Below, piece after piece: positions 1 to 64,000 of a DNA stretch of 64,000 nucleotides. The stretch is taken from NCBI RefSeq assembly GCF_039545795.1, contig NZ_CP154260.1, positions 2,113,001 to 2,177,000 of the forward strand, given 5' to 3'. Below the pieces are notes generated by a model. It was not told the DNA's origin and made no database searches. It saw nothing but the letters and a program-made list of their open reading frames with translations. Position numbers and translations under genes: made by a program. This DNA is from Chitinophaga niabensis (GTDB lineage: Bacteria > Bacteroidota > Bacteroidia > Chitinophagales > Chitinophagaceae). Numbering within the stretch: the stretch's first letter is position 1; every line of letters begins with the position of its first letter.

Positions 1-1784
1 TAGTCCTGCCCAATGTACCTGTGAAGAAAAAAGTAGCCCCATCCGGTAGCACAGATGATACACAACTCATCCAATCCGCCATTGACGAAGTATCCGCTTT
101 GCCTTTACAACAGGGCTTCCGGGGAACGGTATTACTGGAGCCGGGTATTTTTACCTGTGCCGGTTCGCTGAATATACATGCCACAGGTGTTGTGTTGCGT
201 GGCAGTGGAAGTGGTAAAAATGGTACTACTATTAAAATGACAGGCCCCAAACATGCAGCCATTTTAATAGGAGTAGCAGGAAAACAAGCTGCTGGTTCCA
301 AAAGCATTCCTGTAACAGATACTTACCTTCCTGCAGGTACTTCTTCCTTCAAAGTAGCCGATGCTGTTGCTTTTTCAAAAGGTGATCAGATCCTCGTAAA
401 GAAACCTGTCACAGAAGAATGGATCCACCAGATGGAAATGGATAATTTAAAACGTGATGGTAAACCACAGACATGGATCAGTAAGAATTCCTTCCTGGTA
501 ATGGAACGGAAGATCACTTCCATTTCCGGTAATACCATCACCATAGATATTCCACTGGCAGATGGTGGAAAGGGTATTGTGATCAGCCATGCCGGAGCTT
601 CCACACGTATTACAGATGCTGGTGTGGAACAATTGCACATACAATGCCCGCCACTGGAAATTGATTACGGTCATGCACCGTATTCCGGTATTAAGATCAA
701 TGCAGACGACTGCTGGGTGAAAGATGTATACTGCGAAGAAACCATGAACACCACTACCTTAGCAGGTAACCGCATTACCATGCAGCAGGTGGTGGTAACA
801 CATACTTACACCAACCTGGGTGCTTCCAAACCAACTGATTTCAGCCTGGAAGGCAGCCAGAACCTGATAGACCGCTGCGAAGTAACAGGAGGTAACACTT
901 ACTTTGTTTGGACGGCTGGTTTGAGAGCTGGGCCCAATGTTATATTGAACAGTACTTTCCGTGGCCATGGCAGCCGTATTCAGCCACATATGCGTTGGTC
1001 AACCGGTTTGCTGGTAGACAATTGTACCGTAGCAGATGGAGGTATTGATTTCATGAACCGTGGTGTTGCCGGCTCAGGTCATGGCTGGACGATGGGTTGG
1101 GGTGTTGCATGGAATTGTATAGCTAAAACGTATGTGATCCAAAACCCCCCCGGTGCTGCAAACTGGGCTATCGGATGTATTGGTACAAGATACCAGACAG
1201 CGCGTTTGTTTGACAGCAGTCCTATCTTGCCGGATGGTAATTTTGATTCCCATGATAAACCGGTTTTTCCGCAAAGTCTTTATCTGGCGCAATTATCCGA
1301 ACGCCTGGGTAATAAAGCATTGCAGAATATTGGGTATAAAGAGAATGGAGGATTCACCAATAAACAGGTAGCGCCATTACCTCCTTTGAAAGCAGAAACA
1401 GATCCTGTATACGGCATCAACAAAGCCTTACACCGCCCGATTAATACAAGTGGTGGTACACGTGGTGAAAATACCCTTGATGGTGATCCCGCTACGTACT
1501 GGACTACAGATGAAGGTAAAACAACCGGTACTTTGGAAATTGATATGGAAAACCCTGCAGAACTCAGTGCCATTGCTATCAGCGAAGTATTGGGGAATAG
1601 GGTGACAGCTTATAAAGTAGAAGGGCAGGTGAACAGCGACTGGAAATTGTTAGCGGAAGGTACTGCTATCGGCAAACGTAAAACAGCTGAATTCCCAAAG
1701 GAAACGATCTGGAAAGTACGAGTAACGATCATCAGTGCAACAGACAGGCCTGCTATCAGTGAAGTGGGTTTGTATCTGAAATAA
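1..1784 (+). CDS. Beta-helix polysaccharide-acting protein with C-terminal discoidin domain (5' truncated)
   Basis: The frame is open to the left edge of the window, so the N-terminus and any signal peptide lie outside; the GTG at 21 is only the first internal start-like codon. The visible part opens with a pectate-lyase-superfamily N-terminal pattern (SGSTDDTQLIQSAID, then GTVLLEPG), as in right-handed beta-helix proteins that need a threshold coil of short strands. The last ~120 residues (NTLDGDPATYWTTD onward) read as an F5/8 type C (discoidin) carbohydrate-binding domain. The likely role is secreted or surface polysaccharide binding or cleavage linked to the nearby fucosidase locus; the substrate and catalytic residues cannot be assigned. 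The 3' end of this gene is the source of the repeats that follow: PAISEVGLYLK plus stop is copied downstream. Confidence 0.75.
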   Translation, partial: VLPNVPVKKKVAPSGSTDDTQLIQSAIDEVSALPLQQGFRGTVLLEPGIFTCAGSLNIHATGVVLRGSGSGKNGTTIKMTGPKHAAILIGVAGKQAAGSKSIPVTDTYLPAGTSSFKVADAVAFSKGDQILVKKPVTEEWIHQMEMDNLKRDGKPQTWISKNSFLVMERKITSISGNTITIDIPLADGGKGIVISHAGASTRITDAGVEQLHIQCPPLEIDYGHAPYSGIKINADDCWVKDVYCEETMNTTTLAGNRITMQQVVVTHTYTNLGASKPTDFSLEGSQNLIDRCEVTGGNTYFVWTAGLRAGPNVILNSTFRGHGSRIQPHMRWSTGLLVDNCTVADGGIDFMNRGVAGSGHGWTMGWGVAWNCIAKTYVIQNPPGAANWAIGCIGTRYQTARLFDSSPILPDGNFDSHDKPVFPQSLYLAQLSERLGNKALQNIGYKENGGFTNKQVAPLPPLKAETDPVYGINKALHRPINTSGGTRGENTLDGDPATYWTTDEGKTTGTLEIDMENPAELSAIAISEVLGNRVTAYKVEGQVNSDWKLLAEGTAIGKRKTAEFPKETIWKVRVTIISATDRPAISEVGLYLK

Positions 1785-2116
1785 GATAAGTAAGCCCGCC
1801 TGCTATTAGTGAAGCGGGTTGTATCTGAAATAAAAATAGTAATAAGATATTTATCCAGGCCCGCCTGCTATCAGTGAAGTGGGTTTGTATCTGAAGTAAG
1901 ATAAGTAAGCCCCGCCTGCTATCAGTGAAGCGGGTTGTATCTGAAATAAAAATAGTAATAAGATATTTATCCAGGCCCGCCTGCTATCAGTGAAGTGGGT
2001 TTGTTTCTGAAATAAGATAAGTAAGCCCGCCTGCTATTAATGACGCGGGTTGTATCTGAATAAAAATAGTAATAAGATATTTATCCAGGCACGCCTGTTA
2101 TCAGTTAGGTGAGCTT
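1749..2116 (+). repeat. Tandem array derived from the 3' end of the preceding gene (~115-bp period)
   Basis: The block cctgctatcagtgaagtggg, which encodes the last residues of the upstream protein, recurs at 1799, 1864, 1915, 1980, 2030 and, degraded, 2094. Spacing alternates about 50 and 65 bp, so the higher-order unit is 114-116 bp (starts 1749, 1864, 1980, 2094). The A half-unit continues with the gene's stop codon context; the B half-unit carries an A/T-rich tail ending in atatttatccagg. Most half-units can form a hairpin with arms cccgc and gcggg (or gtggg) around a 14-nt loop. No long ORF runs through the array. From 2117 to 2185 I see nothing further. Confidence 0.9.
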
Positions 2117-2185
2117 GGATTTTGTATGACTTTGCAACTTAAGTGAAAGAGTTTGTACTGTGCAACAGTCTATTCTGCTTCAGCA

Positions 2186-3064
2186 TTATGTGCTTAAACA
2201 ATCAACAATGCAAGCAGTGATCCCTTGCGCAATACTTCCATCCCCATCCAGCGTAGGATTAAAACAGGTTACACTCATGCCCGCTATATCATTCGCATGC
2301 AGCAGCCTGCGCATAATAGTAGCCGCCTGTTCAAAAGATAATCCTCCCGGCAAACGGTAATCTACTGCGGGATTAATGTCATCAGACAATACATCTGTAT
2401 CAAAATGAAGCCAGTAACCATCCAGCTTTAAGGTATCGATGTATTGCTGTACGGAAGTCATGATCTGATCAACTCCATTACGTTCAATATCTGTGAGACT
2501 AAAACATTTGATAGCTGTTTCCCGGATGTCCTGCGAGCCATATTTTTCCGTTTCTTCCTGATCCCGCTGGCCAAGGTGAACCACATGTTCATCTTTCACA
2601 TAAGGCCGCAAACCATTGATATTTGTAAGCAGCATAGGGCCTCTGCCGGTAACAATGGCGAGGTCCATATCTGCTACTTCCCCTGTAGTGGATTTTATCG
2701 GCTCATAGAAATCAGCATGCTGATCCAGGAAAAGGAGCCCATAATTCCCTTTTGCTTTCAACGCCGGCATAATACCCAGCAGAATGCTGCAATCCCCGCC
2801 GAGCACGATCGGGAAATGAACCGCCTCCGAAACAGCTTTACCCAAAGTGAGAGAAAAGTCTTTCAGCAGTAGTGGATTGAGGCACTGCGTATGTGGGTCC
2901 CTTTGTGGATTATAATCAGCATTAAGTGTGGGTACATGATGAACGGCTGCATGGAGCTGTTTAGCCAAACCAGCCCGTAGCAAGCTGTCTGCAAGGTATT
3001 CAACACCCGTGTGCCTTAAACCCAGGATAGAGGGGGCAGATATGATCTCTACATTACGCAGCAT
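2186..3064 (-). CDS. Arginase/agmatinase/formiminoglutamase family hydrolase
   Basis: A 292-residue ureohydrolase-fold protein. Metal-binding signatures appear in the expected order: GGDCS, DQHADF and FDTDVLSDD. They supply Asp/His/Asp and Asp/Asp ligands for a binuclear manganese centre. The first motif has Cys where classical arginases have His (GGDH), a substitution that may change metal affinity or mark a subfamily. The predicted reaction is hydrolysis of a guanidino or formimino compound such as arginine or agmatine; the substrate cannot be decided from sequence. The gene lies downstream of an SRPBCC gene on the same strand, but a terminator separates them, so it may have its own promoter in the 60-bp gap. 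Confidence 0.85.
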   Translation of the reverse strand: MLRNVEIISAPSILGLRHTGVEYLADSLLRAGLAKQLHAAVHHVPTLNADYNPQRDPHTQCLNPLLLKDFSLTLGKAVSEAVHFPIVLGGDCSILLGIMPALKAKGNYGLLFLDQHADFYEPIKSTTGEVADMDLAIVTGRGPMLLTNINGLRPYVKDEHVVHLGQRDQEETEKYGSQDIRETAIKCFSLTDIERNGVDQIMTSVQQYIDTLKLDGYWLHFDTDVLSDDINPAVDYRLPGGLSFEQAATIMRRLLHANDIAGMSVTCFNPTLDGDGSIAQGITACIVDCLST

Positions 3065-3074
3065 GTTTTACAGA

Positions 3075-3108
3075 AAGCAAAAAGCCGACCAGAATACTGG
3101 CCGGCTTT
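3075..3108 (-). terminator. Rho-independent terminator of the SRPBCC gene
   Basis: Arms aaagccg-a-ccag (3081-3092) and ctgg-c-cggcttt (3097-3108) pair around an aata loop with one mismatch. On the minus strand the hairpin runs into a T tract (complement of 3079-3083). It sits in the 60-bp gap after the SRPBCC gene. Confidence 0.85.
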
Positions 3109-3124
3109 GATAAACTTTTATAGC

Positions 3125-3553
3125 CTATTGCTCCAAAAATGCCTTCAGGTTTGTACCAATAATATCCGTCCAGCCCTGTGCAAAACTTTCTCTTCTGAAA
3201 TTCTTGTTGTCTTGCGGGAAAGTATCCAGCCCTGCATGCGTCAGTTGCAACCGGGTTTTATCCCCTTCCGGAAAAAGCTCCCAGGTAACAAAGGAATTGC
3301 CGGGATATTTTGGATACCGCCAGCTATAAGTCAGCTTTTTACCCGGGATCACCTCTGTTACTTTACAAAGGTGCTGGTATTGCTCACCGCCTTCTTCCCC
3401 TCCATAAAACTCAAACTCATAGCCAACTTCAGGTTTAAAACCCGGCAGGTCGAAATACCATGATTTCATTTTGGCAGGATCTGTTATCGCTTGCCATACT
3501 TTATCGGCAGGAGCATTGTACGTCCTTTCGATTACAAATGGAGATACCGTCAT
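3125..3553 (-). CDS. SRPBCC (AHSA1/START-like) domain protein
   Basis: A 142-residue protein of the activator-of-Hsp90-ATPase-homologue type of the SRPBCC superfamily. It starts VIERTYNAPADKVWQAITDP, the usual first strand and helix, carries the conserved middle segment with GKKLTYSW, and ends in a long helix (GWTDIIGTNLKAFLEQ). Such proteins form a hydrophobic ligand cavity; many are co-encoded with ArsR regulators, but none is next to this one. The function of this member is unknown. A pair of short palindromes lies 25-64 bp upstream of its start codon and may control it. Confidence 0.85.
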   Translation of the reverse strand: MTVSPFVIERTYNAPADKVWQAITDPAKMKSWYFDLPGFKPEVGYEFEFYGGEEGGEQYQHLCKVTEVIPGKKLTYSWRYPKYPGNSFVTWELFPEGDKTRLQLTHAGLDTFPQDNKNFRRESFAQGWTDIIGTNLKAFLEQ

Positions 3554-3577
3554 ATGAATTGATTTTTACATTAATTG

Positions 3578-3617
3578 GTAACCTTATGGTTACAAATATA
3601 AGAAACCTTTTGGTTAC
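3578..3617 (-). promoter_or_regulatory. Twin palindromes upstream of the SRPBCC gene (candidate operator)
   Basis: gtaacc-ttat-ggttac (3578-3593) is a perfect inverted repeat. A second copy of the same geometry, aacc-tttt-ggtt (3604-3615), continues as ggttac to 3617. The centres are 24 bp apart and lie just upstream of the SRPBCC start codon (3553). The binding protein is unknown. Confidence 0.5.
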
Positions 3618-3770
3618 ACAAAATAAAAATGGTGCCCATAGAAGGGAATCACCCTGTACAATTTATCGGAGCTAAGGTCGTTTTTTTAATAGGACCGGCA
3701 TAAGCGCATTAATACTGGAAAAAACAGCTATAAATACCCGTTTAATTTTAATTCCTTATGTTTGTATAAC

Positions 3771-3950
3771 ATGTCAGGCATTATTTCACATATCACTAAG
3801 GTATCCATCAGGCGCTTCGCACCTGATGCAGCACCTGTGAGCGCCTGTGGCAACAAGCAATTCCGCACCTTTTGTAATAAGCTGTATTACATTTCAAACT
3901 TTAAAGACTTCAATACCCTGACCCTGGCCTGCTAGACAGGAACAGGGGCC
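3771..3950 (+). other. Structured intergenic element; overlaps a possible 54-codon ORF
   Basis: Three hairpins follow one another: catcagg/cctgatg (3806-3812 with 3822-3828), tgtaata/tattaca (3873-3879 with 3885-3891) and a nested cctg/cagg (3928-3931 with 3937-3940) inside ccctg/caggg (3916-3920 with 3943-3947). A TATGTTTG box (3757-3764), matching the Bacteroidota -7 element TAnnTTTG, lies just upstream. The same stretch holds an ORF from ATG 3771 to TAG 3933-3935, 54 codons with three cysteines including the last residue, and no family I recognise. It could be a small RNA or a leaderless small peptide gene. From 3618 to 3756 I see nothing else. Confidence 0.4.
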
Positions 3951-3988
3951 CCCTTCTACCTTTATTTCACATGTTTAATTGAATTGCG

Positions 3989-4168
3989 ATGACCAGGAAT
4001 CCTGTAACAAAGATTTCGGTCAGAGGCATGATCTTACTCATTCTTGTAATCGCTAATGCGCTTGTGCTCAAAGCCGCGCTGGTTACAGGAAATGAGTGGT
4101 GGTACCTGGCATTGGTAATAACCGTACCATTATCACTGATCTTCCTCTGGCTTATTAGAAAACCATAA
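3989..4168 (+). CDS. Small two-helix membrane protein
   Basis: A 59-codon ORF with a short basic N-terminus (MTRNPVTK) and two hydrophobic stretches, about residues 14-33 (MILLILVIANALVLKAAL) and 38-56 (WYLALVITVPLSLIFLWLI), ending RKP. This fits a helical hairpin with both ends on the cytosolic side. It stops 10 bp before the GreA/Rnk-like gene, so the two are probably co-transcribed. TACCTTTA (3957-3964) is a near match to the -7 element. I do not recognise the family. Hydrophobic pattern, tight spacing and positive flanks argue that it is real. Confidence 0.6.
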   Translation: MTRNPVTKISVRGMILLILVIANALVLKAALVTGNEWWYLALVITVPLSLIFLWLIRKP

Positions 4169-4178
4169 ATTAAGTACT

Positions 4179-4580
4179 ATGCAAAAAGTAAAACATCAGC
4201 TGGTGTTCAGAGAAGATGATTATGAAATGTTAACAGCCTGTCTGAACGATGCACAGCGCGAAAGCGCATTTGGCGCACATGTAATGGCAACACTGAAAGC
4301 AGATTTCAAAAGAGGAAAACTGGTGAGCCGGGATGAGTTCCCTGCTGATGTGGTACGCCTTAATTCAAAAGTGAAACTAAAAGAAGCAGGCAACAATAAA
4401 GTGATGGAGCTGGTGCTGGTAATGCCGGACGAAGCAGACATCAAACAAAGGAAGATCTCCGTAATGGCACCTGTAGGCGTAGCCCTGATAGGATTCCGGG
4501 AAGGGCAGGAGGTAATGTGGCAGGTACCTTCCGGGAAGAAAACGTTTACGATCATAGAAGTAGAGAACCTGGAGGTTTAA
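4179..4580 (+). CDS. GreA/GreB C-terminal-domain protein (Rnk-like)
   Basis: A 133-residue protein with a short helical N-terminal part (~1-45) and a GreA/GreB C-terminal FKBP-like domain (~50-130), including VVRLNSKVKL, the acidic VMPDEAD segment, ISVMAPVGVALIGF and the final FTIIEVENLEV strand. It lacks the long acidic coiled coil of true GreA, so it resembles Rnk, the regulator of nucleoside diphosphate kinase that binds RNA polymerase without transcript-cleavage activity. The likely role is RNA-polymerase binding; the Rnk assignment comes from architecture only. It follows the small membrane protein gene by 10 bp. Confidence 0.75.
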   Translation: MQKVKHQLVFREDDYEMLTACLNDAQRESAFGAHVMATLKADFKRGKLVSRDEFPADVVRLNSKVKLKEAGNNKVMELVLVMPDEADIKQRKISVMAPVGVALIGFREGQEVMWQVPSGKKTFTIIEVENLEV

Positions 4581-4586
4581 ACACTG

Positions 4587-4656
4587 CCAATCAGTAAAAA
4601 GTACCACAAAATCCCTGATTGGTCATAGGCCATTCTCCCCCGCTGCAGTACCTTTG
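4587..4656 (+). promoter_or_regulatory. Inverted repeat and -7 element before the AraC gene
   Basis: A perfect 8-bp inverted repeat, ccaatcag (4587-4594) and ctgattgg (4615-4622), with a 20-bp spacer, lies in front of TACCTTTG (4649-4656), an exact TAnnTTTG match. The box ends only 7 bp before the ATG at 4664, implying a very short or absent 5' leader. The repeat could be an operator or part of the preceding gene's terminator. Confidence 0.5.
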
Positions 4657-4663
4657 TACCATC

Positions 4664-5533
4664 ATGAAACCAGCCATCCCGGTATATGATATTTGCAGCC
4701 TCAGTATGGGGAAAGATCAGCAGGACCTGCTGATAGAAAGATTAAACCATTACCTGCAGAACAACTACCACAAGGCCATGCACCAGCATGGCCATTCATT
4801 CTACCACCTGGTATTATTTACAAAAGGAAGCGGTACCCACACCCTGGATTTTACGAAGTTCAGCGTGCAGCCCTACCAGGTTTATTTTATGATCCCGGGC
4901 CAGGTGCATAACTGGCACTTTTCACCGGATACGGATGGTTATGTGATCCATTTTTCGGAAACCTTCTTCCGCTCTTTTTTGATGCATCACGATTACCTGG
5001 AACGTTTCTCTTTTTTCAGTGGTGACAGTAAAGACCAGGTACTCACAGTACCACTTCCCGCAAGAGAAGAAGTGAAAGCTTTGTTTGAGAAACTGGTAGC
5101 AGAAATGGAAACGCTGCAATATGATATGATCCGTGTGCTGATGCTGCAATTGTTCCTGCTCATTGAAAGAACGAGTGTAAGGGAAAAGAAGAAAGCCATT
5201 CCCCAGCAGAAACTGCTGGTATTGCGCAACTTTCAGCAATTGATCAACAAACACTACCGTACCATTAAATTACCAAAGGAATACGCAGAACTGTTATATA
5301 TCACACCTAATCACCTCAATGCCCTTTGCCAGGACCTCCTGGGCAAAACTGCCGGTGAACTGATCCGGGAAAGGATCCTGCTGGAAGCAAAACGTATGCT
5401 CACCAATGCAGACCTTACCGTTACACAGATTGCGTATGAACTCAACTTCCAGGATAATTCCTACTTTAACCGCTTCTTCAGAAAGTATGTAGGTTTCACC
5501 CCGGATGATTTCAGGAAAAGCTTAAATAATTAG
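4664..5533 (+). CDS. AraC-family transcriptional regulator with cupin-like sensor
   Basis: The start is set at ATG 4664 (MKPAIPVYDI) because TACCTTTG lies 7 bp upstream; the frame is open to 4619. The N-terminal half holds an AraC-type cupin ligand domain (HQHGHSFYHLVLFTKGSGTH, then FMIPGQVHNWHF). The C-terminal ~100 residues hold the double helix-turn-helix (AELLYITPNHLNALCQDLLG and VTQIAYELNFQDNSYFNRFF) ending with GFTPDDFRKS. It should bind DNA in response to a small effector. The DUF983 gene follows after 3 bp, so they are probably co-transcribed. The effector is unknown. Confidence 0.9.
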   Translation: MKPAIPVYDICSLSMGKDQQDLLIERLNHYLQNNYHKAMHQHGHSFYHLVLFTKGSGTHTLDFTKFSVQPYQVYFMIPGQVHNWHFSPDTDGYVIHFSETFFRSFLMHHDYLERFSFFSGDSKDQVLTVPLPAREEVKALFEKLVAEMETLQYDMIRVLMLQLFLLIERTSVREKKKAIPQQKLLVLRNFQQLINKHYRTIKLPKEYAELLYITPNHLNALCQDLLGKTAGELIRERILLEAKRMLTNADLTVTQIAYELNFQDNSYFNRFFRKYVGFTPDDFRKSLNN

Positions 5534-5536
5534 TAT

Positions 5537-5959
5537 ATGTGTGCCGAAAAAACAGACCACAAACCCAACCTCATCCTCAGTGTATTAAGTAATAAATGCC
5601 CGCGTTGCAGAAGGGGAGATCTCTATCAGCAAAAAAATCCCTACCGCCTGGGCAGCTTCATGAAAATGAATGAACATTGCCCTGTATGCGGCCAGCCCAC
5701 AGAGCCGGAAACAGGTTTCTACTTTGGTACCGGTTATGTAAGTTATGCCCTTTCCGTTGCCCTGAGTGTGGCCACCTTTGTGGCCTGGTACGTTTTATTG
5801 GGTTTCTCCCTGTATGATAGCCGCCTTTTCTGGTGGCTGGGCATCAACGGAGCACTCCTGGTTATCTTACAACCCATATTGATGCGGGTTTCGCGGAGTA
5901 TCTGGCTCGCCTTCTTTGTTTATTACGACAGAAACTGGCGGCTTCAGTATAAAGTTTAA
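5537..5959 (+). CDS. DUF983 membrane protein
   Basis: A 140-residue protein with two Cys pairs near the N-terminus (CPRCRRG at ~20 and CPVCGQ at ~50), the zinc-ribbon-like hallmark of DUF983, followed by two hydrophobic helices (about residues 68-90 and 95-118). The function of DUF983 proteins is not established. It starts 3 bp after the AraC gene stops, which makes translational coupling likely. Confidence 0.85.
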   Translation: MCAEKTDHKPNLILSVLSNKCPRCRRGDLYQQKNPYRLGSFMKMNEHCPVCGQPTEPETGFYFGTGYVSYALSVALSVATFVAWYVLLGFSLYDSRLFWWLGINGALLVILQPILMRVSRSIWLAFFVYYDRNWRLQYKV

Positions 5960-6003
5960 AGATATGCTGTATTTTGCGGCTCAACCGAGTCGTATAAGTG
6001 AGC

Positions 6004-9000
6004 ATGAGATCCTGCTATATAATCGCTTTATTGTTTCTATTGATGTCCACTACCTTGAAGGCGCAACTGCGTTTCAAACATCTGGGCATCGCGGAAGGAT
6101 TGTCTCAAAGCTCCGTTTACTGCCTCTACCAGGACTCCAAAGGTTTTATCTGGATAGGTACCTTTGATGGTCTCAGCCGCTACGATGGCTACAGCTTCCG
6201 CCACTTCAAATATGATCAGACCCGCCCTTTCAGCATGAGTTCCAATGAACCCATTGCGCTGGGAGAAGACAGTGAGGGTAACCTGCTGGTAGGCACCTCC
6301 CTGGGCATGGACCTTTTCGACTGCAAGCTGGAACGCTTCCATAAAATAGTTTCCTCTGATAAAAGGAATGATTTCAATTTCCGATACGCCAAGCTGATTA
6401 AAAGGGACAGTAAAGGCAATCTCTGGGTAGCCACCAACAAAGGGCTGTTCCGTTATGATGAAAAGAAACGGGTGCTGCATCCTGTAGATCTGGGCAAAGG
6501 TCCCGGCAGGCCTTCTATCAGCGCCATTGCAGAAGACAAAAACGGCATATTATGGCTGGGCAGCGCAAAAGATGTGATCTGCTATAACCCCCAGAGCCGC
6601 CGCATTCTGCCGGTTCCGGCTTCCCTTCTTCAAAATCCCCGCTACCTCAACAGCTTTGTACACAGCATTGCCATAGACAGTGTGCAGAATGTTTGGATAG
6701 GTACGGAAAAAGATGGTTTACTCGTATGGGACCGCAAAACGGATGTGGTAGAGAACTACAATTCAGAAACCGGCCCTTTACAGATCAGCAGCGATATGGT
6801 ACGGGCTATCCTCTTTCACAACGGAGATGCCTGGATAGGTACACGCAACGGGCTGTACACCATTAATGGCAGCAGAACTATCGTAAAGAATTATGTGGTG
6901 GACAAGTACGATCCTTATTCCATTTCAGGTAATTCGGTGCTCTGTTTTATGAAAGATAATGCCGGCAGCATTTGGGTAGGTACCTTTGCCGGTGGCCTCA
7001 GCATTGAACATCCGGGGAATGAGAACTTCAGCTACATCAACGAGCAACTAGGCCGCCAGCCGGGATTGAGCTATAAGGTGGTGAGCAGCATCAAGGAAGA
7101 CAAAGACCGTAACCTCTGGATCGCTACAGAAGGCGGCGGGGTGAATTATTACAATACAAAGAATAATACTTTTCAATACATCCGCGTAAATCCCCGCGCA
7201 CCGCATCACATCAATCCTGAAATGGTGAAAGCCATTCACCTGGATGAAAAACAGAACCTCTGGATAGGTACACTGGAAGGGCTTTTCAGTTATCACCAGC
7301 CTTCCGGCAAAATGCTTTCCTATCCCCTGAAAGAAACACCTAAACACCTCCTGGATGATGTGGTATATGGTATTGTGGGAGATGAAGAAAACACCTGGAT
7401 AGGTACCAAAGGCGGTTTGTTCCAGATGGATAAGAACGGCGCTTTTACCCGTTACCGGAATAAAAAAGAAGATCCGCACAGCATCATCTCCAATGATATC
7501 AATACCCTGATGCAGGATAGTGAAGGTGGTGTATGGATCGGTACTGAAGTAGGCCTGTCCTGCCTCCCGAAGGGAAGGAAGCAATTCGTCAATTACCTGA
7601 AAGAATACGATAGCGTGTTCAACAAGAACGCGATCCTGTGTATTTATGAGGATGACCGCCGTAATATCTGGATAGGCACAAGGGGAGGAGGATTGAAACT
7701 GCTGAATAAAGAGCGCAACCAGTTCTTTACGCTGGATACCGCTTTCGGCCTCTCCTCCAATATTGTGCATGGCATCACGCAGGATAAAAAAGGAGATCTC
7801 TGGGTGAGCTTTAACCAGAGTATTGCCCGCATCACCTTAGGAAAAGCACATGGGCCTTTTACGAAAGAGGAAGTGCAGGTAGTGAATTATTCCGTGAACA
7901 ATGGCTTAGGCAGTAATGAATTCCTGGCCGCCGCATGCAGAAGAGCATCTGGGGAAGTGATGTTCGGCGGCAATAACGGCATCGTTCAATTCCACCCGGA
8001 CAAACTCGTGATCAATAAAGTGAAAGCCCCGGTGGTATTCACTTCCTTCAGTATTAAAAACAAACCGGTACCCATTGGCGGAGAACATTCTCCCCTGGAG
8101 CAATCCATCAGTTATACGGATCATATTACGCTCACGCACGACCAGGCTTATTTTACGCTGGGTTTTGCAGCACTGAACTATATCAATTCCAGCACCAACC
8201 AATATGCTTATATGCTGGAAGGCCTGCATGGAGAAACGCAATGGAACTATGTAGGGAATCAGCAAACGGCTACTTATACCAACCTGGATGCAGGAGATTA
8301 TGTGTTTAAAGTAAAAGCCGCCAATAACGATGGTTATTGGAATGAACAATATGCCAGCCTGCATATTACGGTGCTGCCGCCACTCTGGAAAACCTGGTAC
8401 GCTTACCTCTTCTACCTGCTGGTGATAGGCGGTATCTTATATATCTTCTGGTCCCATTCCATTAAAACCACCCGCCTGAAACATGAAATACTGTTGCAGC
8501 AGCGGAGCCGTGAGAAGGACCAGGAACTGGCGCAGCGCAAATTGTCCTTCTTCACCAATATTTCCCATGAGATCAAAACGCCGCTCACTTTGATATTGGC
8601 GCCGCTGGAAAAACTGGTGGATGAAGAGAAGGGCAATAACAAAGTGTTGAACCAGCTGTTGCTCATGCAGCGGAATGGAGAAAGGCTGATGCGTTTAACA
8701 GATCAGTTGCTGGATTTCCGCAAGTTTGAAGCAGGGCATATGCAGCTGCAGATCGCGGAGCAGGATATTGTGCAGTTTATCCGGGAAGTGATCCTTTCTT
8801 TTGATGCCTATGCCCGGCAACGCAACCTGAAACTCACTATGCAGGCAGCGGAACCGGAAATGCGGGTATGGTTTGACCACGATAAACTGGAAAAGATCCT
8901 TTTCAACCTCATTTCCAATGCCGTGAAATTTACCCCGGCAGGTGGCAGGATCAAAGTTTCCGTGAAAACGAACGCACAGCGGCAGGTAGTGATCAGTGTG

Positions 9001-10092
9001 GAAGATAATGGAGCAGGTATTGCACCGCAGCATATTGGTAAGATCTTTAATCCCTTCCATCATTATAATGATACGGGTTTACCTATTTCGGGTACCGGTA
9101 TCGGGCTGGCTTTTACAAAAGGACTGGTAAGCCTGCACAGGGGAACTATTACGGTAGAAAGCCGGCAATCCACTATTAATACACCCGGAGAAACCTGTTT
9201 TACGGTTTCTTTCCCCATGCATGCGGAACAGTATGTACAAAGTGAGATCAGTGGCAGCACACCGGAAAGGCCGGAACCCTACACAACAGAAATACCGGCG
9301 GAAGCAGAAACAGAAGGAGAAGGCAACGGCCAGGTAATGCTGATCGTGGAAGACAATGCGGAAATGCTCAGCTTCGTAGCCAGCCATTTCAGGCAGCACT
9401 ATACTGTGCACGAAGCCATTGACGGCAGAGAAGGCTGGAAAATAGCCACAGAGGTACTGCCGGACATTATTATCTCCGATGTAATGATGCCGGGCCTGAG
9501 CGGAACGGACCTTTGCCGCAAACTGAAAAAGGACGAGAGGACCAGCCACATCCCCGTGATCCTGCTCACAGCCCGTACACCCCTCGTTTTCCAGATGGAA
9601 GGGTTTGAAACCGGCGCGGATGATTATGTGACCAAACCTTTCAACCTGGGCTTATTGCAGCTGCGGGTAAATAATCTGCTGGCTTCCAGGGCATTGCTCC
9701 GGGAACGGTATAGTAAGGATATTATGTTGCAGCCCCGCAATATTGCCATTACCTCAGCCGATGAGATCTTCCTGGAAAAAGTGATGGCGTTTATTGACGC
9801 CAATATATTGGAGCCTACCCTCAATGTGGAACAACTGGCCAAAGAAGTGAACATGACCCGCATCACCCTTTACCGGAAAATTAAGGCACTCACCAACCAA
9901 ACCACCATCGAATTTATCAGAAGCGTACGTTTAAAACGTGCGGCGCAATTATTAACCCGGAACGAATTTACCGTTACAGAGGTAGCATATATGGTAGGTT
10001 TTTCTGATGTGGACTATTTCCGCAAATGGTTTAAAACAGAATTCGGCAGCACACCCCGTGATTATGCCGCTTCTCAGTCAATTCAGCCATAG
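6004..10092 (+). CDS. Hybrid two-component sensor/regulator (HTCS) of the fucosidase PUL
   Basis: A 1362-residue one-protein phosphorelay. A signal peptide (~1-20, ending LKAQ) precedes about 13 Reg_prop blades (repeated W-I/V-G-T with G-L), a Y_Y_Y domain, one membrane helix (~800-825), a HisKA box (SHEIKTP; phospho-His near 855), an HATPase domain (NLISNAVKF, DNGAGIAP, GTGIGLAF), a receiver domain (SDVMMPG; phospho-Asp near 1159) and an AraC-type helix-turn-helix ending FGSTPRDYA. In Bacteroidota such proteins sense an oligosaccharide in the periplasm and activate the adjacent sus-like operon, here 10261-20939. I prefer ATG 6004 over the in-frame GTG 5998 because it fits the signal peptide better. 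Confidence 0.95.
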   Translation: MRSCYIIALLFLLMSTTLKAQLRFKHLGIAEGLSQSSVYCLYQDSKGFIWIGTFDGLSRYDGYSFRHFKYDQTRPFSMSSNEPIALGEDSEGNLLVGTSLGMDLFDCKLERFHKIVSSDKRNDFNFRYAKLIKRDSKGNLWVATNKGLFRYDEKKRVLHPVDLGKGPGRPSISAIAEDKNGILWLGSAKDVICYNPQSRRILPVPASLLQNPRYLNSFVHSIAIDSVQNVWIGTEKDGLLVWDRKTDVVENYNSETGPLQISSDMVRAILFHNGDAWIGTRNGLYTINGSRTIVKNYVVDKYDPYSISGNSVLCFMKDNAGSIWVGTFAGGLSIEHPGNENFSYINEQLGRQPGLSYKVVSSIKEDKDRNLWIATEGGGVNYYNTKNNTFQYIRVNPRAPHHINPEMVKAIHLDEKQNLWIGTLEGLFSYHQPSGKMLSYPLKETPKHLLDDVVYGIVGDEENTWIGTKGGLFQMDKNGAFTRYRNKKEDPHSIISNDINTLMQDSEGGVWIGTEVGLSCLPKGRKQFVNYLKEYDSVFNKNAILCIYEDDRRNIWIGTRGGGLKLLNKERNQFFTLDTAFGLSSNIVHGITQDKKGDLWVSFNQSIARITLGKAHGPFTKEEVQVVNYSVNNGLGSNEFLAAACRRASGEVMFGGNNGIVQFHPDKLVINKVKAPVVFTSFSIKNKPVPIGGEHSPLEQSISYTDHITLTHDQAYFTLGFAALNYINSSTNQYAYMLEGLHGETQWNYVGNQQTATYTNLDAGDYVFKVKAANNDGYWNEQYASLHITVLPPLWKTWYAYLFYLLVIGGILYIFWSHSIKTTRLKHEILLQQRSREKDQELAQRKLSFFTNISHEIKTPLTLILAPLEKLVDEEKGNNKVLNQLLLMQRNGERLMRLTDQLLDFRKFEAGHMQLQIAEQDIVQFIREVILSFDAYARQRNLKLTMQAAEPEMRVWFDHDKLEKILFNLISNAVKFTPAGGRIKVSVKTNAQRQVVISVEDNGAGIAPQHIGKIFNPFHHYNDTGLPISGTGIGLAFTKGLVSLHRGTITVESRQSTINTPGETCFTVSFPMHAEQYVQSEISGSTPERPEPYTTEIPAEAETEGEGNGQVMLIVEDNAEMLSFVASHFRQHYTVHEAIDGREGWKIATEVLPDIIISDVMMPGLSGTDLCRKLKKDERTSHIPVILLTARTPLVFQMEGFETGADDYVTKPFNLGLLQLRVNNLLASRALLRERYSKDIMLQPRNIAITSADEIFLEKVMAFIDANILEPTLNVEQLAKEVNMTRITLYRKIKALTNQTTIEFIRSVRLKRAAQLLTRNEFTVTEVAYMVGFSDVDYFRKWFKTEFGSTPRDYAASQSIQP

Positions 10093-10117
10093 TGGCTCAT
10101 TTTCCTCCTTTTGTGTA

Positions 10118-10239
10118 CAAATGACCTGTTCTATTTTGATGGATTTCACCCGTATTTAAGCAGCAAATGACGGGTACCTTAGCCCTTCCTTCCCCCTAAT
10201 TTTGGAGATCAACCAATTACTTAGATCAATCAACCAATT
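10118..10239 (+). promoter_or_regulatory. Promoter region of the susC operon with two sets of direct repeats
   Basis: TAATTTTG (10197-10204) matches the TAnnTTTG -7 element. An 8-bp direct repeat, caaatgac, occurs upstream at 10118 and 10164. An 11-bp direct repeat, atcaaccaatt, occurs downstream at 10208 and 10229, exactly 21 bp apart (two helical turns). The repeats could be binding sites for the AraC-type domain of the HTCS encoded just upstream. Confidence 0.5.
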
Positions 10240-10260
10240 GTCGTTTTCAACTACGTTATT

Positions 10261-13044
10261 ATGGTGAAAAAGTACGCAACGCCACTTTTCTTTGGGCTGA
10301 CGTTATGCCTTCCCGGTATCCGGGCAATGTCAGCAAAGCCAATGGAAGATACGGTCATTCGCAGGGCTTCCGTTTCTCAGAGCCTGCCCGCAGCAGCCAG
10401 CCGTATCTTACCCCTGAAAGATACCGTTCCGGTCTTATTTGGTGCTCAATCCGGTACTACCATGCTCCAGTCTTACGGCATTGTCCGTTATGACGATATC
10501 CGCAGCATGCCGGTAACACAATTGGAAAACAGCTTATATGGCAAACTGGCGGGATTGTATCTCCTGCAAACCAGTATAGAGCCAGGGCAGGATGCTGCCA
10601 CCATGTCTATCCGCGGCGCAGGCCCCCTGGTTGTAATAGACGGGGTGCCCAGGTCTATTACCTCCATTGATCCTGAGCAGATCGCTTCTGTGAGCCTGAT
10701 CAAGGATGCATTGGGTACTGCCATGTATGGCATGCGCGGAGAGAACGGCGTGCTCCTGATCACTACCAAACACGGCTACAATGGTAAAAAGCGGATCTCT
10801 TTTACAGCCCAGAGCGCTATTCAGCAACAGCTGAAAAGACCAAAGTTCCTCAGGGCATTCGATTATGCAAGTCTTTATAACGAAGCCCTGCAGAACGATG
10901 GCAAACAGCCCATTTATTCCCCGGCAGACCTGGAAGCCTGGAAGACAGGCAGTGATCCCTTTGGCCATCCGGATGTGGATTGGTACAATACCGTGCTGAA
11001 AGACCAGGCTGGTATGCAGCGTTACAACCTGAATATTGCAGGCGGCGGAAGGTCTGCCCGTTATTTCGTAGACCTGGATTACCTGAACCAGCAGGGATAT
11101 TTTATAACCGACAGTAAGAACACTTATCCTACCAATAACTTCTATAAACGGTATGTTTTCAGAACCAATATAGATGTAGACCTTACTAAAACCACCCTGG
11201 TGAACCTGAATGTTTTTGGCCGCATCCGTAACGGAAATGAACCCGGCTCAGAAACTTCGGGCATCTATTCTTCCATTCTCACCACACCCAATAACGCTTA
11301 CCCCATGCTGAATAATGATGGCAGTTTGGGAGGAAATGCAGAATACACCAATAACATTTATGGACAGGCCGTACGTTCAGGTTACCGGCCTAATTATAAC
11401 CGCAACCTTTCTATAGACCTTTCCGTAAAGCAAAAACTGGATGCGCTGCTGCCGGGTTTGTTCGTAAAAGGACTGGCTTCTTTTAACGGGTACTATAATG
11501 AGAACATCAACCGGAGTAAATCTTTTGCAGTATATAATGGTACCAGTAAAATAGGTACAGATGGCACACAGTCTAACGGCGCTACCAACAGTGCCGAGAA
11601 CCGTCAGGCCTATACAGAATTCCAGGTGGGATATGATTCTACTTTCGGCGCCCACCAGCTGAGCATTGTTGGATTGTATTTCAGAGATACCTATACGGAC
11701 GGGAAACAATTGCCGCTCATTAATTCCAGTTTCTCTGCGCGCGCCGCTTACAACTACGCACAGAAATACCTGCTGGAATTCACGATGGCTTATTCCCGCA
11801 ATAACATGTACTATCAGAAACAGTGGGGGTACTTTCCTGCTGTGGGCATCGGCTGGAACATAGCGAAGGAAAACTGGTTCCGGGAAGCGCTGCCCTCCAT
11901 TGGAACGCTGAAGCTCAGAGGTTCTTATGGTTTAACAGGCAATAGCAGCAATGCAGGTTATTATACCTACCTGCAATTCTATACGCAGAACACTTCCTAT
12001 GCATTAGGGAGCCCGGCTACCAGTTACCCTGGTATCACCGAATCAGCTTTGGCTAATCCTTACCTCACCTGGGAAAAAGCAAAGAAGGCGAATGTAGGGC
12101 TGGATGTTTCGCTCCTGCAGGACAAACTGCAATTCACCGCAGAATATTTTAATGTAAAACGTACTGATCTGATCATGCGCCGCGGCACCAATGCCAGCAC
12201 GATCATCGGAAATACGATACCGCTTGAGAACATCGGCGCCAGCACTTACAGCGGAATGGAGTTCAGCGCAGATTATCACAGCAGGGTAGGGCAGCTCGGT
12301 TATTATGTAAATGCGAACGTGTCTTTCATAAGATCCCGTGTGGACGATATGGACGAAGTAAGCCGCCGTTACAGCTGGAATGAACGTACCGGTATGCCGG
12401 TAGGGCAGAACTTCGGGCTCGTAGCTGATGGTTTCTATAATACTAAAGATGAACTGGATAATCACCCCGCGCTGGATGGTTACACACCTGTGCTGGGAGA
12501 TCTCAAATACAAAGACCTGAATAATGACGGGGTGATCAATGTGTTTGATGAACGTGCGATAGGTACTACCAAACCACAGGTATATTATGGTGTGAACATA
12601 GGCCTTAACTGGAAAGGTTTTGACCTCAGCATGGTTTGGCAGGGAGTAATGAACCGTTATATTTTCCTCACCGGCAATAATACCTATGAATTCCAGAACG
12701 CCGGGAAAGGCCAGGCCCAGGAACATCACCTCGGAAGATGGACGCCTGCTACAGCAGCAACAGCCAGCTATCCAAGATTAACCGTGGGCACCAATGTGAA
12801 CAATCACCGCAACTCTACTTTCTGGCTGAAAGATGGTAAATACTTACGCCTCAAGAACCTGGAACTGGGTTATACGCTGCCACAGGATTGGGTAAGGTTC
12901 ACCAGGTTAGGCAGCATCCGCGCATTTGCAAATGCTTACAACCTGCTCACCTTTACACCGCTGGACCGTGTAGATCCTGAATCTTACCAGGGAGCTTATC
13001 CCAATCAGCGCATTTACAATTTCGGTGTGAACATTCAACTCTAA
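10261..13044 (+). CDS. SusC-like TonB-dependent outer-membrane transporter 1
   Basis: A 927-residue SusC/RagA-type porin. The plug is recognisable (SIRGAGPLVVIDGVPR, VSLIKDALGTAMYG, NGVLLITTK), and so is the long beta-barrel ending in an aromatic strand (YNFGVNIQL). Unlike its neighbour at 14697 it lacks the N-terminal carboxypeptidase-regulatory-like domain; the signal peptide runs into an unrelated ~60-residue linker. It should import oligosaccharides with the SusD lipoprotein encoded 3 bp downstream. It is the first gene of the putative PUL transcript. Confidence 0.93.
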   Translation: MVKKYATPLFFGLTLCLPGIRAMSAKPMEDTVIRRASVSQSLPAAASRILPLKDTVPVLFGAQSGTTMLQSYGIVRYDDIRSMPVTQLENSLYGKLAGLYLLQTSIEPGQDAATMSIRGAGPLVVIDGVPRSITSIDPEQIASVSLIKDALGTAMYGMRGENGVLLITTKHGYNGKKRISFTAQSAIQQQLKRPKFLRAFDYASLYNEALQNDGKQPIYSPADLEAWKTGSDPFGHPDVDWYNTVLKDQAGMQRYNLNIAGGGRSARYFVDLDYLNQQGYFITDSKNTYPTNNFYKRYVFRTNIDVDLTKTTLVNLNVFGRIRNGNEPGSETSGIYSSILTTPNNAYPMLNNDGSLGGNAEYTNNIYGQAVRSGYRPNYNRNLSIDLSVKQKLDALLPGLFVKGLASFNGYYNENINRSKSFAVYNGTSKIGTDGTQSNGATNSAENRQAYTEFQVGYDSTFGAHQLSIVGLYFRDTYTDGKQLPLINSSFSARAAYNYAQKYLLEFTMAYSRNNMYYQKQWGYFPAVGIGWNIAKENWFREALPSIGTLKLRGSYGLTGNSSNAGYYTYLQFYTQNTSYALGSPATSYPGITESALANPYLTWEKAKKANVGLDVSLLQDKLQFTAEYFNVKRTDLIMRRGTNASTIIGNTIPLENIGASTYSGMEFSADYHSRVGQLGYYVNANVSFIRSRVDDMDEVSRRYSWNERTGMPVGQNFGLVADGFYNTKDELDNHPALDGYTPVLGDLKYKDLNNDGVINVFDERAIGTTKPQVYYGVNIGLNWKGFDLSMVWQGVMNRYIFLTGNNTYEFQNAGKGQAQEHHLGRWTPATAATASYPRLTVGTNVNNHRNSTFWLKDGKYLRLKNLELGYTLPQDWVRFTRLGSIRAFANAYNLLTFTPLDRVDPESYQGAYPNQRIYNFGVNIQL

Positions 13045-13047
13045 TCC

Positions 13048-14691
13048 ATGATGAAAAGTAAATATCTCCTTTATATACTCGCAGGTGTTTGTGTGCTGCA
13101 GGCCGCCTGCAAACGCGTGCTCGAATCTGAGCCGCAGGACCGGCTTACGGGCGACCTGGTGTTTGATGAAATGGACAAGAATGCAGACAATGCAAAAGCT
13201 TTCCTCTATGGCATCTATGCGCAACTGCCTCCCGGTTACAACCGTACGGAGAATGCCTATATAGATAACGCCACAGATGATGGCATGGCTTCACAGGACG
13301 GGGACAGAACGGAAGATTTCCGAAAAGGACGCATCAGTCCTTTGAACGTAACAGATAATACATGGGGAACTAATTACAGTGGTATCCGCCGTGCGAACAT
13401 GTTCCTCTCTAAAATAGACAAGGTGCCAGCCACGGCAGAATTAAAACGTGCCTGGAAAGCGGAAGCCCGCTTCCTCCGTACCCTGTTCTATTTTGAACTG
13501 ATGAAACGCTGGGGTGGCGTGCCTTTGATGGGCGACACCATTCTGAAGATCACGGATAATTTAAATTTCAGCAGGAGCACGGTGGAGCAAACAAAGAATT
13601 ATATCCTCGCAGAAATAGCAAATTATAAAGATTCTTTGCTGCCCGCCAATATGAATGATGCAGATGTGGGGCGTGCCAACAAAGGTGCGGCGCTTGCCCT
13701 GAAAGCAAGGTTACTGCTGTATTGGGCCAGCCCTTTATACAATCCAGATAACATCACACAGCGATGGACGGACGCAGCAAATGCTGCACAGGAAGTAACT
13801 GACCTCGGTGTTTACACTTTGTCTGCTGACTTCCCGGGCCTGTTCATCACCAGCAAGACCACCGAAATGATCTTCGCTAAAAATGGTACACCTAACCAAA
13901 ACGTAGAGCAGTACAATGGCCCTGTAGGATACCTGAATGCCGGAGCCGGTAAAGGATTAACCAGCCCTTCCCAGGAACTGGTGGATGCCTTCCCCATGAA
14001 TAACGGTTTGCCCATTACAGACCCGCTTTCCGGTTATGTGGCCTCCAAACCCTACGAAAAAAGAGATGCGCGTTTTGAAGCCACTATTCTGTACAACGGA
14101 AAGAAATGGCTGAACCGCTCCGTAGAAACATTCGAAGGGGGGCTGGATAAACCCGGTGGCATCATCACCCAAACAAAAACAGGTTACTACCTGCGCAAGT
14201 TCATGGGCAAATTTGAAAGCTCCACTGCTTACAGTAATACCATCAGGCCGGTGATACTTTTCCGCTATGCGGAAGTGCTGCTCAATTTTGCGGAAGCAAA
14301 AAATGAGGAAAGCGGTCCTGTTAAACCGGTATACGATGCCCTGGGCCTTATCAGGAAGAGAGCAGGCATCACCGGTACCACCTACGGATTACCGGCCGGC
14401 ATCACTAAAGATTCCATGCGGAGCATTATACAGAATGAAAGAAGGATAGAGCTGGCATTTGAAGAACACCGCCACTGGGACATCCGCCGCTGGAAGATAG
14501 CCGGCAAAGTGATGAATGCACCTTTATCCGGTATGAAGATCGTAAAGAATACAGACGGCACTTTCAGCTATACAAGGTTTGCGGCCACCACCTCCGCATT
14601 TGATATCACCCGGATGTACTGGTATCCTATCCCATACAGCGAGATAGAAACCAATCCAAATATGAAACAGAACATTGGTTGGGAGTATTAA
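13048..14691 (+). CDS. SusD/RagB-like surface glycan-binding lipoprotein 1
   Basis: A 547-residue protein with a lipoprotein signal peptide and lipidated Cys (VLQAACKR). It has SusD-type helical (TPR-like) segments such as KAEARFLRTLFYFELMKRWG and the family's C-terminal pattern (IIQNERRIELAFEEHRHWD, then YWYPIPYSEIETNPNM). It caps the SusC pore and binds the glycan outside the cell. It sits 3 bp after SusC 1 and 5 bp before SusC 2, so it lies in one operon with both. Confidence 0.95.
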   Translation: MMKSKYLLYILAGVCVLQAACKRVLESEPQDRLTGDLVFDEMDKNADNAKAFLYGIYAQLPPGYNRTENAYIDNATDDGMASQDGDRTEDFRKGRISPLNVTDNTWGTNYSGIRRANMFLSKIDKVPATAELKRAWKAEARFLRTLFYFELMKRWGGVPLMGDTILKITDNLNFSRSTVEQTKNYILAEIANYKDSLLPANMNDADVGRANKGAALALKARLLLYWASPLYNPDNITQRWTDAANAAQEVTDLGVYTLSADFPGLFITSKTTEMIFAKNGTPNQNVEQYNGPVGYLNAGAGKGLTSPSQELVDAFPMNNGLPITDPLSGYVASKPYEKRDARFEATILYNGKKWLNRSVETFEGGLDKPGGIITQTKTGYYLRKFMGKFESSTAYSNTIRPVILFRYAEVLLNFAEAKNEESGPVKPVYDALGLIRKRAGITGTTYGLPAGITKDSMRSIIQNERRIELAFEEHRHWDIRRWKIAGKVMNAPLSGMKIVKNTDGTFSYTRFAATTSAFDITRMYWYPIPYSEIETNPNMKQNIGWEY

Positions 14692-14696
14692 CGCAA

Positions 14697-17600
14697 ATGA
14701 AAAAAACTATTATGAAAAGAATTATATCTATTCTGCTACTTTCTTTCTTTGCTGTTGCCGCGGTAGCGCAGGAAAGGACCATCCGCGGAACCGTTGCGGA
14801 TGCCAACGGGCCTGTACCTTTTGTTACCGTAAAGGAAGCAGGGAATCCTAAAAACGGGGTGCTCAGTGATGATAAAGGGGCCTTCACCATCACACTGAAA
14901 ACAGCTTCCAACGAGATCATTATCACTTCCGTAGGGTATGCCAGCAAAACAGTGAACATAAAAGGGAAAACAAACATCAGCATACTGATGGATGAAGCCG
15001 TAACTGGTTTGGGAGAAGTGGTAACAGTAGGTTATGCGAAACAAAAGAAGATGACGAGCACCGGCGCGGTGAGCATGATCAGTGGAAAGGAATTACGCCA
15101 AAGTCCTGCCGCCAGTATCCAGAACTCGCTCGTAGGCCGCCTGCCGGGTTTATTCCAACAGCAAACCAGCGGGCAGCCGGGTAAAGATGGTGCTAACTTC
15201 TTTATCCGTGGCAGCAGTACCTATACCGGTGCCAGCAATCCGCTGATCGTAGTGGATGATATTGAATATGATTACAGCCAGGTGAGTCAGATAGATCCGA
15301 ATGAAGTGGAAAGCATTGCTATCCTCAAAGACGCCTCTACTACCGCTATTTATGGTATCAAAGGAGCAAATGGCGTATTGGTGATCACTACCCGCCGTGG
15401 TAAAACAGGTACGCCGAAAGTAACGCTCCGCTCTGAAGCCGGCTTTCAGAAACCAACCGTTTACCGCAAACCATTGCCTTCTCACGAAGCCATTCCTTTA
15501 CTGATAGAACATTATACCAACTCAGGGCAGGATCCCAATGTGTTGCTGCCAGGTTATACCAGTCCTGAAGCCATTGAGCATTTCCGTTTGGGAGATGAAC
15601 CCTATAAATATCCGAATGTGAACTGGTATGATGAAGTGATGAAAAAAAGTACCCTGCAGCAAAGGAACAACCTGGATGTAAGTGGTGGTACGGAATCTGT
15701 GAAATACTTCGTTTCCCTGGGATATATTTTCCAGAATGGTATTATGAAGGAACTGCCTAAAGATGAAGACTTCAACAGCAACTATTATCTGAAACGTTAC
15801 AACTTCCGTTCTAACCTTGATGTAGATGTAACAAAGGATTTCAGCCTGCGGCTGGACCTTTCTGCACGTCTTTCCGAGATCAATGAACCTAACTTCCCGG
15901 ATGTAACAAGTGGTGGTGCATGGCCTTTCTGGCGCAGGATCACTTCCGGTCTTTTAGCACCCTGGGTATATCCGATCTATAATCCGGATGGTTCTTACGG
16001 GGGTAAAAAATCAGGTACACTGAATCCCGTGGGCATTCTCAAATACGCCGGTTACAAAAGGCAATATGATAACGACCTTAACCTCAACCTCACCGCTAAT
16101 CATAAACTGGATTTCATCACCAAAGGTTTATCCATTCGCGGAACGCTGGCTTACCGGAACGATTTCCAGAGCAGGCGCAGTGTAACAAGAGGCCGCTTCC
16201 CGGTATATGAATATATCTCCGGATCGGATACTTATGAACCAGTATTCCCAGACCTCTTCAGGATCCCGGTAATGGCAGAAGATGCGGATTTTCAGAATGG
16301 ATTGAAAAGGCCTATCCGTGTATTGAACACGCAGGCTATCCTGGATTACCGCAGGGCATTTGGCAACCATACCTTATATGGCCTGGCTTTGATGAACCAG
16401 AGTGCAGATGTGCAGGGGGCTAACGTACCCGGTAAATTCAGAGGTTATGCTGCAAGGGTAGGATATGATTTCCGCTCCAGGTATCTCCTGGAGTTCAATA
16501 TGGGTTACAATGGTTCTGACCGTTTTAAATCAAAGAACAGGTATGGTTTGTTCCCCGCAGTATCTGCAGGCTGGAACGTAAGCGAGGAGCCTTTCTTCAA
16601 GAATAATGTGAAGTTCATCGATTACCTGAAATTGCGTGGTTCAATAGGGGAGGTAGGGAACGATCAGCTGTCCAACACCTTCAAATACATTTACGAAGAG
16701 GTATACACCAAACCTTCACAGGATTACAATTTCGGAGAATCGCCCACCGCTTCCGGTGTAGTGATCCCCGGCGCATTGGCGAATGAAGATGTGCGTTGGG
16801 AAAGGGAACGTAAGATAGATGTTGGTATTGAACTGCACCTCTTTAAAGGTAAACTGGAGATCGTAGCAGATTACTTTGATAACCTTCGTTACGATATCCT
16901 CACTACCCGTGGTTCTGTACCTGTATATACCGGTATTTCTTTACCACCTGTGAACATTGGCCGGGTGAGCAATAAAGGATATGAAATTGAAGCTACGCAC
17001 CGTCATAAGATCGGCGCCGTGAATTACTTCCTGAAAGGCAACTTCTCTTTTGCAGAGAACAAAGTGCTCTTCCGCGATGAACCATTCAATGCTTCCAATC
17101 CGCTGTTGCTGCAAACAGGCCGGCCGGTAGGGCAGATCTATGGTTATATCTTCGATGGTTTCTATTATGATGATGCGGACATTGCCAAGAGCCCTGTAGC
17201 AGTAGGTAAAACAGTAAAACCCGGAGATATTAAGTTCAAAGACATCAATGGCGATAACAAGATAGACCAGAACGATATCGGGCCGATAGGCCATCCCAAC
17301 CTGCCGCAGGTAACCTATGGTATCAGTGCTGGTTTCAGCTACAAAGACTTTGATATGTCTGTACTCTTCCAGGGAGCAGCGCGTGGCAGCATGGATGCTT
17401 CCACCATGTTACAGATCGGTAACTCCAACGGTATACCTTCTGAGATCCACAAAAAGAGATGGACCCCTGAAACCCGCGATATCGCAGAATATCCGAGGCT
17501 GGGTGGTGTGAACTTTGATATGTCTACTTTCTGGTTAAGGCCTTTGAATTACCTGCGTTTGAAGAATGTGGAAATGGGATATCATATCCCTAAGGCATGG

Positions 17601-17786
17601 GTGAACAGGATAGGGGTACAGGATATCCGCCTGTATGCAAACGGCCTGAACCTTATTACCTGGTTCAATCTCAAGATCTATGATGTGGATCCTGAATCAG
17701 CGAGGGGCGGTGCATTTACAGAAGCATACAGCAGCTATCCGCAACAGAAGGTTTTCAATTTTGGTTTACAGGTTTCCTTTAAATAG
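14697..17786 (+). CDS. SusC-like TonB-dependent outer-membrane transporter 2
   Basis: A 1029-residue porin with complete SusC architecture: signal peptide (ending AVAQ), carboxypeptidase-regulatory-like beta-sandwich (RTIRGTVADANGPVPFVTV to ~105), plug (GEVVTVGYAKQKK, FFIRGSSTYTG, ILKDASTTAIYGIKGANGV) and barrel with the terminal strand FNFGLQVSFK. I set the start at ATG 14697, 5 bp after the SusD 1 stop, rather than the in-frame TTG 14679, which would overlap that gene. It pairs with the SusD at 17794. Confidence 0.95.
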   Translation: MKKTIMKRIISILLLSFFAVAAVAQERTIRGTVADANGPVPFVTVKEAGNPKNGVLSDDKGAFTITLKTASNEIIITSVGYASKTVNIKGKTNISILMDEAVTGLGEVVTVGYAKQKKMTSTGAVSMISGKELRQSPAASIQNSLVGRLPGLFQQQTSGQPGKDGANFFIRGSSTYTGASNPLIVVDDIEYDYSQVSQIDPNEVESIAILKDASTTAIYGIKGANGVLVITTRRGKTGTPKVTLRSEAGFQKPTVYRKPLPSHEAIPLLIEHYTNSGQDPNVLLPGYTSPEAIEHFRLGDEPYKYPNVNWYDEVMKKSTLQQRNNLDVSGGTESVKYFVSLGYIFQNGIMKELPKDEDFNSNYYLKRYNFRSNLDVDVTKDFSLRLDLSARLSEINEPNFPDVTSGGAWPFWRRITSGLLAPWVYPIYNPDGSYGGKKSGTLNPVGILKYAGYKRQYDNDLNLNLTANHKLDFITKGLSIRGTLAYRNDFQSRRSVTRGRFPVYEYISGSDTYEPVFPDLFRIPVMAEDADFQNGLKRPIRVLNTQAILDYRRAFGNHTLYGLALMNQSADVQGANVPGKFRGYAARVGYDFRSRYLLEFNMGYNGSDRFKSKNRYGLFPAVSAGWNVSEEPFFKNNVKFIDYLKLRGSIGEVGNDQLSNTFKYIYEEVYTKPSQDYNFGESPTASGVVIPGALANEDVRWERERKIDVGIELHLFKGKLEIVADYFDNLRYDILTTRGSVPVYTGISLPPVNIGRVSNKGYEIEATHRHKIGAVNYFLKGNFSFAENKVLFRDEPFNASNPLLLQTGRPVGQIYGYIFDGFYYDDADIAKSPVAVGKTVKPGDIKFKDINGDNKIDQNDIGPIGHPNLPQVTYGISAGFSYKDFDMSVLFQGAARGSMDASTMLQIGNSNGIPSEIHKKRWTPETRDIAEYPRLGGVNFDMSTFWLRPLNYLRLKNVEMGYHIPKAWVNRIGVQDIRLYANGLNLITWFNLKIYDVDPESARGGAFTEAYSSYPQQKVFNFGLQVSFK

Positions 17787-17793
17787 TTTGATC

Positions 17794-19539
17794 ATGAAGA
17801 AATTATTCATTGGTGCAATAGCACTCTCATTAGCAGCAGCAGCCTGTAAAAAAACAAATGGTGACGACTTCCTGGACAAAACAGATACCGGCACCATCGA
17901 CCGCGAAAAAACATTTGCGGACAGTGCGCTGACCATGCAATTCCTGAATGGTGTATACCGCCAGTTATCTTTTGTGTATTTCCTGGACAATGGTCTTTTT
18001 GGCGGTGGACTCTGGGGTTATTCAGATATAACAGACGATTCTGAAATGCGCTGGAGCGGCAACGTAGCACAAACCGCACAGGCTTATAATTCCGCTACCT
18101 TCTCTACCGGCGCAGATTTTGCCAGGATCCGTGCAGACCACTGGACGAATCCTTACACCTGTATCCGCCGGGTGAATATCTTCCTGGCCAGTATAGACCA
18201 GGGGCCTTTATCCGAAGGCCGGAAGGTCCTGGCCAAAGCAGAGGCCAGGTTCCTGCGCGCTTACTATTACTTTCACCTGCTCCGTACACATGGTGGTATT
18301 CCGCTGATCGGAGACCGCTTATATGATCTTACAGACGATTTTAACCTGCCGCGTGCTTCTTTTGAAGAATGTGTAGCATATATCGTTAAAGAAATGGATG
18401 AAGTAGCCGCCATTCTTCCGCTGGAACAAATAGGCAGTGAATATGGCAGGCCTACAAGAGGTGCGGCCATGGCAGTAAAGGCAAAAACACTTTTCCTGGC
18501 TGCGAGCCCTTTATTCAACGGGCAGAACCTGGGAGAAACCGCAGCGCAGAAAGCCGCGCTGGGATATGCTTCCTTTGATAACGAACGCTGGAAAAAAGCC
18601 GCTGATGCTTTGAAGGCGGTAATGGACCTGGGGATCTATGAACTGGTGGAAGATAATGTTACCCGCCCCGGAAATGGTTTCTATACTACTTTCATTCAAC
18701 GGAAGAACAAAGAACAGATCTTCCTGATCATGCAGGGAAATAACAAGTTCGTGGAGTTATACCAGCTGCCTGTTTCCCGCGGAGGTAACACCTATAGTTT
18801 TCCTACACAGCAACTGGTAGATGCATTCCCGATGGCGAATGGTAAAATGATCAATGAAGCTGGTTCCGGTTATAATGCAGCCAAACCTTATGAAGGCAGA
18901 GACCCGCGCTTTTATTTATCCATCCTGTACAATGGTGCTCCCTGGTTGCTGAGGACCAGCAATAAGAAAGAGCCGGTATGGCTGTACCAGTTTGCGCCGC
19001 AGGACGGTTTGAATACAAATGCAAATGCTACCCGTACCGGTTATTTATGGCGTAAAATGATGGATGAGAATGCAGGTGGTAACTATGGCGTAGATGCCAA
19101 CCGCTGTTTGCCAGCCATCCGTTATGCAGAGATCCTGCTGAACTATGCGGAAGCCATGAATGAATACGGCGGTGCAGGAAGCGAAGTATACAATGCAGTG
19201 GAAATGATCCGCAAACGTGCCGGCCTTAATCCATACCAGTTAACCAGCGGTTTAAGCAAAGAGGCGATGAGAGATGTTATACGTAACGAAAGGAGGGTAG
19301 AGCTGGCTATGGAAGAAGGACACCGTTTCTTTGACCTATTGCGCTGGAAAGAGCTGGATAAAAAAGCAGCTGGTGAAATGTATGGCATGCGCCTTATCAA
19401 AGTAAATGAAACTACATTTACGCCGGAGCGCTTTGTTTTTGAAACTCGAACTTTCAGAAGCCCGCAGATGTATTTTATGCCTATTCCGCAACAGGAGATT
19501 AACCGCGCTCAGGCATTGATCCAAAACCCGGGCTGGTAA
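17794..19539 (+). CDS. SusD/RagB-like surface glycan-binding lipoprotein 2
   Basis: A 581-residue SusD homologue. The start at ATG 17794 gives a clean lipoprotein signal (LSLAAAACKK); the frame is open upstream inside SusC 2. Family blocks are KAEARFLRAYYYFHLLRTHGG, GAAMAVKAKTLFLAASPL and VIRNERRVELAMEEGHRFFD. It is separated from SusC 2 by 7 bp, and its stop overlaps the fucosidase start (TAATG), which implies translational coupling. Confidence 0.95.
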   Translation: MKKLFIGAIALSLAAAACKKTNGDDFLDKTDTGTIDREKTFADSALTMQFLNGVYRQLSFVYFLDNGLFGGGLWGYSDITDDSEMRWSGNVAQTAQAYNSATFSTGADFARIRADHWTNPYTCIRRVNIFLASIDQGPLSEGRKVLAKAEARFLRAYYYFHLLRTHGGIPLIGDRLYDLTDDFNLPRASFEECVAYIVKEMDEVAAILPLEQIGSEYGRPTRGAAMAVKAKTLFLAASPLFNGQNLGETAAQKAALGYASFDNERWKKAADALKAVMDLGIYELVEDNVTRPGNGFYTTFIQRKNKEQIFLIMQGNNKFVELYQLPVSRGGNTYSFPTQQLVDAFPMANGKMINEAGSGYNAAKPYEGRDPRFYLSILYNGAPWLLRTSNKKEPVWLYQFAPQDGLNTNANATRTGYLWRKMMDENAGGNYGVDANRCLPAIRYAEILLNYAEAMNEYGGAGSEVYNAVEMIRKRAGLNPYQLTSGLSKEAMRDVIRNERRVELAMEEGHRFFDLLRWKELDKKAAGEMYGMRLIKVNETTFTPERFVFETRTFRSPQMYFMPIPQQEINRAQALIQNPGW

Positions 19540-20939
19540 TGATGATGAAAACGATGAAGAATAAATTATCTGTATTGCTGTTACTGCTTACTATTTCTGC
19601 CACCGCGCAGCAAAAACTACAGTTTGGTGCACAGTACACCGGCAAAAGAACAGACGCCGCCATGAACAAATGGCGCAGCAACCGGTTCGGGCAGTTTATC
19701 CATTGGGGATTGTATGCCATTCCCGGTGGTGTATGGAATGGTAAAACGTATAACTATGCGGCGGAGTTCCTGAAGTCCAGCGCCAAGATACCTACCAGCA
19801 CCTGGGATTCCCTGATGTACCAGTTCAACCCGCTGAAGTTTAATGCTAAGGAATGGGCTAAAATGGCGAAGAAGATGGGCGCAAAGTACATGACCATCAC
19901 TACCAAACACCATGAAGGTTTCTGCCTGTGGCCTACAAAGTTCACGGAGTTCAATATCAGTCATACGCCTTACAAAAAGGATATCCTGAAAGAACTGGTG
20001 GAAGCATACAATGCGGAAGGCATTGATGTGAACTTCTATTACTCCGTACTGGACTGGCATCACCCCGACTGGCGCTATGATATCAAATCCGCAGAAGACA
20101 GTATTGCCTTCCGTAGGTTTTTGAAGTTCGCCTCGGATCAGTTGCGCGAACTGGGCACGAATTATCCCACCGTAAAAGCCTTTTGGTTTGATGGTACCTG
20201 GGATAATTCCATCAAGAAGAACGGCTGGTGGACGCTGGAAGTAGAGAAGATGCTAAAGGAAGTAACACCCGGCGCTATCGTAAACAGCCGTTTGCGTGCA
20301 GATGATTTTGGTAAAAGGCATATTGATTCCAATGGCGAATTGATGGGAGATTACGAATCCGGCTATGAACGCCGCCTCCCCAGTCCTTATAAAGACCTGC
20401 AGGTAACTAAATGGGATTGGGAGGCCTGTATGACCGTTCCCGAGAACCAGTGGGGTTATCATAAGGACTGGAGCATCAGCCACGTAAAATCACCATTAGA
20501 ACTGCTGGAGATGGTAGTACATACAACCTCCATGGGCGGCAACTTCCTCCTCAACTTTGGCCCTGCCGGAGATGGCAGCATCCGAAAAGAAGAACAGCAT
20601 ATCGCCACTGAAATCGGCGCATGGATGCAGGCAAATGGCAATGTTATCTACAATTGTGACTATGCCGGCTGGGAAAAGCAGGACTGGGGATATTATACAA
20701 AGCAGAAAGGAAGTAATACCCTCAACCTGGTAGTATTCAACATACCGGTAAGTGGATTACTGAAAATAAAAGCTCCTGCAGGTACACGCTTTAAAACCAA
20801 ACAGGGTCTTGAGGAAATAGCAAAAGACCAATACCTGTTCCACATGCCCGTACAGCTGTATAAAATACCACAGGTGATCATCCTGGAAACGGAAAGCAGC
20901 AGTGGCAGTGGAGATAAATACCAGGAAGCAAAAACATAA
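19539..20939 (+). CDS. GH29 alpha-L-fucosidase
   Basis: A 466-residue glycosidase with a signal peptide (ending ATAQ), so periplasmic or exported. The GH29 N-terminal signature is RFGQFIHWGLYAIPGG, followed by AKYMTITTKHHEGFCLW. WFDGTWD supplies the likely nucleophile Asp218. It should remove alpha-L-fucose from an oligosaccharide imported by the upstream Sus pairs. It is the only classical glycosidase inside this operon, so the backbone-degrading enzymes must be elsewhere, for example the beta-helix protein at 1-1784. The start overlaps the SusD stop by one base. Confidence 0.93.
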   Translation: MMMKTMKNKLSVLLLLLTISATAQQKLQFGAQYTGKRTDAAMNKWRSNRFGQFIHWGLYAIPGGVWNGKTYNYAAEFLKSSAKIPTSTWDSLMYQFNPLKFNAKEWAKMAKKMGAKYMTITTKHHEGFCLWPTKFTEFNISHTPYKKDILKELVEAYNAEGIDVNFYYSVLDWHHPDWRYDIKSAEDSIAFRRFLKFASDQLRELGTNYPTVKAFWFDGTWDNSIKKNGWWTLEVEKMLKEVTPGAIVNSRLRADDFGKRHIDSNGELMGDYESGYERRLPSPYKDLQVTKWDWEACMTVPENQWGYHKDWSISHVKSPLELLEMVVHTTSMGGNFLLNFGPAGDGSIRKEEQHIATEIGAWMQANGNVIYNCDYAGWEKQDWGYYTKQKGSNTLNLVVFNIPVSGLLKIKAPAGTRFKTKQGLEEIAKDQYLFHMPVQLYKIPQVIILETESSSGSGDKYQEAKT

Positions 20940-20967
20940 GGCTACTCGGTCTACTATAAATACGATA

Positions 20968-21006
20968 AGGGCTCTCCCGGAATGCGGTGCGGAGCCCTAT
21001 TCTTTT
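20968..21006 (+). terminator. Terminator closing the PUL operon
   Basis: Arms agggctc (20968-20974) and gagccct (20992-20998) enclose a partly paired loop, followed by attcttttt. The right arm overlaps the stop codon of the converging PAS gene, so it probably serves both strands. Confidence 0.85.
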
Positions 21007-22550
21007 TCCACATCCATGAAAATGGCATTACACTTATCCGCTACCTCATGCAGGATGCCGTCCATTTCTTTGGCAATTTTTTCTACGTATTCCAGTAACG
21101 GCAGATTCTCGGGGTCTGCAAAGTTTTCTTTGTTCAATAAACCAACTACACCCAGCATAGAGGCAACCGGCCGCCGCATGCCATGGGAACTCATGTGTGC
21201 CACTTTCTGCAGTTCTTCTATGTAGTTTTTCTTATCTTCAATATCCTGCATAGCACCGATCACCCTGGCGGGCTGATCGTCTTCATTATAGAGCACATAC
21301 CCTCTGTCGTTTACATACCTGTATTCTCCCTCTGCATTCTTAAAACGATATTCCACTTCCCAGTGTTTCAGCCGGGTTCTGATCACTTCTTCCAGCGTGA
21401 ATACCGCTTTTGCATAATCATCCGGATGCACCATTTTCTTCCACCATGAAACATTGTCATCCACCTCCTCATAGCCGAATAATTCTTTTAAATTGGCATT
21501 CCAGATCACTTTGTTTGTGGTCAGATCCCAATCCCAGACCACATCATTCGTAGCCAGGGATACTATCTCATATCGCTCCACGGCTTTTTTAAGCTGGATC
21601 TCCTGCTGTTTCCTTTCCGTGATGTCTCTTGCAAAACATGCCACACCGGTTATTTTTCCCTCAACAGCAATAGGATTGAAGGTGATCTCTGCATATGCCA
21701 TACCAAAACCCTCCAGTTCCCTGGCTTCCTCAATCACCTGCTTCTCCCCCCGCAAGCCTTTATCATAGAAATCCCTCCAGCGGAGATAATCGCTTTCAGT
21801 TTCCACTTTGGTTAAATTATCTCCTACTTCGAGCTTTACGCCCATGAAATTTTGAATGGTATTTTGAAATGGATTATTAAAGGCAATGAATTGTTTGTCC
21901 GCACTTACCGCCCAGATCAGGTCTTCCGTACTGTTGATAATAGTGTTCAGTAATTTCTCCTGCTGTACCAGTGCCTCCTCCGCCAGGTATTTATCTGTAA
22001 CATCCCAGATACTTACCACTTCCGCTTCTTTTCCATTATAGGAAGTACCAAAGGATTGTATCTGTATGTACATTAAAGTGCCATCCTTTTTCAGGTGCCG
22101 CCAGGTACCATCGGTGTGAAACCCTTCCGAATAGGCTGCCTGATTATTGAGGATCTTGATAATGTCTTCTTCAGGGCGGATGTCCAGTATCGTCATGCGC
22201 ATGAATTCTTCCATGGTGTAACCGTAGATATTCAGCGCGGCATCATTCACTTTCAGGAACCGCAGATCATTTCTGTCGTAGATCCACATGGCATGAGGGC
22301 TTTCTTTAAAGATCCGGATATAGGCTTTCTCAGAATGATGTAAAGAAGTAATGTATTTATTCAGTAGCCAGTATAAGAGCAGGCCGTTAATAGAAATAAA
22401 AACGATCCCTTTCAGGAAGTGACCATGCCAGAAAAGCGTCGGAATACGTTCGGCAAGGGAGCGCAGCAGGGATTCCGTTGTGAGGAGCCATATAATACCA
22501 AATATTATAAAGATCATCACCGTCCTAAGCGGAGAGAAAAGGTTGATCAT
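20997..22550 (-). CDS. Membrane-anchored triple-PAS sensor with HisKA-like tail
   Basis: A 517-residue protein with two N-terminal membrane helices (~8-28 and ~45-66), then three PAS domains (~75-190, ~195-320 and ~330-440; ends marked by VSIWDVTDKY, ARDITERK and VIGAMQDIEDKK). The C-terminal ~75 residues carry a HisKA-like helix pair (VAHMSSHGMRRPVASMLG), but the ATP-binding HATPase_c domain is missing. It may therefore be a dimerising or phosphotransfer partner that needs another kinase, a layout I associate with other Chitinophagaceae PAS proteins. It converges on the fucosidase gene. Confidence 0.8.
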   Translation of the reverse strand: MINLFSPLRTVMIFIIFGIIWLLTTESLLRSLAERIPTLFWHGHFLKGIVFISINGLLLYWLLNKYITSLHHSEKAYIRIFKESPHAMWIYDRNDLRFLKVNDAALNIYGYTMEEFMRMTILDIRPEEDIIKILNNQAAYSEGFHTDGTWRHLKKDGTLMYIQIQSFGTSYNGKEAEVVSIWDVTDKYLAEEALVQQEKLLNTIINSTEDLIWAVSADKQFIAFNNPFQNTIQNFMGVKLEVGDNLTKVETESDYLRWRDFYDKGLRGEKQVIEEARELEGFGMAYAEITFNPIAVEGKITGVACFARDITERKQQEIQLKKAVERYEIVSLATNDVVWDWDLTTNKVIWNANLKELFGYEEVDDNVSWWKKMVHPDDYAKAVFTLEEVIRTRLKHWEVEYRFKNAEGEYRYVNDRGYVLYNEDDQPARVIGAMQDIEDKKNYIEELQKVAHMSSHGMRRPVASMLGVVGLLNKENFADPENLPLLEYVEKIAKEMDGILHEVADKCNAIFMDVEKE

Positions 22551-22682
22551 ACATGGTGTGTTTCAGTTGCGGTTCGGTTACTTTACTCAAAGTAGTAAAA
22601 AAAAATGAGTCTCTGCCCGGCCATGCTACCTAAATATTTAAAAATGATGTATCTTATTAGCTCCTCAAAAAACCCTTTCGTT

Positions 22683-23783
22683 ATGACACATTCCCGTAGA
22701 AAATTCATTCAGTATTCAGCAGTAATGGGGGCATCCGCATTTGCCTCACCGCTGGCAGGACTGGCCATGCCATGGCAGCAACGCAAACTGGGTATCGCAC
22801 TGGTAGGCCTTGGCGGCTATGCCACCAACCAACTGGCACCCGCACTGCAGCAAACACAAAATATTGAACTGCGCGGCATTGTTACCGGCACGCCTTCTAA
22901 GATCCCTGTATGGGTGGAGAAGTACAAGATCCAGGACAAAAACATCTACAACTACGAAAACTTCGATAAGATCGTTGATAATAAGGACATTGATGTGGTG
23001 TACATCGTACTGCCCAATTCCATGCACGCAGAATATACTATCCGTGCCGCAAAAGCAGGAAAACATGTGATCTGCGAAAAACCAATGGCAGTGAGTGTGA
23101 AAGAAGGGCAGGCCATGATCGATGCCTGTAAAAAAGCGAACCGCCAACTGGCGATAGGATACCGGCTGCATTACGACCCATTCCATCTTGAAATGATGCG
23201 GCTCACCAGGGAGAAAGTATTCGGGAAAGTAAAACTCGTAGAAGCCAGCGATGGTTTCAGGGCAGGCGATCCCAATCAATGGCGGCTGAAACATGCTTTA
23301 TCCGGCGGCGGGCCTTTAATGGATGTAGGTATTTATGCCATCCAGGGCGCCCGTTACACAGTAGGGGAAGAGCCGATATATGTAACGGCGCAGGAGTTCC
23401 CGAAAACAGAGCCGGAGAAGTTTAAGGATGTTGAAGAGTCACTCGCATGGCAGCTGTATTTCCCCAGCGGTGCTATTGCCAATTCCTTTTCTACGTATGT
23501 CACCGGCGTGAACCGTTTATATGCTGCAGCGGAAGGCGGATGGTATGAAGTGAACAATGCATATGGCTACAGGGGCCAGCAGGGCCGTACCAGCAAAGGC
23601 CCTATGGAGATCACACCTATCAATCAGCAGGCCGCGCACATGGATGGAGTGGCCAAAGCGATATTAGAGAACCGGCCGAACAATGTACCGGGTGAAGAAG
23701 GGCTGCGGGATATGAAAGTGATAGAAGGTATTTATGAAGCCATCTCCAGCGGTAAAAAAGTGAAATTAGATCTGCTCAAATAG
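22683..23783 (+). CDS. Tat-exported Gfo/Idh/MocA-family oxidoreductase
   Basis: I set the start at ATG 22683, which begins a twin-arginine signal (SRRKFIQ plus a hydrophobic stretch); the frame is open to 22605. A Rossmann motif (LVGLGGYA) and the family's CEKPMA are followed by the alpha/beta C-terminal domain (SGGGPLMDVGIYAIQGARY). The family oxidises or epimerises sugars with a tightly bound NAD(P); periplasmic members resemble glucose-fructose oxidoreductase. The closeness to the PUL suggests action on a released sugar or glycoside, but this is inference. Its 3' end overlaps the converging phosphoesterase gene by 18 bp. Confidence 0.85.
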   Translation: MTHSRRKFIQYSAVMGASAFASPLAGLAMPWQQRKLGIALVGLGGYATNQLAPALQQTQNIELRGIVTGTPSKIPVWVEKYKIQDKNIYNYENFDKIVDNKDIDVVYIVLPNSMHAEYTIRAAKAGKHVICEKPMAVSVKEGQAMIDACKKANRQLAIGYRLHYDPFHLEMMRLTREKVFGKVKLVEASDGFRAGDPNQWRLKHALSGGGPLMDVGIYAIQGARYTVGEEPIYVTAQEFPKTEPEKFKDVEESLAWQLYFPSGAIANSFSTYVTGVNRLYAAAEGGWYEVNNAYGYRGQQGRTSKGPMEITPINQQAAHMDGVAKAILENRPNNVPGEEGLRDMKVIEGIYEAISSGKKVKLDLLK

Positions 23784-24848
23784 ATAATAGAGCGGTGATT
23801 CTTCCAGTACTTTCCTGGCGCCGTCCTCCCATTTGATCAGGCGGATGAAACCATCTGTTATTTCAATGCCGGTAATATCCCCGTCACTGAAACAACAACA
23901 GCCTGTATTAAAGTAGGTGGGCTGCGCCATTGTTTTTATCAGCACTTTCCCTTCATATTCCTTTTTGCGTTTGGCAAGGGAGTCCTGTAAAGCACTAATC
24001 AGGGCCTCATCCTGATCCTTCGTGGCTTTTTCCAGTTGTTTCGTAAGCCGGTCTATATGATCGAGGGAAACAAATACGGGTTTGTGTGTATGCCCTGAAA
24101 TAAGGAAGGTGTTCTTCGCCTGCAGCGTCCATTCATACATCACAATATTATGCAGGTCTACCAGGTCAAAGGAATCTGATACGGTATCCATGCGGATGTC
24201 CAGCAAACGTTGAATGGGCGTCCAGACAGCAGCTACAAACCATTTGGAAAAAGCATTCCCGTCACTGCGCTGATCTCCCTGGTGGCCATGGGTGAGGAAG
24301 ATGTCGAAAGTTTTGTTGTTATAAGGCATCTGGAGGATCATGCCTTCATAGATCTTTAGTTTATCGCCGAAGATGGGTTTCAGGAATTGATTCCGGGGAA
24401 TGAGGTAATTCCATTCCAGGTCGTGATTCCCGAAGATGCGGTAATAACGGTCTTTCTGAAGGAATTTTGCCTCTTCCAGTAAGGTTAAACGGTTCTTTTC
24501 TATCACTTTGGAAGGGGTGCTTTCCCATAATTCCTCACAGTCCCCCAGGTTAATAAGCGTATATTCCTCATTGTAGTAGTACTGAAGGGCTTTCATGTAG
24601 TTTTCTTCCGCTATCATAAAATCATCCGCAGCATCTTTTGCACCTTTATGCTGATCTGAAAGGATAATGTAACGCGCGCTCTCCGGATGGCAGGAGAGGA
24701 GCGGGCCCTTATCCTGCTTGCCTTTCAGGATATCCTGCTGTAATTGCGTGAGATTACTGAAAACAGCTTTGCTTTCAGGCCGGGATGATAATTTGTTGGC
24801 GAGCCAGATAACCGGTTTCCGGAATATTATTTGCAGTACTTTCTTCAA
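23766..24848 (-). CDS. Calcineurin-like metallophosphoesterase
   Basis: A 360-residue protein carrying the dimetal phosphoesterase motifs in order: SDQHKG (DxH), LGDCEELWE (GDxxE), FGNHDLEW (GNHD), THGHQGD and ISGHTHKP (GHxH). The N-terminus is amphipathic rather than a signal peptide, so it is probably cytosolic or peripherally membrane-bound. The substrate is unknown; UDP-diacylglucosamine hydrolases share the broad motif order, but the length and extra segments differ. It is divergent from the amidase gene, with only 36 bp between start codons. Confidence 0.85.
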   Translation of the reverse strand: MKKVLQIIFRKPVIWLANKLSSRPESKAVFSNLTQLQQDILKGKQDKGPLLSCHPESARYIILSDQHKGAKDAADDFMIAEENYMKALQYYYNEEYTLINLGDCEELWESTPSKVIEKNRLTLLEEAKFLQKDRYYRIFGNHDLEWNYLIPRNQFLKPIFGDKLKIYEGMILQMPYNNKTFDIFLTHGHQGDQRSDGNAFSKWFVAAVWTPIQRLLDIRMDTVSDSFDLVDLHNIVMYEWTLQAKNTFLISGHTHKPVFVSLDHIDRLTKQLEKATKDQDEALISALQDSLAKRKKEYEGKVLIKTMAQPTYFNTGCCCFSDGDITGIEITDGFIRLIKWEDGARKVLEESPLYYLFEQI

Positions 24849-24870
24849 TCTGATAAAGATAGGGATTTCT

Positions 24871-24878
24871 TATATTTG
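24871..24878 (+). promoter_or_regulatory. TAnnTTTG -7 element before the amidase gene
   Basis: TATATTTG lies 6 bp upstream of ATG 24885 in a 36-bp divergent gap, implying a leader of only a few bases. No clear -33 TTTG is present. Confidence 0.5.
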
Positions 24879-24884
24879 AGAACA

Positions 24885-25709
24885 ATGGGAAAACAGAACA
24901 AATGGCTGATCATAACCATGATCGTTTCGATCTGTGGTTGTGCGCCGCAACCTTACAAGGTTACCAACAAAGTTTACCGCAAGCAGGCAAAAGCACTGTC
25001 TGGTGTGATACGGCAGGAGCCGGGCAATATTCCGGTGAATGCAGTGCCTGCAACAGACTGGTGGGCTGGTACCACTAACTTCAACCTGCGGAAGCCTAAT
25101 TTAGTGATCATTCACCATACTGCCCAGAACTCCTGTGAACAAACCCTGCGCACTTTTACGCTGGAACGTACGCAGGTAAGCGCGCATTATGTGATCTGCA
25201 GGAACGGTACCATTCATCATATGCTGAACGACTACCTGCGTGCCTGGCATGGCGGTGTATCCAAATGGGGCAGTATAACAGACATTAATTCATCTTCTAT
25301 CGGCATTGAGCTGGATAATAACGGCAGCGAGCCCTTTGACTCCATGCAGATCCGCAGCCTGATCGTATTGCTGGATACTCTCAAACACCGCTATAATATC
25401 CCGGCAGATAATTTCATCGGCCATGGAGATATTGCGCCTAAACGAAAGGTAGACCCGAGTGTACTTTTCCCCTGGGAGCAACTGGCGCAAAAAGGTTTTG
25501 GGATCTGGTACGGGGATACCACCAATATACAGGTCCCGGAGCCTTTCAGCGTGCCGATGGCATTGCGGCTGGTGGGATATGATGTGAAGGATACAACAGA
25601 GGCGGTGCAGGCCTTTAAACGGCATTTTATCCCGGCTGATTCCCTCAGTACCAAAGGTCAGCTGGATGGGCCGGGGCGAAAGATATTATATAGCATTATT
25701 AACAGGTAA
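24885..25709 (+). CDS. Lipoprotein N-acetylmuramoyl-L-alanine amidase (Amidase_2/PGRP fold)
   Basis: A 274-residue protein with a lipoprotein signal (ICGC; lipidated Cys19) and an Amidase_2 domain (~70-205): VIIHHTAQNS with a zinc His at 77 or 78, SAHYVICRNGTIHHM, AWHGGVSKWG, SIGIELDNNG and the second His site GHGDIAPKRKVDP. It should cleave the bond between MurNAc and L-Ala in peptidoglycan fragments from the periplasmic face, for wall turnover or recycling. The C-terminal ~60 residues look like a small peptidoglycan-binding-like helical region. A terminator follows the stop. Confidence 0.88.
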   Translation: MGKQNKWLIITMIVSICGCAPQPYKVTNKVYRKQAKALSGVIRQEPGNIPVNAVPATDWWAGTTNFNLRKPNLVIIHHTAQNSCEQTLRTFTLERTQVSAHYVICRNGTIHHMLNDYLRAWHGGVSKWGSITDINSSSIGIELDNNGSEPFDSMQIRSLIVLLDTLKHRYNIPADNFIGHGDIAPKRKVDPSVLFPWEQLAQKGFGIWYGDTTNIQVPEPFSVPMALRLVGYDVKDTTEAVQAFKRHFIPADSLSTKGQLDGPGRKILYSIINR

Positions 25710-25711
25710 AG

Positions 25712-25731
25712 AAGCCCTTCGGGGCTTTTTT
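25712..25731 (+). terminator. Terminator after the amidase gene
   Basis: The hairpin gccc-ttcg-gggc is followed by six T residues, directly after the amidase stop codon. Confidence 0.9.
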
Positions 25732-25761
25732 ACTTATATTGCAAGCGCAACTTTGATAAAA

Positions 25762-26532
25762 ATGTCGATGATCAACATAGCAGAACGCCACAAATTTATC
25801 CTTAGCAAACTTTATGAGAAAGGTTATGTGAACGTAGTGGAGCTGTGTAAAGAATTAGATGTTTCAGGGGTTACTATCCGTAAAGACCTGAAACTGCTGG
25901 AAGATAAATCCCTGTTATACCGCTCTCACGGCGGAGCTACCGTACAGAACCCCTATACGAACGATAAGCCTGTGAATGAAAAGGAGAAGATCCGGCGGGA
26001 AGAAAAGAACAATATCGGTAAAGCTGCCGCATCCCTCATTGTTCCGGGAGATGCTATCATCATTGCTTCGGGTACCACCGTACTGGCACTGGCCAAACAC
26101 ATACAGCCCCGGGGCCCGCTCATGATCATTACTTCTGCCTTACATGTAGCCCTGGAGCTGAACCGTTTTCATGATATTGAAATATTGCAGCTGGGCGGTG
26201 TGATCCGCAACAATTCCTCTTCCGTGGCAGGTTCCTATGCAGAGAAGATCCTCAGCGATTTTTCCTGTAGTAAACTGTTCCTGGGAGTAGATGGGATTGA
26301 TGTAGAGTTCGGCCTTACCACCACCAATATCGGCGAAGCACATCTTAACCAGCAAATGATGGCGGCTGCACAGAAAACCATCGTACTCGCGGATTCTTCC
26401 AAGTTCGGAAAACGCGGTTTCGGCAGAATATGCCGTTTGGAAGATGTGGACCAGATCATTACCGATAAAGGTATCTCAGAGCACATGGTGAAGGTGCTGG
26501 AAGATATGGGTATTGAAGTGGTGATCGTGTAA
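25762..26532 (+). CDS. DeoR-family sugar-phosphate-responsive repressor
   Basis: I set the start at ATG 25762 (or ATG 25768), downstream of the terminator; the frame is open to 25666. It has an N-terminal DeoR helix-turn-helix (VVELCKELDVSGVTIRKDL with the RSHGGA signature) and a DeoRC phosphosugar-sensing domain (IASGTTVLALAKHI, LGVDGIDVEFGLTT, VLADSSKFGKRG). DeoR proteins usually control sugar catabolic genes and release DNA on binding a phosphosugar. Its targets are unknown; it converges with the sialidase-like operon with no gap between the stop codons. Confidence 0.92.
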   Translation: MSMINIAERHKFILSKLYEKGYVNVVELCKELDVSGVTIRKDLKLLEDKSLLYRSHGGATVQNPYTNDKPVNEKEKIRREEKNNIGKAAASLIVPGDAIIIASGTTVLALAKHIQPRGPLMIITSALHVALELNRFHDIEILQLGGVIRNNSSSVAGSYAEKILSDFSCSKLFLGVDGIDVEFGLTTTNIGEAHLNQQMMAAAQKTIVLADSSKFGKRGFGRICRLEDVDQIITDKGISEHMVKVLEDMGIEVVIV

Positions 26533-27594
26533 CTATTCCATTAATCCATCCGCTCCCTTCTTCCTTACCTGCAACACCACATGCCGGATATTCTTCCTGT
26601 CCGCCGTATAAGTAATGTGCACACTTCCATCATCCGTTTGAATAACAGCCGGGTAACTGAATTCACCCTTATCCCCGTTTTCCAGGGAGAAGATGTTCTT
26701 CCATTCAATACCATCTTCAGAAGCAGCCACGTACAACCTGCTTCTTCCTTCCCACCATTCCTGCCCTTTGAACAGCGGATTATACACCAGTACTTTGATG
26801 CCGTTCTTCAATGTCAGCGCATCAGTGCCGGCATTGGGATTAGGTAATGTAGTCAGCTTTAAAGGCCCCCAGGTGGCGCCATTGTCTTTAGACCAGCATT
26901 CCACCAGGAAGTTGTGGCGGCTTCTGCTGATCAGTTGCAGTGAATCATGCGGATACTGCAATATGCCGGGCTGTATCACGCTGAAGGTATCGTTATTGAT
27001 GGGAATACGGCTCCAGTGCTGTCCGTTTTTGTCAGACTTTTCCAGGTGTATATGCCATTCTTTTTCATCAAGGCTTTCAGTGCTGGAAGGGTAGAGGATA
27101 TCGCCGTTCTGTAGCTGAACAGGTTTGTTCTTGATGGGGCCGAGCATACCTTCCGGTAATTGTTCCGGTTTGGACCAGGACTTGCCATTATTGGCAGAAG
27201 TCATCATCATACCCCACCATTCCCGGGGATTCTTACCTACTTTATAAAAGAGGAACAGTTTGCCTGCTTTGGTTTTAAAGAGTACAGGATTCCAGCAGGG
27301 ATAACGCAGGGTATCGTTGATAATACCATTGGCGATCTCTTTCGGCGCGCCCCATTTTCCATCTTCATTCACAGCTATCCAGATGCCCACGTCTTTACTG
27401 CCTTCCTGTTTCCCTGCAAACCAGGCAGCCATCAGGCGGTTGCTGCTGAGGGCGGTAATAGTAGAAGCATGACAGGCTTCAAAGGGAGGATCGGCTACGA
27501 TCATCACCCTTTTATCCAGCAATGCGCCTATGGATTGTGCGCCGGCAGATAAAGAAAGCAATAAGAAAAAGGCAGTAAGGCCGCGTATCATCAC
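26533..27594 (-). CDS. Secreted sialidase-like six-bladed propeller protein (BNR/Asp-box)
   Basis: A 353-residue protein with a signal peptide (ending AGAQ). Asp-box-like turns (SANNGKSW, SDKNGQHW, SKDNGATW, SEDGIEW) repeat along the chain, as in BNR/sialidase-family propellers. The Arg-Ile-Pro motif of true GH33 sialidases is not visible near the N-terminus, so sialic acid hydrolysis should not be assumed; related proteins occur in plant-polysaccharide loci. It is the last gene of a probable three-gene transcript 28625-26533 (gaps of 20 and 9 bp). Confidence 0.75.
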   Translation of the reverse strand: MMIRGLTAFFLLLSLSAGAQSIGALLDKRVMIVADPPFEACHASTITALSSNRLMAAWFAGKQEGSKDVGIWIAVNEDGKWGAPKEIANGIINDTLRYPCWNPVLFKTKAGKLFLFYKVGKNPREWWGMMMTSANNGKSWSKPEQLPEGMLGPIKNKPVQLQNGDILYPSSTESLDEKEWHIHLEKSDKNGQHWSRIPINNDTFSVIQPGILQYPHDSLQLISRSRHNFLVECWSKDNGATWGPLKLTTLPNPNAGTDALTLKNGIKVLVYNPLFKGQEWWEGRSRLYVAASEDGIEWKNIFSLENGDKGEFSYPAVIQTDDGSVHITYTADRKNIRHVVLQVRKKGADGLME

Positions 27595-27603
27595 TGATCT
27601 GGA

Positions 27604-28077
27604 TTATTGAGGCCCTAATATAAGCATCGGGGAAATAACATCTGCCCTGTAAGCAAAAAGTTTATCCAGTTTGCGGCGTACAAAGAGGTTGTTGGCGAGG
27701 TCTCCCAGCCAGCCAAGGGGAATGCGGTAGTGAACAATATCCGTCATCTCAACACCGCCGGGAATGGCTTTAAAATGATGCTGATGATGCCAGAGGCTGT
27801 AAGGCCCGAAGCGTTGTTCATCTACAAAAAAACTGTTTTCTTTTACATGCGTGATCTCCGTCATCCAGTACACTTTGATGCCGAGCATGGGCTTAAGGGA
27901 ATATTCAATGACCTGGCCGGGATAGATCCTATCGCCATGGGCCTCACTTTTAACGGTGAAGCCCATGCCCGGCGGAGTAATATGTTGTAAATTATTCGGA
28001 TCACTGAAAAACTTCCAGGCCTGTTCCAAAGTAACAGGCATTACCTGTACTGACTTGATGCGGTAAGTGCGGGACAT
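27604..28077 (-). CDS. SRPBCC-family (polyketide cyclase/dehydrase-like) protein
   Basis: A 157-residue START-fold protein. The N-terminus PVTLEQAWKFFSDPNNLQHITPP is typical of the coenzyme-Q-binding or cyclase-like SRPBCC group; the conserved middle is FFVDEQRFGPYSLWHHQHHF, followed by the long final helix NNLFVRRKLDKLFAYR. It probably binds a hydrophobic ligand; its function is unknown. It lies 20 bp after the small secreted protein gene and 9 bp before the sialidase-like gene. Confidence 0.85.
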   Translation of the reverse strand: MSRTYRIKSVQVMPVTLEQAWKFFSDPNNLQHITPPGMGFTVKSEAHGDRIYPGQVIEYSLKPMLGIKVYWMTEITHVKENSFFVDEQRFGPYSLWHHQHHFKAIPGGVEMTDIVHYRIPLGWLGDLANNLFVRRKLDKLFAYRADVISPMLILGPQ

Positions 28078-28097
28078 ACCGTAAATCTACCAAAACT

Positions 28098-28625
28098 CTA
28101 ACAAACGGCAGCATTGTTCCATCTGAAAATAATGGCCATTAACCAACCGCCGCGTGCCTGCGGAGTAACAGAACGGTACCCGGTAGTTTTATCTGTTAAG
28201 CGTACGGATGCCATCAGCTGGCCTTTGGGCAGTTCTTTCGCGGTGTATACAAATTGCAGGTCGTCCTGCTTCAACTGCAACAGTTCTTTTACCGGGATGA
28301 TCATGCCGGAATGTTTGCCGCTTACATCTTCAAATTTCCATTCTTTGATAATATTCCCTTTGGCATCTTTCACCGTAATCTTACGGCCGTTGCCTATCTG
28401 ACCGCAATGGCTGTAGTGGAACACCAGCTTGTCGTTGATGTTGGACTTATCCAGCTGCAGCTGTTTCAGGTCAAAAGCATCATTCACATGTTTTTCAAGG
28501 ATCAGTTTATTGTTCAGGTATACCTTGAAATAATCTCCGCCTGCTTTCGCCGGGATGGAGAATACGCTAAGGCAGACAATAGCCAGGGCTGCTGCCTTTC
28601 CGAGGATGTTGGTGAGTGTTTTCAT
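28098..28625 (-). CDS. Secreted hypothetical protein
   Basis: A 175-residue protein with a signal peptide (MKTLTNILGKAAALAIVC to ~28, ending AKAG). The mature part is strand-rich (DYFKVYLNNKLILEKHV, VFHYSHCGQIGNGRKITVKD) and ends with a Trp/Ala-rich tail and a terminal Cys (FRWNNAAVC). I recognise no family. It is first in the minus-strand run with the SRPBCC and sialidase-like genes. It is divergent from metY, with 155 bp in between. Confidence 0.7.
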   Translation of the reverse strand: MKTLTNILGKAAALAIVCLSVFSIPAKAGGDYFKVYLNNKLILEKHVNDAFDLKQLQLDKSNINDKLVFHYSHCGQIGNGRKITVKDAKGNIIKEWKFEDVSGKHSGMIIPVKELLQLKQDDLQFVYTAKELPKGQLMASVRLTDKTTGYRSVTPQARGGWLMAIIFRWNNAAVC

Positions 28626-28724
28626 GATGTGTATGTTTTATACCACAAAACAAGGCAAATACAGCATGAGTAAGGAAAAGCTTTGATGATGTGCACCTTT
28701 TTCTTGACATAAGGCATTTTTTAT

Positions 28725-30082
<1,358 letters not shown>

Positions 30083-30106
30083 AACTCACTAGGTGTATGA
30101 ATAAAA

Positions 30107-30144
30107 AGAGGTGTTGCAGATCTTGCAACACCTCTTCGTTTTTT
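30107..30144 (+). terminator. Strong bidirectional terminator after metY
   Basis: A perfect 12-bp stem (30107-30118 with 30124-30135) encloses a gatct loop, with a T run to 30144 and an A run before it. The 3' end reaches the stop codon of the converging nitrilase-like gene. Confidence 0.95.
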
Positions 30145-31093
30145 ACTTTTCTTTCATCCACACTACTTTCTGCTCCGGCGTATTTTCCTGCCCGATAATA
30201 TCTTTATACAGTTCCGGGTTGCGGGCTTTCTTATACCGGTATCCTCCGGCCTGCTGTAATTTTTCCGGTGTGATGGTGGCTATCACATAATCATTATCCA
30301 GCTTACGGCATTCTGCAATGATATCGCCAAAAGGATCGAGGATCATAGAGCAGCCATTTTTCAACTGGTCATCATCCATACCAATAGGGTTGGAAAATAC
30401 CGCATAGATGGCATTGTCGTAAGCCCGTGCGGGCAGCCATTTCATCAGCCATGCACGGCCTTTTAAACCATCAAATTCCTGGCGCAGTGTAGTTGGGTCG
30501 TTATACCGGTTGGTCCATAATGCAGGATCTACAAACCCGGCGCCGGGCCTGGTAGAAGGAGTGCACATGGTTACGTGCGGCATAAAGATGATGTCTGCAC
30601 CCAGCAGGGTAGTGGCTCTTACATTTTCGATGATGTTATTGTCGTAACAGATCAGTATACCACACTTCCAGCCCAGGAGATCAAACACCACGTACTCATT
30701 GCCGGGTGTGAGATGCGGATTGATGAAAGGATGCAGCTTGCGGTATTTGGCTACCAGGCCGTTCCTGTCCACACATACATATGCTTTGAATAAATTGTCG
30801 TTCGCATCTTTTTCAAACAGCCCGGCGAGGATCACAATGTTCAGTTCTTCCGCGATGGCCGTGAGGGTTTTAACACTGGGGCCATCAGGTATGAATTCTG
30901 CAGTGTCCAGCATCTGTGAAACATCCAGGTGGCGGGCAAAAGTATAACCGGTGATGGAGCATTCATGAAAAGCAATCACATCTGCACCATCTGCTGCGGC
31001 CTTTTGGGCCAGTTCCCGTATCACGGAAAGATTATATTTCTTATCGCCACTGCGGTTCTCAAACTGCGCTGTGGCTATCTTGATCGTTTTCAT
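30143..31093 (-). CDS. Nitrilase-superfamily carbon-nitrogen hydrolase
   Basis: A 316-residue hydrolase with the Glu-Lys-Cys catalytic triad: Glu44 in AFHECSITGY, Lys119 in KYRKLHPF and Cys149 in ILICYDNNI. The GADIIFMPHVT segment after the Cys is typical of the family. It should hydrolyse a C-N bond of an amide, nitrile or N-carbamoyl compound in the cytosol. The branch (aliphatic amidase, N-carbamoyl amidohydrolase or other) cannot be fixed by eye. It converges on metY and is divergent from the M60 peptidase gene. Confidence 0.88.
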   Translation of the reverse strand: MKTIKIATAQFENRSGDKKYNLSVIRELAQKAAADGADVIAFHECSITGYTFARHLDVSQMLDTAEFIPDGPSVKTLTAIAEELNIVILAGLFEKDANDNLFKAYVCVDRNGLVAKYRKLHPFINPHLTPGNEYVVFDLLGWKCGILICYDNNIIENVRATTLLGADIIFMPHVTMCTPSTRPGAGFVDPALWTNRYNDPTTLRQEFDGLKGRAWLMKWLPARAYDNAIYAVFSNPIGMDDDQLKNGCSMILDPFGDIIAECRKLDNDYVIATITPEKLQQAGGYRYKKARNPELYKDIIGQENTPEQKVVWMKEK

Positions 31094-31187
31094 CAGGCTA
31101 AGCTACGTATTGTTGACCAGTCATCCATAAACTGCTGTGAGAAATAACTTTCTTCCCCTATCTTGATCTCCTTAATTTGAAAACTGT

Positions 31188-32702
31188 ATGATGAAACACG
31201 CTACTCTTACTTCCGCGATGATGATGATCGCGATGTTATCCCATGCACAGGAAGCTGCCACTATTGTGATCAGTCCTGACCAACCCTTGTCCTCCAAAAA
31301 CACCGGCCTGCGTAAACAGGTATATGAATGGAGTAAAGCACAGCTGAACAGCGATGATTACGAAGCCCTGAAAGCACATCCTTCTGCAGCGGTTTTTCCG
31401 GGCAAAATAAAGGAAGGGGCAAAGCCAGTTACCAAAACGGTGCATATTACGCATAATAAGATCAGCGATGCGCTGGTACCCGTGGTATCCCGCCTCAACT
31501 ATTCACAACCCTGGCGCGAGAACCTTTACAGCACCGGTTTATATGCAGCACCTGGTGCTTACATTGAAGTAACGGTGCCCAAAGAATTACTGGATAAAGG
31601 CATCGGTATCCAGGTGGGGGCACATTCAGATAACCTGAACCAATGGGTAGCAGGGAAAGAGGACTGGCGGCGTATGCCCCTCATTGTTAGTACCCGGCAA
31701 CTGAAAGCGACTACTACAAGGATCGCGTCTCCCTTTGGTGGTCTGATCTATGTAACCACTGCTCCGAAAGCAGCCTCCTGGGCCGGGGATGTAAAGATCA
31801 GCCAGGCCATTGAAGCTCCCTTATATCAGGCGGGGATCACCACACCGGAAGAATGGAAAGCACAGCTGCAGAACAATAAAGCACCCTGGGGAGAACTGGC
31901 TACGGAAAAGATTGTACTCACCATTCCTGATTCTATCCTGCAACAGGTAGCAGACCCTGCCTACGTGATGAAGATCTGGGACCTGATCATTGGCGGAGAA
32001 GCAGAGCTGGCACAGATCCCGCAGCCCTTTTACCGGCCACAGCGCATGGTGATAGATGAACATATCGGTGGTGGTTTTATGCATAGCGGGTATCCTGTAA
32101 TGATCCATCATTCACCCACCCGCCGGATGTTATCTGCCGATGTGATCGCCAATCCGCTTAAGCTGATGGTAGGTAGTAAAGGTGGCGCCAACTGGGGTTT
32201 CTTCCACGAGATAGGGCATAACATGCAGAACCTGGACTGGGTGTTTGGTGGTACTACCGAAGTGAGTTGTAATTTCTTTTCCCTCTATATGTTCGACCGT
32301 TTATTAGGAGGAAGGGATGATGCACATACCGGTGTATCCAATAAAGAAACACAGGACATGATGAAGAAATATTTCAGCGAAGGCGCAGATTATGAAAAGT
32401 GGAAGAGCAGCCCTTTCCTGGGCCTGATCATGTTCCGCCAGTTGCAGGAAGCATTTGGATGGGAAACTTTCAAAAAGTTCTTCAGAGAATACCAGGCCCT
32501 GGCCGCTAAAGATCCGGATGGTACTTATGCTAAAACAGATGTGCAGAAGCGGGACCTCTGGGCAGGTACTTTTTCCCGTGCTGCAGGCCGTAATGTGGCG
32601 CCTTTCTTTGAGAAATGGGGCATTCCCGTCAGTGATGCGGTAAAGAAGGAGCTGAGCAGCCTGCCGGAATGGATGCCTTATAATTTCCCCCCGCAGCAAT
32701 AG
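31188..32702 (+). CDS. Secreted M60-family (enhancin-like) metallopeptidase
   Basis: A 504-residue protein with a signal peptide (ending SHAQ) and an N-terminal beta-sandwich region. The gluzincin motif HEIGH (His340, Glu341, His344) is followed by the third ligand Glu358 in TTEVSCNFF, matching the M60 consensus HExxH-(8-28)-E. Characterised M60/ZmpB members cut next to glycosylated Ser/Thr in mucin-like proteins. The helical C-terminal part (FLGLIMFRQLQEAFGWETF) is also typical. TAATTTG (31173-31179) is a possible -7 element 8 bp before the start. The glycoprotein substrate is unknown. Confidence 0.88.
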   Translation: MMKHATLTSAMMMIAMLSHAQEAATIVISPDQPLSSKNTGLRKQVYEWSKAQLNSDDYEALKAHPSAAVFPGKIKEGAKPVTKTVHITHNKISDALVPVVSRLNYSQPWRENLYSTGLYAAPGAYIEVTVPKELLDKGIGIQVGAHSDNLNQWVAGKEDWRRMPLIVSTRQLKATTTRIASPFGGLIYVTTAPKAASWAGDVKISQAIEAPLYQAGITTPEEWKAQLQNNKAPWGELATEKIVLTIPDSILQQVADPAYVMKIWDLIIGGEAELAQIPQPFYRPQRMVIDEHIGGGFMHSGYPVMIHHSPTRRMLSADVIANPLKLMVGSKGGANWGFFHEIGHNMQNLDWVFGGTTEVSCNFFSLYMFDRLLGGRDDAHTGVSNKETQDMMKKYFSEGADYEKWKSSPFLGLIMFRQLQEAFGWETFKKFFREYQALAAKDPDGTYAKTDVQKRDLWAGTFSRAAGRNVAPFFEKWGIPVSDAVKKELSSLPEWMPYNFPPQQ

Positions 32703-32743
32703 GAAATATTTGTATTTTGGTGGTATTCCACAAAAATGAAAAC

Positions 32744-33181
32744 ATGAAAAACTTGCTGACAATCATTATGTTTAGTTCTTTCTTCAATGTGGCAGCAGCG
32801 CAAACAAAAGACGAAGCTGCTGTAGCACAAGCTGTAGAATCATTGCGTAAAGCCATGATAGATGCTGATAAAGCCGGACTTGAAAAGATCACCGCGCCTA
32901 CTTTAAGTTACGGGCATTCCGGTGGTAATATTGAAGACCAGGCTACTTTCATCGGCAACATCTCCAGCGGTAAATCTGATTTTGTGACAATGGACCTCAG
33001 TGCGCAGACCATTACCGTAACAGGGCAGACGGCCATAGTAAGGCATACGCTCAGCGCACAGACCAACGATAATGGTAAAACCGGTACGGTGAATCTTTAT
33101 GTGATGCTGGTGTGGAGTAAGGAAGGCAGGCAATGGAAACTGATTGGCCGTCAGGCAGTGAAGATCCCTGAAAAGAAATAA
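32744..33181 (+). CDS. Secreted SnoaL/NTF2-like (DUF4440-type) protein
   Basis: A 145-residue protein with a signal peptide ending VAAAQ; start chosen at ATG 32744, although the frame is open from 32717. The mature ~125 residues fit a cone-shaped NTF2-like fold: helix DEAAVAQAVESLRKAMIDAD, LSYGHSGGNIEDQATFI, and the strand pair VRHTLSAQT and VMLVWSKEGRQWKLIGRQ. Such small pockets bind varied ligands, and the function cannot be inferred. A terminator follows the stop. Confidence 0.8.
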   Translation: MKNLLTIIMFSSFFNVAAAQTKDEAAVAQAVESLRKAMIDADKAGLEKITAPTLSYGHSGGNIEDQATFIGNISSGKSDFVTMDLSAQTITVTGQTAIVRHTLSAQTNDNGKTGTVNLYVMLVWSKEGRQWKLIGRQAVKIPEKK

Positions 33182-33188
33182 AAAAACA

Positions 33189-33215
33189 TGGCATGAAGCA
33201 ATTCATGCCTTTTTT
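33189..33215 (+). terminator. Terminator after the NTF2-like gene
   Basis: ggcatgaa-gcaa-ttcatgcc (33189-33208) is followed by seven T residues. Confidence 0.93.
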
Positions 33216-33255
33216 TATGTTTTCAGTGCAAACGGTTGCACTGGTGTAAATTTCC

Positions 33256-33503
33256 ATGGTCCGCAAAGGGCATATTGCCTGGCAGTATGCTATTCCCATC
33301 AAAGATGCCGCAGGGCAGCTCAATAAATACAGCGATATTCATTTGCTGGCCGCTTCTTAAGGAAAGAAGACTGGAATAAAGTGGTGCAGCTCATAGAAGT
33401 AACGCCGGATAAAAAAGTAGTATGGGCTTTGCACCAATGGAAAGATCCGGACCTGGGGCCTTCGTCCTGTGTGCAGGTCCTGGAGAAAGGAGTGCAGCGG
33501 TGA
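33256..33503 (+). pseudogene. Remnant of a beta-propeller (PQQ-like repeat) protein
   Basis: Two coding-looking pieces lie in different frames. 33256-33360 reads GHIAWQYAIPIKDAAGQLNK and ends in a stop. 33369-33503 reads DWNKVVQLIEVTPDKKVVWA, then LHQWKDPDLGPSS, and ends in a stop. From memory both resemble a Bacteroidota family of secreted beta-propeller proteins with repeated KVVW blades, where a long internal segment would join them. Here that segment is missing, and neither piece has a signal peptide. I read this as an internally deleted, frame-shifted gene; two chance ORFs is the less likely alternative. The rest of 33216-33681 holds only the hairpin at 33530 and upstream sequence of the next gene. 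Confidence 0.6.
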
Positions 33504-33529
33504 ACATTTTCAGAATACACAAGGAAAAA

Positions 33530-33554
33530 GGTATGAATATTTCATACCTTTTTT
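33530..33554 (+). terminator. Terminator after the beta-propeller remnant
   Basis: ggtatgaa-tat-ttcatacc (33530-33548) has A-rich 5' flank and six T residues after it. It appears to be the surviving terminator of the decayed gene. Confidence 0.88.
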
Positions 33555-33681
33555 AATTCCATTTTTGCTGTATTGTAACCCAAAAAGAACAAATAATTTA
33601 CTACCTTAACCAGGTACTTTTTTTACCGAAAGATCATTATTCCTATTATCTGCGTACATAAGCACAATCAAACCAATCACT

Positions 33682-34533
33682 ATGAAATGGATATCTGCAC
33701 ATCATTCCAAAATTGATAGTATTGCAAGTGCATGGCTGATCCTCCGTTTTATTGACACTGAAGCCGTCTTCCTGTTCGCACCTGCAGCGGAAGTACTGGA
33801 TAAAGCAGCTTCACTGGGAGCCACTCCCTTTAATGTTCCTGATACAGAACTAACGGCTTATAAAGAGTATTGCACGTACGATTACCTCCTGCATAAATAT
33901 GCACTCCGGGAACCCGCCCTGCATGAAATAGCGCTGGTGATAAGAGGCGCGGATAAAGACCGGCACGACCTTGCCCCAGAAGCAGCAGGCCTCCTGGCCA
34001 TTGCATCCGGTATGGCCAGCAATATCCAGGACGACCAGGAGTTACTGCAATATGGCCTGCGCATTTATGATGGTTTGTATAGCTGGGCCAAAAACGGGAG
34101 GCAGGAGAAACATACCTATGATTATTCTTCGCTGCGCCTGATGGAAGTATTTCACCAGTTCCTCTCGCTCAAATACAGCGAAAGATTAGAGCAGCCGAAA
34201 TGGATGACGGAGATGAAGTCGATTGTGCAGGACCAGATAGATACCAACCTCACGATGGATGTAAAGGCCTTATCCCGCCACCTGGATGTGAATCCGGAAC
34301 ATCTCTCCAGGGAGTTCTCCAAATACTGGGATGAGCTTAAATTTGGCGAATACATGCGTAAGCTGCGCATAGAGAAGGCATTAGCACTGATCCATGAACA
34401 GAAATACACTTTAATAGAGATTGCCTACATGACGGGTTTCTCCGACCAGACCCACTTTGGCCGCGTTTTCAGGGACTACACGGGCAAAACACCTTCCGGT
34501 TATCTGAAAACCCTGCCGCCCCAGCCAGAATAA
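33682..34533 (+). CDS. ChrB-type (chromate-resistance) domain fused to an AraC helix-turn-helix
   Basis: A 283-residue fusion. Residues ~1-130 match the C-terminal domain of ChrB: HHSKIDSIASAWLILRFID, ATPFNVPDTEL, CTYDYLL, then IRGADKDRHDLAPEAAGLLA. Residues ~175-283 are an AraC-type DNA-binding domain (MDVKALSRHLDVNPEHLSRE, IEIAYMTGFSDQTHFGRVFRD). In classical ChrB the domain is part of a chromate-sensing regulator with no AraC module. The fusion therefore suggests a one-component regulator responding to an oxyanion, metal or acidic ligand. No ChrA transporter gene lies nearby. It is 86 bp upstream of the GH88 operon in the same direction, so it may control that operon. Confidence 0.82.
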   Translation: MKWISAHHSKIDSIASAWLILRFIDTEAVFLFAPAAEVLDKAASLGATPFNVPDTELTAYKEYCTYDYLLHKYALREPALHEIALVIRGADKDRHDLAPEAAGLLAIASGMASNIQDDQELLQYGLRIYDGLYSWAKNGRQEKHTYDYSSLRLMEVFHQFLSLKYSERLEQPKWMTEMKSIVQDQIDTNLTMDVKALSRHLDVNPEHLSREFSKYWDELKFGEYMRKLRIEKALALIHEQKYTLIEIAYMTGFSDQTHFGRVFRDYTGKTPSGYLKTLPPQPE

Positions 34534-34619
34534 CTGTTTCATTTCTTGTAAAATTTGGATTATATTGATAGGCAGACAATCGTTTGCTTATTACAGACCA
34601 CGTATGAAATCCCCTAAGA

Positions 34620-35957
34620 ATGCTCCAGATCAACTATTCATTACAGCCACATCAACTGGCCGGACCTTTGCAGCAATTCTGGCAACTTTCCGCCGGCAAG
34701 ATCCTTCACATCGAAAAACATTATGATGCCGCACAGGGCGCACCGGTATTTACCCGCGAAGGGAAATATACCACCCGGGGCTGGACGGAGTGGACGCAGG
34801 GCTTCCAGTATGGTGCTGCCATTCTCCAGTTTGATGCAACCGGCGATGATGCCTTCCTGGAAATAGGCAGGCAGAAAACAGTAGAGGCCATGGCTCCGCA
34901 TGTGAGCCATACCGGTGTTCATGATCACGGCTTCAATAACGTGAGCACCTATGGCAATCTCCTGCGCCTGATGAAAGAAGAACGCATCCCGTATAATGAA
35001 TGGGAACGGCATTTCTATGAACTGGCGCTGAAAGTTTCCGGCGCTACACAAGCTGCACGCTGGACACCCATTAAAAATGGAGGTTTCATTTATTCATTCA
35101 ATGGCCCGCATTCTTTATTTGTGGATACCATGCGCTCCTGCAGGATATTGATGCTCAGCCATCGTTTGGGCCATCTGCTGCAGGGAGAGAATGATGTGAG
35201 AACAAACCTGCTGCAACGTGCTGTGCAGCACATGAAAGCAACGGCAGACTTTAATATCTATTACGGAGAAGGCAGGGATACCTACGATGTTGCGGGCCGT
35301 ACAGCGCATGAATGCATCTTCAATGTGAAAGATGGTAACTTCCGCGCACCCAATGCACAACAGGGTTTTTCCGGCTTCACTACCTGGACGCGCGGCCTTG
35401 CATGGGCCATGCTGGGGTTTGCAGAAGAACTGGAATTCCTGGCAACCGAACCGGCCGCAAAGGAACACCTGCCCTGGATGGAGAAAGCAGCGAAAGCCAC
35501 CTGTGATTTCTATATCGCCAACACGCCAACAGATGGGGTGCCATACTGGGATACAGGCGCACCACAACTGGCGCATTTTGAAGGATACCTGAACCAGCCT
35601 TCCAATCCTTTCAATCCCTTTGAACCGGTGGACAGCTCTGCTGCTGCCATTGCGGCCCAGGGCCTGATCCGCCTGGGAAGGTATCTGGGAGAAGGCAAAT
35701 ACTTCCAGGCAGGCCTCACGGTATTGCATACACTGTTACAGGCGCCTTATCTGAGTACGGACACAGAACACCAGGGACTGTTATTACATTCCATTTATCA
35801 CCAGCCTAACGGATGGGATTACACACCTCCCGGCAGCAAGGTACCTTACGGGGAATCCTGCATGTGGGGCGATTATCACATCCGCGAACTGGCCCTTACC
35901 GTACAGCGCCTGATCAGGAACGAACCTTATTATACGTTCTATAACTGTGTGTTATGA
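34620..35957 (+). CDS. GH88-like unsaturated glucuronyl hydrolase (cytosolic)
   Basis: A 445-residue (alpha/alpha)6-barrel protein without a signal peptide. GH88 markers are present: HDHGF with Asp102 and VDTMRSCRILMLSH with Asp169 at the two catalytic Asp positions, then TTWTRGLAWAMLG, VPYWDTGAP, VDSSAAAIAAQGLIRLG and CMWGDYHIRELAL. The family hydrates the double bond of unsaturated uronic acids at the end of oligosaccharides made by polysaccharide lyases. It is somewhat longer than usual. It is first of five genes; its stop overlaps the next start by 4 bp (ATGA). Confidence 0.85.
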   Translation: MLQINYSLQPHQLAGPLQQFWQLSAGKILHIEKHYDAAQGAPVFTREGKYTTRGWTEWTQGFQYGAAILQFDATGDDAFLEIGRQKTVEAMAPHVSHTGVHDHGFNNVSTYGNLLRLMKEERIPYNEWERHFYELALKVSGATQAARWTPIKNGGFIYSFNGPHSLFVDTMRSCRILMLSHRLGHLLQGENDVRTNLLQRAVQHMKATADFNIYYGEGRDTYDVAGRTAHECIFNVKDGNFRAPNAQQGFSGFTTWTRGLAWAMLGFAEELEFLATEPAAKEHLPWMEKAAKATCDFYIANTPTDGVPYWDTGAPQLAHFEGYLNQPSNPFNPFEPVDSSAAAIAAQGLIRLGRYLGEGKYFQAGLTVLHTLLQAPYLSTDTEHQGLLLHSIYHQPNGWDYTPPGSKVPYGESCMWGDYHIRELALTVQRLIRNEPYYTFYNCVL

Positions 35958-36763
35958 ACTTAAACAGACTCTGTGTACATACCATCACTACAAAACCTTT
36001 AAGCATCGAAGAGGCGGCAAAGAGCTACTGCCGGGAGAACATCCGGGGCATAACGGTATGGCGGGATGCACTGGAAGGAAGGGATATACGCGCTACCGGT
36101 AATATGCTCAGGGGAGAAGGACTGGAAATAGTTTCTTTATGCCGCGGTGGCTTTTTCCCACACCTTACTGCAGCCGGAAGGAAAGAAGCGGTCGATGATA
36201 ATTTAAAAGCCATAGAAGAAGCTGCAGCACTGGGCGCGCCGATGATCGTGCTGGTATGCGGCGCAGCAAAAGGCCAATCCCTGGAAACCTCGCGGGAGCA
36301 GATCAAGGAAGGGATTGCTGCGATTGAACCTTATGCAAAAGCAGCAGGTATCAAACTGGCCATAGAACCCCTGCATCCCATGTATGCAGATACACGTTCC
36401 GCTATCAATACACTGGCACAGGCCAATGATATGGCGGAAGCATTTGCTTCTCCCTGGGTGGGTGTGGCAGTGGATGTATATCATCTCTGGTGGGACCCTG
36501 CATTGCAGCAGGAGATCAAACGCTGCGGCCAGTACCTGTTTGCCTTTCATATCTGCGACTGGCGCACACCTACGCGGGATCTTCTGCTGGACCGTGGTTT
36601 AATGGGAGAAGGTTGTATCCCCATCGCACAGATCCGTGAATGGGTGGAAGGTACGGGCTTTAATGGTTTCCATGAAGTAGAGGTCTTTTCCACGGAATAC
36701 TGGTCCGGCGATCAGCAGCTTTTCTTACAAAAGATCAAACACGCATATCTCCATCACTCCTGA
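35954..36763 (+). CDS. Xylose-isomerase-like TIM-barrel sugar isomerase/epimerase
   Basis: A 269-residue AP endonuclease-2-fold protein. The metal-binding positions of the family are visible: Glu in LAIEPLHPMYAD, Asp in VGVAVDVYHLWWDP, His in FAFHICDWRTP and the final Glu in GFHEVEVFSTEYW. It should isomerise, epimerise or dehydrate a sugar or keto-sugar acid. In this operon it could handle the product of the GH88 enzyme in place of KduI. Start and stop are fixed by the 4-bp overlap with GH88 and a 13-bp gap to the next gene. Confidence 0.85.
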   Translation: MNLNRLCVHTITTKPLSIEEAAKSYCRENIRGITVWRDALEGRDIRATGNMLRGEGLEIVSLCRGGFFPHLTAAGRKEAVDDNLKAIEEAAALGAPMIVLVCGAAKGQSLETSREQIKEGIAAIEPYAKAAGIKLAIEPLHPMYADTRSAINTLAQANDMAEAFASPWVGVAVDVYHLWWDPALQQEIKRCGQYLFAFHICDWRTPTRDLLLDRGLMGEGCIPIAQIREWVEGTGFNGFHEVEVFSTEYWSGDQQLFLQKIKHAYLHHS

Positions 36764-36776
36764 AAATTCATACAAG

Positions 36777-37928
36777 ATGACAAAGATCCATCGCATTGGT
36801 ATTATCATGAATGGCGTCACGGGACGAATGGGAACCAATCAGCACCTGCTGCGTTCCATTGTACCTATTATACAACAAGGCGGCGTAAAGATCAGCGATA
36901 CAGAATACATACTGCCGGAACCTGTGCTGGTAGGCCGCAACGAAGCACGCCTGCAACAACTGGCGGAAAGAACGGGCATCGCTTTGGTTTATAGCACAGA
37001 CTTAGACAGCCTGCTCAGCGATCCCAAATACAGTATCTATTTCGATGCACAAACTACAGGCCGCCGCGCAGAAAGTATCCGCAAAGCAGTAGCCGCAGGC
37101 AAACATATCTATTGTGAAAAGCCGGTAGCTGCTGATACGGCTACGGCGTTATCGTTATACGAACTGTGCAAAAGCGCAGGCCTTAAACACGGTGTGGTGC
37201 AGGATAAATTGTGGCTGCCGGGTATGTTGAAATTAAAGCGCTTAATGCAGCAGGGTTTCTTCGGACGCATATTATCCGTGAAAGGAGAATTCGGTTATTG
37301 GGTGTTTGAAGGGCATTCCATTCCTGCGCAACGCCCATCCTGGAATTACCGGAAAGAAGATGAAGGAGGTATTATACTGGATATGCTTTGCCATTGGCGT
37401 TATGTGCTGGACCATCTCTTCGGCAAAGTGAAAGCCGTATCCTGCCTCGGCGCCACGCATATTCCGGAAAGGATAGATGAACAGGGGAAACCTTATGCAT
37501 GCACAGCAGACGATGCGGCATATGCCACCTTTGAACTGGAAGGCGGCATCATTGCACAGTTCAATTCTTCCTGGACAACCCGTGTGCGCCGGGATGATCT
37601 GCTCACAATCCAGGTAGATGGCACACATGGTTCCGCAGTAGCCGGTTTGCGGGAATGTTACGTACAGCACTACGGCCATACGCCCAAACCGGTATGGAAC
37701 CCGGATATTGAACAGCCGGTAAAGTTCTTTGATGGCTGGGCGAAAGTACCGGAGCAGGAAGTATTTGAGAATGCGTTCAAAGTACAATGGGAACTTTTTC
37801 TGAAACATGTAGTGATAGATACGCCTTTCCCCTGGGACCTGAAGGAAGGTGCCAAAGGGGTACAACTGGCAGAGAAAGGAATGGAAAGCTGGGCAAAACG
37901 TTGTTGGATTAATATTGACCCTTTATGA
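36777..37928 (+). CDS. Gfo/Idh/MocA-family oxidoreductase (cytosolic)
   Basis: A 383-residue NAD(P)-dependent enzyme without a signal peptide. The N-terminus is a variant Rossmann loop (GIIMNGVTGRMGTNQHL); the family's catalytic motif is IYCEKPVAAD, followed by KHGVVQDKLWLPGM and the C-terminal sheet (GGIILDMLCHWRYVLDHLFG). It probably oxidises or reduces a sugar, sugar acid or inositol-like substrate supplied by the neighbouring genes. Its stop overlaps the SDR start by 4 bp (ATGA). Confidence 0.87.
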   Translation: MTKIHRIGIIMNGVTGRMGTNQHLLRSIVPIIQQGGVKISDTEYILPEPVLVGRNEARLQQLAERTGIALVYSTDLDSLLSDPKYSIYFDAQTTGRRAESIRKAVAAGKHIYCEKPVAADTATALSLYELCKSAGLKHGVVQDKLWLPGMLKLKRLMQQGFFGRILSVKGEFGYWVFEGHSIPAQRPSWNYRKEDEGGIILDMLCHWRYVLDHLFGKVKAVSCLGATHIPERIDEQGKPYACTADDAAYATFELEGGIIAQFNSSWTTRVRRDDLLTIQVDGTHGSAVAGLRECYVQHYGHTPKPVWNPDIEQPVKFFDGWAKVPEQEVFENAFKVQWELFLKHVVIDTPFPWDLKEGAKGVQLAEKGMESWAKRCWINIDPL

Positions 37929-38677
37929 GAAAAACAGCACTCATTACCGGCGGAAGCCGTGGCATAGGATTAGGCATTGCCATACAGCTTGCACAGCGCG
38001 GGTTTGATCTTGCGATCAATGGTGTGAGAGAGCAGGATGCTGTGTTGGATACTATTGCGCAGTTGAAGTCTTATGGCGGAGAGGTGATCTATTGCCGTGC
38101 GGATGTTGGAAATGCCGGGCAGCGTGCGGAGATGTTGCAGCAGGTAACTGATCATTACGGCACTTTACAGGTGCTGGTGAATAACGCGGGTGTTGCACCC
38201 AAAGAGCGAAAAGACATACTGGAAACAACAGAAGAAAGCTTCGACCGCCTGATGAATATGAACCTCAAAGGCGCCTTCTTTCTTACACAGGCTGTTGCCA
38301 ATATGATGATCAGACAGCAGGAAGGATGCATCATCAATGTATCTTCCATCTCTGCTACGGTAGCCTCTGTAACAAGGGGAGAATACTGCATTTCAAAGGC
38401 CGGCCTCAGTATGATGACGCAATTGTTTGCCGTACGTTTAGGCGCACATCGGATACCCGTGTATGAAATAAGACCGGGCATCATTGCAACAGATATGACA
38501 GCCGGCGTAAAAGAAAAATATGATCAGCTGATCGGCAACGGTCTGCTGGTACAGCCCCGCTGGGGATTGCCGGAGGATGTGGGAAAAGCCGTGGCCATGC
38601 TGGCTGCAGGCGACCTGCCTTATTCAACCGGCCAGGTGATTATGATAGATGGCGGATTGACCTTACCACGTTTATAA
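37925..38677 (+). CDS. Short-chain dehydrogenase/reductase
   Basis: A 250-residue classical SDR: cofactor motif TGGSRGIG, NNAG in LVNNAGVA, catalytic Ser in NVSSISA, Tyr/Lys in EYCISKAG, and the terminal GQVIMIDGG. Such proteins are often named 3-ketoacyl-ACP reductase automatically, but this operon points to a sugar-acid or keto-sugar substrate, for example a KduD-like role. It is tightly packed between the Gfo/Idh/MocA gene (4-bp overlap) and the MFS gene (9-bp gap). Confidence 0.87.
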   Translation: MRKTALITGGSRGIGLGIAIQLAQRGFDLAINGVREQDAVLDTIAQLKSYGGEVIYCRADVGNAGQRAEMLQQVTDHYGTLQVLVNNAGVAPKERKDILETTEESFDRLMNMNLKGAFFLTQAVANMMIRQQEGCIINVSSISATVASVTRGEYCISKAGLSMMTQLFAVRLGAHRIPVYEIRPGIIATDMTAGVKEKYDQLIGNGLLVQPRWGLPEDVGKAVAMLAAGDLPYSTGQVIMIDGGLTLPRL

Positions 38678-38686
38678 ATTTTTGTT

Positions 38687-39916
38687 ATGCCCGAAGAAAA
38701 GAACTCCACGCGAAAAGAACTGCTCCGCCTGCCCGTGATCGTAGCTGCATTGGGCTACCTTGTTGATATGTATGACCTCTTCCTGTTCAGCGTAGTACGT
38801 GTTCCCAGTTTAAAGTCGTTAGGTATACCGGAAGAAGAAATGTTAGGTAAAGGCGCTTTGCTTCTGAATATGCAAATGGCCGGCCTGCTGATCGGCGGTA
38901 TCATCTGGGGCGTGCTGGGCGACAAGAGAGGCCGCCTTTCTGTGTTGTTCGGCTCCATCCTCATTTACTCACTGGCAAATATCGCCAATGGTCTTGTACA
39001 GTCCGTTCCGCAATATGCGCTGATGCGTTTCATTGCAGGCATTGGATTAGCAGGTGAACTGGGCGCAGGGGTAACACTTGTTACCGAAGTACTGCCTAAA
39101 CGCATCAGGGGATACGGTACCACCCTGGTTGCCACGCTTGGGGTCATTGGGGCGATCCTGGCGTACTTTATGGCCGATCTGTTTCAATGGCGTATCTCTT
39201 ACTTTATAGGCGGCGGATTGGGTTTATTACTGCTTGTGCTGCGAATGCGTGTTTTTGAATCGGGGATCTACCTGCGCACAAAAGCCATGCAGGTATCCAG
39301 GGGGAATTTTCTTTCGCTTTTTACACACAAAAAGAAACTATTGAAATACCTGCAGTGCATTGCCATTGGGTTACCCATCTGGTTTGTGGTGGGTATACTG
39401 ATCACCTTCTCACCGGAGTTCGGCAGGGCCATGGGGCTTAACATGCCTATAGTGGCAGGTAAAGCAGTGATGCTGGCGTTTGCAGGGCAGGTGGTGGGCG
39501 ATATCGCCAGTGGTTTATTCAGCCAGTTCTTTCACAGCAGGAAGAAGATCATTGCCTTGTTCATCGGCATGTCTGCCATCATGGTAGGCATTTATCTTTT
39601 ATTGCCCTTTAAAGAAGCAAATACTTTTTACATCGTTTGTGTGCTGCTAGGGTTTGCCAATGGTTACTGGGCTTTATTTGTAACAGTAGCGGCAGAGTTG
39701 TTTGGCACCAATCTCCGCGCAACGGTAGCTACTACCGTTCCTAATTTTGTGCGGGGCGCTACTATTCCTTTAACGATCTTATTCCTCTGGCTGAAGCAGT
39801 ACTGGGGCATTCTGAACAGTGCAGGTGTAGTGGGATTGCTCACTGTTGTGCTGGCCGTGATTGCATTATGGTGGATGGATGAAACATTTGAAAAGGATCT
39901 CGATTACTTAGAATAA
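38687..39916 (+). CDS. MFS transporter (metabolite:proton symporter type)
   Basis: A 409-residue protein with about 12 membrane helices. Helix 1 carries LVDMYDLFLF, a motif of the aromatic-acid and metabolite:H+ symporter branches; the loop between helices 2 and 3 has the MFS motif GVLGDKRGR; helix 4 has GELGAGVTLVTEVLPKRIRG. It likely imports the organic-acid or oligosaccharide substrate of the four upstream enzymes across the inner membrane. It is last in the operon and followed by several hairpins. Confidence 0.87.
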   Translation: MPEEKNSTRKELLRLPVIVAALGYLVDMYDLFLFSVVRVPSLKSLGIPEEEMLGKGALLLNMQMAGLLIGGIIWGVLGDKRGRLSVLFGSILIYSLANIANGLVQSVPQYALMRFIAGIGLAGELGAGVTLVTEVLPKRIRGYGTTLVATLGVIGAILAYFMADLFQWRISYFIGGGLGLLLLVLRMRVFESGIYLRTKAMQVSRGNFLSLFTHKKKLLKYLQCIAIGLPIWFVVGILITFSPEFGRAMGLNMPIVAGKAVMLAFAGQVVGDIASGLFSQFFHSRKKIIALFIGMSAIMVGIYLLLPFKEANTFYIVCVLLGFANGYWALFVTVAAELFGTNLRATVATTVPNFVRGATIPLTILFLWLKQYWGILNSAGVVGLLTVVLAVIALWWMDETFEKDLDYLE

Positions 39917-40214
39917 CAACTGTCCGTCTTCGAACAAAATTGTGCGGGATCGCACAGGGAAAGAAGAAATATAGTATTGATAATGAATTGGTTAGTGCTT
40001 GGCATCATACTTGCCTGCCTCAACGCATTAACGTTAGCGAAATTTTATAACCCTGACAGCCCCAAAAAAAGATTGCTACCGTCAGGGCTAAAATTGCAGA
40101 AACCACGCTTCGCGCGTGGTTTTATTTTTGGGTTAATCGTTACGCAGCATTTCAGGGATTTCTTTTTAATGGTAATAAAAAGGGAGAGTGGCCTGGCCGC
40201 TCTCCCTGGTATTT
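39917..40214. other. 298-bp gap with three hairpins including a terminator
   Basis: tgtgcg-ggat-cgcaca (39941-39956) is a perfect hairpin without a T run. ccctgac (40051-40057) and gtcaggg (40081-40087) form a long-loop hairpin, whose right arm could alternatively pair with agcccc at 40058. aaccacgc (40101-40108) with gcgtggtt (40114-40121), then tttattttt, is a good rho-independent terminator of the operon. No believable gene lies here. Confidence 0.75.
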
Positions 40215-40742
40215 TTAGTGGCCTCTGCCGCCACCGCCGCCGCTTTGCTGCATGCGGAAGTTAAGGATGTCCCGGTCAAACAGGTAAAGACCGCTCTTGT
40301 CCTCACCGATCATTTCCAGCTTCTCGTTGAGGGTGCGGGCCAGTCTTTCTTCTTCAATCTGTTCCGAAACATACCATTGGAGGAAGTTATGGGTAGCATA
40401 ATCTTTCTCCTGGAGAGACATATGAACAAGTTCATTAATGCTTTCTGATACCTTGATCTCATGTGAGAGGAATTCTTCAAACACACGTTTGATAGAGAGG
40501 AAGGTGATAATGGGTTGACCCAGGTGGGGTACCACGCCAAAACCGCCGCGTTCATTGATGAACTTGATCAGTTTCAGCATATGCACACGCTCTTCATCTG
40601 ATTGTTTGTAGAAGAATTCGGATACGCCGGGAAGGCCGGGTTGAATATCTGCCCAGGATGCCATAGCCAGGTATGCCTGCGAGGAGGCTGCTTCGAGCGC
40701 CACCTGTGCGTTCAGCGCTTCTTGAATAGTTTTACTTAACAT
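40215..40742 (-). CDS. Non-haem ferritin
   Basis: A 175-residue four-helix ferritin. Ferroxidase-type ligands are seen in EAASSQAYLAMASW, QSDEERVHMLKLIKF (the E-x-x-H site) and WYVSEQIEEERLARTL. The C-terminus ends in a Gly-rich tail (QQSGGGGGRGH), unusual but plausible as a surface extension. It forms a cage that stores iron in the cytosol. It lies 34 bp downstream of murI; an AT-rich stretch just before its start may hold a separate promoter. Confidence 0.92.
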   Translation of the reverse strand: MLSKTIQEALNAQVALEAASSQAYLAMASWADIQPGLPGVSEFFYKQSDEERVHMLKLIKFINERGGFGVVPHLGQPIITFLSIKRVFEEFLSHEIKVSESINELVHMSLQEKDYATHNFLQWYVSEQIEEERLARTLNEKLEMIGEDKSGLYLFDRDILNFRMQQSGGGGGRGH

Positions 40743-40776
40743 ATAGAGATCGTTCTAGTTGATTTAAATATACGAA

Positions 40777-41604
40777 TTATAAGGATAGGTGACGGCTTTT
40801 AACTGTTTCTTCGAAGAAGATGCCAGCCTGCCTGTCGAAGGTTTCAATATCATCTGTGGTATAAAAAGTACGGCTGCCGCCGGTGCTGCATTTTGCGGCC
40901 ATTTCCGGATGCCTTTCCAGGTAAGCTTTCAGGCTGTGTGAAAGTATGGGGCCCTGGGAAAGCAGTGTTACATTGGGTGGCAGGTGTTGTTGCAGTTTAT
41001 CCATTAACAGCGGGTAATGGGTACATCCGAGTACGATGGTATCTATATCTGATGATTGCACCATCAGTTGCCGGATGTATTTATGAATGAAATAATCTGC
41101 CCCTTCGCTATTGTATTCATTGTTCTCCACCAGGGGCACCCACATAGGGCAGGCCTGCTGGTAAACGGTGATATCCGGAAAGAATTTTTCTATTTCAATG
41201 GGGTAACTCTGGGAAGTAACGGTACCATTGGTGCCAAAGATCCCTACCTGTTTACTCTGTGTGTAATTGCCTACGATCTCTGTAGTAGGACGGATAATGC
41301 CCAGTACACGGCGTTCCGGATCTATCTTCGGCAGGTCGTTCTGCTGAATGGTGCGCAATGCTTTTGCGGAAGCGGTATTGCAGGCCAGGATTACGAGGTG
41401 ACAACCCATATTGAATAAATGCTGTACACACTCCAGCGTATAGTGATATACGGTATCAAAAGAACGCCCTCCGTAAGGTGCGCGGCCATTATCCCCGAGG
41501 TAGATGTAATCGTATTGCGGTAACTCCTTCACAATCTCTTTCAGTACCGTTAAACCGCCATATCCTGAATCAAATACGCCTATTGGTCCTTTCTTTTTAT
41601 CCAT
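40777..41604 (-). CDS. murI: Glutamate racemase
   Basis: A 275-residue two-domain racemase with both catalytic cysteines, Cys75 in LACNTASA and Cys194 in VLGCTHYPLL, and the N-terminal Asp12 in FDSGYGG. It converts L-glutamate to D-glutamate for peptidoglycan precursors. GDNGRAPYG replaces the more common GDTARVPYG. It lies 19 bp after the last exporter permease gene on the same strand, so it may be read from that operon. Confidence 0.95.
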   Translation of the reverse strand: MDKKKGPIGVFDSGYGGLTVLKEIVKELPQYDYIYLGDNGRAPYGGRSFDTVYHYTLECVQHLFNMGCHLVILACNTASAKALRTIQQNDLPKIDPERRVLGIIRPTTEIVGNYTQSKQVGIFGTNGTVTSQSYPIEIEKFFPDITVYQQACPMWVPLVENNEYNSEGADYFIHKYIRQLMVQSSDIDTIVLGCTHYPLLMDKLQQHLPPNVTLLSQGPILSHSLKAYLERHPEMAAKCSTGGSRTFYTTDDIETFDRQAGIFFEETVKSRHLSL

Positions 41605-41623
41605 GCTACAAAGTAAGTATTTT

Positions 41624-42736
41624 TTATGCCCACTTTCTCATTTTCATCAGACAGATAAAGGTATAAAAAAGCCAGAGGGCACATAGGTGAAATAGTTCCG
41701 GCATACGGTCACTGATATGCGCACCCTGTTGCACAATGCCCTGATAAAGTGAAAGGAAAGGTGTGATAGGCAGAATGCCGGACACTACTTTTAAGGCATC
41801 CGGTAATTGCTGGATGGGCCAGGTGTAACCGGTGATAAGGAAAATAGGGTAGGTGGAAAAAGCCATCAGCTGTGTGCACAATAACTGGCTGCGGAATAAC
41901 AGGCCAATGAAAATGCCCATTGGAATGAGAGATAACAGGAACAGTGCTGTAGCAACACCCAGCTCCCAGGGATTACCGAGTAACTGAAGGTCCAGTACCC
42001 CGAAGTTCACCGTGAGGAAAAAGAAGGCATAACAACTGAAGAGGATTAAGTAAAAGAGGCCTTTACCCCAGAGGGCAGAGGAGAGATTTTTTTCCTCATA
42101 AAAAAGAGAACCCCTTTGTCTTTCCGCCGCCACACCTCCCGCCAGCCCCAGCAATAAAGTCTGCTGCAGGATCATAGCCAGCAGGCCGGGAAGGAGAAAG
42201 GTGCCGTAATCTGTTCTGTTATTAAAGAGTGGCCGGAAATCAGGCTTCACAGGCATCACTTCCTGCAAAGATGCTTCCGTGTTCATCCCTTTCTTCTGAA
42301 GATATTGCAAACGTACGCCTGCACCCACTGTTAAACCTACCTGTGTAATGGTGCCCATCACATCACTGGAAGGCAGGAAACGTGCGGCGTTCACGGCTAA
42401 TACCATATTGGTCTGCTGCAGGGAGAGCACTTTTTTCTCCATGCCTTCACGGATGTACAGGAAGCCCTGTACTTTTCCCTGCAGCATACTTTCCTTTGCG
42501 GCAGCGAGATTGGTAACGGCAGCAACATGCACCATCTGCGTATTGTCTATCTGCCGGATCATTAAACGGGATAAACCGGTATGATCTTCATCCACCACGG
42601 CAATGGGTACTTCTTCTTCCGTTTTATAAGAGTAGATACTACCGTAGAAGAAAGCATACAGCAATGGTGCAATGAGCAAGGTGAGCAGCAGGCTATGATC
42701 TTTAGCCACCAGTTTTACTTCACGGAGTAATAGCAT
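41624..42736 (-). CDS. ABC-2-type exporter permease 2
   Basis: A 370-residue membrane protein with one N-terminal helix (~15-35), a large periplasmic domain (EEVPIAVVDEDHTGLSRLM) and five C-terminal helices from ~175. This is the ABC-2 layout of YbhR/YbhS-like drug or toxin exporters. It overlaps the other permease by 17 bp. Together they should form the membrane channel of an export pump, but no ATP-binding gene accompanies them. Confidence 0.88.
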   Translation of the reverse strand: MLLLREVKLVAKDHSLLLTLLIAPLLYAFFYGSIYSYKTEEEVPIAVVDEDHTGLSRLMIRQIDNTQMVHVAAVTNLAAAKESMLQGKVQGFLYIREGMEKKVLSLQQTNMVLAVNAARFLPSSDVMGTITQVGLTVGAGVRLQYLQKKGMNTEASLQEVMPVKPDFRPLFNNRTDYGTFLLPGLLAMILQQTLLLGLAGGVAAERQRGSLFYEEKNLSSALWGKGLFYLILFSCYAFFFLTVNFGVLDLQLLGNPWELGVATALFLLSLIPMGIFIGLLFRSQLLCTQLMAFSTYPIFLITGYTWPIQQLPDALKVVSGILPITPFLSLYQGIVQQGAHISDRMPELFHLCALWLFYTFICLMKMRKWA

Positions 42737-43895
42737 ATCTCACTGATTTATTCAACCGGATCTGTAAAAAGAATACCGCTATAAAAAAAGTAAAGCCAAT
42801 GAATAGCAGCAGCCGGGTGATCTCCGGCATGGCATACCGCAAAGGCAGTTCCATGAAATACAATTTGAAGAAGCCATCCAGGAAAGGCGTATAAGGCATC
42901 AGGCTGGCATAATACTGATCATACCAGGGCATGCCCCAACGGGGAAATGTAAAACCGCTAAACACAAATGCCGGCGAAGTATAGAACAACCCTGCGTCCA
43001 GTGCCAGCATTACATCACTGGCAATTACGGAAGCCATTATGCCAATACCGATACAGGCCAGCGCTAATAAGTTAAACAATAAAAACAACTGCCAGAGTGT
43101 ACCGGGATGACTTAAAGAAAAGATAGGAAAGATCACACCCGTCATCAGCACAAAATTCACCCATGAGGTAGTGAGGTGTGCAATGGTTTTACCTGTGATG
43201 ATCAGTCCTGCGCTGTTACGTGCTGTAACACGCAATGCCTCCATCGTACTTTCTTTCCATTCCTGGTTAATGATCAGTACCGCCACCATAATGATCATCA
43301 TCTGCAGGGCTACCGTGATCAGGCCGGGCACCAGGTAATGTTGATAGTTATAAGTGGGATTGTATAAGGGATAAACCGTGAGGCTCACCGGCATGATCAA
43401 TGCCATGGCCTTCTCCTGCGGCATACCAGTTTTCATGAACTTCTGCAGGTTCACACCGGAGCCTGCAGTGATGATCACGGTGGATGCATCTTTATAAATT
43501 AATTTCCCCGGCACCAGTGAGGCAGCATTGGTGTAAATAGTAACGCTTACAGGGTGACGGCTTTTGATATCTTTTTCCATGCCTTTGGGGAAGTGGATAG
43601 CGCCAATGATCTTTTGTTCCTGCATGCGTTGCTCCAGTTCTGCCTGGCTGCTCACCTGTTCAGTAATATGAATACTGGCCGTTTGTTCCAGCAGGAAAGT
43701 GATCTGCCTTGAAACGGGGGAGTGGTCTTCATCCCAGATGGCAACGGGCAGGTCTTCTGCCTGTTGTTTGTTATAGATGAATGCATAGAAAAAGAAAAGC
43801 AGCGGCGGGATCACCAGCAGCACAAGGTTATGCTCCGGGCGGGTGAGAATGCGTTTCCATTCCCGCAGGGTGATCTGTAGCAGGGCCTTGATCAT
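42720..43895 (-). CDS. ABC-2-type exporter permease 1
   Basis: A 391-residue membrane protein with the same plan as its neighbour: N-terminal helix (NLVLLVIPPLLFFFYAFIY), periplasmic domain (DLPVAIWDEDHSPVSRQI) and five or six C-terminal helices. The similarity of the two periplasmic domains points to an old duplication and a heterodimeric channel. Its start overlaps the HlyD-type gene stop by 4 bp. Confidence 0.88.
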   Translation of the reverse strand: MIKALLQITLREWKRILTRPEHNLVLLVIPPLLFFFYAFIYNKQQAEDLPVAIWDEDHSPVSRQITFLLEQTASIHITEQVSSQAELEQRMQEQKIIGAIHFPKGMEKDIKSRHPVSVTIYTNAASLVPGKLIYKDASTVIITAGSGVNLQKFMKTGMPQEKAMALIMPVSLTVYPLYNPTYNYQHYLVPGLITVALQMMIIMVAVLIINQEWKESTMEALRVTARNSAGLIITGKTIAHLTTSWVNFVLMTGVIFPIFSLSHPGTLWQLFLLFNLLALACIGIGIMASVIASDVMLALDAGLFYTSPAFVFSGFTFPRWGMPWYDQYYASLMPYTPFLDGFFKLYFMELPLRYAMPEITRLLLFIGFTFFIAVFFLQIRLNKSVRYAITP

Positions 43896-44881
43896 GGGAT
43901 TAGCAGGGCTGCGGTCATACCCGGCCGGAGACCCTTTATAGTGTTTACATCAACAGGTTTACATTCTACTGTAAAAGTGCGCAGTTCAAATTTCCCTTTT
44001 TCTTTTACAGGCACCCAGTTCGCAAATTCCAGCGATGGTGCTACGGCAGAAACATATACATCAAATTCTTCCGGCTGGCAGCCCGGTACTTTCACGCGGG
44101 CTTTAGCACCGAGCGGCAGTGCACCGGCTTTATCCTGCCGGATATTGAAACGGATGAAATAAGATGAATGCTTTTGCAGGGTCATCATCGGATACCCGAT
44201 GCTTACAATCTCCCCTTCGTGGATCACTAAGGAAGAGATAATACCATCTGCCGGTGCATAAATGCGGGTGTTGTCTGTGAGTGCTTTGGTGAGTTCATAT
44301 CCTTCTTCCGCCTGTTTTAAAATAGCGGTAGCTGTTTGTATGATCTCCGGCTGTGTGCCCTTTTCCAGCATCTCCTGGTTGAGGCGAGCAATTTCCATTT
44401 CTTTTTTAGCTGCCTGGTATTTGAAGTGGATAAGGTCTTTTTCCGTGCCGGATATTACGCTGTCGTTATACAGGCGTTCCATACGCTGGTATGTTTTCTG
44501 TGCGAGGTTATACTGTTCCTGCGCAATGTTGTAGAGGTTACCGGCATTTTTAATGATCTCCGGCCGCGCGCCTTTTTGCAGTAGTTTAACCTGTGAAGAA
44601 GCTGCTTCAATAGCGGCTTCTGCCTGGCGGCGGATAGCGTTGATCTCTGTGGTCCTTAATACGCCGAGGAGCTGTCCCTGTTTTACGGTATCGCCGCTTT
44701 CTACGAGCAGGGTATCCAGCCTGCCGGGGAATTCTGCGGCTACATCCACATAAGAGGCATCCACCATGCCAAGAAAAGTGTTATCGTTGCCGGCAGGATT
44801 ACGCAGCAGGAACAGTAATGCAATCAGCAGGATGATGACGGGAATGAACAGTGCCCAGTATTGTGAGAAGAATTTTTTCAT
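43892..44881 (-). CDS. HlyD-family periplasmic adaptor
   Basis: A 329-residue membrane-fusion protein. One N-terminal helix (~10-27) precedes the biotinyl-lipoyl half motif (DTLLVESGDTVKQGQLLG), a long coiled-coil hairpin (AEAAIEAASSQVKLLQKG to ~190) and the second lipoyl half with a beta-barrel (IYAPADGIISSLVIHEGE). It links the inner-membrane permeases to the TolC-like protein encoded upstream with a 4-bp overlap. Confidence 0.92.
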   Translation of the reverse strand: MKKFFSQYWALFIPVIILLIALLFLLRNPAGNDNTFLGMVDASYVDVAAEFPGRLDTLLVESGDTVKQGQLLGVLRTTEINAIRRQAEAAIEAASSQVKLLQKGARPEIIKNAGNLYNIAQEQYNLAQKTYQRMERLYNDSVISGTEKDLIHFKYQAAKKEMEIARLNQEMLEKGTQPEIIQTATAILKQAEEGYELTKALTDNTRIYAPADGIISSLVIHEGEIVSIGYPMMTLQKHSSYFIRFNIRQDKAGALPLGAKARVKVPGCQPEEFDVYVSAVAPSLEFANWVPVKEKGKFELRTFTVECKPVDVNTIKGLRPGMTAALLIP

Positions 44882-46332
44882 TGTAGCAGCGTAGTGATTT
44901 GTTGTGGTGTTCCAAGAATGTTATAATATTCCGCAGCTGCCAGCAGGTAGCCGAACAGCGCGGTATAATAGGCTTTGCCTATTTCTTCTTCTATCAGCAG
45001 CGCATCATTTACATCTTTTACGGAAGAGAGTTGGTTGGCTAATCTTTCCTGTACCTGTGCAGTGGTTAATTGCGCCTGTGCCCTTGCCTGTGAGAGGGAT
45101 TGCATATCCCTTTGCAGCACCGTTACTTTATTCCTTACTACGGCAGCACCTGCTTCCAGTAAAGCCTGTGTATTATCTGCAGCAATCTTTGCTTCATCTA
45201 CCCAAAGCTTAGTGGCCTTTACTTTTTTCTGATGGGAGAAACCGCTGAACAGGTTCCATTGCATTTCCACACCTACCAGCCAGGGTGGCGTGGTAATGGG
45301 GAGATCGCGCTGATAGAGGTTCAGGCTGGCAATACCAAAGATGTTGGGCAGTGAAAGCGATCTGCTGGCTTTCACGGTACTTTCTGCGAGGGCTGTTTTA
45401 CTGGCCACGGCTTTATATGTGGGATTGCCTTTATAGAACCCTTCCGGCGGCAGGATGCTTTCCAGCTGTTTGTAATGCAGTGTATCCGTGATAGTGAGTG
45501 TGGTATCCTGCGGTAATTGCATAAGGCGTTTAAGTTCCACCATGGCATTGATCTTTTCCAATGCTATGTTCTCATGGCGGGAGCGTGCGAAAGTAAGTGC
45601 TACGGTAGCCCAGTTCCTTTGATAAGGTGGAATGATCTCATTATTGACGAGGGAAATGGCAAAACGTTCATTACGCTCCATGGATGCTACGATCCTTTCC
45701 TGGGAAAGCAGTACGGCATTAAAATACAGGATGCGGATATAAGCAGCAGCTAATAAAAAATCCATTTGCTTTTCCACGAGTTCCACATTCACGATGCCGG
45801 ATTCATATTCTGCTTTTGCAATGTCTCTTGCGGTGGCCAGTTTACCGCCAAGGTAAATAGGCTGGCGCAGCCCTAATGCGGCCGTGAAGTATTGCTGCTT
45901 GCTGAGGGCCGGGTTGTAATTGGGATATACTGTATTAATGATGCCTTTGGTGGTATTGTAAATACCATCCTGTACCGGTTGGGGAAGAGGATTGCCCGTG
46001 ATCTGCTGATACACGGAATTGGCAGTGGATACACTTTGTTGCGAAGAACCTTCTACAATACCATTCTTTACCTGTTGCAGGTTTACTTCGAGTGGCTGAC
46101 TGAGATAGTTATAACCTGCCAGCAGGTCCACTTTGGGGAAGTAGGTGCTTTGTTCTGCTTTCAGCTGGTATTGCCTGGCCTGCAGGGAGCGGCGCGCCTG
46201 TTCTACCGCGAGATTCTTATTCCTGGCTATCCGGAAACAGTCTGCCAGGCTAAGTTCTCCGGATTGCGCTGCAGCCGGGGTACAGGCTGTTAAACATATC
46301 AGCAGGATGTTGATACTTGCTTTTGGGTTCAT
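44878..46332 (-). CDS. TolC-family outer-membrane efflux protein
   Basis: A 484-residue protein. The start at ATG 46332 gives a signal peptide (MNPKASINILLICLTACTPA, ending AAAQ); the frame is open further upstream but codes nothing recognisable. Two OEP repeats with long helices (SLADCFRIARNKNLAVEQAR; the C-terminal half has QARAQAQLTTAQVQERL) fit the trimeric TolC channel. It is first gene of the exporter operon 46332-41624. Confidence 0.9.
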   Translation of the reverse strand: MNPKASINILLICLTACTPAAAQSGELSLADCFRIARNKNLAVEQARRSLQARQYQLKAEQSTYFPKVDLLAGYNYLSQPLEVNLQQVKNGIVEGSSQQSVSTANSVYQQITGNPLPQPVQDGIYNTTKGIINTVYPNYNPALSKQQYFTAALGLRQPIYLGGKLATARDIAKAEYESGIVNVELVEKQMDFLLAAAYIRILYFNAVLLSQERIVASMERNERFAISLVNNEIIPPYQRNWATVALTFARSRHENIALEKINAMVELKRLMQLPQDTTLTITDTLHYKQLESILPPEGFYKGNPTYKAVASKTALAESTVKASRSLSLPNIFGIASLNLYQRDLPITTPPWLVGVEMQWNLFSGFSHQKKVKATKLWVDEAKIAADNTQALLEAGAAVVRNKVTVLQRDMQSLSQARAQAQLTTAQVQERLANQLSSVKDVNDALLIEEEIGKAYYTALFGYLLAAAEYYNILGTPQQITTLLQ

Positions 46333-46406
46333 ATTCAGGATTATTAACATCCCGCTGAAAGAATTGTTCACATATTTATGTGGGTGAAGGCGACCACCCG
46401 CCAATG

Positions 46407-46414
46407 TAACTTTG
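46407..46414 (+). promoter_or_regulatory. TAnnTTTG -7 element of the lipoprotein gene
   Basis: TAACTTTG lies 18 bp before ATG 46433. No -33 TTTG is clear at the usual distance. Confidence 0.5.
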
Positions 46415-46432
46415 CAAATTAAACCCCATATT

Positions 46433-46837
46433 ATGTTTCGGAAACTATGCCTGGTCTTATTAGTATTCTCTGCCTGTAAAAAAGACCCCCTTAAACCAAA
46501 GTTGCTGAACGGCAACTGGGTGGGCAGATATGGTAACATCAATTCACCTGAACCCGGAGATACTGCATTTGGGCCGCTCACCGCCGTTTACACGATCGAT
46601 TTTAAAGACAATGGTACCATGACCGTTTACGATGGCCGTAAGGAAGACGCTGCGTTAATGGCGGAGGGGATCTACAGCATGAAAAACGGGAAACTGTTTG
46701 GTGAATATACGTATGTGCGTGGCTCCAGCAGTACCTTTTCTATACAGGCTACCCTGCATAAGCCGGATAGTTTAGCCGGTATCTGGCGTATAGGCTCCTG
46801 GGGTTCAACAGGCGGTAAGTTCTTCTTAAAAAAATGA
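46433..46837 (+). CDS. Small lipoprotein of unknown function
   Basis: A 134-residue protein with a lipoprotein signal (VLLVFSACKKD). The start at ATG 46433 fits the signal and the -7 box; the frame is open from a TTG at 46412. The mature part is a strand-rich barrel-like sequence (GNWVGRYGNI, AVYTIDFKDNGTMTVYDG, GIWRIGSWGSTGGKFFLKK), as in small lipocalin-like lipoproteins of Bacteroidota. Its function is unknown. The stop codon forms part of a palindrome shared with the converging gene. Confidence 0.78.
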   Translation: MFRKLCLVLLVFSACKKDPLKPKLLNGNWVGRYGNINSPEPGDTAFGPLTAVYTIDFKDNGTMTVYDGRKEDAALMAEGIYSMKNGKLFGEYTYVRGSSSTFSIQATLHKPDSLAGIWRIGSWGSTGGKFFLKK

Positions 46838-46861
46838 AGCATTGGTTAAACCAATGCTTCA
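46835..46861 (-). terminator. Palindrome overlapping the stop codons of two converging genes
   Basis: tgaagcattggtt (46835-46847) and aaccaatgcttca (46849-46861) pair perfectly. The left arm starts with the lipoprotein TGA and the centre carries the minus-strand TAA. On the minus strand it runs into a T tract (complement of 46828-46834), so it should stop the Fe-S oxidoreductase transcript. Confidence 0.85.
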
Positions 46862-49767
46862 TACAATATTTCAACAGGGTGTTTGGCCAAAGCTCCGGTA
46901 CCGTCTTTGATCTGGTGCCTGCAACTGGTGCCCGGCGCCGCGATGATGGTTCCCTGCGCCGCACTGCGAACTGCCGGGAACAATACCAGTTCTCCGATCT
47001 GGGAAGAGATGTCGAAGTGTTCTTTCTCATACCCGAAAGACCCCGCCATACCGCAGCAACCGGATGGGATCACTTCTACGGTATGACCTTCCGGCAGGCT
47101 CAGCATCTTTTTGCTGTGCAGTACGCTGGACAATGCTTTTTGCTGACAGTGCCCATGCAGTTTAATATGTTGTTTAGCGCCTTTGAACTGTGCTGCTTTG
47201 ATATGCCCCAGGTCTATTTCTTTGGAAATGAATTCATCTATCAGCAGCACATTTTTTGCCAGCATCTTAGCCGTGTCGCGCAGGTTATCGCCCACAAGAT
47301 CAGGGTATTCATCCCTGAAACCTAAGATGGCGGAAGGTTCTATGCCTATCAGCGGTGTTTCTCCTGTGATGAGTGTGCTGAATAAACGCACATTCTTTTC
47401 CGCGATCACTTTCGCTTTTCTTAAAAATCCTTTGGACAGTAAAGCTCTTGCACTCTCCGGATGTTCCACCGGTATCACTTCATATCCTAATTTACGCAGG
47501 AGGTTCACCGCTTTGATCCCAATATAGGTATCATTGTAATTGGTGAATTCATCTACGAAGAGATATACTTTCCTGCTTTCCACTCCTTTTTGCGGATTAG
47601 CACGCAGCCACCTACGCAGTGTTTGCTTTTCCAGCGTGGGCATGGAACGGTCAGGCGCAAAACCGCAGATCTTTTTGATCAGTTGGGAAGTGAAGCGCGT
47701 TTTAACAAGCCAGTTGTAAATGCCGGGAGCAATGGCCGCCAGGCTGGTCATCATGCGGAAGTTACCGATCAGCCAGGTGCGCATGGGCACACCATTGGCA
47801 TCCATGTAATGTTGCAGGAATTCCATTTTCAGTTTGGCCACATCCACATTGGAAGGGCATTCTGATTTACAGCCTTTACAGGCAAGGCAGAGGTCCAGTA
47901 CTTCGTAGATCTCTTTATGATCGAACTTATTTTCTTTGGTAGAATGCGTGAGGAACTCGCGGAGGATATTGGCGCGTGCGCGGGTGGTATCCTTTTCATT
48001 ACGGGTGGCCATGTAACTGGGGCACATGGTGCCGCCGCTCAGTTCTGTTTTACGGCAATCCCCGGAACCATTACACTGCTCTGCATGCTGCAGGATGGTT
48101 TGCTCCGGGAAATGGAACACGGTTTTCAGGTCCGGCGCTTTCTTTCCCGGTTCATAACGCAGGAAGCTGTTCATGGAAGGTGTATCTACGATCTTGTGCG
48201 GATTGAAGATGTTTTCCGGGTCCCAGGTATATTTAACTTCTCTTAATAATTGATAGTTCTTCGGGCCTATCATCTGCTGGATGAATTCACCACGCAGGCG
48301 GCCGTCTCCATGTTCACCACTGAGAGAGCCGTTGTATTTCTTTACAAGGATGGCTATTTCTTCAGCGATGGTCCTGAACAACTGGTTACCTTCTACGGTT
48401 TTCAGATTGATGATAGGGCGGAGGTGTATTTCCCCGCTGCCGGCATGTGCATAATGCACAGCGTACAGGCTGTGTTTCTTCAGCACTTCATTGAAGTCTG
48501 CGATAAAATCAGGCAGATCTTCTACTGCAACGGCTGTGTCTTCAATCACAGGTACGGCTTTTTCATCGCCGGGCAGGTTACTGAGCAAGCCTAATCCTGC
48601 TTTACGCAGTGTCCAGATCTTTTTGGTATCGTCTCCAAACAGCAGGGGGAAGTGGTAACCTAAACCGGCTGCTTCCATTTCTGCTTTCATCTGGTTGGCA
48701 ATAACCGTTATCTCTTCGCGGGTATCCCTGCAGAACTCCACCACCAGGATGGCGCCGGGATCGCCGAGTACAAAGAAGCGGTTTTTGCTTTGCTCAATAT
48801 TATCTTTTGTGCATTCCAGTATATAATGATCTATCAGCTCACTCGCGCTGGGTTTATAGCGCATGGCAATGATGTTGGCGCGAAGGGAATCATCGATGGT
48901 GGGGAAGTGTACACACATCAGGCCGGTTTCCTTTGGCGGCAGCGGGGATATATTGAGTTTGATCTCTGTGAGGAAAGCGAGGGTACCTTCTGAACCGGCT
49001 ATCAGTTTACAGAAATTGAAGTCTTCTGTACCTGCGGTGAAAGGTGCGCTTTCCAGCAGCATATCTATCGCATATCCCGTGTTACGGCGGAGGATAGAAG
49101 GTTTGGGGAATTGTTTGCGGATCTCACTTTGGTTATCCGCATTACCCAGTATCTTCCTGATCTGGCGGTATACACTGGTTTCCAGGCTATCGTCCGTAGC
49201 TTCACATTTTGCATGGAATTCATCCGGTGAAAGGCTGGAAAACGTGGCTTCAGACCCATCGCTGAGGATGGCGTTAACAGACAGGAGATGTTCCCGGGTA
49301 CTGCCGTATACAACGGAGTTGGAACCGCAGGAGTTATTGCCCACCATGCCACCGATCATCGCGCGGTTGGCGGTAGATGTTTCCGGGCCAAAATAAAAGC
49401 CGTATGGTTTCAGAAAGTAATTGAGCTCATCGCGGATCACGCCGGGTTGTACCCGTACCCAATGTTCTTCAGTATTGATCTCCAGGATGGAAGTGAATTT
49501 CCTCGAAACGTCCACAATGATGCCGTTCCCAACTACCTGCCCCGCCAGCGAAGTACCCGCGGTTCTCGGGATCAGGGAGGTTTTGTGCTCCCGGGCAAAC
49601 CGGATCAGTGTCTTAATATCATCTGTATCTTCCGGAATGGCTACGGCCAAAGGCATTTCACGGTAAGCTGAAGCGTCTGTGGCATAGAGGGTCCGCATTG
49701 TATCATCCAGGTACAGCTCTCCCCGTAATTCCCGGCCGAGTTGTACCAGCTTTTCACGCTTGATCAT
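46846..49767 (-). CDS. FAD-linked oxidoreductase fused to Fe-S (GlpC/CCG) module, D-lactate-dehydrogenase-like
   Basis: A 973-residue fusion. Residues ~35-180 are the FAD-binding PCMH domain (IPRTAGTSLAGQVVG, MVGNNSCGSNSVVYG); ~215-530 is the FAD-oxidase C-terminal domain (SGEHGDGRLRG, WDPENIFNP). Two 4Fe-4S clusters follow: Cys565/571/582, then CLACKGCKSECP with Cys627/630/633/637. The C-terminal part has a CCG-type motif (IPSGCCGMAGSFGYEK). It resembles YdiJ/Dld-type enzymes that oxidise D-lactate or D-2-hydroxyacids and pass electrons to the respiratory chain. DUF72 is encoded 32 bp upstream. Confidence 0.9.
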   Translation of the reverse strand: MIKREKLVQLGRELRGELYLDDTMRTLYATDASAYREMPLAVAIPEDTDDIKTLIRFAREHKTSLIPRTAGTSLAGQVVGNGIIVDVSRKFTSILEINTEEHWVRVQPGVIRDELNYFLKPYGFYFGPETSTANRAMIGGMVGNNSCGSNSVVYGSTREHLLSVNAILSDGSEATFSSLSPDEFHAKCEATDDSLETSVYRQIRKILGNADNQSEIRKQFPKPSILRRNTGYAIDMLLESAPFTAGTEDFNFCKLIAGSEGTLAFLTEIKLNISPLPPKETGLMCVHFPTIDDSLRANIIAMRYKPSASELIDHYILECTKDNIEQSKNRFFVLGDPGAILVVEFCRDTREEITVIANQMKAEMEAAGLGYHFPLLFGDDTKKIWTLRKAGLGLLSNLPGDEKAVPVIEDTAVAVEDLPDFIADFNEVLKKHSLYAVHYAHAGSGEIHLRPIINLKTVEGNQLFRTIAEEIAILVKKYNGSLSGEHGDGRLRGEFIQQMIGPKNYQLLREVKYTWDPENIFNPHKIVDTPSMNSFLRYEPGKKAPDLKTVFHFPEQTILQHAEQCNGSGDCRKTELSGGTMCPSYMATRNEKDTTRARANILREFLTHSTKENKFDHKEIYEVLDLCLACKGCKSECPSNVDVAKLKMEFLQHYMDANGVPMRTWLIGNFRMMTSLAAIAPGIYNWLVKTRFTSQLIKKICGFAPDRSMPTLEKQTLRRWLRANPQKGVESRKVYLFVDEFTNYNDTYIGIKAVNLLRKLGYEVIPVEHPESARALLSKGFLRKAKVIAEKNVRLFSTLITGETPLIGIEPSAILGFRDEYPDLVGDNLRDTAKMLAKNVLLIDEFISKEIDLGHIKAAQFKGAKQHIKLHGHCQQKALSSVLHSKKMLSLPEGHTVEVIPSGCCGMAGSFGYEKEHFDISSQIGELVLFPAVRSAAQGTIIAAPGTSCRHQIKDGTGALAKHPVEILYEALV

Positions 49768-49799
49768 AATGGTGCGAAATTAACATTTCTACACGTGAC

Positions 49800-50696
49800 T
49801 TAAAAGAGGGTATTATCGCGGTGAATGACCGGTTTGGTGAGTTTAAGCCCGGAAGCCGCTTCCAGCTTGCTTGCCAGGTAAATGCTCATTTCCGGAACCG
49901 CCACATCGTCATGCATATGCAGGAAGAAATAGATTTCTTCTAATCCGTTCTCCAGCCAGTAATGCAGGCGGTTCACCCAATCATCTGCCCGTACATAATC
50001 TGTTGGATGTAAGCCATTGCCCACATACCGGATGAAGGCTTTGGGAAGGGGCAGATGCATATGCACACAATCCCGCCGCCCCGCAGCATCCGTGATCACC
50101 AGCCCGATGCCCAGCTGCCGGAGGGTGGTGTACAACTCCTGCGGCTGAATGAACCATTCCGGGTGACGCAGCTCCAGGAAAAAGGTAAGGTCTGTGGGAA
50201 GGGAGGCCAGGTAATTATATAACTGATCTTTGCGGGCAGGGGAGAACTGTTCGCCCATCTGTAAAAAGATGGGGCCCAGGTATTCTTCAAAAGCCATCAC
50301 GCCTTCCAGGAAAGCGGTGGTGGGTTCTTTGGCATTCACCAGGTTGCTGTAATGACTGATGCTCTGAGGCACCTTGGGACAGAAACGAAAATTCCGGCCC
50401 TTTACTTTCTCTGCCCATTTGCGGATAGTTTCCGGCGGATAGATCTTGTAATGCGTGGCATTCAGTTCAACACAGTTATAATGTTTGGCATATTGCTCCA
50501 GAAAATCCTTTTCTTTGGTGCCCTTTGGAAATACACTGCCCACCCAGTCTTTTCGGTTCCAACTGGTGGCGCCGAGATAAAAGGAGGGCTTTGATGCCGG
50601 TCTGCCGGGCAGTACGCCCTGGTTGAAAACCGGTTCCGCAGGGAGTTTGAAGTCGATGTCGTTCAACAGGTCGAGGTCTGTACGTCCGAATTGCAT
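49800..50696 (-). CDS. DUF72 family protein
   Basis: A 298-residue TIM-barrel-like protein. Typical DUF72 blocks are FYLGATSWNRKDWVGSVFP, VELNATHYKIYPPETIRKW, FRFCPKVPQSISHY, FLELRHPEWF and the C-terminal EIYFFLHMHDD. The biochemical role of DUF72 is not established. It is divergent from glgA, with a 135-bp promoter gap, and may be co-transcribed with the FAD/Fe-S gene. Confidence 0.9.
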   Translation of the reverse strand: MQFGRTDLDLLNDIDFKLPAEPVFNQGVLPGRPASKPSFYLGATSWNRKDWVGSVFPKGTKEKDFLEQYAKHYNCVELNATHYKIYPPETIRKWAEKVKGRNFRFCPKVPQSISHYSNLVNAKEPTTAFLEGVMAFEEYLGPIFLQMGEQFSPARKDQLYNYLASLPTDLTFFLELRHPEWFIQPQELYTTLRQLGIGLVITDAAGRRDCVHMHLPLPKAFIRYVGNGLHPTDYVRADDWVNRLHYWLENGLEEIYFFLHMHDDVAVPEMSIYLASKLEAASGLKLTKPVIHRDNTLF

Positions 50697-50783
50697 GCTG
50701 TTAAAATATTAATTTTTAATCAACTGACAACATGTGGACAACCATAGCATTTCATCTTTGTTTATCAATATTTTAGCAAGCCC

Positions 50784-50814
50784 TTTGTTTTCTGGCTTTT
50801 CCGGTTTAATTTAT
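50784..50814 (+). promoter_or_regulatory. Candidate glgA promoter
   Basis: TTTG (50784-50787), a 19-bp spacer, then TAATTTAT (50807-50814) copies the spacing of the metY promoter and approximates the -33/-7 pair. It lies 17 bp before ATG 50832. Confidence 0.45.
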
Positions 50815-50831
50815 AAACGAATACAAAAAGC

Positions 50832-52247
50832 ATGGAGATCTTACACGTTAGCGCGGAGTGTTATCCGGTGGCAAAAGTAGGTGGTTTGGGCGATGTAGTG
50901 GGCGCCCTGCCCAAATATCAACAGGAGGCAGGAACAATTGCCAAAGTAGTGATGCCCGCATATCTGACAAAATTCCGGGAATCACATACCTATGAACTGG
51001 TTCACCAGGGCGGTTTATGGGTGGGGCATGCATGGTTCCATTTCAATGTATGGAAAGAAGACTCCAATGAACTGGGCTTTGATCTTTACCAGGTGGATAT
51101 CCCGGGTTTACTGGATACCCCCGGTGTATATGGATACATGAATGACACAGAGCGTTTCCTCGGATTCCAGGTGGCGGTGCTGGACTGGCTGAATGAATGG
51201 CAGCATCAGCCGGATGTGATCCATTGCCACGATCATCATACCGGCCTGATCCCTTTCCTCGTCCGCTTCGGTTACAAGTACAACCGCCTGCAGAACATCG
51301 CCACGGTGCTCACCATTCACAATGCACAGTACCAGGGCCAGTTTGGATGGGATAAATTATACCTCATCCCTTCTTTTGACCTGTGGAAGAGTGGTATGCT
51401 GGACTGGGGAGGCAGTATCAACCCACTGGCGGCAGCTATCAAATGTGCATGGCGCATCAACACGGTTTCTCCCAGTTACATGGAAGAGCTTTTTACCAGC
51501 GCAAACGGACTGGAGGCCCTGCTCAATACAGAAAGAGGGAAAGCCACCGGTATACTCAATGGTATAGACGACAAAGTCTGGAACCCTGCCAAAGATGGTA
51601 TGATTGCAGCTAAGTATACCATGAGCAGCCAGCTGAAAGGAAAGAAGGCCAATAAACAGCATCTCTGCGAAACTTTTAAGCTGGACCCTGAACTGCCGTT
51701 GTTTGTGTTTATCGGCAGGCTGGTAGGTGATAAAGGGGCAGATCTGCTGCCCGAGATCATCGGGCGTTCCCTGTTTGAAAACCCGGGTGCATTGAATTTC
51801 CTTATATTAGGGAGCGGAGATGCACATACGGAATGGATGTTGCAGCAAACAAGGCAGTATGCAGGAGAACACTTTAATGTTTATATCGGTTATAACGAGG
51901 CCCTTTCCCATCAACTATATGCCGGGGCCGACTTTTTGCTGATGCCTTCCCGCGTGGAACCCTGCGGCCTGAACCAGATGTATGCCATGCGGTATGGTAC
52001 AGTGCCCATTGTACGTACTACAGGCGGCCTGAAAGACACCGTTATCGACTTTGGTGATGAGGATGGATTCGGGATCCGTTTTTATCATGCCAGTGTTGGG
52101 GATGTGTGTCATGCCATCGGCAGGGCGTTGGAATTATTCCACACCAAAACCAAATTTTCAAAGATCAGGAAAACGATCATGCAGCTGGATCATTCCTGGG
52201 ACAAAGCAGCGCAGCAATATTTAGATCTATACACCAGCCTAAAATAA
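50832..52247 (+). CDS. glgA: Glycogen synthase (GT5)
   Basis: A 471-residue starch/glycogen synthase. The ADP-glucose loop KVGGLGDVVGALPK lies at the N-terminus (Lys16); HCHDHHTGLIPFL and LTIHNAQYQGQFGWD are GT5 blocks, and the C-terminal donor site has FIGRLVGDKGADL and SRVEPCGLNQMYAMRYGTVP. It extends alpha-1,4-glucan from ADP-glucose. glgC follows after 10 bp, so donor synthesis and polymerisation are encoded together. Confidence 0.95.
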   Translation: MEILHVSAECYPVAKVGGLGDVVGALPKYQQEAGTIAKVVMPAYLTKFRESHTYELVHQGGLWVGHAWFHFNVWKEDSNELGFDLYQVDIPGLLDTPGVYGYMNDTERFLGFQVAVLDWLNEWQHQPDVIHCHDHHTGLIPFLVRFGYKYNRLQNIATVLTIHNAQYQGQFGWDKLYLIPSFDLWKSGMLDWGGSINPLAAAIKCAWRINTVSPSYMEELFTSANGLEALLNTERGKATGILNGIDDKVWNPAKDGMIAAKYTMSSQLKGKKANKQHLCETFKLDPELPLFVFIGRLVGDKGADLLPEIIGRSLFENPGALNFLILGSGDAHTEWMLQQTRQYAGEHFNVYIGYNEALSHQLYAGADFLLMPSRVEPCGLNQMYAMRYGTVPIVRTTGGLKDTVIDFGDEDGFGIRFYHASVGDVCHAIGRALELFHTKTKFSKIRKTIMQLDHSWDKAAQQYLDLYTSLK

Positions 52248-52257
52248 AAATAACGTT

Positions 52258-53535
52258 ATGTCTAACGCAGTGATCTCAATCATCCTTGGGGGAGGAGCCG
52301 GTACGCGGCTGTACCCGCTGACCCGCAGTCGTTCTAAACCTGCCGTACCGGTTGCAGGCAAGTACCGCCTGGTGGATATCCCCATTTCCAATTGCCTCAA
52401 TGCCGATCTGCATCGCATCTTTGTACTGACGCAGTTTAACTCTGCTTCGCTCAATAAGCATATCAAGAACACGTATCACTTTTCTCATTTCAGTAAAGCT
52501 TTTGTAGACATACTGGCTGCGGAGCAAACGCCTGATAACCCCACATGGTTCCAGGGTACTGCGGATGCGGTACGCCAGACCCTGCGGCACCTGGAGAATT
52601 TTGAGTTTGAATATGCACTGATCCTTTCCGGGGACCAGCTGTACCAGATGGACTTCCGCGAAATGATCCAGCATCACATGGAAAAGGGGGCAGACATTTC
52701 CATTGCCACCATCCCCGTGAATGCAAAGGATGCTACGGACTTTGGGATCCTTAAAACAAATGAAGAGAGCTTTATCACTTCTTTCATAGAGAAGCCGAAG
52801 AAAGACCTGCTGCCGGACTGGACCTCCGAGGTGAGCCCGGATATGCAGCGGGAGGGAAGGAATTACCTGGCTTCCATGGGTATTTACATCTTCAATAAAC
52901 AATTACTGTTCGATCTGCTGAGCGGCACGCCGGAAGCAACGGACTTTGGTAAGGAGATCATCCCTAATTCCATCGACAAACATAAGGTGCTCAGTTTCCA
53001 ATATGAAGGGTACTGGACGGATATCGGGAACATCTCTTCTTTCTTTGAAGCCAACCTTGGCCTTACCGATGATATTCCACAGTTCAACCTGTTCGATAAT
53101 CACCAGACCATCTTCTCCCGCGCCCGCATGCTGCCGCCTGCCAAGATCTCCGGCACCACACTGGAGAAAACCGTGATCGCGGATGGCTGCATCATTAACG
53201 CCAGCCGTTTGGAACGCTGTGTGGTGGGTATCCGTACCCGTATCGGGAAAGGTACTACTATCAGTAACAGTTACCTGATGGGGAATGATACCTACCAGAC
53301 GCTGGACGAGATCAACGCTGCCCGGAGTCACGGAAGGCCTCCCATTGGTATCGGGGACCGCTGTTATATTAACAATACCATTATCGACAAAAATGCCTGC
53401 ATCGGCAATGATGTGAGGATCAATGGCGGTAAACATATGGAAGATGGAGATTTTGAAAAATATACCGTGAAAGATGGCATTGTAGTTGTGAAGAAAGGAG
53501 CAATACTCCCGGATGGTTTTCAATGCCTCGCATAG
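52258..53535 (+). CDS. glgC: Glucose-1-phosphate adenylyltransferase
   Basis: A 425-residue nucleotidyltransferase. The N-terminal signature is LGGGAGTRLYPLTRSRSKPA; FQGTADAVRQTL and LSGDQLYQMD supply the ATP and metal site, FIEKPKKDLLP the sugar-phosphate site, and the C-terminal left-handed beta-helix (VIADGCIINASRLERCVVG) ends the chain. It makes ADP-glucose from ATP and glucose-1-phosphate for GlgA. It is followed after 42 bp by the GH130 gene. Confidence 0.95.
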   Translation: MSNAVISIILGGGAGTRLYPLTRSRSKPAVPVAGKYRLVDIPISNCLNADLHRIFVLTQFNSASLNKHIKNTYHFSHFSKAFVDILAAEQTPDNPTWFQGTADAVRQTLRHLENFEFEYALILSGDQLYQMDFREMIQHHMEKGADISIATIPVNAKDATDFGILKTNEESFITSFIEKPKKDLLPDWTSEVSPDMQREGRNYLASMGIYIFNKQLLFDLLSGTPEATDFGKEIIPNSIDKHKVLSFQYEGYWTDIGNISSFFEANLGLTDDIPQFNLFDNHQTIFSRARMLPPAKISGTTLEKTVIADGCIINASRLERCVVGIRTRIGKGTTISNSYLMGNDTYQTLDEINAARSHGRPPIGIGDRCYINNTIIDKNACIGNDVRINGGKHMEDGDFEKYTVKDGIVVVKKGAILPDGFQCLA

Positions 53536-53577
53536 ACTATGCTGCCCGGGGGATTTATTATTGATTAAATAAGGTAT

Positions 53578-55041
53578 ATGCGATTATCTATTGAAAGACA
53601 GGCAACAAAGATCACCCCCGACCTTAAACGTGTGGTAGCACGTTTTTTCTTTAACGGAGATGCGAGAGCCAAAGGAATAATACTGAAGGTACTGGAAATG
53701 TCAGAAGTAGAAGTGGATATCACCATTACGCCTATACTAAGGGATTTCTCCAAACGTCACCGTAACATCACTCGTATCTTTGAACGCCATGCAGAGAAGC
53801 TGCGCAATCTGTTCCTGGCTATGAACATCGACTACAGTGGGGTAGAATACAAAAAGAAACTCCTGATCGGTTCTTTCTTCACCAACGAATTCTCTATTGA
53901 ATCTGCTGCTTTCTTCAATCCTTCCATTGTGGAGGATGTTGACCAGAGTGGTCTGGAAGATGGGGAGAAGCGGGTGATCATGAGCTTCCGCGCAGTAGGG
54001 GAAGGGCACGTTTCTTCCATCGTTTTCCGCCGTGGCCTGATAGGCAAGGATAATGAAGTAAGTTTTGTACCGGCCGGGAACTATGTGGATGAACCCGAGA
54101 TCATCCGCAATGCCGTTTACCATAAAGAAACTTTCTTTCAGAATGCTGTTTCCATTAAGTTGCCGGACTCCGTGATGAACGAGGTGAAGGGGATGCTGCC
54201 GGATACATTTGAGTATGTGGCACTGAAACAGGCCATAAGGGAAATGCAGCAGCGGTACCAGGTGGACCATTTGCTGAAAAGGAACCTGGAGCGCCTCTTA
54301 TGGCTGGGAGATTCTTATTACGACATTAACTTTTCACTGGATACCGATATTTCAGACCGGGTGATCTTCCCTTATTCCGAAGCAGAAAGCAGGGGTATTG
54401 AAGATGCCAGGTTTGTGAAGTACACCGGCGATACAAGCGGTGTTACCTATTATGCTACTTATACTGCATTTGACGGTATCACTATTCAGCCCAAACTCCT
54501 GCAAACACGGGATTTCTACAGTTTCAAGATCATGCCGCTGTATGGAGAGGGCGCACAGAACAAGAACCTGGCGCTGTTCCCCCGGAAGATCAATGGCAAG
54601 TACGCCATGTTATCCCGTATAGACGGGATCAACAATTACATCATGTATTCGGATAAGATCAATGTATGGGAAAACCCGCAGATCCTGCAAACGCCCAAAT
54701 ATCCCTGGGAATTTGTGCAGATAGGGAATTGCGGATCCCCGATAGAAACATCTGAAGGCTGGCTGTTGCTCACCCATGGCGTGGGACCTATGCGTACCTA
54801 TTGCCTGGGTATGACCCTGCTGGACCTGGAAGACCCAACCATTGAGCTGGGCCGGTTGAAGGAACCCCTGATCATTCCCAATAAGGATGAAAGAGAAGGG
54901 TATGTACCCAACGTACTGTATTCCTGCGGTTCACTGATCCATAACGATGAACTGATCATTCCTTATGGCCTGTCTGACTACGCCTCTTCCTTTGCAACCG
55001 TGAAGCTGGATAAACTATTAGCGAAGATCAAAGAAGGTTAA
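53578..55041 (+). CDS. GH130-family beta-mannoside phosphorylase-like protein
   Basis: A 487-residue protein with an N-terminal extension of ~180 residues in front of a five-bladed propeller. SRGIEDARFVKY carries the catalytic-region Asp, and LFPRKINGKYAMLSRID, VQIGNCGSPIET and LTHGVGPMRTYCLG are GH130-type blocks. GH130 enzymes phosphorolyse (or in some branches hydrolyse) beta-mannosides. The long N-terminal part is seen in GH130 proteins encoded beside glycosyltransferases, as here. The substrate is unknown. It overlaps the converging GT4 gene by 14 bp. Confidence 0.82.
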   Translation: MRLSIERQATKITPDLKRVVARFFFNGDARAKGIILKVLEMSEVEVDITITPILRDFSKRHRNITRIFERHAEKLRNLFLAMNIDYSGVEYKKKLLIGSFFTNEFSIESAAFFNPSIVEDVDQSGLEDGEKRVIMSFRAVGEGHVSSIVFRRGLIGKDNEVSFVPAGNYVDEPEIIRNAVYHKETFFQNAVSIKLPDSVMNEVKGMLPDTFEYVALKQAIREMQQRYQVDHLLKRNLERLLWLGDSYYDINFSLDTDISDRVIFPYSEAESRGIEDARFVKYTGDTSGVTYYATYTAFDGITIQPKLLQTRDFYSFKIMPLYGEGAQNKNLALFPRKINGKYAMLSRIDGINNYIMYSDKINVWENPQILQTPKYPWEFVQIGNCGSPIETSEGWLLLTHGVGPMRTYCLGMTLLDLEDPTIELGRLKEPLIIPNKDEREGYVPNVLYSCGSLIHNDELIIPYGLSDYASSFATVKLDKLLAKIKEG

Positions 55042-56038
55042 GGGATTCGTAGATCCGTACATAATCTTTTACCATCTTTTGCATACTGAATTGTTCGATG
55101 GCCCACATTCTGCACGCTGCCCGGCTTATTTCGGGCAGCGTGTTTATTTTTTCTGCCGCATCATGGAGGTCGTTCACCAGGTAACCGGTTTCCCCGTTAA
55201 TGATCAGTTCCGGCATAGATCCTCTGCGGTAAGCGATCACAGGCGTACCGCACATCATGGCTTCCGCCACACTTAAACCAAAAGGTTCTTCAAAATAGAT
55301 GGGGTGTAATAAGGCTTTTGCTTTTCCCAGTAAAGTATTCCGTTCTTTCGGACCTGCCGGGCCAAGGTATTGGATCTGCTCACCGTCTACATGTGGTTTT
55401 ATCTTCTCATTATAATACGCTTCATCCTGTATGATACCGGCAATGATCAAACGATGCCCTGTTTTCTTAGCCAGGGTAATGGCATCATGCGCACCTTTAT
55501 GCGGATGCAGCCTGCCAAAGAACAGGAGGTAATCTTCCGGTGTTTCGCAATAATCAAAACCTGCGGGATCGATGCCATTGTATACCGTGCCGGCATAATC
55601 CAACTCCGGATGCCGGTCTGCATTACTGATGGATACGTAATGATTGATATCGTTGTACCGCTTGTACACCGGGATGATCTTCTCAGATGAAAAACCGTGA
55701 ATGGTGGTGACCATGGGGGTATTGATCAGCCGGGAATAAGTGAGGGGTAGAAAATCAAAGTGATTGTGAATGATCTCATAATCAGCTGCCTGCTCCATGA
55801 GGTAACTGATATGCATACACTCCATAACTTTAGCATCCTGGGTTTTGTCTTCTTCATACCCTGTTGCGCAAATGGCCTTCAATGTACCGGCGGTGTGCGA
55901 GTTGCCTGTGGCAAAAAGTGTTACATCCCAACCATGCTGCACTAATCCCTCCGCTACATTTGAGGCCATCTGCTCCCAGGGCCCGTAGTGCTCCGGCGGA
56001 GTACGCCAGGCTACGGGCGAGAGTATTGCAATCTTCAT
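55028..56038 (-). CDS. GT4-family glycosyltransferase
   Basis: A 336-residue GT-B enzyme. The N-terminal acceptor domain has SPVAWRTPPEHYGPWEQ; the donor domain has LLFFGRLHPHKG and the GT4 EX7E-type motif EEPFGLSVAEAMMCGTPVIA. It should transfer a sugar from a nucleotide donor with retention. It is transcribed with the 760-residue glycosyltransferase 13 bp upstream; their neighbour GH130 suggests a shared oligosaccharide, but no product can be named. Confidence 0.88.
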   Translation of the reverse strand: MKIAILSPVAWRTPPEHYGPWEQMASNVAEGLVQHGWDVTLFATGNSHTAGTLKAICATGYEEDKTQDAKVMECMHISYLMEQAADYEIIHNHFDFLPLTYSRLINTPMVTTIHGFSSEKIIPVYKRYNDINHYVSISNADRHPELDYAGTVYNGIDPAGFDYCETPEDYLLFFGRLHPHKGAHDAITLAKKTGHRLIIAGIIQDEAYYNEKIKPHVDGEQIQYLGPAGPKERNTLLGKAKALLHPIYFEEPFGLSVAEAMMCGTPVIAYRRGSMPELIINGETGYLVNDLHDAAEKINTLPEISRAACRMWAIEQFSMQKMVKDYVRIYESLNLL

Positions 56039-56051
56039 ATCTGCTTACTGT

Positions 56052-58334
56052 CTAAATGATCTTGCTCACAATGCCTCCTGAAATAACGGCCGTTTTGAGG
56101 ATCTTTTCCGGTTTGGGAACGGCTGCACAACTATTCAGCACACTGAGGTGTGAAATGAAATAAGCCAATGTGCTTTCAGCGCCCTGGTTACGGTTAAGTC
56201 CTCTTGCTTCCAGTCCATCACAGCAGCCATGTGTTTCCTGGTCGTACAGAGAGAGGCGTAATGCATTATCTCCCAGGAACCATTTATAGCAGGTATACAT
56301 ACGTTGCAGGTATACTTTGTTACCGGTAATAACATGCGCCTGCTGATACAGTAACACCATGGCCATTGTTTCAATCGCCTGCTGGTCGAATAAAGGACAA
56401 TCACCGCCTTCGCAATGCCAGCCCTCGTTGCCTACGGGCGTAAAGTAACCCTGGCGCATGGTGAGGTTTTCCAGGAAGGAGAGACTTTGCAACCCGATCT
56501 CTTTCCATTTTTCATTACCTGTGAACTCTGCCGCATGCAGTAGTGCCAGCGGCAGGATGCCGTTATCGTAGGTCATATCTTTTTCAAACCATTGCCATGC
56601 CTCGTTACTGTTCTTTTCCCATCCGTCAGTTAAAGGTTCAATGAGCGTCCGCAGGGCCACATACAACCTTTCATCGGAAGGATGATAATGGAGGTAATGG
56701 CAAACCCCAATGGCCGCATTGGCGCGTCCGCGGAGATGTTCGAGGTCTTTGAAGTGAGGGATGGCAGCATGGAACATTTCCTGCGCAAATTCCCGGTAGG
56801 AATTATTAGGTGCATAACGGATCAGGTAACCCAGTGCCCAGATAGTACGGCCAAAGGAATCTTCTGAACCCACTTCATCCAGGTACTGCCGGCTGAAGCT
56901 GAGGAAGTTCCTGAAGTTACCATCCGGCAATTGCATGTAATGCAGGAAGCTGAGGTAGATGGGCAGCAGGTCAAGGATCTCTTTGGAAGGGCGGTGCGGC
57001 ACCACCATAAGTGTCATCATCAATGCACGCGCGTTATCATCTACACAATACCCTTCTTTCAGGTTGGGTATACCAAACTTGGCGTGTTGTATAATACCTG
57101 TATTGTCTGTTAAACGGCGAATATGTGTAAGGTTCAAATGCGGCAGCATGGATGGCTCCGGGAGATTACGTGTAAGCATGGGCGTTGGTGGCGGGTTCTG
57201 CAGCCTTCTGCGGACCACCTGGCGGTAACGTGCACCCATCCTGCTCCATTGTAATTCCTTTCCGAAGTTCAGCGAACGTTCCCGCAGGCTTTCCAGCATG
57301 GCAGGGTTGTCCAGCAATTCTGTGATAATGGCGCCCAGCTCTTCGTGTTGTGAAAAACCAAAGAGGCGGCCACGGCCTTCTGCCAGTAATTCTTTTGCAT
57401 ACCAGTAAGGTGTTGATATTACAGCAGCTCCGGCACCCATGGCATACGTTAGTGTGCCGCTGGTGATCTGCGCTTCGTTCAGGTACGGTGTTATATAGAT
57501 ACTGCTGTGCATCAGGTACGCAAACAGATCGTCTTCCGTAAGGAACTTATCAATGAACATTACATGATCTTCCACACCCAGTTCTGTGATCAGCTTACGC
57601 AGGTAGTCCCGGTATTCTTCACCTGCATGACGCAGTACGCCGGGATGGGTTTTGCCTGCTACCACATACAATACATCAGGATGTTTGCTGATAATGGCGG
57701 GGAGTGCCTGTATAACAGTCTCTATTCCTTTGTTCCTGCTCAGCAATCCGAAGGTGAAGAGAACTTTGCGTTCACGTAATACCTTCGGAAGAATGGCAGC
57801 ATCAATACTCAGCTTTTCAAAATCAGGTACGCCATGCGGTATCATCAGTATTTTATCCTGCTCTATATCGTAGAGGTTCACCAGGAAGTTGATGGCGAGA
57901 TTACTCATTACGACCACCTTCGCCGCATGTTGTGCAATTTCTTTCACTACCATCCGCTGCATGAAAGAAGATTCTTTCAGTACCGTATGGAAGGTGACCA
58001 GGTAAGGTACCTTCAAACGGTGAAGGAACGGCAAGAGGTATACGCCGGACTCTCCACCGAAAATACCAAACTCATGTTGCACCATCACGAAGTCCACACC
58101 ACTTTCATTCACATGGTCCGCCGCGTTGAGGTAATCCTGCAGATGATGCTGGCGGATAGTGAAGGTAACTTCCGGCGGGTATTCGTACGTTTGCCCTTCA
58201 TCGTTCATCGCAATCACAGATACTTCCGGCGCTGTTGAATCCTGTTCATTAGAGATCGCACGAATGAGATGCTCGGTGAACGTTGCTATTCCGCATTCCC
58301 GCGGAAAATACGAGGCTATATAGGCTATCTTCAT
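56052..58334 (-). CDS. GT4 glycosyltransferase fused to an alpha/alpha-barrel-like domain
   Basis: A 760-residue fusion. Residues ~1-385 form a GT4 glycosyltransferase (YFPRECGIATFTEHL, FGLLSRNKGIETVI, SGTLTYAMGAGAAVISTPYW). Residues ~400-740 are helical repeats with HIRRLTDNTGIIQHA, YCVDDNARALMM, SFGRTIWALGYLIR and GCCDGLEARGLNRNQGAEST, resembling six-hairpin glycosidase-type barrels. It may build and trim or bind the same glycan. No signal peptide is present. It is the first gene of the minus-strand pair and divergent from bshC. Confidence 0.83.
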   Translation of the reverse strand: MKIAYIASYFPRECGIATFTEHLIRAISNEQDSTAPEVSVIAMNDEGQTYEYPPEVTFTIRQHHLQDYLNAADHVNESGVDFVMVQHEFGIFGGESGVYLLPFLHRLKVPYLVTFHTVLKESSFMQRMVVKEIAQHAAKVVVMSNLAINFLVNLYDIEQDKILMIPHGVPDFEKLSIDAAILPKVLRERKVLFTFGLLSRNKGIETVIQALPAIISKHPDVLYVVAGKTHPGVLRHAGEEYRDYLRKLITELGVEDHVMFIDKFLTEDDLFAYLMHSSIYITPYLNEAQITSGTLTYAMGAGAAVISTPYWYAKELLAEGRGRLFGFSQHEELGAIITELLDNPAMLESLRERSLNFGKELQWSRMGARYRQVVRRRLQNPPPTPMLTRNLPEPSMLPHLNLTHIRRLTDNTGIIQHAKFGIPNLKEGYCVDDNARALMMTLMVVPHRPSKEILDLLPIYLSFLHYMQLPDGNFRNFLSFSRQYLDEVGSEDSFGRTIWALGYLIRYAPNNSYREFAQEMFHAAIPHFKDLEHLRGRANAAIGVCHYLHYHPSDERLYVALRTLIEPLTDGWEKNSNEAWQWFEKDMTYDNGILPLALLHAAEFTGNEKWKEIGLQSLSFLENLTMRQGYFTPVGNEGWHCEGGDCPLFDQQAIETMAMVLLYQQAHVITGNKVYLQRMYTCYKWFLGDNALRLSLYDQETHGCCDGLEARGLNRNQGAESTLAYFISHLSVLNSCAAVPKPEKILKTAVISGGIVSKII

Positions 58335-58546
58335 ATTGAGATAATATTATTTACATTTTAATTGAGGGGTATAGGGCAGGAAAGCTTAGTGCTTTGCAGG
58401 ACATAGATCATTTTACAAATTCGCTGCCAGATTTACCAGCCATCCGTTATAGTAACCTCATCAACAAATTCTAAAAGTGGCTGCATCAAATTCCCTAAAT
58501 TCGTGCATCCAAATTTCGAAGAGTGATCAATCATATACAACCGGTA

Positions 58547-60136
58547 ATGTGCCAACATTACCTGCCATTTACGGAAACGGGGTTCTGCAGTCCGATCATA
58601 GCGGATTTTTTGACAGGTCGTACGCCCCTGCGCTCTTTTTATGAGTATATACAGGTGAATCCTGATTTTGATAAAGCCATGCATGTCAAATCAACGCAGC
58701 CACTGCGGAGAGATTTACTGGCAGATGCCTTATATAAACAATACCAGGGGGTAGAAATAAGGGAGGAAGTAAGGGCTAATATAGGCCTGTTGCAGGCCAC
58801 CAATACTTTTACAATCTGTACGGCTCATCAGCCGAATATATTTACAGGGTATCTCTATTTCATCTACAAGATACTACAAACTATCAAGCTTTCCCGGGAT
58901 TTAGCGGTGAAGTACCCAAAGAACCACTTTGTGCCGGTGTATTACATGGGCAGCGAGGATGCGGACCTGGACGAACTGGGCTCCATACAGCTGAATGGTA
59001 AAACCCTTACCTGGGATACGGATCAGAAGGGGGCGGTAGGCCGGATGAACACTACCGGGCTGGATGAAATGATCAAAAAGGTAGCAGATGCGGTGGGGTT
59101 TGAGCCCCATGGGCCTGCTTTGGTGGAAATGCTGGAAAAGGCTTACCTGGGGCATAAAACCATCCAGGAGGCTACTTTAAGCCTTGTTAACGATTTGTTT
59201 GGTTGTTACGGGCTGCTAGTGCTGATACCTGACAATCCGGCATTCAAGCAACAGCTGATTCCGGTGATGGAGGAAGAATTATGGCAACAGAGTTCTGCTG
59301 CTATTGTAGGCAAAACCATCGAAAAATTAGCAGAACATTATAAAGTTCAGGCGAATCCGCGGGAAATAAATCTTTTTTATCTCATTGAGGATAAACGTGA
59401 AAGGATTGTTAAAGATGGGGAATTGTGGAAGATACTACACACATCGTTGTCGTTTTCCGGGGAGCAATTGAAAGAGGAATTATACACACATCCTGAACGG
59501 TTTAGTCCGAATGTGATCCTTCGTGGGATCCTGCAGGAAACCATTCTGCCGAACATTGCTTTTATTGGCGGTGGAGGAGAAGTGGCTTACTGGCTGGAAT
59601 TAAAAGAGCTCTTCCAGCATCATAAAGTACCTTATCCTGTTATCCTGCTGCGTAACTCTTTCCTTTGGATAAAGAAGGATCTGCATGACCGTCAGCGGAA
59701 GCTGGGGATCAGCACGGAAGCCTTGTTTGAGGATACCGAGTTGCTGGTGAACCGTTTTGTGCATGAGCATACAAATGCAGCTTTAGTGTTGCGGGAAGAA
59801 TATGCGGCGGTGGAGAAGCTGTTCAATGAACTGGAAGAGAAAGCAAAGACAATTGACGTTACGTTGATTGCTACCGTGAATGCAGAGCGCACGCGTGCAT
59901 TGAAATCTATTGGTAAGCTTGAGCATAAATTCCTGCGGGCTGAGAAGAAGAAGTTTGCCTGGCAAACAGAGCAGATCCGGGCTTTGAAAGAGCGGTTGTT
60001 TCCCGGTAATTCTTTGCAGGAGCGGAAGGAGAACTTTATGCCTTATTACGCGCAATATGGGCCGGGTTGGTTTGATATGATGCTGAAGGCGGTGAAGCCG
60101 GTAACGGACCAGTTTGGGGTGATTTCGGAGGAGTAG
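58547..60136 (+). CDS. bshC: Bacillithiol biosynthesis cysteine-adding enzyme
   Basis: A 529-residue BshC. I prefer ATG 58547 because the family's first conserved block (YLPFTETGF) then starts at about residue 5; the frame is open to a GTG at 58523. Other blocks are ICTAHQPNIFTGYLYF, YYMGSEDADLDEL and AFIGGGGEVAYWLELKELF, followed by a C-terminal coiled coil (EKLFNELEEKAKTIDVTLIA). It attaches cysteine to GlcN-malate in the last step of bacillithiol synthesis, the low-molecular-weight thiol of many Bacteroidota. Confidence 0.9.
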   Translation: MCQHYLPFTETGFCSPIIADFLTGRTPLRSFYEYIQVNPDFDKAMHVKSTQPLRRDLLADALYKQYQGVEIREEVRANIGLLQATNTFTICTAHQPNIFTGYLYFIYKILQTIKLSRDLAVKYPKNHFVPVYYMGSEDADLDELGSIQLNGKTLTWDTDQKGAVGRMNTTGLDEMIKKVADAVGFEPHGPALVEMLEKAYLGHKTIQEATLSLVNDLFGCYGLLVLIPDNPAFKQQLIPVMEEELWQQSSAAIVGKTIEKLAEHYKVQANPREINLFYLIEDKRERIVKDGELWKILHTSLSFSGEQLKEELYTHPERFSPNVILRGILQETILPNIAFIGGGGEVAYWLELKELFQHHKVPYPVILLRNSFLWIKKDLHDRQRKLGISTEALFEDTELLVNRFVHEHTNAALVLREEYAAVEKLFNELEEKAKTIDVTLIATVNAERTRALKSIGKLEHKFLRAEKKKFAWQTEQIRALKERLFPGNSLQERKENFMPYYAQYGPGWFDMMLKAVKPVTDQFGVISEE

Positions 60137-60154
60137 AGGCTTGCTTAGACCTTG

Positions 60155-60186
60155 CCGCGCAGCAGAGGGCGGATTGTTTTTTATTT
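60155..60186 (+). terminator. Terminator-like hairpin after bshC
   Basis: ccgc (60155-60158) and gcgg (60169-60172) enclose a 10-nt loop and are followed by attgtttttt. It resembles the hairpin at 60470 and may be an older copy of it. Confidence 0.6.
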
Positions 60187-60187
60187 T

Positions 60188-60347
60188 ACCAGCGTACTTT
60201 TATTTGATTAGAAGTTGTGTTTGCTGCACTGTAAAGGGTGTTTTTCTTTACCAGGGGGCTTTTTTATTTGATTAGACGTTTGCTGCACTGTAAAGGGTGT
60301 TTTTCTTTACCAGAGGGCTTTTTTATTTGATTAGACCTTTGCTGCAC
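60188..60347 (+). repeat. 59-bp tandem repeat, two full copies plus partial flanking copies
   Basis: tttgctgcactgtaaagggt starts full copies at 60220 and 60279, and tttgctgcac begins again at 60338, so the period is exactly 59 bp. A degraded partial copy covers 60188-60219 (accagcgtacttttatttgatt). Each unit contains an imperfect inverted repeat (ctgtaaag/ctttaccag) and a T-rich run after ggggc or agggc. The two full copies differ by about one substitution plus the terminal bases, so the duplication is recent. Confidence 0.88.
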
Positions 60348-60371
60348 AATTTTTATTTAAAAAAGATATTT

Positions 60372-60399
60372 GAAATGGCCGGTTGGCCATTTCTTTTTT
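60372..60399 (+). terminator. Strong terminator in the bshC-FUSC gap
   Basis: aaatggcc-ggtt-ggccattt (60373-60392) is a perfect 8-bp stem followed by ctttttt. Confidence 0.92.
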
Positions 60400-60419
60400 G
60401 ATGATGTTTCCTTTCTTTA

Positions 60420-60448
60420 AAGGTGTTTTCTTCCTTTAAAAACACCTT
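60420..60448. terminator. Inverted repeat in the bshC-FUSC gap
   Basis: aaggtgtttt (60420-60429) pairs with aaaacacctt (60439-60448). T-rich and A-rich stretches inside the arms make its role as a terminator on either strand possible. Confidence 0.6.
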
Positions 60449-60469
60449 CTACTGCTGCCTTAAGGTTTT

Positions 60470-60499
60470 GCCGCATCAGAGAGCGGCTTTTTCTTTTTT
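60470..60499 (+). terminator. Terminator-like hairpin in the bshC-FUSC gap
   Basis: gccgc (60470-60474) and gcggc (60483-60487) are followed by tttttcttttttg. The sequence echoes the hairpin at 60155. From 60500 to 60604 I see only AT-rich sequence. Confidence 0.8.
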
Positions 60500-60604
60500 G
60501 GCAAAGGGATTTTTCTATCTGGAAGAAGGAATCTGTTCTATCTAAATAAAGGAATGTTTCCTTCTAAATATAAAACACTCCGCCCTTTTATGCGCGGCCC
60601 AACC

Positions 60605-62844
60605 TCAGCCTTCAACAATCACAGCCCCGTGTACCGCAGCCTTCTTCATATCCTTTAGCACCGTGAACAACGCCTGGAACTGATCCCGCACATGTTTGAT
60701 CTCCAGCATTTCTTCCCTTTCAACAGTATGCCCCTGACCATCATTGATCTGCTGCTGCCTCAGATGCAACAGTTCTTCCAGTCTTTCTTCGAGGCGGTGG
60801 AATGCCGTTGGAGTTTCCGGGTCAGGTATAATAGCACCCACTGATACATACTGCTCTATCTGGTCCATAATGGTAAGAAGGAACAACAGGATATCCTTGT
60901 ATTCCGGCCGCTTATACTTCAAATGATGTTGCAGTGCATAAGCAGATAACTGCGCTATATGCGATGATAATGAATGACTTAGTACTACAAAATGATAGAG
61001 CTCCGAGCCGTGTTTCTGTTTGCTCTTTGGCTCGGATAACATCCGCTGAAAAGCGGCAGTAAGGTTCGCAATGCTTACATGTACATCCTTGCGGGCCAGT
61101 TTATAGGCGATTAAGCTGAAGGGTTTATCCGTGTACAGGTTAGTGACCTGTTGGAGGTATTGTTTGTTGGCGGTGATGGCTTTGACCATGTAATCCGGCA
61201 GGAACTTGTATTCCCAGCTGGGCCAGAAGATGTAATTGAAAATAAAGGCTATTGTACCACCGATCACCGTATCTATCACCCTGTTGGTGAGGTTGTTGAA
61301 ATCCGCCGGATGGAGGAAGTGTAACAGGAAGATGATAAAGGGTGTCATAAACACCACGCTGGTGATATAGTGATAGGTCTGGAAGCTGTAAGCTCCCAGG
61401 ATGCAAACCAGCATCACACAGAAGATAACCGTATCGTCTTTTGTAAGATAGAGGATCCCCGCTGCAAAGAAAGCCCCGATCAGCGTACCGATGATCCGCT
61501 GGAAACTCCGGGTTTTAGTAAGACTGAAACCGGGTTTCATGATCACCATAATAGTGAGCAGGATCCAGTAGGTTCTGCTGAGCTGCAGCGCCTGGCCCAA
61601 CAGCAGACCGGATACCATGGCTATTCCCGTTCTAACCGCATGCCGGAAGATGTGGGAGTTAAAGGTGAGGTTGTTGCGGAATGTAGTAACATCGTACGAC
61701 TGGCGGGTAGTGAATTTGGAAAGCTCAAGCTGATGATCGAAACTCGCTTCCTTCACTCTTTCCAGCCTGGTGAGGCGGTGCATGTTATACATCCGCTGGG
61801 TGATATGCTGCAGGTTGTCGAAGATGCTTTCGAAAGGGATCAGGTCTGCCCGTTCTTTGAGGGAAGGCAGGCTGGCCTGGTAGTTCTTGAATTCCTTGCG
61901 CGCCTTCTCTAATTCTAATTTCAAATTTACTTTAGGCATAGAGCGAAAACCCACTGATACTGCGATGCCTATGTTGTCTAGTTCTTCTGAGAATTGTATG
62001 ATCGTTTCATGCAATTGTGCAATCACTTTGGTGCCGGCAAAGCGTTTTTGCAGGGAGGTATAATCGATCTGGGAGGCCATGATCTGTTCCTGCATATCCA
62101 CCAGGTCCAGGAAAATGAGCACCATGCTTTTGCTGATACTTGTAGTACCCTGTTGTGCGGAACGCATTTTAAGCAGGAGCTCGCGCACGGCTTCCTGTTT
62201 TTCATTCACGATCACCTGCTGGGCAAATACATCTTTATAAGTTTCGGTGATATCGAGATCCGGTTCGTAGAAATTAGCCCTTTGGCGGAGGTATTTTGCG
62301 GTTGACTGGATGCAATCACCTAAAGTCTGCTGCACGGTCAGGTAGGGCCTGATCTGCCAGAATAATAGTGCAAGCAGGGCATACCATATACTGCCACTGA
62401 GGGTAAGGAAGGAAATCTGCACTGCCATTTGCCAGGTGGTGTACTGCTCTGCCATGATGCTCACCATCACCAGCATACCTCCGATGCCTATGTTTCCACC
62501 CCGGTTGCCATAGATCAGCAGCATGGAGCAAAAGAAACTGCAAAGCCCCACCCAGATGGTCAACAGCGCCATGTGAGGTAGCAGCAGGCCTGTTCCTAAA
62601 GCCAGCAGGAAGATCAGGATGGTGCTGATGATCAATCCGTTCCGTTTGTGGATAATAGTGCCGGGAACATCCGCAAGGGCTGTACATAAAGCGCCCATAG
62701 ATATTGCTATCCCGGTGCTGAGTTGCCCGATAGCGGCAAAAATAACAGAGGGCACAACAACGCTCAGGGTAGTACGAAGTCCGTTGCTGAAATGGTAACT
62801 GAAAATAAAGGCTTTTGCTTCTTTGAGCCAACGTTCTTGCATCG
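60605..62844 (-). CDS. FUSC-family (YccS/YhfK-like) inner-membrane protein
   Basis: A 746-residue protein with two blocks of about six membrane helices each (about residues 25-170 and 400-525 from the chosen start), separated by a cytosolic helical region and followed by a C-terminal cytosolic domain. The family signature is visible twice: GLRTTLSVVVPSVIFAAIGQ, then RTGIAMVSGLLLGQALQLSR with YWILLTIMVIMKPGFSLTKT and QRIIGTLIGAFFAAG. FUSC proteins are thought to transport aromatic or lipid-like compounds. The start at ATG 62844 is favoured over the in-frame GTG 62893, which lies against the GGCC array. It is divergent from smc. Confidence 0.85.
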
Positions 62845-62885
62845 TGTGCAAAATTACAATATATGAACCAGAGATTTTTTCCTTG

Positions 62886-63095
62886 TTATCCACGGCCTCG
62901 TACTGGCCTTGTTACGGCCTTGTAATGGCCTTTTACGGCCTCGTGACGGCCTTGATCGGCCTTGAACCGGCCTTTATCGGCCTTATCCCGGCCTTTACCC
63001 ATACTTCTGGTAATAAATGAGATAAGTTCAATATTTATCTCACTATCAATTATTTATAGCCAGATTGTGAAAAAATTATCCCCAACTGTGAATAA
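62886..63095. promoter_or_regulatory. DnaA-box-like motifs and AT-rich region
   Basis: ttatccacg (62886-62894) and ttatcccca (63076-63084) each differ from the DnaA box TTATCCACA by one base; tgtgaataa (63087-63095) is an exact TTATNCACA on the minus strand. An AT-rich stretch and an 8-bp inverted repeat tgagataa/ttatctca (63018-63042) lie between. This may be a cluster of DnaA sites near smc; dnaA is not in the window. Confidence 0.35.
62894..62993. repeat. Ten-copy helically phased GGCC(TT) array
   Basis: GGCC occurs at 62894, 62905, 62916, 62927, 62937, 62948, 62958, 62969, 62979 and 62990. Spacings are 11, 11, 11, 10, 11, 10, 11, 10, 11 (mean 10.7), close to one helical turn. Most copies read cggcct with a variable 3-4-bp filler. 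It lies between the divergent FUSC and smc genes, ~50 bp upstream of the FUSC ATG. No protein or known element explains it. Confidence 0.92.
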
Positions 63096-63140
63096 GTAAA
63101 TACAAAATATTATACGTTCTCCGGTAACTTACCAAATGAT

Positions 63141-63220
63141 TCAGCATCATTGAATTTTACGTGTGAGTGTGACCATATCTGCGTACCGCTATCCCGAAGC
63201 GGCAAGCCCCATGATGCTGA
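63141..63220 (+). other. Possible structured RNA or cruciform upstream of smc
   Basis: tcagcatcat (63141-63150) and atgatgctga (63211-63220) are perfect 10-bp complements. Inside them ccgct/agcgg (63186-63190 and 63197-63201 approximately) forms a second hairpin around atcccga. It lies upstream of the smc -7 box, so it would not be part of the smc leader unless transcription starts earlier. Confidence 0.45.
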
Positions 63221-63237
63221 TATCAACTTAATTCAAT

Positions 63238-63264
63238 TATCTTTGGCGGCTCATAAAAAGGAGG
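63238..63264 (+). promoter_or_regulatory. smc -7 element and strong Shine-Dalgarno
   Basis: TATCTTTG (63238-63245) matches TAnnTTTG. aaggaggtg (63258-63266) is a near-complete anti-16S match immediately before GTG 63269, unusual for Bacteroidota, and it fixes the start. Confidence 0.65.
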
Positions 63265-63268
63265 TGTT

Positions 63269-64000
63269 GTGCGTTTAAAAACACTAGAGATCAAAGGGTT
63301 TAAAAGTTTTGCGGACAAAACGGTGTTACACTTCGATGAAGGTGTAACAGGCGTTATTGGCCCTAACGGTTGCGGCAAGAGTAATATCATCGACTCTATC
63401 CGCTGGGTGATCGGAGAACATAAGATCAGTAACCTGCGTTCAGATAACCAGGCTGGCCTCGTGTTCAATGGTTCCCGTACCCGTTCCGCCAGTGGTATGG
63501 CGGAAGTAAGCCTTACGTTCGAGAACAATAAGAACGTATTGCCTACGGAATTCACCACGGTGACTGTTACCCGTAAGTTCTATAAGAATGGCGACAGCGA
63601 ATATCGTTTGAACGATGTGGTCTGCCGCCTCAAGGATATCCATAACCTCTTTATGGATACAGGGGTGAGTACAGACTCCTACGCCATCATCGAGTTAGGG
63701 ATGGTGGACGATATCATCAAGGATAAGGAGAACAGCCGCCGCCGGATGCTGGAACAGGCCGCCGGTATTTCCATCTACAAAACCCGGAAAAAGGAAGCCA
63801 AATCCAAACTGGACGCCACAGAAGGTGACCTGAACAGGATCGAGGACCTTCTTTTCGAGATCAATAACAACCTCAAGACATTGGAGAGCCAGGCCCGCAA
63901 AGCGGAACGGTTCTACGAGATCAAAAAGGAATATAAAGAGGCCAGCATTGAGCTGGCCAAAGCTTCCCTGGAAGGTTTCAACAACACCTTTAAAGACCTC
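63269..64000 (+). CDS. smc: Chromosome segregation protein SMC (3' truncated by window end)
   Basis: The first 244 codons of SMC are seen, open to the last base. A GTG start follows a strong Shine-Dalgarno. The N-terminal half of the ATPase head is clear: LKTLEIKGFKSFADKTVLHF, Walker A GPNGCGKSN (~31-39), SIRWVIGEHKISNLRS, then LFMDTGVSTDSYAIIELGMV and QAAGISIYKTRKKEAKSKL, leading into the coiled coil. With ScpA and ScpB it forms the condensin that organises and separates chromosomes. The rest of the gene lies beyond the window. Confidence 0.96.
   Translation, partial: MRLKTLEIKGFKSFADKTVLHFDEGVTGVIGPNGCGKSNIIDSIRWVIGEHKISNLRSDNQAGLVFNGSRTRSASGMAEVSLTFENNKNVLPTEFTTVTVTRKFYKNGDSEYRLNDVVCRLKDIHNLFMDTGVSTDSYAIIELGMVDDIIKDKENSRRRMLEQAAGISIYKTRKKEAKSKLDATEGDLNRIEDLLFEINNNLKTLESQARKAERFYEIKKEYKEASIELAKASLEGFNNTFKDL

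Follow-up and report, generated by a model that had tools for sequence, protein, structure and literature searches.

A helix-phased GCCTY array between a FUSC-like gene and smc in Chitinophaga niabensis, probably one copy of a small dispersed repeat

The array in the gap between the FUSC-like gene and smc

The window, by which we mean the whole analysed 64-kb stretch of Chitinophaga niabensis DNA, ends in a divergent gene pair, and the gap between these genes carries an array of short phased repeats. The features of this region are as follows (window positions).

60605–62842, minus strand: FUSC-like membrane protein gene (Pfam FUSC-like, E 2e-41), with the ATG at 62842 as its likeliest start
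62841–62893, no strand: left flank, from the FUSC start codon to the first GGCC, differing from the sister species (G028) at 1 of 53 bases
62892–63000, plus strand: family A array, 10 units of GGCCTY plus a 4–5 bp spacer, 10–11 bp each, with homologous arrays at 7 further places in the genome
63001–63268, no strand: remainder of the smc upstream region, devoid of array units
63269–64000, plus strand: 5′ part of smc (SMC_N), which continues past the window end; 39 of 40 Chitinophaga genomes, counting the own, have a match to its N-terminus

The array thus begins about 50 bp from the likely FUSC ATG and ends about 270 bp before smc (63269). An alternative GTG start at 62893, listed by the ORF tool for the FUSC-like gene, would touch the array edge.

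Ten GGCC sites start at positions 62894, 62905, 62916, 62927, 62937, 62948, 62958, 62969, 62979, and 62990, with spacings of 11, 11, 11, 10, 11, 10, 11, 10, and 11 bp (array 62894–62993). The window has 275 GGCC sites in total, fewer than its dinucleotide shuffles (mean 315), and ten of these fall within the 100 bp of the array. Elsewhere the maximum per 100 bp is 5, and when 275 sites were placed at random, none of 300 trials exceeded 6. The phase coherence R of the array sites is 0.98 at 10.6 bp, the highest among the periods tried (0.96 at 10.5, 0.79 at 11.0, and 0.50 at 10.0 bp), which places all ten GGCC on one face of B-DNA. An earlier note on this DNA, made from the sequence alone, had described ten sites phased in this way and all facing the same side of the helix; both statements are confirmed, the clustering being far beyond chance. 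The repeat unit proved to be longer than GGCC, consisting of the core GGCCTY and a variable spacer of 4–5 bp.

The same note had held that neither coding sequence nor CRISPR explains the array, and we agree on both counts. A frame of 65 codons is open on the plus strand through the array (62823–63020, TTG start); a coding repeat was nevertheless dropped, because units of 10 and 11 bp do not hold one frame. CRISPR repeats have about 23–50 bp and spacers of similar length. A CRISPR array was thus ruled out, the core having 5–6 bp and the spacer 4–6 bp. Rfam 15 returned no match up to E 1 for window positions 62500–63400. The phage and plasmid collections gave no match at E<=1e-5, though these may omit close relatives of the own genome.

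Other sequence features were seen in the window. Upstream of smc, at 63076–63095, an inverted pair of 9-mers (TTATCCCCA-AC-TGTGAATAA) resembles DnaA boxes. Allowing up to 2 mismatches to TTATNCACANNTGTGNATAA, such a pair is present in 24 of the 30 Chitinophaga loci, counting the own one, and in none of 600 shuffled 600-bp stretches. A further DnaA-box-like sequence, TTATCCACG, abuts the first array unit (62886–62894) and is found alike in the own species and in G028. Two longer tandem repeats occur at 1748–2105 (116 bp, 3.1 copies, with inner 49-bp repeats) and at 60219–60347 (59 bp, 2.2 copies, 97% match), the latter between the ORF 58523–60136 and the FUSC-like gene.

Dispersed copies in the own genome and in related species

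The genome was searched with a pattern of three GGCCT units at 9–11 bp, the reversed pattern serving as control. There were 56 matches (45 forward and 11 reverse) versus 7 for the control; with GCCTY as the unit, 79 matches were obtained versus 0. Arrays homologous to that of the window, here called family A, occupy eight intergenic places in the 7.2-Mb genome of C. niabensis (G000), at 629, 1382, 1608, 2176 (window), 2715, 3138, 3323, and 5178 kb. The element has about ten GCCTY cores, one helical turn apart, and measures about 70–130 bp, or about 340 bp at one expanded site. The copies have the order of many units in common, which by eye reads for example TTTTAC, TTGTATT or TTGTTAC, TTGTAAT, .., TCGTGAC, TTGATC, TTGTAAC; several also have a common tail of the type TGATTCC-CAATT-TAC (again by eye). 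At L036, the array is enlarged by about 5 copies of a 53-bp block, a length of five turns of 10.6 bp.

Seven of the eight arrays immediately follow the 3′ end of an ORF; the window copy is the only one between divergent starts. Three of the seven are between convergent ORFs (L032, where the left ORF has just 110 codons, L035, and L037) and four between the 3′ end of one ORF and the start of the next (L031, L033, L034, and L036). From the GC skew of 20 samples, the replication origin is predicted at about 6.2 Mb and the terminus at about 2.8 Mb. Six of the eight arrays have one common orientation with respect to the fork, and a replication strand bias is not claimed on so few copies.

Chitinophaga sp. 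SYP-B3965 (G028), the sister species, carries 7 family A arrays. Comparison of the flanks of the 8 own and these 7 arrays yielded a single orthologous pair, the window locus (5405 bp at 88%); for all other pairs, homology covers the array alone. Over the 15 arrays of both species, spacings of 10 bp (n = 49) and 11 bp (n = 102) are mixed, and the coherence at the best period is 0.97–0.99 in every one of them.

At the window locus, the G028 array has nine cores, 4 GGCC and 5 AGCC, spaced 11, 11, 10, 11, 11, 11, 11, and 10 bp. As five of these nine cores are AGCC, the conserved feature is the phased GCCTY at about 10.6 bp and not the palindrome GGCC, which weakens the proposal of the earlier note that GGCC methylation could exert control here. 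The idea of GGCC as a restriction or methylation site was dropped for these AGCC cores. In the nine units common to both species, 0 of 36 core positions are changed versus 22 of 59 spacer positions; the former figure is partly circular, since units are defined by their core and the tenth unit, its core lost in G028, was left out. Fast spacers beside a quiet left flank (1 difference in 53) indicate that the array turns over in place and does not change by transposition only.

From the 39 genomes with a match to the smc N-terminus, 30 loci were fetched, among them the own. In the 1000 bp preceding smc, GCCT cores spaced 9–12 bp apart form a chain of 10 in G000 and of 9 in G028. None of the other 28 loci exceeds 2, so that the array (a chain of more than 2 cores) is absent from this gap in all 28. 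Two of the seven non-shared own sites were compared with G028. At L035, 168 bp lie between the matched flanks in G000 versus 17 bp in G028, with the terminator kept. At L036, a gap between a bshB1-like and a histidine-kinase-like gene (names from reading the sequence, not from a family search), G000 has the GCCTY array and G028 a different 11-bp array, five units of the GTGGACTTGGT type.

At least 2 short arrays of the GCCTY kind also occur in a third species, Chitinophaga chungangae (L203 and L277). Across the genus, the GCCTY search was clear in only three genomes (G000, G028, and G010); the reversed control exceeded the matches in G003 (19 vs. 6) and G033 (36 vs. 19) and was nearly equal to them in G035 (11 vs. 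14).

The earlier note had suggested that the array could act at the divergent FUSC/smc promoter, and the genome search did not support this. That search returned eight scattered intergenic arrays, seven of them 3′ of an ORF (as judged from ORFs, not from mapped promoters); the note had itself named scattered arrays unconnected with promoters as refuting. Its statement that no known repeat class applies holds insofar as no described family of the same build and no Rfam match was found; the array does belong to a dispersed repeat family.

A cis-acting site of FUSC and smc, operating by cooperative binding or by bending at a divergent promoter, could account for the short distance (about 50 bp) to the FUSC start codon, for retention at the site in the sister, and for the phasing on one face. 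It would leave the seven other copies at ORF 3′ ends and the 28 array-free congener gaps without explanation. Curvature bears on it in both directions: an ad hoc roll model puts 10 tested family A arrays at the 84th–100th percentile of intergenic DNA, whereas a wedge model from print puts nine of the ten at the 46th–98th and the tenth at the 23rd percentile, which is not outstanding. With two dinucleotide models in disagreement, their parameters being in part ad hoc, a claim of outstanding curvature was dropped. We regard the cis-acting site as highly improbable. Cooperative protein binding on one face of the array is possible, and a regulatory reading of the window copy is likewise possible, though the copy can be explained without it.

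Unrelated families with units of 11 bp

Several, though not all, of the sampled Chitinophaga genomes carry dispersed intergenic families of unrelated sequence with units of 11 bp (10–11 bp). In the own genome, the units are GCCTY (family A), TTCATCCTWGC (family B, 18 loci), CCTATAGCATT (family C, 8 loci), and CAATCCCGTAT. Units in G003 include GACGTAGGTTA, GGTGTAGACCC, AAAAGCATATC, and others, and in G010 units similar to GCCTTTGACAT gave 27 matches versus 0 in the control. Of 40 genomes searched, G000, G028, and, with a variant, G022 gave matches to family B, and the remaining 37 gave none. One of its copies shows a clean presence/absence difference between G000 and G028 (138 bp vs. 6 bp).

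In the window and 20 spread stretches of the own genome, together 464 kb, Tandem Repeats Finder reported 10 rows of period 11, 4 of period 22, and 6 of period 12. In 400-kb regions, of which only about 7% lie outside the ORF mask, 7 intergenic rows of period 11 were found in the own genome and 4 in collinear G028, with at most 2 for any other period up to 20. The own region was chosen to span L035 and L036, so that 2 of its 7 rows are there by choice, and 2 more represent one family B element; the rows are not independent arrays. Coding rows in these regions peak at period 12, in G028 at 12 and 15. In non-coding DNA, the lag spectrum peaks at 11, 22, and 33 in G003 (14, 9, and 5) and at 11 and 22 in G028 (4 and 3). 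In G000, only two at lag 11 pass the strict threshold, and a clear peak is missing; the other congeners, when pooled, have 2 at lag 11 and 5 at lag 39, and none at lag 11 was seen in 29 kb of DNA of other families in the order.

Rows of period 11 numbered 3 in G008 and 2 in G028 (60 kb each) and 1 in 260 kb from other families of the order. None occurred in G001, G007, G032, and G040 (60 kb each) or in G021, G037, and G043 (40 kb each), and these seven congeners show that the trait is not shared by the whole genus. The count of 27 for G003 is inflated, as 7 of its 16 stretches were picked at pattern matches. This genome has a perfect 11-bp array of 12.3 copies.

Two further arrangements were observed. 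A composite element of about 400 bp in G003 joins arrays of GGTGTAGACCC and AAAAGCATATC and occurs twice in opposite orientation (L085:9740–10160 and L075:8540–8900); in L085, one of its two 11-bp arrays is perfect over 12 copies. Seven of the eight family C copies lie in the 5.30–7.19 Mb section of the chromosome (G000:C1; L371–L374, L072, L073, and 7004850), around the GC-skew origin, and the best match of these seven origin-side copies is always on the plus strand.

In a wider scan, tandem repeats of about 11 bp with a GGCCTY core were found in many unrelated genomes, in at least 119 stretches, the pattern itself demanding about 11 bp. A frame of at least 150 codons is open through 92 of the 119 listed matches, which in GC-rich genomes need not mean coding. 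Apart from those of Chitinophaga, which the scan also listed, these stretches are presumably unrelated to family A; the own genome may be absent from the scan. Two Paraburkholderia contigs (L214 and L179) carry 11-bp arrays of GGCCTTTAGCT/G-type. No frame is open through the whole array in L214, though its four-unit match has a longer one, and L179 has a frame of 29 codons only. They are possibly an independent case.

Neutral minisatellites, that is, 11-bp units which slippage generates and expands, favouring one helical turn, with copies moved by ordinary rearrangement, would be compatible with such tandems in unrelated genomes, as well as with the many unrelated unit sequences, the perfect array of G003, and the higher-order 53-bp unit repeated about five times at L036. 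They would hardly produce the unit order common to eight dispersed copies, spacers that differ while cores stay, clean insertion differences between G000 and G028, or a coherence of 0.97–0.99 kept in 15 arrays with mixed 10- and 11-bp spacing. Family A also differs from a simple minisatellite (near-identical units at a single locus) in its variable spacers, mixed spacing, and eight loci; only L036 has an added 53-bp tandem. We thus consider a neutral origin unlikely.

Folding was assessed for some of the loci. Of the loci read (7 of 8 for family C, all 18 for family B), two of each family were folded, and these four form long hairpins (z −5.4 to −10.1 against mononucleotide shuffles) with arms that in turn consist of 11-bp repeats. 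Family A folds modestly, with z −1.4 to −4.4 for 7 own copies and +0.8 to −5.4 for 6 copies of G028 (both strands, mononucleotide shuffles); the window array has z −2.6 against dinucleotide shuffles. Rfam gave 23 matches up to E 0.1 for 12 family B and C loci, all below the gathering score.

The copies are enriched beside terminator-like sites. A facing terminator-like T-run lies within 30 bp of 24 of the 40 scored copies of families A, B, and C versus 1276 of 8000 random intergenic points (16%). The control points are random intergenic ones and not gene 3′ ends, copies within a family lack independence, and the element edges were placed manually; copies (from a listing) and points were counted with slightly different scripts. 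The detector is a loose one: when 60 bp and any orientation are allowed, it responds at 28 of 40 copies versus 395 of 800 random points. The other 16 of the 40 copies are without a facing T-run within 30 bp, among them the window copy, which has no terminator in its vicinity.

It was considered whether the arrays act as RNA, being transcribed into long hairpins which stabilise 3′ ends or backstop termination. The strong folds of the four family B and C loci, the window array exceeding its dinucleotide shuffles, and the position of several family A arrays directly after a stop codon are in line with this. The modest folding of family A is not, and on the forward strand it is lost in 2 of the 6 folded G028 copies (z +0.8 and +0.4), as would follow if AGCC cores are unable to form pairs among themselves; the window copy, moreover, sits in a divergent gap. 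An RNA element is, in our view, very unlikely.

Origin of the element and known repeat systems

We consider it fairly likely that the window array is one copy of a small dispersed repeat, which belongs among several unrelated helix-pitched families, and that it is presumably a non-autonomous mobile element with protein-read cores and probably a passenger between FUSC and smc. The element would spread as a non-autonomous mobile repeat into the 3′ flanks of genes, and a putative protein might contact its phased cores on one face of the DNA for spread or maintenance. The copy at FUSC–smc, which is found at the same site in both genomes, would have entered before the own species and its sister split, and it is probably a passenger.

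The candidate searched for as mobility enzyme was the RAYT transposase (Y1_Tnp, PF01797). It had 0 matches in G000 at E<=0.001, while the same search was positive in 5 of 14 control genomes, and mobilisation by RAYT was rejected for this reason; a mobility enzyme was not identified. Neither a target-site duplication nor terminal repeats were seen at two filled/empty pairs (one of family A, one of family B), the flanks of which are diverged. No family of such build, in Chitinophaga or elsewhere, was met in the literature, with subscription journals and preprint servers largely outside the search.

Alternatively, certain intergenic sites might need a helically phased array of whatever sequence, so that unrelated 11-bp families swap there and provide pitch-selected docking or curvature stations for a protein which reads spacing more than sequence. 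One case of such a swap was encountered, at L036; at L035, the other site compared, the sister is simply without an array. We regard this alternative as quite doubtful.

It is usually a palindrome and a transposase that define dispersed repeats in bacteria. Here, several unrelated families of one genus have only their unit length in common, about one turn of the helix. If confirmed, this would point to a mechanism of mobility or DNA packing that reads helical phase, and Chitinophaga, a genus not known as pathogenic, would offer a testable system for it.

BOX, RUP, and ERIC are bacterial MITEs and small interspersed repeats. Family A resembles these in being presumably non-autonomous, about 100 bp in length, and dispersed, and it differs by its internal helical phasing; terminal inverted repeats or target duplications, sought in diverged flanks, were not found.

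Group IIC introns have a preference for terminators. They insert beside DNA stem-loops (PMC10190682). The likeness concerns the target-site habit only, as some copies lie next to a stem-loop, and Rfam found no intron at window positions 62500–63400 or at the 12 family B and C loci.

REP elements (with BIMEs and REPINs) are defined by palindromes of 20–40 bp tagged with GTAG or CGTC and by RAYTs (PMC3733652). The Chitinophaga repeats are likewise small, dispersed, and intergenic, occur at gene 3′ ends in multiple copies that differ between sister species, and form hairpins in families B and C. In contrast to REP elements, the genome is devoid of a RAYT/Y1_Tnp gene, and the 15 family A arrays that were read have about ten phased GCCTY units of 10–11 bp instead of a GTAG- or CGTC-tagged palindrome.

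Hosid, Trifonov and Bolshoy (2004, PMC516772) described an 11-bp periodicity for the intergenic DNA of Escherichia coli, a statistical signal to which AA/TT dinucleotides are the main contributors. It agrees with our observations in a period near one helical turn and in a concentration between genes, whereas Chitinophaga has discrete repeat arrays with conserved cores.
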